From: Nitrospira sp. LK70
GTDB lineage: Bacteria > Nitrospirota > Nitrospiria > Nitrospirales > Nitrospiraceae
Reading direction: 5' to 3'
Length of the DNA stretch: 34,954 nucleotides
NCBI GenBank assembly: GCA_011090425.1
Contig: PHGD01000039.1
Location: 1 to 34,954 of the forward strand
Shown here one piece after another: positions 1 to 34,954 of this stretch (position 1 is the stretch's first letter; each line of letters opens with the position of its first letter). Below the pieces are notes generated by a model that worked only from the letters and a program-made list of their open reading frames with translations, was not told where the DNA came from and made no database searches. Made by a program: the position numbers and the translations under genes.

Positions 1-126
1 TATCGCATCGAGTGCTTCTTCAACAAGCTGAAGCACTATCGCGCGGTTGCCACCCGTTATGCCAAACGGGCCCGCAACTTCGCGAGTCTTATCTATCTGG
101 CCGCGTCCGTGCTCTGGATGAAATGA
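1..126 (+). CDS. IS5-family transposase, C-terminal fragment
   Basis: This open frame enters from the left edge and stops at TGA 124-126, giving 41 residues. The pattern ECFFNKLKHYRAVATRY followed by a hydrophobic AASVLWMK end is the typical last segment of IS5-type DDE transposases. It contains the catalytic Glu of the DDE triad and the basic helix after it (E-x2-F-N-K-L-K-x2-R). The protein would catalyse cut-and-paste transposition of its element. The N-terminus and the two catalytic Asp lie outside the window, so whether the copy is intact cannot be judged. Confidence 0.8.
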   Translation, partial: YRIECFFNKLKHYRAVATRYAKRARNFASLIYLAASVLWMK

Positions 127-140
127 ATGTCAACAGACTC
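1..140 (+). mobile_element. IS5-family insertion sequence, right end only
   Basis: The window opens inside an insertion sequence. A transposase C-terminus (1-126) is followed after two bases by GTCAACAGACTC (129-140). The reverse complement of that run, GAGTCTGTTGAC, looks like the terminal inverted repeats of the IS427/IS1031 subgroup of IS5. The next bases are TAG, compatible with the short TNA-type targets of that subgroup. The left end lies outside the window, so neither the repeat pair nor the target duplication can be verified. The subgroup assignment rests on memory of typical ends. Confidence 0.6.
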
Positions 141-551
141 TAGATATTCTTGTAGCCAAAGTCTACATCGAGGTCCTGCGCTTCGGGGCGAGATGCTACA
201 GATGTCTGTTTGCAGGAAGATGGGTCGGGGTCAACGGCACTTCATCGAGTGAAAGATGAGACCGACACAGACACCAGAAATAGCGACAACAGTTTGAGTC
301 GGTCGGCCGATAGTGAGACATAAAAGGGACCCGGCACCTTCATCAGGCCCTTGTTCTTCCGGCGTGCACAGCGCTCCGGCGCAGACTGCGGACCACGAAT
401 GCCATTGAACCTTGTTTCGTGAACATGCAGAATAGAGATCATGTCGATTTCAGAAAACGCTGCCGTTTCCGTTCGAGCCGTTCGAGATCAAGATTGGTGA
501 GCCCATCCAGCGGACGTTGCGAGCAGCCTCCCCATATGCCCCGAGCGCAGC
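141..551. other. Intergenic stretch without a supported gene
   Basis: About 410 bases lie between the IS5 end and the dioxygenase gene. Short open frames exist on the minus strand (242-442 and 450-665) but show no family motif and no convincing ribosome binding site. Near 330-345 there is GGGACCCGGCACCTT, similar to motifs often found around REP-associated transposase remnants. The promoter of the downstream operon should lie here, but I see no clear -35/-10 pair. Confidence 0.4.
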
Positions 552-1409
552 ATGAGCATTGAGCCGCCATCTTCGCCAGCCGGCCGGCAGTTGACATACG
601 GTGATTATCTTCGGATCAGCGAACTGTTGCGCCTGCAATCTCCCCTCTCCTCGCCGATGGCCCATGACGAATTACTTTTTATCATCATTCATCAGACCTA
701 CGAGCTCTGGTTCAAGTTGTTATTGCACGAGCTGGATGCGGTCGTGATGAATCTACGGGCCACGACCAGGCGGCCTGGTTCGCGAGACGAGGTGTATGAA
801 GCGGCTCGCTTGTTAAGACGCTGCACCGAGATCGCCAGACTCCTGGTCGAACAATTCACCGTCCTGGAAACGATGCTGCCGACCCACTTCCTGGCCTTTC
901 GCGATCGGCTGCGGCCCGCGAGCGGGTTTCAGTCCGAACAGTTTCGCGAGCTGGAGTTCCTCTGCGGTCTCAAGGATGAGCGAATGTTGGACCTGCACGA
1001 GCCGGCCCCGGAGCTGTTCGCCGCGCTTCAGCGGCGGCTGCGGGAGCCGTCCCTCCGCGATGTACTGTTCGAAGCGCTGGCGACAATGGACATGGCACCT
1101 CCGATGTCCCAGGACGCTGCGGAGAGCGAGCGTTTCCGGTTGCGGGCCCAGATGATCGTCGCGGTGTATCGGAAAGAGGGGGAGCATCTCGATTGGATTG
1201 ACGTCTGTGAACGATTGACGGAGTTCGATGAGCTGCTCGTCGCCTGGCGCCTGCGGCACATTCAAATGGTGGAACGGACCATCGGGATGAGCCGGGGGAC
1301 CGGGGGCAGCAGCGGCGCCTCCTATCTTAGAGCGACCTTGGATAAGAAGTTCTTTCCTGAACTGTGGGAAGCCCGGTCCCTCATGTGTGAAGACCAGCAT
1401 GGATCGTGA
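552..1409 (+). CDS. kynA: Tryptophan 2,3-dioxygenase
   Basis: This 285-residue cytosolic heme enzyme opens the indole ring of L-tryptophan with O2 to give N-formylkynurenine, the first step of the kynurenine pathway. Family motifs are present in order: YGDYLRISELL near 16-26, then HDELLFIIIHQTYELWFK with the distal His at about 47, then R117 and the ASGFQSEQFRELEFL block at 123-137 that bind substrate. The proximal heme ligand is His236 in RHIQMVERTIG, followed by GTGGSSGASYLR and the FFPELWEAR end. Length and motifs match a complete bacterial enzyme. The ribosome binding site before ATG 552 is weak, but downstream starts would lose the conserved N-terminal motif. The gene overlaps the kynureninase gene by 4 nt, so the two are translationally coupled. 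Confidence 0.93.
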   Translation: MSIEPPSSPAGRQLTYGDYLRISELLRLQSPLSSPMAHDELLFIIIHQTYELWFKLLLHELDAVVMNLRATTRRPGSRDEVYEAARLLRRCTEIARLLVEQFTVLETMLPTHFLAFRDRLRPASGFQSEQFRELEFLCGLKDERMLDLHEPAPELFAALQRRLREPSLRDVLFEALATMDMAPPMSQDAAESERFRLRAQMIVAVYRKEGEHLDWIDVCERLTEFDELLVAWRLRHIQMVERTIGMSRGTGGSSGASYLRATLDKKFFPELWEARSLMCEDQHGS

Positions 1410-2605
1410 CGACGATGGATGAACTGCTGTCGTACCGGAAGGATTTCCCCATCCTTGACCGGACCATCTACATGATCAGTCACTCGTTGGGTGCGATGCC
1501 GGTTCGCGTGTACGACCGTCTGCGCGAGTTCGCCGATCTCTGGGCCACGCGCGGCATCAGGGCATGGGCCGAGGGCTGGTGGGAAATGCCGGTGAGCACC
1601 GGCGACAAGGTCGCCCGCATCATCGGTGCCGATCCAGGGACCGTGGTGATGCACCAGAACGTGTCCGTCTGTCAGTCGCTCATCGCCTCCTGCTTTGATC
1701 TGACCCAGAAGCGCAACAAAGTGGTCTACGAAGCCTTGAATTTCCCTTCCGTGATGTATGTCTACGAGGCGCATGTCCGCGCCGCCGGAGCACGCCTTGT
1801 TGTGGTTCCCAGCGATGACGGTCTGTCCATCGATACGGAGCGTCTGCTGGACACCATTGACGAGGAGACGCTCCTGGTGCCGATCTCGCACGTGTTGTTC
1901 AAGAGTGCGTACATTCAGGATGTCCAGGCCGTCGTTCGCAAGGCCCATTCGGTGGGTGCGAAGGTCGTATTGGACGTCTACCAGTCGGCAGGGACCGTGC
2001 CCCTTGACGTCAAGTCGCTGGAGGTCGATTTTGTGGTGGGCGGGTCCGTCAAATGGCTCTGCGGTGGTCCCGGCGCCGGATTCCTCTACGTGCATCCGGC
2101 GCTGCACCGAAAACTGGAGCCGAAGCTGACCGGGTGGATGGCGCATCGAGAACCCTTTGCCTTTGAGCCCGGCTCCATCACCTATGCTTCCGACATCCAC
2201 CGTTTTCTCCACGGATCGCCCGGCATCCCGGCGTTGTATGCGGCGGAAAGCGGCTACGAGACCATTCTTGCGGCCGGCGTCGGGAAGATTCGGGCAAAAT
2301 CGATCCGGCAAACCTCCCGGTTGGTCGCGCTGGCGGATCAGTATGGATGGCAGGTGAGGTCGCCGCGGGACACAACAAGGCGGGGCGGCATGGTCGCGGT
2401 CGAGGTTCCTCATGCGGCCGCCGTGGTGCGTGAGCTGGCCCGCCGCGACATCCTTGTGGACTTTCGTCCCGGCGTCGGCATTCGAATCGCGCCGCACTTC
2501 TATACCGCCGATGACGAGATCGACGCTACGATGCAGGCCATCCACTCCATCCTCGAGACCAAGGCCTATGAGCCGCATCTATCGGGAGGCGGCGCACAAT
2601 TCTAG
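1406..2605 (+). CDS. kynU: Kynureninase (PLP-dependent, aminotransferase class V fold)
   Basis: This 399-residue fold-type I PLP enzyme is predicted to hydrolyse kynurenine to anthranilate and alanine. The GTG start at 1406 lies inside the dioxygenase stop (GTGA). The cofactor Asp is about D190 in VLDVYQSAG, and the Schiff-base Lys is about K216 in GGSVKWLCGGPGAGFLYV. This Trp-Leu-Cys-Gly-Gly-Pro-Gly block and the RGIRAWAEGWW segment near 49-59 are typical of kynureninases. Pairing with tryptophan dioxygenase supports the function. A specialised cysteine desulfurase/lyase relative is the main alternative and is less likely in this context. No formamidase (KynB), which would link the two reactions, is encoded in the window. 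Confidence 0.88.
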   Translation: MTTMDELLSYRKDFPILDRTIYMISHSLGAMPVRVYDRLREFADLWATRGIRAWAEGWWEMPVSTGDKVARIIGADPGTVVMHQNVSVCQSLIASCFDLTQKRNKVVYEALNFPSVMYVYEAHVRAAGARLVVVPSDDGLSIDTERLLDTIDEETLLVPISHVLFKSAYIQDVQAVVRKAHSVGAKVVLDVYQSAGTVPLDVKSLEVDFVVGGSVKWLCGGPGAGFLYVHPALHRKLEPKLTGWMAHREPFAFEPGSITYASDIHRFLHGSPGIPALYAAESGYETILAAGVGKIRAKSIRQTSRLVALADQYGWQVRSPRDTTRRGGMVAVEVPHAAAVVRELARRDILVDFRPGVGIRIAPHFYTADDEIDATMQAIHSILETKAYEPHLSGGGAQF

Positions 2606-2645
2606 CCGGATGCAGAAACCTCTGTTTTCAAGCATGGTCATCTCG

Positions 2646-2705
2646 AAAAAAGACTCCCGGTACCGTTGCTCTCTTTGCGCGGATCAGGAATTGCGCACCT
2701 CGCGC
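2646..2705 (+). repeat. Direct repeat, left copy of a gapped pair
   Basis: AAAAAGACTCCCGG (about 2647-2660) and GGATCAGGAATTGCGCACCT followed by CGCGC (2681-2705) recur in the same order and orientation at 5402-5415 and 5467-5491. In this copy the two blocks lie about 20 bp apart; in the right copy about 51 bp apart. The pair brackets the UDG-like, HTH and DUF genes. It could be decayed copies of a mobile gene or the flanks of an insertion. Confidence 0.6.
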
Positions 2706-2797
2706 AGCACCAGGGTCTCCTAATTGGGAAGAAGCGGTGGCGGTGACAGGCACCAAACAAGGCCGGTCCGTAAACCAGCAGCCCGGTCGAACACGAG

Positions 2798-2804
2798 GTT
2801 AGGC
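2798..2804 (-). other. Integron-like core site at the end of the UDG-like gene
   Basis: The plus strand reads GTTAGGC here; the minus strand reads GCCTAAC, matching the RYYYAAC core that begins an integron attC site. The TAA inside it is the stop codon of the UDG-like gene, as is common in integron cassettes. A full attC palindrome after this core is not recognisable: the sequence runs into GC-rich DNA and the GGTGACAGGCACC run near 2740, so a site, if real, may be truncated. Confidence 0.4.
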
Positions 2805-3416
2805 TGTTGCAAGCGCGCCGAGCAGCTCTCCAATATGCATCCGCATCTCTACTTCCCACTGCATTGTTGGGTACTTGGTTGCCATGATGGTGTACTGGCG
2901 GCCGTTGACAACAGCACGACTGAGTCGTCCAAGCGCCAGAGGCTGGTCCATAGTCCAGTCGTTGCCAATGTCGAGAAGCACGGGGTGAACGATGTTTGCG
3001 CTCAAGCCACAAATCGCAACGGGGCAAAGCACGTCGATCTCGCGGGCAAGGAAGCGCCGGGCACAGGCTTCGGATACTCTATGGTCCGGCTTGTGAGTCC
3101 CTTGGATTCCACACGTCGCTGTGTGCACGAGGAAGAACCCTTGGTCAAGAAAGTCTGAGATCGACGTCAGGCGAACACCGATCGAGGCAAGCACTCTGAA
3201 GAGACCAAGGCGAAGATTGTCGTGAGGGTCAGTGTAGAAATGACACCCCCGCTTCGGCGGTGCCACTCCAATAAAAAGTATCCTGAGCGGGTCGGGCGGG
3301 ACGACGCCGTGCGGATAGATCAGGCCGGGCGGGCAATCCACCGGAAGTTCGCTGATCGCGGTGCGACACGCGACGCAAGAAGTAACCTCACTCTGCAAGG
3401 CTTGCCAGGAAATCAT
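2799..3416 (-). CDS. Divergent uracil-DNA-glycosylase-superfamily protein with likely Fe-S cluster
   Basis: This 205-residue protein looks like the iron-sulfur branch of the uracil-DNA glycosylase superfamily. A CVAC pair (C14, C17) is followed by IGVAPPKRGCHFY (about 49-61), where the family has its G-E/L-A-P-G catalytic loop. Later C102 and C118 give the C-x2-C ... C-x15-C spacing of the 4Fe-4S ligands in family 4/5 enzymes. The second catalytic motif, normally HPS/HPA, appears as TKYPTMQW near 180-187 and lacks the His, so activity on uracil is doubtful. Start ATG 3416 has no Shine-Dalgarno sequence, but GTTAGGC lies 10 nt before it and the stop lies inside GCCTAAC. Confidence covers the fold, not the substrate. 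Confidence 0.55.
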   Translation of the reverse strand: MISWQALQSEVTSCVACRTAISELPVDCPPGLIYPHGVVPPDPLRILFIGVAPPKRGCHFYTDPHDNLRLGLFRVLASIGVRLTSISDFLDQGFFLVHTATCGIQGTHKPDHRVSEACARRFLAREIDVLCPVAICGLSANIVHPVLLDIGNDWTMDQPLALGRLSRAVVNGRQYTIMATKYPTMQWEVEMRMHIGELLGALATA

Positions 3417-3426
3417 ACGGTTTGCA

Positions 3427-3480
3427 GCCTAACGTTCCGGTTCACGTGCCTGCGTAGCAGGTCGCTTGGAACCGGTAAGC
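3427..3480 (-). other. attC-like hairpin site upstream of the UDG-like gene
   Basis: Read on the minus strand, this 54-bp stretch ends in GTGAACCGGAACGTTAGGC, which resembles the right half of an integron attC site (L box, spacer, GTTRRRY core). It contains nested inverted repeats: CCGGTTC pairs with GAACCGG, and inside that CCTGC pairs with GCAGG around a 3-nt loop. The opposite core would be GCTTACC, two mismatches from ideal. It lies 10 bp before the start of the UDG-like gene, where a cassette boundary is expected. No integron integrase is visible in the window. Confidence 0.4.
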
Positions 3481-3556
3481 CCGCAGCTTCCACCAGTTCC
3501 GACACACTACACAGGGCCGTCATACAACGGTTCGTATATCGTCATTGTGCTCAGGA

Positions 3557-3931
3557 TTAAGGGACAGCAAATGTCTTGTGTTTGTGCGGCCCGCCTGTAC
3601 AGACTGCCGATGCCGTTCTTGCCGGCACCTCAATAAGGACCTCGGGATGACGCTCGGCAATCTTCAAGAGCTGCTTGGCGGCGCCGGAAGGCTTACGGCG
3701 GCCTTGCTCCCATTGTTCCAGAGTGCGCTTCGAAACACCCAGTGCTGCGGCAAACTTAGCCTGCGATAGCCCGCTCTTGAGCCGCACGCGAATGACGTAC
3801 GACTTGGCGTCAACTCTCGTCCTCTTGCCCCCACCAGCTTTAATCTCCCGTATGCCGTCCAGGACTTCTTGCCACACATCGCGTTTGGCCTCGAATTTGG
3901 CGAGGGTCTTGCCGGTTAGTTTTTTACCCAT
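3557..3931 (-). CDS. XRE-family HTH antitoxin-like regulator (orphan)
   Basis: This 124-residue protein has a Cro/CI helix-turn-helix at about 48-95, with GLSQAKFAAALGVSKRTLEQWEQG as the two core helices. The fold and the lysine-rich N-terminus match antitoxins of RelE/HigB-like modules of the HigA/NadS type, which bind their own operator. ATG 3931 follows a GAAGG ribosome site. No RelE-type toxin lies next to it; its neighbours are another HTH gene and the UDG-like gene. The last 20 or so residues after EVPA are not typical of the family and may come from a lost stop. A second, truncated copy of its first 30 codons lies at 6473-6561. Confidence 0.8.
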   Translation of the reverse strand: MGKKLTGKTLAKFEAKRDVWQEVLDGIREIKAGGGKRTRVDAKSYVIRVRLKSGLSQAKFAAALGVSKRTLEQWEQGRRKPSGAAKQLLKIAERHPEVLIEVPARTASAVCTGGPHKHKTFAVP

Positions 3932-3994
3932 CTCGGAATACCTTCAACGGGCTGAACTTCTGCGTATGGTTCGGCGTCTCCGTAGTAAGGCGAT

Positions 3995-4342
3995 TTATGC
4001 GGCGTGGAGGAGGAACTCGACTTTCACGGAATCGAACGGAAAAATTACCCCACCATCCTTGCCACGATCGAGAACTCCGGCGTTCAACAGCGCCGTCACG
4101 TCCGTGTGGACGGCCTTCACATCTCGCCCCACACGGCGAGCCACTTCGCGAATCGACAGAGGACCGGTTCCGCACATCGCCTTCAGTAATTGCCAGCGCT
4201 TGGCCGTCAGTACTTTCCACAGCAGTTCCGGCGTGGCGAACGTAATGCGCGCGGCTTTCTCACCCTTCCTTGTTTTCCAGACACGGACAAAGTCAGCCAT
4301 GGCTTCGTTTGGGGAGCGAACGTCAAGAACGACGGTTTTCAC
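3995..4342 (-). CDS. Winged-helix antitoxin-like regulator (COG4190 type)
   Basis: This 115-residue protein resembles the MarR-like COG4190 family. After an N-terminal MADFVRVWKTR region comes a winged helix with GPLSIREVARRVGRDVKAVHTDVTALLNAGVL (about 60-91), then the strand G-V-I-F-P-F-D. Members usually sit behind a TumE/DUF6516-type toxin and act as DNA-binding antitoxins. No such toxin is present; the upstream genes are the DUF4160/DUF2442 pair, 62 bp away. The GTG start at 4342 follows AAGGTGG at good spacing. It may be an orphan antitoxin or may have been recruited to regulate this small-gene cluster. Confidence 0.75.
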   Translation of the reverse strand: MKTVVLDVRSPNEAMADFVRVWKTRKGEKAARITFATPELLWKVLTAKRWQLLKAMCGTGPLSIREVARRVGRDVKAVHTDVTALLNAGVLDRGKDGGVIFPFDSVKVEFLLHAA

Positions 4343-4404
4343 GGTTCCACCTTATCATCAGGTAACTCCGGCCGGTTGTTAACATAAGCACTTAAGGGCG
4401 AATG

Positions 4405-4695
4405 TCAGGGGCGCGCCGCTTGCGGCTTGTCCCGCTGAAGTGCTCCGTTAGGGCCGGCATCAACTGGGACGAGTTCGGCAAGTAAGGTTTCCGGTGCAAT
4501 GTCCTGTTGGTGAGGCCACGTCACGGCGCCGAAAACGATGCCCACCTGCCTGAAATAATCAGGGTTGCGCAATTCACGAAACACGCCGTGGTCAAGATAC
4601 GGTTTGACATCGAAGATGCCTCGCCGACCATCGACGATTTCCACGTACAGACGGTAATCTGGAAGCGGCATGACATTTTTTACATCCCAATACAT
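4405..4695 (-). CDS. DUF2442 protein
   Basis: This protein of about 96 residues carries the DUF2442 signature: PLPDYRLYVEIVDGRRGIFDV, then YLDHGVFRELRNPDYFRQV, and a W-P-x2-Q-D-I-x-P-E-T end. Such proteins are usually encoded directly after a DUF4160 protein, as here, and are regarded as a toxin-antitoxin-like pair of unproven biochemistry. I chose ATG 4695 over 4719 because AAGGTGG lies just upstream and family members start with a short lead into the V-x-P-L-P-D-Y motif. The gene lies inside the overlong 3' part of the DUF4160 frame. About 20 extra C-terminal residues (after LLAEL) look non-homologous. Confidence 0.8.
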   Translation of the reverse strand: MYWDVKNVMPLPDYRLYVEIVDGRRGIFDVKPYLDHGVFRELRNPDYFRQVGIVFGAVTWPHQQDIAPETLLAELVPVDAGPNGALQRDKPQAARP

Positions 4696-4972
4696 GGCTG
4701 CCACCTTGGAGGGGATCAATTTTGTATGGATGTTCTCCGCTGACAGCGAGTTCCCAATCGGCCATCAATTCATCTCGGCGCAGTTCGATCCATGCTTGAA
4801 CGAGGCGCAATTGCTTGCGTGGCATCTCACCGGCAAGGATTTCGGCATCTCCAATACCGATCGATGCCTCGAACTCTCCATATCTGGCGTGGATGTGAGG
4901 CAGATTGTGATGCTTGCTGTCGAGCAAGTACATGCGAATGATGATGCCGTAAAACATCGAAATGATCGGCAT
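4592..4972 (-). CDS. DUF4160 protein
   Basis: The first ~88 residues match DUF4160: MPIISMFYGIIIRMYLLD, then H-N-L-P-H-I-H-A-R-Y-G-E-F-E-A, then GEMPRKQLRLVQAWIELRRDELMADWELA and a KIDPL end. The residues after DPL are cysteine- and arginine-rich. They run through the DUF2442 gene in another frame, so the original stop was probably lost and the protein has about 38 foreign residues. AGGAAC before ATG 4972 supports the start. With DUF2442 it forms a commonly paired module thought to behave like a toxin-antitoxin system; which partner is toxic is unknown. GGCTAAC, one base off an integron core, lies 21 bp upstream (4994-5000). Confidence 0.78.
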   Translation of the reverse strand: MPIISMFYGIIIRMYLLDSKHHNLPHIHARYGEFEASIGIGDAEILAGEMPRKQLRLVQAWIELRRDELMADWELAVSGEHPYKIDPLQGGSHVLGCKKCHAASRLPSVRGNRRWSARHLRCQTVS

Positions 4973-5167
4973 GGGCTGTTCCTGTGAACTGGCGGCTAAC
5001 TTATGGACTAACTGGTTCTGTATAAGAACTCGGACTGGGGAAAAGACAGTATAAGTCCCTGTCAGCTTCCTCGCAATAGAACGGCGGAACCTGTTTTCTA
5101 TATTGGGCGGGGTTGGACTGTCGTCTTGACTCTCGTCTGGCTGCTATGGTTAGGTCCCGCCACTACA

Positions 5168-5392
5168 ATGATGCTGCTTCGCACTGTCCTTACACTCAGC
5201 TTGCTCTCATTCTTGCTCTTCTCCCTTGGCTGTCAAAAAGAGAGCGAGTCCATCGTGTCGATCGCGATTCCTCCGACGAACGCGAAGATCCTCTACATCG
5301 CCACAAATGATGCGGTTTACAAGTCCCGTGATTGCGGTGGAACTTGCAATATGTTTAAGAGGTTCGAGCCTTATATATTCATTCATGCATAG
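5168..5392 (+). pseudogene. Truncated second copy of the propeller lipoprotein gene
   Basis: This is a broken paralogue of the gene at 7371-8417. Both share the upstream run CTATGGTTAGGTCCCGCCACTA, a lipoprotein signal peptide (here ending FSLGC), and then QKESE-S/A-IVSIA, PTNAKILY and ATNDAVYKSRD in nearly the same DNA sequence. After about 60 residues the similarity stops: the expected GGGTWERF becomes GGTCNMFK, and the frame ends at TAG 5390-5392 without any further repeats. The second to seventh blades are missing, so a folded propeller is impossible. The copy keeps the signal peptide, so a short secreted peptide could still be made if it is transcribed. Confidence 0.85.
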
Positions 5393-5401
5393 CCATATCA
5401 C

Positions 5402-5491
5402 AAAAAGACTCCCGGCATGTTTACAGTCTCAGTCGATCCTGTGCGGCACGTCACTCAGCGGCTTGTGGATCAGGAATTGCGCACCTCGCGC
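5402..5491 (+). repeat. Direct repeat, right copy of a gapped pair
   Basis: This is the partner of 2646-2705: AAAAAGACTCCCGG at 5402-5415 and the 25-bp GGATCAGG...CGCGC block at 5467-5491, separated here by 51 bp. It starts directly after the truncated lipoprotein copy and overlaps the small frame at 5417-5587. Confidence 0.6.
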
Positions 5492-5587
5492 CTCTATGGT
5501 CGGCCCGTGGAGGACGAAGGTTATGTTGAGCTGGCCGGCTACGTCGAACGCCTCAAGCTGGAGAGAATAAGGATGACAGGCGCTTGA
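5417..5587 (+). pseudogene. Short open frame, likely a gene fragment
   Basis: This frame of 56 codons starts MFTVSVDPVRHV and ends VERLKLERIRMTGA. Its middle (RLVDQELRTSRLYGRPVEDE) looks like real protein sequence, charged and without stops. The corresponding DNA block recurs at 2681-2705 inside non-coding sequence, so both are probably remains of one larger gene I cannot name. No ribosome binding site was found. Treat it as a fragment, not as an expressed gene. Confidence 0.35.
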
Positions 5588-5671
5588 TCCGGCTACGAGT
5601 GAGATTGCATGATTCGATCGTCGCTGCCTGGAGCCACAAGCTGTCAGAGGAACGGCGGAGGCCGGCCGCTG

Positions 5672-6127
5672 TCAGTCGATGATTTCCACTTTCTTTCCCA
5701 TGGCCTTGGCGCGCTTAAGGCATTCTGCGTCGGTCACCGAACAACGGAGCGTGTCGAGTTCGGTTTCCTCGACGATCTCGATCTTCTTGCCTTGCGCCTT
5801 GGCCTGTTTGAGACAGGCTGTATCCGTGACGACGCACTTGGCTGTATCCGACAGGGCAGGCTGGTTGACGATCGACACCTGCTTGCCTTGATCTCTGGCC
5901 CGCTTCAGGCACGCCTGATCGGTGGCGACGCACTGTACGGTCTCTTCCGTTTTGTTGATCGCCTTGTCAATGGATTGGTCGATGCGCTGGTTCATGCGGT
6001 CTTGGGCCTTGCGCTCAGCGCTATCTACCGCGCGGTCAAACATCTTATCAAAGAGACCATCGGCTTGAGCTGTTCCGGCAGTGAAGGCTATGACAACCGA
6101 GAGACCGACCACCCAATGGATCTTCAT
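5672..6127 (-). CDS. Secreted protein with three cysteine-pair repeats
   Basis: This 151-residue protein has a clear signal peptide (MKIHWVVGLSVVIAFTAGTAQA, cleavage likely after about residue 22). A highly charged helix follows (about 24-62, FDKMFDRAVDSAERKAQDRM). Then come three tandem repeats beginning at C66, C98 and C129. The unit is C-V-x-T-D-x-x-C-L-K-x-A-K-x-x-G-K-x-V-x-I-V, with a period of 31-32 residues. Each unit holds one C-x6-C pair, possibly a disulfide in the periplasm or a metal or heme site; a CXXCH heme motif is absent. AAGGAGG before ATG 6127 is a strong ribosome site. I do not recognise the family and assign no function. It stands alone, with no operon partner. Confidence 0.8.
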   Translation of the reverse strand: MKIHWVVGLSVVIAFTAGTAQADGLFDKMFDRAVDSAERKAQDRMNQRIDQSIDKAINKTEETVQCVATDQACLKRARDQGKQVSIVNQPALSDTAKCVVTDTACLKQAKAQGKKIEIVEETELDTLRCSVTDAECLKRAKAMGKKVEIID

Positions 6128-6302
6128 CGCGACGCCTCCTTAAGGGATAAGCTGGCAGCACGACTCTAGCACAGCAGAAAGGGCAGACCAAGAGAGAGCT
6201 GGATTAGAGCGTGCCGCCGGCGACCATTGCTGGATTACACGGAAGAAGAGGGAAACCACCGCGTCGGAAACGTGCCAACCGGAAACCTCTTGCTGTCAAG
6301 AC
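6128..6302. other. Intergenic region upstream of the three-repeat protein
   Basis: No gene is seen here. It must contain the promoter of the minus-strand secreted protein gene; no clear -35/-10 pair was identified. The next 300 bp hold only antitoxin remnants. Confidence 0.3.
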
Positions 6303-6389
6303 TTAGGCTGCTTCAGCGTGAAATTTGATACCGAGAGCCCGTGCAACCTTCAGAATGGTCGCAAAGCTGGGATTCCCGTCGGTGCTCAA
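6303..6389 (-). pseudogene. Remnant of an addiction-module antidote (HTH) gene, 3' end
   Basis: The minus strand reads LSTDGNPSFATILKVARALGIKFHAEAA and then TAA. This matches the C-terminal end of chromosomal addiction-module antidote proteins (HTH, HigA-like; typical pattern L-S-x-x-G-N-P-x-L-x-T-L-x-K-V-L-x-A-L-G). An in-frame TAA lies just upstream, and the helix-turn-helix and start are missing. A dead remnant. Confidence 0.65.
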
Positions 6390-6472
6390 ATCTTAATCTA
6401 CGACATAGGGGTCAGAGCACAATTGTATAGGGAATTGTGGGCGAAGTACGGACGCCCCGGCCATCGGCGCTG

Positions 6473-6561
6473 ATCTCCCGTACGCCGTCCAGGACTTCTT
6501 GCCACACATCGCGTTTGGTTTCGAATTTGACGAGTCCCTTGCCGGTTAGTTTCTTACTCAT
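6473..6561 (-). pseudogene. Truncated copy of the XRE antitoxin gene, 5' end
   Basis: ATG 6561 opens MSKKLTGKGLVKFETKRD and then VWQEVLDGVREI, which matches the first 30 residues of the intact gene at 3557-3931 with only a few substitutions. The DNA aligns without gaps over about 89 bp (3843-3931 against 6473-6561). Similarity ends abruptly before the DNA-binding domain. With the lipoprotein copies it shows that this locus was duplicated. Confidence 0.85.
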
Positions 6562-6596
6562 GAAATGCCTCAAATACTCCGGCCGCTGCTTTTGCT

Positions 6597-6941
6597 TTAG
6601 CCTGTTGTGTCACTGATTTCCACTATCTTCTCACCAGCCTTGAGGAGATTCTCAGCTGCAGGCCATGCCCTTGTGAGGATGATCTTCAGTTTGGCATTCG
6701 ACGTATTGCCACAAGTGAGCCACAAGACCTGAGGTGGCGATCCAAGTTGGGTGACGAGATCGACCATGTCGCTGTCCTTGGTTAAGATAATCGCCTTCGT
6801 CTCCCGTGCGGAGAGGAAGATGTCTCGATCCCGTGCCTCGCGTAAACCCAGATCTCTCACTGCCACGGCTTCCACGTTATAGGTCGAACAGAACCACTGA
6901 GCAATTAGGGGGGAGAGTTGCGCCTCGACCCAGATCTTCAC
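6597..6941 (-). CDS. DUF5615 PIN-like nuclease-type toxin
   Basis: This 114-residue protein matches DUF5615, a PIN-like (Mut7-C related) family. From the start it reads VKIWVEAQLSPLIAQWF, with D/E-type residues of the active site (E-x-Q-L-S-P), then V-R-D-L-G-L-x-x-A-x-D-x-D-I-F, then IILTKDSDMVDLV and QVLWLTCGNTSN. The conserved acidic residues (D/E near the N-terminus, D in RDRDIF, the TKDSD motif) fit a metal-dependent RNase. GTG 6941 is preferred to the longer frame from 6989 because it overlaps the DUF433 stop by 4 nt (GTGA), the normal arrangement for this pair. It is probably the toxin of a DUF433/DUF5615 module. Confidence 0.85.
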   Translation of the reverse strand: MKIWVEAQLSPLIAQWFCSTYNVEAVAVRDLGLREARDRDIFLSARETKAIILTKDSDMVDLVTQLGSPPQVLWLTCGNTSNAKLKIILTRAWPAAENLLKAGEKIVEISDTTG

Positions 6942-7162
6942 GCCGCGAGAATAGGATGATTGAGTCGGCTGCTGGCGAACTTCAGGCAAGCAGAAACATC
7001 TTCAGCTTCAAGGTCAGGCAATTCCTCAAGGACTTGTTGTTGAGAGAGACCGGCGGCCAACAAATCCAACACATCGACGACGCGGATGCGCATCCCACGA
7101 ATACAGGGCCGTCCACCACATTGCTCGGGGTTGACCGTGATGCGTTCGACGAGTTCGGCCAT
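6938..7162 (-). CDS. DUF433 antitoxin-like protein
   Basis: This 74-residue protein reads MAELVERITVNPEQCGGRPCIRGMRIRV, then DVLDLLAAGLSQQQVLEELPDLEAEDVSACL, the classical DUF433 (VapB45-like) HTH. It is expected to bind the operator and neutralise the DUF5615 protein encoded directly downstream with a 4-nt overlap. ATG 7162 was chosen over the upstream start at 7231 because family members begin here and AGGAAG sits 8 nt ahead. The module looks complete and intact. Confidence 0.88.
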   Translation of the reverse strand: MAELVERITVNPEQCGGRPCIRGMRIRVVDVLDLLAAGLSQQQVLEELPDLEAEDVSACLKFASSRLNHPILAA

Positions 7163-7370
7163 GATAGAGGCTTCCTGGACGGGTAAACCATCTGGGATGC
7201 AGTGCTGAACAACCTGATCCAGTGATCTCAAAGGGAAGTCTACTGAAACCTCTGCTTATTATCAACTAAGGCGTGGAGCGCGACGTTATAGCTTAGGAGT
7301 TGGGCCGAACGTAGGCGCTCCGTCCTGCTGCTTGACTCCCATCCGATCGCTATGGTTAGGTCCCGCCACT

Positions 7371-8417
7371 ATGCTGCGTCCCATTCAACTTCCTTTGCTC
7401 TGCCTCTGCCTTCTGGTCATTGGATTCGGTGCGAATGGCTGCCAAAAGGAGAGCGAGGCGATCGTGTCGATCGCGCTCCATCCGACGAACGCGAAGATCC
7501 TCTACGTGGCCACGAATGATGCCGTTTACAAGTCCCGTGATGGCGGTGGGACTTGGGAGCGATTTCCGAGTTTCAGCGCGCGCCGGGTGACGACGCTCGC
7601 GATTGACCCATTGCTCCCTGCGACGATCTATGCCGGTACGATGGGGGATGCGGTCTACAAGAGTCCGGACGGAGGCCAACATTGGCTGCCGCATAACGTG
7701 GGATTGAAGGAACATGTCTCATTCGTGAATCAGTTCGTGTTTCATCCCGCGTTGAGCGAGAAGATCTATATTGCGACGACCGTGGGTGCGTTTCTTACAA
7801 AGGACGGCGGCCGTGAATGGGAAGAACGGATGAACGGGATGAAGGAAGTGCACATCGTGACATCCATGGCCATCAATCCTAAGGATCCCACAATCCTGTA
7901 CGGTGGCACGACAGGCGGGATGTATCGTACCGACGATGGGGCGATGTCGTGGAAAAGGATCAATAACGGGCTGATCCCGGAGAGCGAGCTGATGGCGTCC
8001 ATGGCACTGGGTGTCAACGCCATTGAAATCGATCGGATGAATCCCGGTATCGTCTATGCGGGCACGACCAAAGGGCTCTTTCGCACCACGAACAGTGGAG
8101 ACCAGTGGGAACGGATCGGACAATCCCTTTCCGATCCCTTTATCAGCAGCATTCTTCTTCACCCCACTGAGCCGTCACAGCTCTATGTCGGTGGTCCGAA
8201 AGGGGTCTCGAAAAGCTCGGATGGCGGGAAGACCTGGCAGTCCGTGAACCAGGGTTTTGCGACGCTCAATATTCGCGCTCTGGCCATGAATCCGAAGAAT
8301 CCGCAGTTGCTCTACGCAGGTACCAATGGTAGCGGGCTTTATCGTTCCACCGACGCGGGCGCGACTTGGACTTCTGTGCCGCTTAAAGGAGTGCAGCCTT
8401 CAGTAGGCTCAGGTTAA
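7371..8417 (+). CDS. Seven-bladed propeller lipoprotein (YCF48/BNR-like repeats)
   Basis: This 348-residue lipoprotein has a hydrophobic N-terminus ending ANGC (lipid Cys24). Seven repeats follow of the form H/N-P-x-x-x-x-x-I/L-Y-x-G-T-x-x-G-x-Y-K-S-x-D-G-G-x-T-W. The blades begin near PTNAKILYVATND, PLLPATIYAGT, PALSEKIYIAT, PKDPTILYGGT, RMNPGIVYAGT, PTEPSQLYVGG and PKNPQLLYAGT. The Asp-box (S-x-D-x-G-x-T-W) is typical of BNR/sialidase-like and YCF48-type beta-propellers. Such proteins act as scaffolds or assembly factors; no enzymatic role can be inferred. ATG 7371 gives a clean signal peptide. A truncated paralogue with the same upstream sequence lies at 5168-5392. Confidence 0.85.
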   Translation: MLRPIQLPLLCLCLLVIGFGANGCQKESEAIVSIALHPTNAKILYVATNDAVYKSRDGGGTWERFPSFSARRVTTLAIDPLLPATIYAGTMGDAVYKSPDGGQHWLPHNVGLKEHVSFVNQFVFHPALSEKIYIATTVGAFLTKDGGREWEERMNGMKEVHIVTSMAINPKDPTILYGGTTGGMYRTDDGAMSWKRINNGLIPESELMASMALGVNAIEIDRMNPGIVYAGTTKGLFRTTNSGDQWERIGQSLSDPFISSILLHPTEPSQLYVGGPKGVSKSSDGGKTWQSVNQGFATLNIRALAMNPKNPQLLYAGTNGSGLYRSTDAGATWTSVPLKGVQPSVGSG

Positions 8418-8473
8418 GGTCACGGTTGAACGATAAGCATGTCGCGTTAACCTCAGCCTGACTCTTGCGGATC

Positions 8474-8956
8474 TCAATATCCCGTCTTCGCCCCCTCGCT
8501 TCCGTGCCGGTACCGGCTGCTATAGGACAGCATGCGGTCCGAGAGCGCCTTCCACTCCTCGACGGTCATTAAGTCTTTCATCTTGAACCGCAGATCCAGA
8601 ACCTTCGCCGACGTCTTCATCCGTTGAGCGCTGGCCTCGTCAAGGATCTTGCTAAACTCTTCGGGTGGGGCGGTATAGCTGGCGTTCAAGGTATAGAGGT
8701 CCCGGTGATAGGATCGTTCCTGCTCACGGCTTGTCTTGAGCTCGTTCACGATCTCGCCGACGATCGCATTGACTTGCTTCGCCTTGTCGGGATCCTTGAC
8801 GGTCCGATTGATCAACCCTTCCATGTCTTGCTGACCCTTCTGCCAGTATGCCTCGCCCTTGGCACTTCCCATCATCCCGTGATGACGAGAGGAGGAGCAG
8901 CCGACCAATAAGACCAGTGCCAGCAGAACCAACATACCGTTCAAGACTCGATTCAT
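8474..8956 (-). CDS. Small lipoprotein, CpxP/Spy-like helical protein
   Basis: This 160-residue protein starts MNRVLNGMLVLLALVLLVGC, a lipoprotein signal with lipid Cys20. The rest is charged and helical: KQVNAIVGEIVNELKTSREQ, then a region with AQRMKTSAKVLDLRFKMKDLMT and VEEWKAL. The last part resembles the Spy/CpxP or heavy-metal-sensor periplasmic family (helix plus L-T-x-E-Q/E-W). GGGGAGG ahead of ATG 8956 fixes the start; a longer frame from 8995 would bury the signal. The likely role is a periplasmic chaperone or stress lipoprotein, by loose resemblance only. Confidence 0.7.
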   Translation of the reverse strand: MNRVLNGMLVLLALVLLVGCSSSRHHGMMGSAKGEAYWQKGQQDMEGLINRTVKDPDKAKQVNAIVGEIVNELKTSREQERSYHRDLYTLNASYTAPPEEFSKILDEASAQRMKTSAKVLDLRFKMKDLMTVEEWKALSDRMLSYSSRYRHGSEGAKTGY

Positions 8957-9018
8957 ACATCCCTCCCCTGAAGAGTTGTCATACCCTTTCTTCATACCGT
9001 ATCATCGGGCGGAATGCC

Positions 9019-9363
9019 ATGCCGGAAGCCGCACCGACTCCGTCTGATCACCTCCAAGCCCTCAAAAGCGAATTCCGCCGTCACCTCGAAACATTTTATG
9101 CCGGATTGAAATTGGCTCCTCCGTATGAAAGCGTGGAGAAGGCCATTCGAGCATTAACGACCATGATACATGCTCTGCCCGTGGAAGAACAGACTCGGAT
9201 TATGTCCGACCCCGCCTTGCAATGGCAGCAATTCCGACGCGCCTTTGAAACCTCCGGTCTCGTTAAAAAACATCGTGGGATCATCGCCGCCTTGGCTCGC
9301 AACCGAGTGGCCGTGAATCTGCCCATCGAATACGATCATTTCTTAAGTTTGTTCATTGCCTGA
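9019..9363 (+). CDS. Hypothetical protein
   Basis: This 114-residue soluble, mostly helical protein contains SDHLQALKSEFRRHLETFYAGL, then a region with ALPVEEQTRIMSDPALQWQQFRRAF and GLVKKHRGIIAALARN. It has no signal peptide, membrane segment or recognised domain. ATG 9019 is preferred because the upstream part of the frame (8848-9018) runs antisense through the lipoprotein gene start. Its last 21 bp overlap tail to tail with the membrane protein gene on the other strand. Function unknown. Confidence 0.6.
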   Translation: MPEAAPTPSDHLQALKSEFRRHLETFYAGLKLAPPYESVEKAIRALTTMIHALPVEEQTRIMSDPALQWQQFRRAFETSGLVKKHRGIIAALARNRVAVNLPIEYDHFLSLFIA

Positions 9364-10002
9364 AGCGTTGAACTGGATCACGGTATCGGCGGAAAGTGGT
9401 TTATCGAGTGCTTCACGCAATTCGTCATAGACTTTCATGAGGCGGCTGTCCTCGAGCCGATATGCGAAGGCCACCGTGACCAGTCCGAAGGCCAGCACCA
9501 GAGCGGCAAGGGCCATGACCGCCACGCCCGTGAGGGTTCCTCCAAATGAAGCGAATCCTTTATTCATGGCATACTGCACCACAAATGTCAGGGACCCGAT
9601 CAGGACGAGCGCAAACCACAGGAGCGTCATGAGGGCCGACGACCACGGCATACGCTTCACACACAGTGCGTTCAGCGACTGGTCATGCGGCATAAGCTGA
9701 ATCAGCCCTTTCACCGGCCAGGCGGTTCGGAACCGCCTGGAGAACAATCGATACTGCGGGCGGATCGCGATCTGGGAGAGCTGCGGATAAAACCAGGCTA
9801 CTCCATGCGGAAGCATCAGCAGGCCCTCGGGAGTGAACCGATCACTGAGGGATGCGAGCCTGGTTCCAGGCCACTGATCCGGTTTGTTCGCGACAGGGCA
9901 ACCGTACCTGATGGCGTCCGGGGTCAGCCGAATAAAATACAGCCAATCACAGACGACCAGTCCGATGAGCAAGATTCCTGCGAAGAGGCCGGCCAGCATC
10001 AT
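9343..10002 (-). CDS. Membrane protein of unknown function
   Basis: This 219-residue protein has a membrane segment at about 3-23 and two more near 121-143 and 155-181, with a soluble loop of about 95 residues between them (RLTPDAIRYGCPVANKP, PHGVAWFYPQLSQIAIRPQY). The loop sequence resembles a bacterial PH-like or signal-receiving module, but I cannot name the family. A charged helix (RLEDSRLMKVYDELREALDK) ends the protein in the cytoplasm. ATG 10002 is directly followed by a second ATG, and no clear ribosome binding site precedes it. Confidence 0.65.
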   Translation of the reverse strand: MMLAGLFAGILLIGLVVCDWLYFIRLTPDAIRYGCPVANKPDQWPGTRLASLSDRFTPEGLLMLPHGVAWFYPQLSQIAIRPQYRLFSRRFRTAWPVKGLIQLMPHDQSLNALCVKRMPWSSALMTLLWFALVLIGSLTFVVQYAMNKGFASFGGTLTGVAVMALAALVLAFGLVTVAFAYRLEDSRLMKVYDELREALDKPLSADTVIQFNASGNEQT

Positions 10003-10115
10003 AAACAGCTATCACATAGGAACAAGGCATGAATCAAGGAGGGAAGACGCGAAATCACCGTTCTGCCCCTGCGACATCAGGGAGGTATTTTCGTTTCGGA
10101 CCCTCCAAGAATCTG

Positions 10116-10145
10116 TTGACTCAGGAAGTTGAGATTGGCTAGAGT
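10116..10145 (+). promoter_or_regulatory. Candidate sigma70-type promoter upstream of the methyltransferase gene
   Basis: TTGACT (10116-10121) and TAGAGT (10140-10145) are separated by 18 bp. The pair lies about 130 bp before the start at 10279, leaving a long leader. A purely visual match. Confidence 0.35.
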
Positions 10146-10278
10146 ACGCCGTCTACGTTCTGGGCGGGCCTTGTACTACGTGGATTTCCCGCCTCAATTT
10201 TATCCCCGCGTCGCCATGGCGGTCTGCCGCTTCTAGGAGGTAGGCAGAGGCCGGTTCGTGTGAGATTTGGAGGAGAGC

Positions 10279-11016
10279 ATGGATCCCAACAAGATTGAGC
10301 GTGTGTACACCACTTATGCGGGGTTCTACGACAAGGTTTTTGGGAAGGTTTTCCACGAAGGGCGGGAATCGGCTATCAGGAATATGAATGTGCAGCCGAA
10401 CGAGCAGATTCTTGAGGTGGGGGTAGGGACCGGCCTTGCCCTACCGATGTACCCGCGGCATTGCCGGATTGTAGGGATCGATCTGTCCGAAGGGATGCTG
10501 GCAAAAGCTAAGGAAAAGACCGAGGCCCATGGTCTTGATCACGTCCAGCTTCATCGCATGGACGCAGGAGCCATGGAGTTCGAGGATGACAGCTTCGATA
10601 CGGTGGTTGCAGCCTATGTTGTGACGGCGGTCCCTGACTATCGTAAAGTCGTCAATGAGATGATTCGAGTCTGCCGCCCAGGCGGCCGCATCATCATGTT
10701 GAACCACTTCAGCAACGGCAACAAGGTCATTGCCGCCGTGGAAAAAGTCATTTCTCCGTTGACCAAACATCTCGGTTGGCGAACGGACTTGTCGCTGAAT
10801 ACCGTGTTGGAGGGAACATCTCTGGAGATCGCCCGAAAACAGCGAGTAAATCCTTTACGGCTTTGGGCGTTGGTGGAATGTGTCAACGGAAAGGACAGGC
10901 AGACCAACGGAACTGCCGTGACTCACACGGTGGCGGGGTATGCGAACGGCAACGGTACAGCCGGTTTTGCGAATGGAAACGGCAACGGGCACTATTCCGC
11001 CGAGCACGCGCACTGA
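10279..11016 (+). CDS. SAM-dependent methyltransferase, PmtA-like phospholipid N-methyltransferase
   Basis: This 245-residue class I methyltransferase reads RVYTTYAGFYDKVFGKVFHEGRESA near the N-terminus. The Y-D-x-V-F-G-K-V-F-x-x-G-R pattern is typical of PmtA-type phosphatidylethanolamine N-methyltransferases. Motif I (ILEVGVGTGLALP) binds SAM, followed by GIDLSEGML and the DSFDTVVAAYVV / V-C-R-P-G-G-R-I block. It would methylate phosphatidylethanolamine head groups at the membrane surface. GGAGGAG before ATG 10279 sets the start. The last ~35 residues are low-complexity, rich in Asn-Gly (YANGNGTAGFANGNGNGHY), an extension not part of the enzyme fold. UbiE/COG2226-type quinone methyltransferase is the alternative. 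Confidence 0.8.
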   Translation: MDPNKIERVYTTYAGFYDKVFGKVFHEGRESAIRNMNVQPNEQILEVGVGTGLALPMYPRHCRIVGIDLSEGMLAKAKEKTEAHGLDHVQLHRMDAGAMEFEDDSFDTVVAAYVVTAVPDYRKVVNEMIRVCRPGGRIIMLNHFSNGNKVIAAVEKVISPLTKHLGWRTDLSLNTVLEGTSLEIARKQRVNPLRLWALVECVNGKDRQTNGTAVTHTVAGYANGNGTAGFANGNGNGHYSAEHAH

Positions 11017-11859
11017 TTAGCTTCCTCCGTCGCTTCTCTTCCTTCGGTCTTGTCGTGCATGGTGCTCTCGAATCAACCAACCTTCCCATTCACGGCCCGG
11101 AATGATCGTGGTGCCGATGAGGCAGTCACCCGCAAAATGTTGGGTGATCTGATCGGTCAGGACTTCGAGGATGCGACTCATCCGGCGATCTTGAATCCCC
11201 AGCACCCGCAGCATCAAACCGAAACCCTTCCCCTCCAGTTGGCCATAGGCCATGATATGAACCATATTGTCTCCATTGACCGTTGAATCGCCTGCCGGGA
11301 TCAGATCGCCCTCCCATTGCACCGCCGGATGAAGCCCGACGGCCCGTTTCGCTTCACGCCAAGCGCAGGGCAGACCGGCCTGATCCAACTCGTCTAATAG
11401 CCACTGAACCGTGGGACCTTCGGCAGTCCGGCCCTGGAAGATCCATCGAGCGAGTTCTGCTGCCTGCTGGACCGTCACGAATGGGGTGGCGATCTCTTCA
11501 AGATCGGCCTCATCGCACACCACGTAGAGCTCTCCCTGAGGATCAAACCAGAAGCGCAATTTCCCGGCATTGAGTTCGGTCTGGATGACGCCGAGCGATG
11601 AACAATCGGCACCGTCTTGTTCGAAGACCGAGAGATCCGTCACACCGGTCATGGTGAGTTTGGCTACTCGAACCATCCCGCGAATCTCATACCGGATGGT
11701 AACCGAGACGGTGGTACCGGCCGGCACCTCACGTCCGGATCCTTCGTCGAACAGGCGGCGTTTGGATATCTGCACGTCGGTGACATAACCTGAGCGGAAA
11801 CCGCCTGTATGGCCGATCAGCCATCGCAGATCTTCAGCGTTCTTGATGGAGTGTCTCAC
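11017..11859 (-). CDS. Hypothetical protein
   Basis: This protein of about 280 residues has no family I can name. It begins VRHSIKNAEDLRWLIGHTGGFRSGYVTDVQIS, then beta-rich segments (VSVTIRYEIRGMV, KLRFWFDPQGELYVVCDEADL). A second half follows with WLLDELDQAGLPCAWREAKRAVG and GLMLRVLGIQDRRMSRILEVL. No signal peptide or membrane segment is visible. The longest frame starts at TTG 11952, but GTG 11859 fits better: a TACAAT box ends 6 nt before it, suggesting a leaderless mRNA. The stop abuts the methyltransferase stop tail to tail with no gap. Confidence 0.6.
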   Translation of the reverse strand: MRHSIKNAEDLRWLIGHTGGFRSGYVTDVQISKRRLFDEGSGREVPAGTTVSVTIRYEIRGMVRVAKLTMTGVTDLSVFEQDGADCSSLGVIQTELNAGKLRFWFDPQGELYVVCDEADLEEIATPFVTVQQAAELARWIFQGRTAEGPTVQWLLDELDQAGLPCAWREAKRAVGLHPAVQWEGDLIPAGDSTVNGDNMVHIMAYGQLEGKGFGLMLRVLGIQDRRMSRILEVLTDQITQHFAGDCLIGTTIIPGREWEGWLIREHHARQDRRKRSDGGS

Positions 11860-11961
11860 GATGCGATTGTAGCGCAGGCCTGAACACACTACCAGCCATG
11901 CGAGAGCGTCCAACTGAACGCCATCACGCGAATCGGGAGCATAGAGTGGCAAGCAGATGGA

Positions 11962-12477
11962 TCAGCGGACTTCGGCAAGTAGCTGTTGATATACTGCGAA
12001 GTCACTTGGGGAGAAGCAACACAATGTCACCTCACGGATTGAGGGGAGTTTTTTAAGAGCGGCACGAACGGAATCGATCGCCGCTTTGGCGGCGAAGTCG
12101 ATGGGATAGCCGTAAATACCGGTACTTATACTTGGAAAGGCAATGGTCTCGATCCCATTTGCGGCTGCGACCTCAAGACAACGGCGATAACAGGAGGCGA
12201 GCTGTACCGACTCGCGATCGTTCCCTCCCTTCCAGACGGGTCCAACTGCATGGATGACGTACCGAGCAGGTAAACGATAGCCTTTCGTCAGTTTCGCATC
12301 GCCGGTTTGGCACCCGCCGAGCAGGCGACATTCCCGTGCCAATTCTGGCCCGGCCGCGCGATGGATTGCTCCGCACACCCCGCCGCCGGGAAGCAGCGAC
12401 TCGTTTGCCGCATTGACGATAGCATCAACCGTCAGAGTCGTGATGTCGGAGCAGATCGCCTTGAGTGAAACAGACAT
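11962..12477 (-). CDS. Macro-domain ADP-ribose hydrolase (YmdB/MacroD type)
   Basis: This 171-residue protein is a complete macro domain. [26 protein letters not shown] is the ADP-ribose binding loop with the conserved Asn, and [12 protein letters not shown] is the second loop. It is expected to remove O-acetyl from O-acetyl-ADP-ribose or ADP-ribose from acidic residues in the cytosol. The start [13 protein letters not shown] is natural for the family. The stop is close to the downstream minus-strand gene (11017-11859), which may share its transcript. Confidence 0.9.
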
Positions 12478-12572
12478 CGTCCATCACCAGACCTGTCCGT
12501 AAGTCGACGAACAGTTCGTGCAGTGGGTCTTAGCGTACAACCTGAAGCCAAACCGCAGTGTCTCTCGTCCGT

Positions 12573-13517
12573 TTAGGGCCTTTCTGTTCTCGTAGTCGGA
12601 GACTGGCTGAATCCAATGGTTAAACCGTCCATTCGGTCAGGAGAGAGGATGATTCTCGGGCCACCTGTTGGAACCAGCGATCGCTTTTCAATCAGCTTCT
12701 GAGCGGTCGCTTCGAGGTCGGAACAGGAAAACTCGATGCCGAGCAATCGGTTTCCCCCACCGGGATGAAATCGAAGCTGCGGTCCCATGCTGAAAGAATG
12801 GGTCGAGCTTGTATTCAAGTCCGGCCGATCCAGGAGTCTTTCCCAGTAAGCAGTGTTGGTAGTCAATTCAATATCGACTGCTGCGATCCCGGCGATTCCA
12901 AACGGTCCGTTCTGTCGCGTTCTCCGCCAGTTGGCCTTCAATTCCGAGAATCGTTCTTGATGACGATCGATTTGGTTGTCGCACATAAAGACCACGGAGT
13001 TGCCCAAGAGCTTGGAAAACATCATGGAGCCTGCTGCTGTACCGGCCATCCAAGTACCAAGGGCCGCCAGAGCTTGACAGGCTCGACTATTCCCGCCCCA
13101 TGGCCGACCGAGCCAAAACGGTGTGTTTGGCTGGCCATCGAGGAGGTTGCCCAAAAAGGTGAGTGTGGACCTGGTTGCGACCGGCTCTTCGTAGTGCACT
13201 GTCACAGGGGGCGTGTGTAACACTTTTCGAGACACCAAACCGTTCACCATCTCCCAGGTCGGCTGTGACGGGGCAAGGCCAAGCCCATAGAACCAGGTGC
13301 CGGGAAGTCCAAATCCTGTAAACCGACCAATTTCGATATTCATGTTGCCCGCGTGCAGGCCACCCGACACGAGCAGGCCACAGTCGGTGATCGGCCACGC
13401 GACCGGTAGGCCGAACTCGTAACGAAATCGCCCGAAGACGCGCTCCACGTCCTGTGTGTGGATCAGAACGCGATCGACCCCGAGAATCAGCGACTGTGGT
13501 GTAGTAGGTGTTAACAT
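12573..13517 (-). CDS. VOC (glyoxalase/dioxygenase-fold) protein, probably two domains
   Basis: This protein of about 314 residues has an N-terminal VOC unit: LGVDRVLIHTQDVERVFGRF and then FGLPVAWP, SGGLHAGNMNIEI. A second half follows with IAAVDIELTTNTAYWERLLDRP and RLLGIEFSCSDLEATAQKLIE. The pattern beta-alpha-beta-beta-beta with V-D-x-V-x-I-H-T-x-D and an N-M-N-I-E-I strand is typical of the fold, but metal ligands are not obvious, so the reaction is unknown. GTG 13526 and ATG 13517 are both possible; ATG 13517 was chosen because AGGTG lies about 10 nt before it. The frame continues through the whole region without a break. Confidence 0.65.
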   Translation of the reverse strand: MLTPTTPQSLILGVDRVLIHTQDVERVFGRFRYEFGLPVAWPITDCGLLVSGGLHAGNMNIEIGRFTGFGLPGTWFYGLGLAPSQPTWEMVNGLVSRKVLHTPPVTVHYEEPVATRSTLTFLGNLLDGQPNTPFWLGRPWGGNSRACQALAALGTWMAGTAAGSMMFSKLLGNSVVFMCDNQIDRHQERFSELKANWRRTRQNGPFGIAGIAAVDIELTTNTAYWERLLDRPDLNTSSTHSFSMGPQLRFHPGGGNRLLGIEFSCSDLEATAQKLIEKRSLVPTGGPRIILSPDRMDGLTIGFSQSPTTRTERP

Positions 13518-13742
13518 ACTGGTCACCTACTTTAAGGGAAAAGGAATAGAAAAGGGAAGCTACGACAAGTGGCACAAGCATTCTGAGGCTTGGTGTAGCC
13601 CGCGGATCCACTTGTCATGTTCAGAATGACCCATCACTGCCTCACTAGCATCTCTCGTACCTTTATGAAAAGCCGTGTGATAGCCGGGATCGCTCTGGGT
13701 CTGTGCACGAGGTGAGGCGATGGTCACACGATGGCGCAGTGG

Positions 13743-15110
13743 CTACTGTGCCGTCCAGATCCTTCCATAGTTCGACGGGATCGTGAGCATCGTTTCCTGA
13801 AGCCGAACGGTATTGTGCAGGTTCAAACTGTCGCCATGGAGCTCCTCCACGTAGTCACCGCCGACCGAAAACCAAAACGGCACAATCTGATCGCTGTCGC
13901 TGGTGTTCACGGCCACGAGTGTGTATCGCGTGTCGAGAGATCGTGCGAAGCACAGGACGCCTCGCGACAGGTATCGGTCCCAGTGATTAAAGAAGAAATA
14001 CGAGCAGCGACGAAGCTGCGGCCGCTGCCGCCGGATCCGGAGGAGCTTCCGGACCAGCGTGACGAGTGCTTGTCCCGCCTCATCATAGGAGTAGTCCCAA
14101 CGCAACGGTCTCAGCAATCCGACACGTCCTGCTCCATAGTCCGGCAAAAAGTAATTCTCTCCGAACTCTTCCCCCTGCCACAGCATGGGAATACCTTTAC
14201 TCATCAGTGTCGTAATCAGATAGGGCTGAAGTCGATACCAGCGGCGGCGGTCACCCTCCAGGAACAATGGGTTGCCCGCCTCATCCGGATTGACGAGGCC
14301 GAAGTGACACAGAAACCGTTCGTGATCGTGGTTTTCAATATACTGCAGCGCCGTTTTGGGAATAACGTCGTCATTGGTACGTTCCTCTTCTGTGTAACCA
14401 AAGAGGCCGAGGGAGAGTCCGTACTCGGACAACTTCCCGCGATCGCCTCGCGCCACAGCCTTCGCCCTGTCGTAGGTGCGATTTTGCCAAGTGCAGTTAG
14501 AATAGGTCGAACGGAGGATTTCTTTGGGTCCTTCGAGCTGCTCGGCGCATTGAATCAACCGGATGGGAGAGCCGGATCCAGACGAAAAACGATCCCAATA
14601 GGGTTGATGGAGTGCAATCTTGTTCTTGGTGAGTCGGTAGGTGTCGAAGACCAGATTCGCGTAGCCGACACCCAACGGGCCGTCCCAATAATTCGGCACG
14701 CAGTCGTAGCGAACGCCGTCGATGTGATAGACCTCCAGCCAATGGTGATTGACGCTGAAGAAATAGTCCCGGGTGAATTGCCGGGTGAAGTCGGTGCTCT
14801 TGCCGAAATTGCTGAAATAGTCCTTGGCGAGGGCCCCATAAAGGGATTCTTGTGATACTTGAGGCGGCTGTAGGCGTCGTAATAGGGAAAATCGACGCCG
14901 GTGTGCCCGTACACCATGTCGACAATGACAGCGATGCCCTGTTGATGTGCCCTGTCGACGAACTGCTGAAAATCTGAGCGCTTCCCGAATCGCTCATCCA
15001 CGCCGAAGTAACCGATCGGAAGATACCCATGGGAGCCAGAGTCCGAACGTGACAGTTCCATTGTGTTCAATTGCTCCGAGCTCGCTGAGCGGAAGCAACA
15101 TCGATGGCAT
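13743..15110 (-). pseudogene. GH13 (alpha-amylase family) glycosidase, disrupted by deletion and frameshift
   Basis: The catalytic part is well conserved: HGYLPIGYFGVDERFGKR, VIVDMVYGHTG, then VYHIDGVRYDCVPNYWD with the nucleophile Asp, LIQCAEQLEGPKE with the acid Glu, and YIENHDHERF with the transition-state Asp. The frame is broken near 14831-14837, where one base is missing in a GGGGCCC run; adding a C would restore FMGPLAKDYFSNFGKS. Upstream, an N-terminal piece (MLLPLSELGAIEHNGTVTFG, start 15110 or 15101) is joined out of frame at about 15022-15032 to the HGYLPIG block, so over 100 residues of the N-terminal and early barrel part are missing. The original enzyme acted on alpha-glucans or related sugars. 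Confidence 0.85.
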
Positions 15111-15191
15111 GAGGCACCTACCTTCTGGCGATAGCCGTTGGAAATGAGTTCATCGGGAGTGAGCGACGATCAACCAGGACGATTCTTGAAT

Positions 15192-15223
15192 GAAGCTCCT
15201 CGCAGCATGCTGCGGAGAGCTTC
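15192..15223. repeat. 32-bp near-perfect palindrome
   Basis: Two 16-bp arms around GCATGC (GAAGCTCCTCGCAGCA and its near-complement) form an inverted repeat with two mismatched pairs. It could form a strong hairpin. It sits where the IS110 remnant ends, so it may be a mobile repeat, an insertion target or a terminator-like structure. Confidence 0.7.
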
Positions 15224-15329
15224 AGTTAGGGCTGGATGCCACCCGCGCGAGTTTCGCCAGCTTCTTCGCATCCACCCGATCCGTCTTGCCCCGTCGGTAA
15301 GGACAGTGTATGTATCGACCCAGCGAGAG
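15222..15329 (-). pseudogene. IS110-family transposase fragment
   Basis: A stretch of about 35 codons ends with RRGKTDRVDAKKLAKLARV. K-T/N-D-R-x-D-A is the conserved block of the DEDD catalytic domain of IS110/IS1111 transposases. The frame starts without an N-terminus and stops at the palindrome. It is a dead fragment near the damaged glycosidase gene. Confidence 0.7.
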
Positions 15330-15372
15330 TTCAGGTCGTGACCTTCGCTCATCTCTTTCAAGTCGGACGAAT

Positions 15373-16059
15373 ATGCTCAAAGCCGTCTGCCTCCAACACG
15401 TTCCCTTCGAAGGTCCAGGGGCTTTTGCAAAGTCCCTCGCCAAGCGGGGTGTGGGTCTCCACTCTTCGCTTGTCCCGACGGACGGCCTACCCCATGACGC
15501 CGGGGATTTGTTGATCGTGATGGGTGGACCAATGTCAGTGAACGATTCTGACAAGTGGATTGCCGAGGAGACCGCCTTCATCCGATCTGCATTGCTTGCT
15601 GGTACGCCGGTGATCGGGGTTTGTTTGGGGAGTCAATTCATGGCAAAGGCTCTGGGGGCTACAGTGCGATCAGGCAAGGCATTGGAAATCGGCATGACTC
15701 CTGTTCGCCTCACTGATGCGGGCAAACAGGACCCTGTGTTTGGAGCCGGTCCTGAGTCCTTCGATGTCTTTGAATGGCACGGGGAAGTCTTTGAATTGCC
15801 CGCGGGATGCGTGCCGTTAGCCGAGTCCGACATTGCGCCGCTGCAGGCGTTTCGGTATGGCGATCGTGCGTATGGCCTTCTCTTTCATCTGGAAATGGAG
15901 GAAGGCGGGATCGACTCGCTATCTCAGGAATGTGCGCCGGATCTGATAAAGGCTCGTCTTACGGCACATCAAGTAAGATCAGCCGCTCTGCCGCAGCTGC
16001 CACAGCTCCATCAAACGGCTGATCGGTTGATCGGCCATCTTCTTACATCTGCACGTTGA
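15373..16059 (+). CDS. Class I glutamine amidotransferase (GMP-synthase-like)
   Basis: This 228-residue stand-alone class I GATase carries the nucleophile C84 in PVIGVCLGSQFMAKALG. The oxyanion region is VMGGPMSVND (about 49-58). The partner pair H172 and E174 lies in GLLFHLEMEEGG. FEWHGEVFELP near 133-143 is conserved in the GMP-synthase-like subgroup, whose substrates are often unknown. ATG 15373 (MLKAVCLQHVPFEGPGAF) is the natural family start. The protein is cytosolic, complete, and transcribed from its own promoter upstream of dapL. Confidence 0.85.
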   Translation: MLKAVCLQHVPFEGPGAFAKSLAKRGVGLHSSLVPTDGLPHDAGDLLIVMGGPMSVNDSDKWIAEETAFIRSALLAGTPVIGVCLGSQFMAKALGATVRSGKALEIGMTPVRLTDAGKQDPVFGAGPESFDVFEWHGEVFELPAGCVPLAESDIAPLQAFRYGDRAYGLLFHLEMEEGGIDSLSQECAPDLIKARLTAHQVRSAALPQLPQLHQTADRLIGHLLTSAR

Positions 16060-16111
16060 TTGCCGACTCTGTGCTGAAGTACCCTATCGCTTCCAGTGTG
16101 AAGGCTGAAAA

Positions 16112-16157
16112 GTTGGAAAGTCTCTCTCCGCGCTTTCTAACCTTGTCACTTTCCAAC
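16112..16157. repeat. Inverted repeat in the leader of dapL
   Basis: GTTGGAAAGT (16112-16121) and ACTTTCCAAC (16148-16157) are perfect complements with a 26-nt loop. The hairpin ends 31 bp before the dapL start. It could be a regulatory RNA stem or one of the common intergenic repeats of this lineage. Confidence 0.55.
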
Positions 16158-16188
16158 ATGTGAACTTATCTCGAAAGGAGCCAAAGGA

Positions 16189-17364
16189 ATGGCCGGTTTC
16201 CCGATTGAAGTTGCCACACGCATTAAGACACTACCTCCCTATTTGTTTGCCGCGATCGACAAGATGAAGCAGGAAGCCATCGCACGTGGGGTGGACATCA
16301 TCAATCTCGGCATCGGCGATCCCGATTTGCCGACGCCGATGCCGATCATTGACAGTTTGGCGAATGCGGCGAAGGACCCGAAGCATCACCAATATCCCTC
16401 CTATGAAGGCATGTTGTCCTTCAGGAAAGCCGTGGCTGGTTGGTACAAACGCCGATTTAACGTGACGCTTGATCCGGCAAACGAGGTCCTCACGCTGATC
16501 GGTTCGAAGGAGGGCATTGGGCATATTCATCTGGCCTTTGTCGATGCCGGGGATGTCGTCCTAGTTCCGAGCCCCGGCTATCCGGTGTATCCAGTCGGTA
16601 CCAGTTTTTCCGGCGGCACGTCTCATATTATGCCGCTGACGAAAGCCAACGGTTTCTTGCCTGACCTCAGCACGATCCCGAAAGAGGTGGCCAAGAAGGC
16701 CAAGCTGATGTGGCTCAATTCTCCGAACAACCCCACCTCGGTGATCATGTCGAAGGACTATTTCAAGCGCGTGGTGGAATTTGCGCAGGAGAATCAGGTG
16801 ATCGTGTGTCACGATGCCGCCTATTCAGAGGTGTATTATGACGGGCGCCGCCCGGCGAGCTTCATGGAAGTCGACGGCGCAAAGGACGTCGGGGTTGAGT
16901 TCCATTCTCTTTCCAAGACCTACAACATGACCGGTTGGCGCATCGGCTTTGCCGTCGGCCACAAGGATATTTTGGCCGGTCTCGGCAAGGTGAAAAGCAA
17001 CCTGGACTCCGGTTGTTTTGAGGCGGTTCAGGAGGCCGGTATTACGGCTCTGAGCCTTGACGACTCGGTGACAGACAGCTTGAGAAAGACTTACCAGGAC
17101 CGTCGAGACACCCTTATTCCTGGTCTCAAAAATCTCGGCTTAGAAGTCGATCCTCCTCCCGCCGCGTTCTATGTCTGGGTGACGGTACCGAAGGGCTATA
17201 CCTCAACCTCTTTCACCGCTCATCTCTTAGAAAAAGCCGGTATCGTGACGACACCGGGGAATGGATTCGGCGCGCCTGGAGAAGGCTACATCCGTATGAC
17301 GCTCTGCACGTCCAAGGAGCGGTTGGCGGAAGCGGTTGAGCGGATCAAGAAGGCAGGATTCTAG
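16189..17364 (+). CDS. dapL: LL-diaminopimelate aminotransferase
   Basis: This 391-residue class I aminotransferase converts tetrahydrodipicolinate to LL-diaminopimelate in one step, bypassing DapD/C/E in lysine and peptidoglycan synthesis. Family features are INLGIGDPDLPTP (about 38-50), YPSYEGMLSFRKAV, SPGYPVYPVGT, and LNSPNNPTS with the N that holds PLP. HDAAYSEVYYDG follows, and Schiff-base K243 lies in FHSLSKTYNMTGWRIGFA. The aromatic HDAAYSE and SKTYNMTGWRIGF pattern separates DapL from AspC-like enzymes. GGAGCCAAAGGA before ATG 16189 is a clear ribosome site. Length is normal for the family. Confidence 0.92.
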   Translation: MAGFPIEVATRIKTLPPYLFAAIDKMKQEAIARGVDIINLGIGDPDLPTPMPIIDSLANAAKDPKHHQYPSYEGMLSFRKAVAGWYKRRFNVTLDPANEVLTLIGSKEGIGHIHLAFVDAGDVVLVPSPGYPVYPVGTSFSGGTSHIMPLTKANGFLPDLSTIPKEVAKKAKLMWLNSPNNPTSVIMSKDYFKRVVEFAQENQVIVCHDAAYSEVYYDGRRPASFMEVDGAKDVGVEFHSLSKTYNMTGWRIGFAVGHKDILAGLGKVKSNLDSGCFEAVQEAGITALSLDDSVTDSLRKTYQDRRDTLIPGLKNLGLEVDPPPAAFYVWVTVPKGYTSTSFTAHLLEKAGIVTTPGNGFGAPGEGYIRMTLCTSKERLAEAVERIKKAGF

Positions 17365-17370
17365 CATCGT

Positions 17371-17436
17371 TATTCGTTAAACGTTCACCGTTAATCGCAT
17401 CCTGAAATTTCCGTCTCGTTTAACGATTCGCGAATA
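17371..17436. repeat. Imperfect inverted repeat between dapL and folK
   Basis: TATTCGTTAAACG (17371-17383) is complementary to CGTTTAACGATTCGCGAATA (17417-17436), apart from a few extra bases in the right arm. Similar GTTAAACGTT-type sequences are scattered in intergenic DNA of this kind of genome. No T-run follows, so it is not a clear terminator. Confidence 0.5.
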
Positions 17437-17453
17437 GCGCATCACGAGAGCAT

Positions 17454-18008
17454 ATGCCTGAGACCGTCTTCATCGGATTCGGGTCGAATGTCGGCGATCG
17501 AATCGATTTTTGCGATCGGGCAGTCACGCTGCTGAGTCTCCTGCCGTATTCCAGGCTGAAAGGGGTCTCACTGCTGTATGAAACGGAGCCGGTTCACGAC
17601 GGAACCAATCCTGGTGAAGACTGGTTTCTCAACGGGGTGGTGCAGGTTGAAACGAATATTACGCCGCGCAGTCTCTTAACGACGCTCCAGGAAATCGAAC
17701 GCTCTCTTGGGCGGGATGATGACAACCGCTCCGGTCCTCGCACGATCGACCTGGACATCCTCTTTTATGGCGAGCATGTGATCAAAGAACCAGGGTTGAC
17801 TGTTCCGCATCCTCGCCTCCATCAGCGACGATTTGTCCTCCTGCCGATGAATGAGCTCGATCCGTTGTGGGTGCATCCGACACTCAAACAGTCGGTCGCG
17901 CAGTTATTGACGGACGTCAAGGATCAGTCTCAGGTGCGTCTCCTTTTTCCCCAGCCTTCGACGAGGTACGGTTCACGTCCAGCCTGCAGTTCACAACCTG
18001 GCGCATGA
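17454..18008 (+). CDS. folK: 6-hydroxymethyl-7,8-dihydropterin pyrophosphokinase
   Basis: This 184-residue enzyme transfers pyrophosphate from ATP to hydroxymethyl-dihydropterin in folate synthesis. Typical features are FIGFGSNVGDR at the N-terminus and then LYETEPVHDG. W-F-L-N-G-V follows, with LQEIERSLGRDDDNRSGPRTIDLDILFYG, where the Mg/ATP-binding Asp pair and Arg lie, and VPHPRLHQRRFVLLPMNEL at the end. About 25 residues after the domain (from VRLLFPQPS) are variable. The stop overlaps the panC start by 4 nt (ATGA), so both are translated together. Confidence 0.93.
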   Translation: MPETVFIGFGSNVGDRIDFCDRAVTLLSLLPYSRLKGVSLLYETEPVHDGTNPGEDWFLNGVVQVETNITPRSLLTTLQEIERSLGRDDDNRSGPRTIDLDILFYGEHVIKEPGLTVPHPRLHQRRFVLLPMNELDPLWVHPTLKQSVAQLLTDVKDQSQVRLLFPQPSTRYGSRPACSSQPGA

Positions 18009-18865
18009 AGATCATTCGCTCCCTTACAGCAATGGCAGCTTGGAGCGGGGGACTTGTCCGCAAAGACGTGAAGATTGGATTGGTTCCGACGATGGGGGCG
18101 CTCCATGAGGGCCATCGGGCTCTGATACGGGCGGCGCGGTTGCGATGCGATGCGCTGGTCGTCAGCATTTTCGTGAACCCCGCGCAGTTCGGTCCTCAGG
18201 AAGATCTGGCCAAGTACCCCCGACCTATCTCTCAGGATCGAGCCCTATGCCGAAAAGAAGGCGTAGATATCTGTTTTGAGCCGACCGTGGAGGCGATGTA
18301 TCCGAAAGGATTTCAAACCATGGTCACGCTTCCGGCGATTGCGCATCGGTGGGAAGGAGCAGTGCGCCCTCATCATTTTTCCGGTGTCGCAACCGTCGTG
18401 ACGAAGCTCTTCGGAATTGTCCGCCCTCGGATCGCGCTCTTTGGTCAGAAGGATTTTCAACAATCGGCGCTGATCCGCCAGCTGGTGAAGGATCTGAACC
18501 TCGGCGTGGAGATTGTGGTGAATCCCACTGTACGTGAAACGGACGGACTCGCGATGAGCTCACGCAATGTCTACCTGTCGCCTGATGACCGAATTCGTGC
18601 CGTCACGTTGTACAAGGGCCTACAAGCAGGAGCCGAGGCGATCCGACGGGGCATCACCGACGCGGAAACAGTACGTTCGGCGATGGTTCAGGTGGTCAAG
18701 AAAGAACCGGCTCTCACAATCGACTATCTGTCAGTCTGCGATCCGTATACCTTGGAACCGCTTCCCGCTGTGCGGTCGCGAGTTGTGCTACTCGGCGCGG
18801 TGCGTATAGGATCCGTTCGGCTTATCGATAATCTTCTGACCACCCCGCCACGGCGGTCTTCCTGA
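18005..18865 (+). CDS. panC: Pantothenate synthetase
   Basis: This 286-residue enzyme joins pantoate and beta-alanine with ATP to make pantothenate. The ATP-binding HIGH-type motif is PTMGALHEGH at 28-37, followed by VSIFVNPAQFGPQEDLAKYPR. Then come FSGVATVVTKLF, FGQKDFQQ and MSSRNVYLS, all typical of PanC. ATG 18005 overlaps the folK stop (ATGA) and gives the usual N-terminus MKIIRSL. Combining folate and pantothenate genes is common in bacteria, because pantoate synthesis needs tetrahydrofolate. Confidence 0.93.
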   Translation: MKIIRSLTAMAAWSGGLVRKDVKIGLVPTMGALHEGHRALIRAARLRCDALVVSIFVNPAQFGPQEDLAKYPRPISQDRALCRKEGVDICFEPTVEAMYPKGFQTMVTLPAIAHRWEGAVRPHHFSGVATVVTKLFGIVRPRIALFGQKDFQQSALIRQLVKDLNLGVEIVVNPTVRETDGLAMSSRNVYLSPDDRIRAVTLYKGLQAGAEAIRRGITDAETVRSAMVQVVKKEPALTIDYLSVCDPYTLEPLPAVRSRVVLLGAVRIGSVRLIDNLLTTPPRRSS

Positions 18866-18880
18866 TACGGTGAGGTACCC

Positions 18881-19393
18881 TCAAGAGAGGAGATTCGAGT
18901 GGAGGCTTTGTCCTACCAGCAAGCTGAGGATCACCTGACTGAGGCGGTTCTTGTCATCCGCCACCATTTCGAGGAACCGGATGCCCATCGATTCCGGTCG
19001 TGAAGAACAGACCATGGCTGACCCAATCTTAATGGGTTCTTCGTCTGAAGCCGGTTTGATGACGAGTCCGATACAGGTCCCCTGAGGCAAGGTCGTCGCC
19101 GTCTCGAGCGTGCACCCCCCCATGGAGATATCCGTCACACGATGGTCATTCCGTACGGCATGCTCTGCGAGAAGGTTGGCACGGAACGACACCGGCAATC
19201 GTTTGTATTGCCGGCGATCCGCGGCTGAAGTCCGGCCTGGGAGATGATTCCGATAGGTACGGAAGCGTGTGGTGCAGAGTTGGCACCGGAATGAAAATAT
19301 CCTGAAGCGATTCAAGAGTCGCTCCATGGGTCCTTCGTCATAGACGACTCGGACGAAGGGGGTTCCGCAGCTTGGGCAGTATGGATCTTTCAT
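18881..19393 (-). CDS. Zinc-ribbon and PilZ-domain c-di-GMP-binding protein
   Basis: This 170-residue protein has an N-terminal zinc ribbon (CPSC at 6-9 and CQLC at 37-40). It is followed by a PilZ domain with RRQYKR (R61-x3-R65) and DISMGGC (D88-x-S90-x-G-G). Both are the standard cyclic-di-GMP-binding motifs. It is probably a c-di-GMP effector that controls motility, surface or envelope functions. ATG 19393 overlaps the stop of the MazG-like gene (ATGA), so both are in one operon with rmuC. The C-terminal region (QVILSLLVGQSL) is not conserved. Confidence 0.88.
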   Translation of the reverse strand: MKDPYCPSCGTPFVRVVYDEGPMERLLNRFRIFSFRCQLCTTRFRTYRNHLPGRTSAADRRQYKRLPVSFRANLLAEHAVRNDHRVTDISMGGCTLETATTLPQGTCIGLVIKPASDEEPIKIGSAMVCSSRPESMGIRFLEMVADDKNRLSQVILSLLVGQSLHSNLLS

Positions 19394-19824
19394 GAACTCC
19401 GAGGCATACCGACCGGGGTATCATGCATAGGTAGCCCCTCCGCAAACAGTTGTTCCCGCTGTACCTCCATGATCGACTCGATATCAGCCGGCGAGTACGT
19501 CGACGGCTTCACCCATTTCCCATCGGCCCGCTTGTAACCACCGACTTTGCTCAGATTCGACCGGTGCACTTCCTGAAACACCGCTTCCATATCGATCCCG
19601 TAGGACACCGCAGTTCCATAGGTCACATACAGGAGGTCCGCCATTTCTTTGGCCACCGCGGCGAGATTTCCTGCGGCCATCGCCTCTTTCAATTCATCGA
19701 ACTCTTCCTGAATGAGTCGGACGCGAAGCTGTTTCGTCTCCTCATTCAAATCCGTCGGGACCGGTCGCACCACAATTTCGAACTTCCTGTGAAAGGCTTC
19801 GACCATGGCTTGTTCGTCTGTCAT
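19390..19824 (-). CDS. MazG/HisE-like nucleotide pyrophosphohydrolase
   Basis: This 144-residue all-alpha NTP pyrophosphohydrolase carries the E40-E41-x2-E44 and E60-x2-D63 metal-binding helix motif (LIQEEFDELKEA and KEMADLLYVTYG), followed by an R-S-N-L-S-K-x-G-G-Y segment typical of this phosphoribosyl-ATP-pyrophosphatase-like group. It is expected to hydrolyse noncanonical (d)NTPs to monophosphate plus pyrophosphate. ATG 19824 was chosen because GGAG lies before it and the upstream extension overlaps rmuC out of frame. It starts 10 bp after the rmuC stop and overlaps the PilZ gene by 4 nt. Confidence 0.87.
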   Translation of the reverse strand: MTDEQAMVEAFHRKFEIVVRPVPTDLNEETKQLRVRLIQEEFDELKEAMAAGNLAAVAKEMADLLYVTYGTAVSYGIDMEAVFQEVHRSNLSKVGGYKRADGKWVKPSTYSPADIESIMEVQREQLFAEGLPMHDTPVGMPRSS

Positions 19825-19834
19825 CTCCGCTCCT

Positions 19835-21193
19835 TCATTCAACGTCAACCGGCAAGGTCTTGCGGGGAACCACTTCCGTCGGCCCCAGCACCGGGATGTT
19901 GCGATCGGATGATACCCCCAATTCCTTGAAGCGCCTTGCTGCGGGGAGAATGCGTGTCTCAAGAGAACCGACGGCCCGGTTGTAAGCAGACACGCTTTTA
20001 CCGAGGGCCTGGCCGACCTCGTTCATATGTTCCGCCAGTATGGCCATCCGTTCATAGAGCTCTTTGCCCAACCGGCCTGCTTCCTCCGCATGGGCGGTCA
20101 TGCGTTCTTGGCGCCAGCCGTAAGCGACCGCTCGGAGTAACGCGATGAGCGTGGCAGGGGTCGCCAGTACGATCCCGTTCGCAAACCCCTCCTCAATCAA
20201 ACGGGGATTCTGATCCAGCGCTGCTCCGAGGAATTGCTCCCCCGGGAGAAACAACACGACAAACTCCGGCGTACGGTCGAACTGGGTCCAGTACGCTTTC
20301 AGAGACAGTTCGTCCATGCGACATTTGACCTGAGCGGCATGGCGACGCAACGCCTCCGCTTGTTGGGTCTCGTTTTGGGCTTCATGGGCATCGAGGTAGG
20401 CCGAGAGCGCGGTCTTCGCGTCCACGATAATTTGGCGCTCTCCAGGCAACTGGACGACCATATCGGGGCGGAAACGCCCATCGTCGCCGGTCACAGAGGG
20501 CTGCTCGACGAAATCGCAATGGTCCACCATGCCAGCGAGTTCAGCCACTCGCTTCAACGTCAACTCGCCCCATTGGCCTCGTACGGTCGGAGCCCGTAAC
20601 GCTTTTACTAGATTGCCCGTCTCCTGCTGTAACCGGTGTTGCGATTCCGCTAACGATCGTAGATGTTGATCCAATCCACCATAGGCAGACTGGCGAGATT
20701 GTTCCAGCAAACCTACCTGCTCAGCATAGCGGTGCAACGATTCCTGAAGCGGTCGCACCAAGGCATCGATCGCATGTTGCCGCTGCAGCAAGTCACCGTC
20801 CGCTTTGACATGCAAGGTTTCGAACGACACGGCGGCGAGCTTCAAGAATGCTTCGTTATTTTGCTTCAATGCCTCGCCGGAAAGAGCCTGGAACGATCCG
20901 ATGAGTTCCTGACGCGTGTGGTCGATGAGGGCCTTCTGCTCCAGAAGTTGTCGAGCTGTATCTTCCATCCGAGTTTCCGCCGTCACTCGGGCCTGTTGCG
21001 CTACGGCCCAGGTTTGGCGTACCGACACAAGGGCATCGCGTTCCCGTTCGAGCTCCTTCCGCAGTTCGTCCACGGTTGCCTCGGCTCGTTGAGCCTGAAT
21101 CCGCAAGCGACCGGCAATCCACGGACCCGTCAGCAGACCGCCCAAGACTAGTCCTCCCACGAAGCTTATGGCAAGAATAACTGTGTCGGGCAT
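19835..21193 (-). CDS. rmuC: DNA recombination protein RmuC
   Basis: This 452-residue protein has an N-terminal membrane anchor (about 4-26, VILAISFVGGLVLGGLL). A long coiled coil follows (about 30-115, ERERDALVSVRQTWAVAQQA) and then a nuclease-like RmuC domain with RGQWGELTLKRVAELAGM, DGRFRPDMVVQLP, IIVDAKTALSAYLDA and EFVVLFLPGEQFLGAAL. It is thought to limit recombination and inversion at repeats. ATG 21193 follows GAGGGG. It is the first gene of the rmuC / MazG-like / PilZ group. Confidence 0.92.
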   Translation of the reverse strand: MPDTVILAISFVGGLVLGGLLTGPWIAGRLRIQAQRAEATVDELRKELERERDALVSVRQTWAVAQQARVTAETRMEDTARQLLEQKALIDHTRQELIGSFQALSGEALKQNNEAFLKLAAVSFETLHVKADGDLLQRQHAIDALVRPLQESLHRYAEQVGLLEQSRQSAYGGLDQHLRSLAESQHRLQQETGNLVKALRAPTVRGQWGELTLKRVAELAGMVDHCDFVEQPSVTGDDGRFRPDMVVQLPGERQIIVDAKTALSAYLDAHEAQNETQQAEALRRHAAQVKCRMDELSLKAYWTQFDRTPEFVVLFLPGEQFLGAALDQNPRLIEEGFANGIVLATPATLIALLRAVAYGWRQERMTAHAEEAGRLGKELYERMAILAEHMNEVGQALGKSVSAYNRAVGSLETRILPAARRFKELGVSSDRNIPVLGPTEVVPRKTLPVDVE

Positions 21194-21314
21194 GCTTGAC
21201 CCCTCTCACAAGTATCGAAGCACAAACTCCTATATGTAGCGTTAAAGCGCGATAAGTTTTTGGAGAGTACGCAATGGATTGAGAAAGGTCAAGGAAGCAG
21301 AAGGCCCCGATCGA

Positions 21315-23957
21315 TCAGCTCCATCTGTCTTCCTGTTGAGGAGACGGCTCGATACAAATGGTCCCTGATGCGGCGTCAATCGTGATGCGCTGCCCATCAG
21401 CAAACCTTGCCATGGCTCCTTCAACGTTGACGATGGTCGGCAGTCCGTATTCGCGAGCGATGATGGCTCCATGAGACAATGTGCCGCCCATTTCCGAGAT
21501 CAAGCCACCGGCAAGACCGAAAAGCGGAGCCAATCCGGGGTCGATAACCGGGACCACCAGAATCTCCCCCGGCATCACCCTGCTCCAATCCGCCGACGAA
21601 CGGACCACTCGCACCGGACCTGTCACGTTTCCGACGCTGATCGGCGTGCCCGACAAGACGCCGTTCCTTTCAGATTTGTCGGATGTCACGATCTGTTCGC
21701 TCGCGGTTTCCCAGTCGCGGATCGTGCCCGGTACCTCGAGTGCTGCATCGTGATCTCGTTCGGCTCTCCGGGCCTTGATCACGGCCTTCCAGTCTCGTGT
21801 GTCTCCGGCCAACAGGTCGTCCCGGTCGCCGGTCGTCAGAAAAAAGATGTCGTCAACCTGGTGGAGCCGACCCTGCTCGACCAGAAGGTCTCCGAGGCGC
21901 ACCAAGAGACTGCGGAGGGCCGTCGAGTAATACATCAGGTGGTGTCGATTGGCTTCACGCAATGCGAAGAAGCGACAGACCCTTCTGTAACACCACATAA
22001 AGAGCATCCACCTATGGTAGCGTCGCCCGATGCGTTGTTTGATCCGAGCCAGCGCAGCGGTTCTGGCGTTGCCCTGGCGCAAGAGGATGCTCTTCTGTGA
22101 AGGTGAGCCGGCGATGAGTTGAACACGCACGATAGCCAGAATTGATTCGGGGGTATCGACCAGACGGGGTGACATGAGGTCTGATTCACCGACTGCACGA
22201 TGCCCATAGTCCTCCAAGTACCGGTCGAAGGTCCGTAGGAATTTCGTGTCGGCGAGAGTCTCACGAAATCCTGAAGCTATCCATGGTTCCGATGAGAGAA
22301 ATGTGCCTGCCGCCGGTTCGTCTCGGGCAATATCCGTCAGCTCGGCAAGGCGGACAATCTGTTGTGCACTGATGACGGTTCCTTGGCCTTGAAGAGCGGC
22401 GTTCAACAAACCCCTCCAGTCTGGCCCGAGCCACCGAGGCAGGAATCGGCTGAAAACCCCGAGGCATTGGCCGACGCCACCGACAATGCCGAACGTGACG
22501 TCGCGGCCCTCTAACCAGGGGCCGAACCTGTCGAGCTCGCGTACGAGTTCTTCCACCGACAGGTGCAGAATGTGCTCACGGCGATACGTCGAAGCCAGTT
22601 CCTTCATTTCCCGGAACAATCGTGGCCCGGACCGCTCAACCCGCCGCATTTCCGCCCACATCATCCACAAGGCCCGAGGAAGCGCCGCTCCCTTGAGCGG
22701 CTGTACTTTTGGGATGGTTTGCAACGGTTCGCCGCCCATCTGTTCGGCGTTCAGCGATGGGTCCCCGCCTAGTTGGGCTATCAGGATATGGAACAGAGTC
22801 ACGTTCAGATAAGGGCGTCCTCGCAGGACACGGACCGCCGTAAGCCCCTCGGGGATACAGCATCCAAGTCTTCGATAATGAGAAAGCACATGGCGGTCCA
22901 TGAACCGTTCAAGAAATGAGAGACTCAAGAGACTCGGTAGTTCCGGCAACGTCTCTTTGAAATTCGTTCGCGACCACTCGCAGTCGTCGTTCGTGAGATT
23001 GGAGGCAGGACGAACTGTCGTAATCGGCCTGGCCTGTACGAGCCACAGTTGCTCCGCATCGAAAGCCCATTCGAGATCGATCGGGTGTCCGAAGGCTTGT
23101 TCAGCCTGTTTGGTCGTCTGTGCGAGGGAAAAGAGCTGCGCGTCGGTGAGTGATGATTGGATGTGGGTCGCGTCGCCAAACCGTTCGACTTGCAGCCCCT
23201 CCTTGGAAACGGCCAGTCGTTGGGAGTGATGCGCAAGGATACGCTTGCGAACCAAGATCGGACGCTTGTCATGAGTGACCTCCACGACATACTGGTCCGG
23301 CTTGACTGTGCCATCGACCAGCGATGCTGCGAGACCAGGTACGGCGTTGATCGTCACCTGATTCGATCGCCCGGTCACGGGATGTATTGAATAGGCCACT
23401 CCCGCCGATTGAGCGTCGATCATCGGTTGGATCACCACCGCCATCCTTGGAGCGGTCTGGTCCTTCGTGTGAGCTACGTAGCTCATCACCCGTTCTTCCC
23501 ACAGTGAAGTCCAGAGGTCCATCACCGCAGAATCAATGTCTGACAGAATCACGCCCAGGTGAGTGCGATAGAGCCCGGCGAAGCTGGTGTGAGCGGCATC
23601 CTCGTTCGTGGCTGATGATCGGACGGTCCAGCGTTGGCTTGGCGCTAGACTGAGGGCTTGGAGTGTCATCCGCCATTGAACGGCAAGTTGGAAAATTTCT
23701 GCTTGTCTGATGCGAGTCCGGCAAGCGCCTAGCGCCGACGCCCGCTCGTCTCCAGATAATGCACGGGCCCTCTGCCACTCCTCATTCTCGACAAACCCTA
23801 AGGCCTGCAAGCACTGGATGTACGCTTCTGTCGTGACGCAGAACCCTTGGGGGACAGAGAAGCCGGCCGCGATGAGCTTTGCGAGCCCGGTGGCCTTTCC
23901 TCCTGTGAGAGTGACATCGTGACACTGAGACAATGGAAGGATAAGGGGACGGGCCAT
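21315..23957 (-). CDS. PEP-synthase-like dikinase, rifampicin-phosphotransferase architecture
   Basis: This 880-residue protein has an N-terminal ATP-binding domain with GGKATGLAKLIAAGFSVPQGF (about 19-39), VRSSATNEDAAHTSFAG and VQPMIDAQSAGVAYSIHP-like segments, ending at LEWAFDAEQLWLVQARPI (about 300-315). A large central domain (about 330-770) without known motifs comes next. The C-terminal phosphohistidine domain carries GGTLSHGAIIAREYGLPTIV, with His829. There is no PEP-binding TIM barrel, so this is not a full PEP synthase. The order ATP-grasp / middle domain / His domain is that of rifampicin phosphotransferases; the middle domain decides the acceptor and is not recognised. It lies 15 bp after the glycerate kinase gene. 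Confidence 0.8.
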   Translation of the reverse strand: MARPLILPLSQCHDVTLTGGKATGLAKLIAAGFSVPQGFCVTTEAYIQCLQALGFVENEEWQRARALSGDERASALGACRTRIRQAEIFQLAVQWRMTLQALSLAPSQRWTVRSSATNEDAAHTSFAGLYRTHLGVILSDIDSAVMDLWTSLWEERVMSYVAHTKDQTAPRMAVVIQPMIDAQSAGVAYSIHPVTGRSNQVTINAVPGLAASLVDGTVKPDQYVVEVTHDKRPILVRKRILAHHSQRLAVSKEGLQVERFGDATHIQSSLTDAQLFSLAQTTKQAEQAFGHPIDLEWAFDAEQLWLVQARPITTVRPASNLTNDDCEWSRTNFKETLPELPSLLSLSFLERFMDRHVLSHYRRLGCCIPEGLTAVRVLRGRPYLNVTLFHILIAQLGGDPSLNAEQMGGEPLQTIPKVQPLKGAALPRALWMMWAEMRRVERSGPRLFREMKELASTYRREHILHLSVEELVRELDRFGPWLEGRDVTFGIVGGVGQCLGVFSRFLPRWLGPDWRGLLNAALQGQGTVISAQQIVRLAELTDIARDEPAAGTFLSSEPWIASGFRETLADTKFLRTFDRYLEDYGHRAVGESDLMSPRLVDTPESILAIVRVQLIAGSPSQKSILLRQGNARTAALARIKQRIGRRYHRWMLFMWCYRRVCRFFALREANRHHLMYYSTALRSLLVRLGDLLVEQGRLHQVDDIFFLTTGDRDDLLAGDTRDWKAVIKARRAERDHDAALEVPGTIRDWETASEQIVTSDKSERNGVLSGTPISVGNVTGPVRVVRSSADWSRVMPGEILVVPVIDPGLAPLFGLAGGLISEMGGTLSHGAIIAREYGLPTIVNVEGAMARFADGQRITIDAASGTICIEPSPQQEDRWS

Positions 23958-23972
23958 AGGTCGGCATAGTAG

Positions 23973-25310
23973 CTAGAGCAGGAGAGCGAGGTAAAGGTCG
24001 TTGACATTTGTTCCAGTAGGACCGGTATGGATATGGCACTTAAGGGCTTTCAAAACCGGGTAGGTATTGTGCCGATTTAAGGATGAGCGGAGATCAATGC
24101 CGAGTTTCTTTGCTCGCCCGACAGTGCTTCCGGTGACAATTGCTCCGGCTGCGTCGGTGGGTCCGTCGGTTCCGTCGGTGCCCAGTGCCACGACCCATGT
24201 GTTGGGGAGGCCGGCGATCTCGAATGCCGCAGCAGCGGCGAATTCCTGGGCACGTCCACCCTTTCCATGACCCGTGACCGTCACCGTGGTCTCGCCACCC
24301 GCCACCACGCAACAGGGGCGTTTCAAGTTACCAGGTCCCTCCATAACCGTCTTGGCAAGATCCGCCAACTGCTTCGCTGCTGCGCGCGCTTCTCCCACGA
24401 TAGGGTCCGAGACGAACTTGGTGTGGAGCCCTGCCTGCTGTGAGGCGCGCGCGACCGCTTCCAGCATCATCCGGTTGTTGCCGATGATGTGATGCTGCAC
24501 GGAGCGCAACCGCCGTGAACCAGGCTTCAAGGTCTCCGGCACATTTCCTGTTCGGCCTTGGCTCAAGTAGCGGCGTACGGCGACAGGTACGGCATGCCAG
24601 CATCTATACCGTTGCAACACTTCCACTGCGTCCCTAAACGTCGAAGGATCGCCTGCTGTCGGCCCCGAGCCGATCGAACCGAGATCATCGCCGAGAACAT
24701 CCGAGAGTAGGAGCGTCACAACCTTCGCCCCGGTGGACAGGGCCAACCCGCCACCTTTGACCAGTGACAAATGTTTCCTCACGACATTGATCTCATTGAT
24801 GGTTGCCCCGCTGCGGAGCAGCAGGCGCGTCGTGCGTTGCTTGTCGGTCAGCGTGACACCTGCGACTGGAGCCGGGAGCAGGCTCGATGCACCTCCGGAC
24901 AAGAGAACGAACAACAGATCGCGAGGGGCAAGGCCTTGGATCAGAGCCAGAAGCTGCTGAGTGGCCTCAAGTCCAGCACGATCTGGAATCGGATGACCGG
25001 CTTCGACCACGGTGATTCGTTTGGTGGCGAGTGTGTGACCTGTCTTGACGATGACGAGTCCATCTTCCAATCTTGTCCCTAAGGCCGCCTCTAATGCCTG
25101 TGCCATCCTTGCCGACGCCTTGCCGGCGCCGACTGCCGCTACACGATCGACACAGGAAAGGTCGTAGGTCCTACGTCCCACTCGCAAGGAATGTCTATTG
25201 AGTGAGACGCTGGTAAGGACGGCCTGATACGGGTCGGCAGCATCCAGACCTGCGGTTATCAGCTTTTGAAGGAGTGGCCGTGCAGGAGAAGCGGGAAGGC
25301 GAAGCCGCAT
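23973..25310 (-). CDS. Glycerate 2-kinase (MOFRL family)
   Basis: This 445-residue protein has an N-terminal DUF4147 domain (VDRVAAVGAGKASARMAQAL, VEAGHPIPD, FVLLSGGASSLLPAP, then NVVRKHLSLVKGGGLA and LLSDVLGDDLGSIGSGPT) and a C-terminal MOFRL domain with VAGGETTVTV, AQEFAAAAAF, ALGTDGTDGPTDAAG and a T-G-P-T-G-T-N-V-N-D-L end. It phosphorylates glycerate to 2-phosphoglycerate. ATG 25310 lies 5 bp after the transglycosylase stop and gives a natural start; the longer frame would overlap that gene. Its product feeds into PEP, which is interesting next to the dikinase downstream. Confidence 0.9.
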   Translation of the reverse strand: MRLRLPASPARPLLQKLITAGLDAADPYQAVLTSVSLNRHSLRVGRRTYDLSCVDRVAAVGAGKASARMAQALEAALGTRLEDGLVIVKTGHTLATKRITVVEAGHPIPDRAGLEATQQLLALIQGLAPRDLLFVLLSGGASSLLPAPVAGVTLTDKQRTTRLLLRSGATINEINVVRKHLSLVKGGGLALSTGAKVVTLLLSDVLGDDLGSIGSGPTAGDPSTFRDAVEVLQRYRCWHAVPVAVRRYLSQGRTGNVPETLKPGSRRLRSVQHHIIGNNRMMLEAVARASQQAGLHTKFVSDPIVGEARAAAKQLADLAKTVMEGPGNLKRPCCVVAGGETTVTVTGHGKGGRAQEFAAAAAFEIAGLPNTWVVALGTDGTDGPTDAAGAIVTGSTVGRAKKLGIDLRSSLNRHNTYPVLKALKCHIHTGPTGTNVNDLYLALLL

Positions 25311-25314
25311 GGCA

Positions 25315-26364
25315 CTAGGGAATCTTTTCTTGTTTGAAACAGCGGCTAGGACACGTCTGCCGGGGCACGCGGATTTGATAGGTGCCATGAGGGAGCACAT
25401 CTTTCTTAAACTCAGGATTCAGCATCTTGAGCTCGAGGAGGTACGTGCCGAATTCTTCGGCGATTGAGGTCATCGCGCGATGGGATTCCTTAATATTCAC
25501 TGTGATGGTTTCAATCTCAAGCGGCATGTAGAGATCCTTCTTGGTCAACCCGAGATACTTCTCCGGCTGGGAGTAGATTTCCTTCGCGGCGATGATACGG
25601 GGGACATACCGCAGGGTCTCGCGTGGGCCATGCATCTTCCAATAGTCGGAAATTTTTTGCTCCTTGAGCAGCTTGCGGATTCGTTCCTCGCCGGCGTTGT
25701 AGGAGGCCATGGCCAAGAACCAATCGTTGTCCTGAAAATCCTTGAGGTACTTGAGGTACTTCACGGCCGCTTCGGTGGACATTTCGAGATTTCGACGTTC
25801 ATCTCGGACGGCGTCGGTCTTCAGTCGATACCGGCGTCCGGTGGAGGGGATGAATTGCCATGGACCGGACGCCTTGGCTCTCGAGTAGGCGGCTGAAATG
25901 CACTTGCTCTCGACCAGCAACATATATTTGAGATCATCCGGTAAACCCGCATCGGCCAACTGCTTTTCGGCAGGAGGGAAACAACGCCCGGTCCGTTTGG
26001 CGAGGATGATGCTTTCACCTGCATCTTCCAAAAATTGATAGAACTCGTATTCGATCCGTTCTCTCACCTGCCAATTATCCAGAGGAACCGGCACCCCAGC
26101 AAATGTGATCTTGTCGGGCAGCTTGAATGAACTCAGAAAGAACCGCTCTCCCTCGCGTTTGATTTCCGGCAAAATGACTAGACGGTCTTCCGGTTCCGGT
26201 TGTGAGTCGAGCACCTCGGGCAAGAGAAGATCCTTCTCGCTTTCTGGTTGTTGGCCATTCGTCTCTGTTTGGTCGGGTGCCGCCGATACTGAACTGCCTA
26301 TCAGTAGAATAATGAAACTAATCGCAATCGTAGGAAGCAAGGATTGCTTGTGGCCGGTCATCAT
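25315..26364 (-). CDS. Membrane-bound lytic transglycosylase (SLT domain)
   Basis: This 349-residue protein has a signal peptide (about 1-29, LLPTIAISFIILLIGSSVSA). A linker follows, then a soluble lytic transglycosylase (MltD-like) domain from about 130: DLKYMLLVESKCISAAYS with catalytic Glu152, ASGPWQFIPSTGRRY, FLAMASYNAGEERI and ETLRYVPRIIAAKEI. It cleaves peptidoglycan between MurNAc and GlcNAc. The C-terminus (TVNIKESHRAMTSIAEEFG...) may be a degenerate LysM-like unit. GGAGGAG lies 9 nt before ATG 26364. It is the first gene of a unit with glycerate kinase and the dikinase. The shared transcript is probably an accident of packing. Confidence 0.9.
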   Translation of the reverse strand: MMTGHKQSLLPTIAISFIILLIGSSVSAAPDQTETNGQQPESEKDLLLPEVLDSQPEPEDRLVILPEIKREGERFFLSSFKLPDKITFAGVPVPLDNWQVRERIEYEFYQFLEDAGESIILAKRTGRCFPPAEKQLADAGLPDDLKYMLLVESKCISAAYSRAKASGPWQFIPSTGRRYRLKTDAVRDERRNLEMSTEAAVKYLKYLKDFQDNDWFLAMASYNAGEERIRKLLKEQKISDYWKMHGPRETLRYVPRIIAAKEIYSQPEKYLGLTKKDLYMPLEIETITVNIKESHRAMTSIAEEFGTYLLELKMLNPEFKKDVLPHGTYQIRVPRQTCPSRCFKQEKIP

Positions 26365-26470
26365 TCGCAGTCTCCTCCATGACGTACGAGCAGGAACTCA
26401 TACAGAAACGCGAAATTATGCTAACAGCTCACTCCATCACCGGCAAGGAGAATAGGGTTCCTGCTCGTGT

Positions 26471-26476
26471 TACACT
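26471..26476 (+). promoter_or_regulatory. Candidate extended -10 box before the uracil-DNA glycosylase gene
   Basis: TGTTACACT fits an extended -10 (TG-N-TACACT), and the box ends 9 nt before ATG 26486. The transcript would start almost at the start codon and may be leaderless. No good -35 is seen. Confidence 0.3.
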
Positions 26477-26485
26477 GTCGCCTCT

Positions 26486-27193
26486 ATGAGATCCCTGACG
26501 GTTTTGAACAAGACTATCACCGAATGCACGGCCTGTCCCCGGTTGGTCGTCTATCGAGAGGCCATTGCACGGCAGAAACGGAAACAATATCGTGATTGGA
26601 CCTACTGGGGGCGGCCGGTTCCCGGTTTCGGAGATCCCGGAGCGCGGCTCTATATACTTGGGCTCGCCCCTGCGGCACATGGTGGCAATCGGACGGGCCG
26701 CATTTTCACCGGTGATCGAAGCGGCGATTGGCTGTATGACGCATTGTATCGGTATGGATTCGCCAACCAGGCTGCATCGCAACACAGAGACGACGGTTTA
26801 TCCTTGACGGATTGTTACATCGGGGCACCCGTGCGGTGCGCACCGCCAGGTAACAAACCGACGCCGGATGAGTTTGAACGCTGCGGCCGATTCCTGCAGG
26901 AGGAGGTGCATCTCCTGAAGAATCACCGCGTGGTGATTGCTCTGGGAAAGATCGCCTTCGATCAGTACCTCAAGATCTGCCGGACCCAGGGGCGTGCCAT
27001 GCCGACGCCGGTCCCCAAATTTGGCCATGGTATCGTCTATCGCTTACCCTGGGACGTGACGCTGCTGGGTTCCTATCATCCCAGCCAACAAAACACGTTT
27101 ACCGGGAAATTGACCCGCTCGATGTTTCACGCGGTGTTTCGGAGGGCGAGAAAAGAAATTGGGTCATCGCGTAATCGAGTGGGTCGATTGTGA
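26486..27193 (+). CDS. Family 5 uracil-DNA glycosylase (UDGb type)
   Basis: This 235-residue 4Fe-4S enzyme removes uracil and related damaged bases from DNA. Cluster ligands are C14 and C17 (ECTACPR), C118 (VRCAPP) and C133 (ERCG). The first catalytic motif is ILGLAPAAHGGNRTGRIFTGD (about 57-77) with the Ala-Ala of family 5 in place of the acidic residue of family 4. The second motif is SYHPSQQNTFTGKLT (about 196-210). Both motifs are complete, in contrast to the divergent relative at 2799-3416. It lies divergent from the transglycosylase gene and is translated alone. Confidence 0.9.
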   Translation: MRSLTVLNKTITECTACPRLVVYREAIARQKRKQYRDWTYWGRPVPGFGDPGARLYILGLAPAAHGGNRTGRIFTGDRSGDWLYDALYRYGFANQAASQHRDDGLSLTDCYIGAPVRCAPPGNKPTPDEFERCGRFLQEEVHLLKNHRVVIALGKIAFDQYLKICRTQGRAMPTPVPKFGHGIVYRLPWDVTLLGSYHPSQQNTFTGKLTRSMFHAVFRRARKEIGSSRNRVGRL

Positions 27194-27666
27194 TCGTTTC
27201 AGGTCTTCGGCAACATGACTCAGAAAGGGATCAGTCAGGTAGGAGAATTCTTTCGATCCCCCATATTCAGTCCACTACATGTAGTATAGTCTCTTCTGAT
27301 ACGTACCATTACGTTTGCGTATTGAACCTTGTCACGTCCATGCCTCGTATCAACCCATTCTCGGACAACGCTTGTACCTCGGTATGAAATCGGCGCAAAG
27401 AAAAATCCCCATTGCAAAGTGGCGGCGGACGGCGTATAGGACATAGCAAGACATTCTAGTACCACCCAAATTTCAAGAACGCGTAACAGTTATAGCTCCA
27501 GGGTTTTGGTCGGGTCGCTTTCTTCTCTTTCGTGGCGGACGTTTTACCTGATCCGGAGGAGGGGTGTTTGCCAAGCATTGGACTTTGAAATTTCGAATCT
27601 TTTGAACCTATTCCTATTGTAGAGTTGCCACCACCTATCATCTTTATTCTAGTAGTGAGGTGCGAC
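27194..27666. other. Intergenic region upstream of the OmpA-family gene
   Basis: This stretch of about 470 bp contains a 12-bp palindrome, ACTACATGTAGT (27274-27285), close to a GTAGTATAGT run, and one small minus-strand frame (27456-27641). Otherwise it is AT-richer than its surroundings and shows no gene. It probably holds the promoter of the OmpA-family gene. Confidence 0.4.
27456..27641 (-). CDS. Possible small basic protein with aromatic C-terminus
   Basis: This frame of 61 codons begins MIGGGNSTIGIGSKDSKFQS. A Ser/Gly/Lys-rich middle (SGSGKTSATKEKKATRPK) follows, and it ends WSYNCYAFLKFGWY. It is divergent from the OmpA-family gene, with starts 26 bp apart. The aromatic end resembles C-termini of outer-membrane or secreted proteins, but there is no signal peptide and the ribosome site is poor. 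Coding status is uncertain. Confidence 0.3.
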   Translation of the reverse strand: MIGGGNSTIGIGSKDSKFQSPMLGKHPSSGSGKTSATKEKKATRPKPWSYNCYAFLKFGWY

Positions 27667-29091
27667 ATGATTACAAAGCTAATCTCCTTCGCCTTTCTCT
27701 TCACCGTCACGGTGAATGGCCAGGGATTGAGTCTGGCTGCTGATCCCCAGTCCATCGTCGAGAACCAGCAGGCCGCAGTGCGATCGGACAATGGTCAAGG
27801 TTCCCTCCTGGCCATGCTTGTCGGGTTCGTGAGACCGGCGGATGTTCGGCAGGCCCAACAGGACAACGAGGGCCTCTCGTATGTCCATAAAATCGACAGC
27901 GACGACACCTCTCCTGCTGCTTCAAGCGCCCCGATTACCCCTATCACTTCTATTACCGTGGACGCTCCTCCGAGCCAGGTTTCGGAAGCAGATAAAGAGA
28001 GCATGCGGTTGGAGCAACTCTTAGAGCAGCTCACCACCAAAGAGAAGGAGTTGGCCCTCCTGCGAGAAAGAACTGCGGCGGCAGCGAATCAACTGAACGT
28101 TGAGAAGACCCGCGCGGAAACGTTGGAAGCACAGCTGAACCAAAAGGAGCAGGAACTCGCTGGGCTCTGCACCCAACGAGACACCCACCAGGAAATGTCG
28201 CAGGAGTTGAACCGGACAAAGAGCAGACTGGAGTTGGCAAGACAACAGGTCAACGACATCGAGCGCCAATTTGCCACCAGCAACGACCAGCTCGACGAAG
28301 CGATGCAACGCATTGCGGACCTCGACTTGCAACTGGTGGCGAAAGAACAAGAATACCAGCTGGCCAAGGTCAACCTGGATAGGGAAATCGCTGCTCGAGA
28401 CACTCAGCTGGCACAGGCGAAGCGCTTGCTCGCGAGCCTGGGTAAGAGCCTACCGAAGCTGGCCAAGCAGGATCCCACCAACAAGAACGCGGTTCCTCGG
28501 CAAGCCGTCGCGACGACACGAGGCACGATCGACCTCACCAAGGTCAACGAGAAATTGATGACCGCACTCCAGGATGAGCTCAAACGGGGCAGCGTGGTGT
28601 TGGAGCAACGCGGAGACAAGTTAACCCTTGCGTTGTCGTCGGGTGAACTGTTCCCCAAAGGGCGAGCGACTATGACACCGACGGGAACCTCCTTGGTCAA
28701 GCGAATCGGCGTGGCCTTGCGTAAATTTCGTCCTCAAAGCGTCGAAGTTGCCGGACATACAGACAGCACACCGGTCAAGTACGATACTCGGCGCCCCTAT
28801 AAGGACAACACTGAGCTCTCTCGGGCGCGAGCCGAACATGCCGGCAAGGCTCTGATCAAGGGTGGGGTAGCTGCCGACCGAGTCAGGGCTGTCGGGTATG
28901 CGGACTCCCGCCCCATCGCGACCAACGACACGGAAGAAGGTCGGAGTAAAAACCGACGAGTCGAGATTGTCGTCAGCCAGTCGCCTGAGCCGATCGCCTC
29001 CGTTGGTGAAAAGGACGAACAGGGGGTAAGCACCAGCCGAAACAGCACTCCATCATATGGAGGAATGGTTCGAAAGGTCGTGAATCGCTGA
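27667..29091 (+). CDS. OmpA/MotB-domain coiled-coil protein
   Basis: This 474-residue protein has an N-terminal signal peptide (about 1-25, LISFAFLFTVTVNGQGLSLAA). A Ser/Pro linker follows, then a long coiled coil (about 115-265, ESMRLEQLLEQLTTKEKELALLRER and similar). A C-terminal OmpA domain (about 335-440) carries VEVAGHTDSTPVKYD, NTELSRARAEHAGKAL and GYADSRPIATNDTEEGRSKNRRVEIVV, with the D and R that bind meso-diaminopimelate. It probably anchors to peptidoglycan in the periplasm. GAGGTG before ATG 27667 is a good ribosome site. A strong hairpin follows the stop at 29102-29138. Confidence 0.88.
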   Translation: MITKLISFAFLFTVTVNGQGLSLAADPQSIVENQQAAVRSDNGQGSLLAMLVGFVRPADVRQAQQDNEGLSYVHKIDSDDTSPAASSAPITPITSITVDAPPSQVSEADKESMRLEQLLEQLTTKEKELALLRERTAAAANQLNVEKTRAETLEAQLNQKEQELAGLCTQRDTHQEMSQELNRTKSRLELARQQVNDIERQFATSNDQLDEAMQRIADLDLQLVAKEQEYQLAKVNLDREIAARDTQLAQAKRLLASLGKSLPKLAKQDPTNKNAVPRQAVATTRGTIDLTKVNEKLMTALQDELKRGSVVLEQRGDKLTLALSSGELFPKGRATMTPTGTSLVKRIGVALRKFRPQSVEVAGHTDSTPVKYDTRRPYKDNTELSRARAEHAGKALIKGGVAADRVRAVGYADSRPIATNDTEEGRSKNRRVEIVVSQSPEPIASVGEKDEQGVSTSRNSTPSYGGMVRKVVNR

Positions 29092-29101
29092 TTCTGCACT
29101 G

Positions 29102-29138
29102 ATGACCATGTCGGCCGCTCACTGGCCGACATGGTCAT
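29102..29138 (+). terminator. Perfect 15-bp hairpin after the OmpA-family gene
   Basis: ATGACCATGTCGGCC (29102-29116), a 7-nt loop GCTCACT, and the exact complement GGCCGACATGGTCAT (29124-29138). The stem is long and GC-rich but is not followed by a T-run, so it may be a Rho-aided terminator or an mRNA 3'-end stabiliser. Confidence 0.65.
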
Positions 29139-29440
29139 ACCGATCTTCCGCAAACCTATCTCTCCCGTGTTCTGAATGTCGCTCGCATCTGCGTTCTCTT
29201 CTCTCTCGTCGCGGCCAATAGACACACCATTTTGGCGTCTATGAATCCTCAAATCCTGCTGCCACGGTGATGACCATTTACGGTACAAGCCAGGTGTCCG
29301 TCGATGGCTTTAGTCCTGATGAATCATCGAGCGTGCAATACCAAGTTGCTTGTCTCACCAACCGTTCAATACAGATGCGCCAAATCGGCGCGCCGGTTAA
29401 CGGTATGTGAGGCAGCTGTAAGGAGAAGAAAGGAGCGGAT
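29139..29440. other. Intergenic region without a visible gene
   Basis: About 300 bp between the hairpin and the NTF2-like gene. I see no coding frame with family motifs and no clear promoter. AAGGAG before 29441 serves the next gene. Confidence 0.4.
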
Positions 29441-29812
29441 ATGACACGCGAAGAGGCGTTGGTATTTGTGGAAGAGTGGACTTCGGCATGGAACGAGCTC
29501 GCCGTCGAACGTGTGCTGGCTCATTTTGACGAGAACGTCTCGTTCACCAGCCCGACAGCACGAACCGTGGTAGGTATCAGTACGGTGGTTGGCAAGCAGG
29601 CACTGCGTGAATACTGGAACAAGGCGGTTGCGCACATTGGCTCACTGCAATTCGTGGTCGATCGAATCTTGTGGGACCCCAGCACGAGGGAGATGGCGAT
29701 TGTCTATATCTCCGAGATCGGTGGGCGAAAGAAGCGGGTCTCAGAGCAACTTACTTTTGGTCCGGATGGTCTGGTGGTGAGTGCCGAGGTATTCCACGGG
29801 GTGGACCTCTAG
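29441..29812 (+). CDS. NTF2-like (SnoaL-type) protein
   Basis: This 123-residue cone-shaped alpha+beta fold protein begins MTREEALVFVEEWTSAWNELAVERVLAHFDENVSFTSP, then G-K-Q-A-L-R-E-Y-W, and ends with beta strands MAIVYISEIGGRKKRVSEQL. Members bind small hydrophobic molecules or act as isomerases/hydrolases; the substrate here is unknown. AAAGGAG lies at good spacing from ATG 29441. No partner gene is obvious; the neighbouring gpmA is on the other strand. Confidence 0.78.
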   Translation: MTREEALVFVEEWTSAWNELAVERVLAHFDENVSFTSPTARTVVGISTVVGKQALREYWNKAVAHIGSLQFVVDRILWDPSTREMAIVYISEIGGRKKRVSEQLTFGPDGLVVSAEVFHGVDL

Positions 29813-29922
29813 CGACGTGCACACTTGTGAGTCACGAATTCGGACGAACCCGTCCTCCTCGACAACGAGAGTCCGCCGAGGTTCCCTCAAGGGTGAGAAC
29901 ATGAGTGCTATACGAGTCCCGC

Positions 29923-30528
29923 TCATAGATACCGGTGCGACAACACCTTGCCGTTCTTGTCGAATTCGTAGAGCAGCGGCACACCGGTGGGAATGTTCAG
30001 CTCCAGGACCTCTTCCTTCGACAATTGGTCCAGTTCCATCACCAACGCACGAAGACTGTTGCCATGTGCGGCAATGATGATGGTCTCTCCCTTCAGCAGG
30101 TGCGGTTTGATCATTTTCTGATAATAAGGCAACGCGCGCTCTGCCGTATCTTTCAGGCTTTCTCCACCGGGCGGTTTCACATCATAACTTCGCCGCCAGA
30201 TTTTCACCTGCGCATCGCCGTACTTCTTGGCGGTTTCGGCCTTATTCAATCCTTGGAGTTCTCCGTACATCCGTTCGTTCAGCGCCTTGTCCTTTTCAAT
30301 GGGAATATTCGTCTGCCCGAGGACTTCCAGCACGATTCTCAACGTTTCATTGGCGCGAGTCAGGACCGAGGAGAAGGCCCGGTCAAAGGCAAACCCACGG
30401 AGCTTTTCACCGGCCTGTTTGGCTTCCTCGATCCCCTTTTCGGAGAGAGGCACGTCTACCCAGCCGGTAAAACGGTTCTCCAAGTTCCACTGCGATTCAC
30501 CATGACGAAGTAAGACTAATCGAGCCAT
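29923..30528 (-). CDS. gpmA: 2,3-bisphosphoglycerate-dependent phosphoglycerate mutase
   Basis: This 201-residue histidine phosphatase-fold enzyme interconverts 3- and 2-phosphoglycerate in glycolysis/gluconeogenesis. [20 protein letters not shown] contains the phospho-accepting His9, and [15 protein letters not shown] follows. Then come [26 protein letters not shown] and [18 protein letters not shown] with the second catalytic His. ATG 30528 (MARLVLL) is the normal start; the seven extra residues of the longer frame have no support. AAAGGATG lies just before it. It is shorter than the E. coli enzyme, with a short C-terminus. Confidence 0.92.
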
Positions 30529-30596
30529 CGCCCATCCTTTGTCAACCACGTGAACATCCGATCAGGGGCCAAAGCATACTGAATTGCCGTGCCAAG

Positions 30597-31250
30597 TCAA
30601 GTCTGTGACAGCCGGACTGCTTGCTTGGCCGGTCGGCCGGGTGATTTATCCAGATCGGGGGGACCTTCTTGAATCATCTTCATCAATGTCGCCAGGAAAA
30701 TAATGTAGAAAAACACGCCGACCCAGATGACGTAGGGCTGTACCCCGCCCGATTCTTTCAATGCGGTTTCTTGGGCGGCACGATCCATCCGATCGGCTTT
30801 CTTGATTTCACCGACGTGCTCCCGGCAATGCCAATAATACAGATAGTTTGCGGTCGCTCCCGCCATGATGCTCCAGACAATGCCGGCGGAAAAATCTCCC
30901 GTGAGATAGGTCGAAATCATCGGGCCGACCGCATAGACGAAAGCGTGCAGGTACATCTTCCGGTACAGAAACCACAGGAAGGAAATGTAGAGGAACGCCG
31001 GCCAGTTCCACGAGAGAGCGAACTTCGGCCGGCCGTGCGATGAAAATTTCTTAAATACGGTCAGGTAGTGGTCGGCGTTGGGGCCGATGAATTGGCGCCA
31101 CAACGTCTCGTCGTCCTGAATCGGCCGAGCGGTGGGAGCCTCAGGGATGGCCTCGGCGACAGGTTTAGCTTCAGCCAGTTTGGTTCCGCACTGATGACAG
31201 AACTGAGCCTCGTCGGGGTTCTGTTGATTGCACTGTCTGCACACCATCAT
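30597..31250 (-). CDS. Zinc-ribbon membrane protein (DUF2628-like)
   Basis: This protein of about 217 residues has an N-terminal zinc ribbon (CRQCNQQNPDEAQFCHQC) and a Pro/Ala linker. A DUF2628-like membrane domain follows with WRQFIGPNADHYLTVFKKF, SWNWPAFLYISFLWFLYRKMY and helices to about 205 (GVFFYIIFLATLMKMI). A ribbon plus such a domain occurs in proteins of unknown envelope function. ATG 31250 or 31247 are both possible; the start is uncertain because no clear ribosome site is seen. It is divergent from argD. Confidence 0.75.
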   Translation of the reverse strand: MMVCRQCNQQNPDEAQFCHQCGTKLAEAKPVAEAIPEAPTARPIQDDETLWRQFIGPNADHYLTVFKKFSSHGRPKFALSWNWPAFLYISFLWFLYRKMYLHAFVYAVGPMISTYLTGDFSAGIVWSIMAGATANYLYYWHCREHVGEIKKADRMDRAAQETALKESGGVQPYVIWVGVFFYIIFLATLMKMIQEGPPDLDKSPGRPAKQAVRLSQT

Positions 31251-31422
31251 GGCGACGCAGCTTACCACACTCGGAACGAAAGGATACGTCCTATCGCTGA
31301 TGGCGGATCAGCGGAACCATGAGCAAGTCTTGCCTGAGGGCAGTTTCCCCCGCTGCTCCGCTTATTGCTCTTCCCACTGCCCCTGTGCTAGCTTTCCTTT
31401 ATTTCTAAAGGGATACGCGGTC

Positions 31423-32640
31423 ATGCCGAGCCAAAACCTGAGAGACGATGCCGACAAATATCTCATGCAGACCTATAATCGCCAGCCGATCACGATCGTA
31501 CGTGGCCGTGGTGCAAAGATCTACGATCTGGAGGGGCGAGAGTACATCGATTTTGTCGGTGGGATCGCCGTCAATGTGTTGGGACATGGTCATCCTGACC
31601 TGGTTCAGGCCATCCAACGCCAAGCCGTGCAACTGATCCACACCTCGAACCTCTACTACACCGAACCTCAAGTCCAACTCGCGAAAATGTTGATAGACCA
31701 TTCGTTTGCCGACCGTGTGTTCTTCTGTAACAGCGGGGCGGAGGCCAACGAGGCGGCGCTCAAACTGGCGAGGCAGTATGGGCATCAGCGGCATGGGCCC
31801 GACCGCTTTGAGGTCATCACGATGAAGAATTCATTCCATGGCCGTACGCTGGCCACGCTCACCGCCACGGGACAGGAGAAGGTTCAGAAGGGGTTCGAAC
31901 CGCTCATGCCAGGATTTGCTTATGCACCGTTCAATGATTTCGGCGCGATCGAGTCCATGGTTAGTGAGAAGACCGCTGCGATCATGCTGGAACCGATTCA
32001 GGCGGAAGGCGGCGTGTATGTGGCCGACCGGGATTACCTGAGAAAGCTGCGTGACCTCTGTACCCAACAGGACATCTTGCTCATCTTTGATGAAATTCAA
32101 ACAGGTATGGGGAGAACCGGCACCTTCTTCGCCCATGAACAACTCGGCGTGATACCCGATATCATGACCCTTGCAAAAGGTCTCGCCGGTGGAGTGCCGA
32201 TCGGAGCCTGTCTGGCAAAAGAACCGGTGGCCGCAGCATTTACTCCCGGCTCTCATGCATCGACGTTCGGCGGGAACCCCTTAGCCTGTGCCGCGGCGCT
32301 GGCCGTTTGCCGGGTCCTGCTTGAAGGCAACGTACTGGACCAAGCGCGACGCATGGGCGAGTACCTGGCAAAAGGGTTGGCCGACTGCAAAGACCGCCAT
32401 CGAATCGTGAAGGATGTGCGAGGTCTTGGTCTCTTGCAAGGCATGGAGTTGGAAACCGACGCGCGAGCAGTGGTGGCCGATGCGCTTGCCCGCGGTATGC
32501 TGATCAATGCCGCAACCGAGCGGGTGCTGCGCTTTGTGCCGCCCTTGGTGATCACACAGCCCGAGGTGGATAAGCTCGTCGACCTCCTCGACATACTGTT
32601 CAACCAACGCAGGACGGCGGGAAAAGAGTCACATCACTGA
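31423..32640 (+). CDS. argD: Acetylornithine aminotransferase
   Basis: This 405-residue class III aminotransferase catalyses N-acetylglutamate semialdehyde to N-acetylornithine (arginine pathway); in many bacteria it also acts as succinyldiaminopimelate aminotransferase. Motifs: YIDFVGGIAVNVLGHGHP, FFCNSGAEANEAALKLAR (PLP phosphate cup), NSFHGRTLATLTATG, EPIQAEGGV, LIFDEIQTGMGRTG and the Schiff-base K252 in LAKGLAGGVP. ATG 31423 gives the normal N-terminus MPSQNLRDDADKYLM. Its stop overlaps the argF start by 1 nt (TGATG). Confidence 0.93.
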   Translation: MPSQNLRDDADKYLMQTYNRQPITIVRGRGAKIYDLEGREYIDFVGGIAVNVLGHGHPDLVQAIQRQAVQLIHTSNLYYTEPQVQLAKMLIDHSFADRVFFCNSGAEANEAALKLARQYGHQRHGPDRFEVITMKNSFHGRTLATLTATGQEKVQKGFEPLMPGFAYAPFNDFGAIESMVSEKTAAIMLEPIQAEGGVYVADRDYLRKLRDLCTQQDILLIFDEIQTGMGRTGTFFAHEQLGVIPDIMTLAKGLAGGVPIGACLAKEPVAAAFTPGSHASTFGGNPLACAAALAVCRVLLEGNVLDQARRMGEYLAKGLADCKDRHRIVKDVRGLGLLQGMELETDARAVVADALARGMLINAATERVLRFVPPLVITQPEVDKLVDLLDILFNQRRTAGKESHH

Positions 32641-33617
32641 TGCCCGTGCCGGCCCGACAAACAATCAAGGGCGGTCGCTATGCCAAGGATCTGCTCGACG
32701 TCGCAACGATGCCGCGACAGCAAGTCCTCGACTTGCTGCGTTTGGCGACGTCTCTGAAGAAGAAGCAGTGCCAGGGCACTCCGCATCGGTTGCTGCACGG
32801 GAAGACCTTAGGACTGCTGTTTCAAAAGCCGTCGACAAGGACCCGCGTGTCATTCGAGGCCGGAATGAACCAACTCGGTGGCCATGCACTGGTCCTTCCC
32901 ATGAGCGACATCCAACTCTCTCGCGGGGAGACGGTCTCGGACACGGCACGTGTGCTCTCCCGTTACCTGGACGGGATCGTGATCCGAACCTATGACCATG
33001 CGATCGTCGAAGAATGGGCGGCAGAAGCGACAATGCCGGTGATCAACGGGCTGACCGACCATAGCCACCCTTGTCAGGCCCTGTCCGATCTGATGACGAT
33101 TCAGGAGATCAAAGGCCGACTCACAGGACTCAGCCTTGCGTACATCGGCGATGGAAACAACGTGGCCAACTCGCTCATCGAAGCGGGAACGAAAGTGGGC
33201 CTGCGCGTCGTGATCGGGTGTCCGTCCGGCTATCAGCCGGATCAGCGGGTGATCGACCGTGCCCGAATAGAAGGACAAGCCACCGGCGCCTCCATCGAGG
33301 TATTTGAGAATCCCCTGGTCGCCGTGAAAGAGGCGGATGTGGTGTATACCGACGTGTGGATCAGTATGGGACGCGAGCGGGAGCAGGCGCGACGATTACG
33401 AACGCTCGCTCCCTACCAGCTGAACAAACGGCTGCTGCAACGAGCGAAACCCGACGCGATCGTCATGCATTGTTTACCGGCGCATCGCGGAGAAGAGATT
33501 ACGGCGGAGGTCCTGGACGGCACACAGTCCGTCATCATCGATCAAGCGGAAAATCGCCTCCACATGCAAAAGGCGATTCTGACCCAGTTGCTCAGCCGGA
33601 AGAATCATACCGGATAG
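32640..33617 (+). CDS. argF: Ornithine carbamoyltransferase
   Basis: This 325-residue enzyme forms citrulline from ornithine and carbamoyl phosphate. Carbamoyl-phosphate motif STRTR is at 65-69, followed by HPCQ (143-146). The ornithine-binding part has DVWISMGRE and the catalytic [11 protein letters not shown] near the C-terminus. The start overlaps the argD stop (TGATG), which supports tight operon coupling. Residues and length match a complete enzyme. Confidence 0.94.
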
Positions 33618-33625
33618 GATCAGCC

Positions 33626-34840
33626 GTGAAACCACAACCGATCAAGAAAATCGTCCTGGCCTATTCCGGTGGATTGGATACATCCGTCATCCTCAAATGG
33701 CTGCAGGAAACCTATCGGGCAGAGATCATCGCGTTTTGCGCCGACCTTGGCCAGGGGGAAGATCTGAAGGCCGTCAAGACCAAGGCTCAAACGCTTGGCG
33801 TCAAGAAGGTCTATGTCGAGGATCTTCGCGAAACCTTCGTGAAGGACTATGTGTTCCCGATGTTGCGCGGGAATGCCTTGTATGAAGGCTGCTATCTCCT
33901 TGGGACGTCGATCGCCCGTCCGCTGATCGCTCGACGACAGGCTGAAATCGCGATCAAAGAGGGTGCCGAAGCGGTGTCGCACGGAGCCACGGGGAAGGGG
34001 AACGATCAGGTGCGTTTCGAGCTGACCTACATGGCGCTCGCACCTCACCTGAAGATCATTGCGCCTTGGCGGGAATGGACCATGCGTTCTCGGCGGGAGC
34101 TGATCGAGTATGCCGATCACCACCGGATTCCTGTGACCGCGACCAAAGCCAAGCCCTACAGCACGGACCCAAATCTGTTTCACATCAGCTACGAAGGGGG
34201 CATTCTTGAGGACCCGTGGGAATCGCCGCCGGATGAGATATTCCAGATGACCGTCTCACCAGAAAAGGCACCGGATAAACCCCAGGAAGTCGAGATCGAG
34301 TATCAGTCGGGCAACCCCGTCGCGGTCGACGGCAAGAAGCTGAGCCCCGCGGCCTTACTGGCCCATCTCAACAAGTTGGGCGGCGCGCACGGGGTCGGTC
34401 GGGTCGATCTGGTGGAAAACCGCTACGTCGGGATGAAGTCGCGCGGGGTGTATGAAACGCCGGGAGGAACGATTCTGCACGTGGCTCATCGCGGGCTCGA
34501 ATCCTTGACGATGGACCGAGAAGTTCTCCACGTCCGCGACAGTCTGATCCCGCAGTTTGCAGGTCTGATTTACAACGGTTATTGGTTCAGCCCTGAGCGC
34601 GAGATGATGCAGACGGCGATCGATGCAGCACAGAAAGATGTCAGCGGCGTTGCAAGGGTCAAACTCTACAAGGGAAGCTGTACTCTGGCTGGACGCAAAT
34701 CGAAACAGTCACTCTATCGCTTCGACATTGCCACGTTCGAGGAAGATGATGTGTATAACCAGAAGGATGCGGAAGGTTTCATCCGTTTGAACGCATTGCG
34801 ACTGAAGATCCGCGCGCAGAGAAAGAAAGCCGCGTCCTGA
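33626..34840 (+). CDS. argG: Argininosuccinate synthase
   Basis: This 404-residue enzyme joins citrulline and aspartate with [13 protein letters not shown] (about 12-21) is the N-type ATP pyrophosphatase loop. Further motifs are [41 protein letters not shown], and [24 protein letters not shown] 33626 with AGGAT upstream gives a natural start; the same frame extends upstream to 33356, but that stretch overlaps argF and reads as noise. The stop overlaps the argH start by 1 nt. Confidence 0.94.
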
Positions 34841-34954
34841 TGGTGAAGCGTAAGAATCATTCGAAGTCAGCACATGGCGGAGGGAAGGCCTGGGCCGGCC
34901 GGTTCCGAGAGCAGACCGATCCCTTCGTCGAAGCGTTTACCAAGTCGGTGACGA
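34840..34954 (+). CDS. argH: Argininosuccinate lyase, N-terminal fragment (cut by window end)
   Basis: ATG 34840 overlaps the argG stop by 1 nt. After a basic lead ([16 protein letters not shown]) comes AWAGRFREQTDPFVEAFTKSV. This matches the W-G-G-R-F-x-x-x-T-D start of argininosuccinate lyases, which split argininosuccinate to arginine and fumarate. Only 38 codons are visible. Position in the operon supports the assignment. Confidence 0.85.
   Translation, partial: MVKRKNHSKSAHGGGKAWAGRFREQTDPFVEAFTKSVT

Follow-up and report, generated by a model that had tools for sequence, protein, structure and literature searches.

The window, by which we mean the whole stretch of 34,954 nt that was analysed, contains a short insert spanning about 2775-3552, which the relatives examined lack at the equivalent place. 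At its center is one intact gene for a protein resembling the uracil-DNA glycosylase (UDG) superfamily, read on the minus strand and bounded on both sides by sequences of the kind found at integron recombination sites (attC). The features, listed in the direction in which this gene is read, are as follows:

3483-3552, minus strand: about 70 nt separating the upstream attC from the MqsA-like gene, whose homology to relatives stops close to 3552
3427-3482, minus strand: upstream attC of about 55 nt, nearly whole, with R'' degenerate (~3 nt missing) and hairpin arms present
3427-3433, minus strand: 5' cassette core GTTAGGC, the R' of the upstream attC (right half 3427-3450, 18.8 bits)
2799-3416, minus strand: intact ORF of 205 aa, UDG-superfamily-like, the cassette gene
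2781-2804, minus strand: left half of the cassette's own attC, made up of R'' GCCTAAC, a 9-nt spacer and L'' GACCGGGC (18.5 bits)
2775-2780, no strand: approximate junction cutting the attC at its center; CrtC-lipocalin 3'-end homology starts at ~2775
2627-2775, plus strand: CrtC-lipocalin 3' remnant (copy A), joined to the truncated attC and matching the 3' end of a gene in another locus (L050)

The region from a BNR gene (7332-8417) to a kynureninase gene (1406-2605), in which all of this lies, is hypervariable across the genus and holds unrelated insertions and remnants. Two decayed CrtC-lipocalin 3' remnants are present in the window, at 2627-2775 and at ~5382-5572, about 2.7 kb apart, and the gene whose 3' end is matched by copy A (L050 9248-10411, minus strand) scores 207.6 bits with Pfam CrtC and 165.8 bits with Lipocalin_9. 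A stretch of 85 bp next to the cassette, which recurs in Nitrospira genomes, was considered as a recombination site or island boundary and rejected, as it is the CrtC-lipocalin 3' end. Elsewhere in the same region, the start of the MqsA-like gene (3557-3931) recurs as a partial second copy at 6461-6571, and 5672-6127 encodes a 151-aa protein with three repeats of ~31 residues (a 68-nt DNA repeat), 98.7% identical in another genome (G018).

On the minus strand, GTTAGGC (3433-3427) lies 10 nt 5' of the ATG (3416) of the UDG-like gene, and GCCTAAC (2804-2798) lies at its other end, where the TAA within the core is the stop codon of the ORF. The first-pass annotation had reported these cores and their positions, and direct reading confirmed both. 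The two cores are correctly oriented around a single gene, and R' and R'' at its upstream and downstream borders are perfectly complementary. A GTTRRRY core stands a few bases before the start codon, and an RYYYAAC core stands at the 3' end and begins an attC left half. This is similar to the gene cassettes of class 1 and sedentary chromosomal integrons, in which one ORF likewise runs from GTTRRRY to RYYYAAC, the 3' core containing the stop codon and the arms lying on the correct strand. GTTAGGC as such is not in excess: it occurs twice in the window, where 1.5 copies are expected by chance on average. The evidence therefore lies in the placement and the flanks of the two copies and not in their number.

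This opens the way to an alternative in which the cores and their attC-like flanks are coincidental, and in which either ordinary horizontal transfer or an illegitimate recombination event brought the UDG-like gene into a locus already crowded with unrelated insertions and remnants. That about two GTTAGGC per window are expected by chance agrees with such a view, as does the outcome of searches with full-length attC models. The upstream site scored only 7.8 bits (E 5.3 in the window) with covariance model R1, built from attCs near Nitrospira integron integrases and attCs of class 1 integrons, and 10.3 bits (E 1.3 in the window) with R2, built from 60 matches aligned to R1, neither score being significant. 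Scores of this order are what damage to the sites would explain. Rfam gave no match at gathering thresholds.

Half-site profiles, built from the distinct sites in the R1 and R2 alignments (attCs of class 1 integrons and of Nitrospira, none of them from the window), gave a different picture. Across both strands of the whole window, the highest-scoring left half lies at 2781-2804 on the minus strand, with 18.5 bits (runner-up 9.5), and the highest-scoring right half at 3427-3450, also on the minus strand, with 18.8 bits (runner-up 10.1). Among 654,780 places in 20 Nitrospira loci the left-half score was reached at one and the right-half score at none, and in 100 shuffles of the window they were reached in none and in one, respectively. 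Because the borders had originally been chosen by their cores, the cores were then left out of a test of the flanks. At these fixed positions, only fractions of 8e-4 and 5e-4 of the places in the window do as well as the core-free flanks, and none of the other consensus cores (98 in all) has better flanks than the two borders. Their scores are lower than those of most real attC sites, as would be expected of damaged sites. Profiles trained on Nitrospira sites alone gave both borders the same ranks, and profiles trained on class 1 sites only did not single out the two borders in the window. An attC covariance search had been proposed as the check on the cassette. It speaks against intact attCs at this place, while the half-site profiles pick out both borders. 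A cassette on the plus strand carrying a reversed gene was also considered, and is disfavored by the canonical position of the extra-helical base and by the profiles, both of which favor the minus strand.

Further support comes from outside the window. The first homologue of the UDG-like protein to be recovered, in Nitrospira sp. isolate RCA (genome G021, SPAW01000005.1), has a gene that is followed 73 nt past its stop codon by an attC (24.8 bits, E 0.0032 over 328 kb). A wider search of 395 Nitrospirota genomes added homologues in eight further genomes, with no adjoining attC within the stretches examined, so the family is not limited to cassette genes. The genome of the window itself has other attCs, on contigs C197 (53 bits), C120 (39 bits) and C112 (35 bits), and in that of C120 the stop codon lies inside the core, as in the UDG-like gene. 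It has no integron integrase above the cut-off, the best match to TIGR02249 reaching 85 bits against a cut-off of 265. We consider coincidence unlikely, since each half-site is the top-scoring one of its type in the window and lies on the correct strand, their flanks stand out even without the cores, and the homologue in isolate RCA likewise ends in an attC.

The upstream site was described in the first-pass annotation as resembling the right half of an attC, with nested repeats. The right half is indeed there, but the site is more than that, being a nearly whole attC in which R', L' and the paired arms are present. The repeats CCGGTTC/GAACCGG and CCTGC/GCAGG form one hairpin over 3427-3482 (-13 kcal/mol, z -2.8). 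An attC in a Nitrospira array (L080:5718-5781) has the same layout, including the spacer sequences around AACCGG, and differs by having ~3 nt more in R''. Allowing for a 3-nt deletion, the left arm of the upstream site fits the left profile in the top 8e-4 of places, a value uncorrected for the several starts and deletion lengths that were tried, so that support for this arm is modest.

The left arm bears on another way of arriving at the observed order. A single cassette circle, inserted after being cut open at the center of its attC, would leave a right half upstream and a left half downstream of the gene, as is seen here, and the perfect complementarity of R' and R'' would also suit it. However, the upstream site also carries a left arm, which pairs with the right arm and fits the left profile once the deletion is allowed for, and the downstream L'' GACCGG pairs poorly with the upstream L' CACGTG. 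We therefore regard an opened circle as very unlikely, and prefer a fragment of an array.

A 36-residue frame, MTALCSVSELVEAAGLPVPSDLLRRHVNRNVRLQTV, is open on the minus strand at 3415-3525; it spans the upstream attC and overlaps the start of the UDG-like gene (ATGA). The hairpin could be imagined as part of this small coding frame and not as a recombination site, but the frame has no Pfam match and no DNA match in 59 relatives, and it would leave the downstream half-site and the attC in isolate RCA unexplained, making this proposal hardly credible. The DNA upstream of the UDG-like gene (3417-3560) likewise has no match in the 59 other genomes. The part of it between the MqsA-like gene and the attC, 3483-3552, is probably the tail of a preceding cassette, now lost.

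Downstream of the gene, where the attC had been held not recognizable, a left half is in fact recognizable (2804-2781), ranking first in the window. It reads GCCTAAC CTCGTGTTC GACCGGGC and within ~10 nt meets the CrtC-lipocalin 3'-end homology. No right half of this attC was found, the lipocalin homology taking over from ~2775, and the 3' attC is thus incomplete.

We suggest that the insert is, very probably, a truncated cassette remnant of integron origin, a fragment of a former array which is dead rather than an intact cassette. This reading is supported by the half-site profiles, the attC beside the homologue in isolate RCA, the other attCs in the genome, and the lack of an integrase above the cut-off. 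The earlier proposal of a lone cassette, possibly of an integrase-less kind, largely holds, in integron origin as in the missing integrase, and is refined in that the cassette is truncated. The fragment would consist of the nearly whole attC of the lost preceding cassette, followed by the UDG-like gene and by what is left of this gene's own attC, its left half; the cassette proper would run from G^TTAGGC to GCCTAAC, the core that holds the stop codon. It was most probably brought in through recombination by an integron integrase, or else came as one piece of an array. The junction suggests that the 3' attC was later severed at its center, through a deletion or an illegitimate join, and thereby fused to a CrtC-lipocalin gene in decay. 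As the downstream R' is absent, the upstream R'' damaged, and no integron integrase found in the genome, the remnant should not be excisable now and would be immobile by its anatomy.

The remnant, carried by a nitrifying bacterium, belongs to a known kind of machinery that has scarcely been described in the Nitrospira group. Unlike a regular integron gene cassette, it has only the left half of its 3' attC, a damaged R'' upstream and no integrase found in its genome; the last also sets it apart from a complete integron. With CALINs, as defined in IntegronFinder 2.0, it shares attC-bearing DNA without an integrase, but these have by default at least two attCs (PMC9024848), whereas the remnant has one damaged attC and one half-site, and is not a CALIN by that definition. 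Fused cassettes arise when an attC is lost in part or altogether (PMC4670013). Part of the attC after the cassette gene is lost here as well, but the cassette is joined to the remnant of a chromosomal gene and not, as in fused cassettes, to the next cassette.

Integron integrases and cassette arrays do occur in the genus Nitrospira. A TIGR02249 integrase above the cut-off is present in 8/79 genomes (10/79 when two partial matches are added), and R1 attC matches are present in 42/76. Among the attC-bearing genomes, 34/42 have no integrase match by our own count, a figure that has to be read with the incompleteness of MAGs in mind. One contig (L114, G004:C248) carries a cassette array of five attC matches of ~127 nt, spaced 0.6-0.75 kb apart. 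For the phylum, PMC9024848 reports only two CALINs, and Ca. Nitrospira inopinata carries both. The present remnant adds to the evidence that exposure to integrons has been wide in Nitrospira, and indicates that damaged cassette remnants, missed by full-length attC models, can be detected with lineage-specific half-site profiles. What makes it of note is the frequency of integrase-less attCs in Nitrospira, and a cargo from a UDG-like family without the usual HPS motif.

The cargo protein scores 23.9 bits with Pfam UDG, just below the cut-off of 24.3, and its homologue in isolate RCA, 37% identical, scores 38.2 bits. It has a GxAPP-like motif 1 and the CxxC and CX15C cysteines. Such cysteines occur in uracil-DNA glycosylases of families 4 and 5, which the protein also resembles in motif 1 and, with a score just short of the cut-off, in the superfamily match. 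The HPS motif of those families, in contrast, is replaced by KYP (KYPTMQ) here and by other sequences in the relatives of the protein. A second UDG gene in the window (26486-27193), of the family 4/5 type, has this motif intact (YHPSQQ). Because HPS is replaced in the protein and its relatives alike, glycosylase activity appears doubtful on the strength of these motifs. Phages, plasmids, viral contigs and the PDB gave no match to the protein, and neither did PADLOC or PHROGs, its predicted structure is poor (mean pLDDT 37.5), and a simple scan limited to the sigma-70 type gave no sigma-70-like site upstream of its gene on the minus strand.

It is conceivable, and in our estimate rather unlikely, that UDG-fold proteins without the usual catalytic motif are scattered through Nitrospirota, partly as integron cassettes and sometimes beside a conserved partner ORF, in a role other than uracil repair, such as defence. 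Just upstream of two of the homologues (L062 7708-8409 and L148 361-981) lies an unannotated ORF. The two ORFs are related to each other (28% identity), and each could possibly form a two-gene unit with its neighbor.
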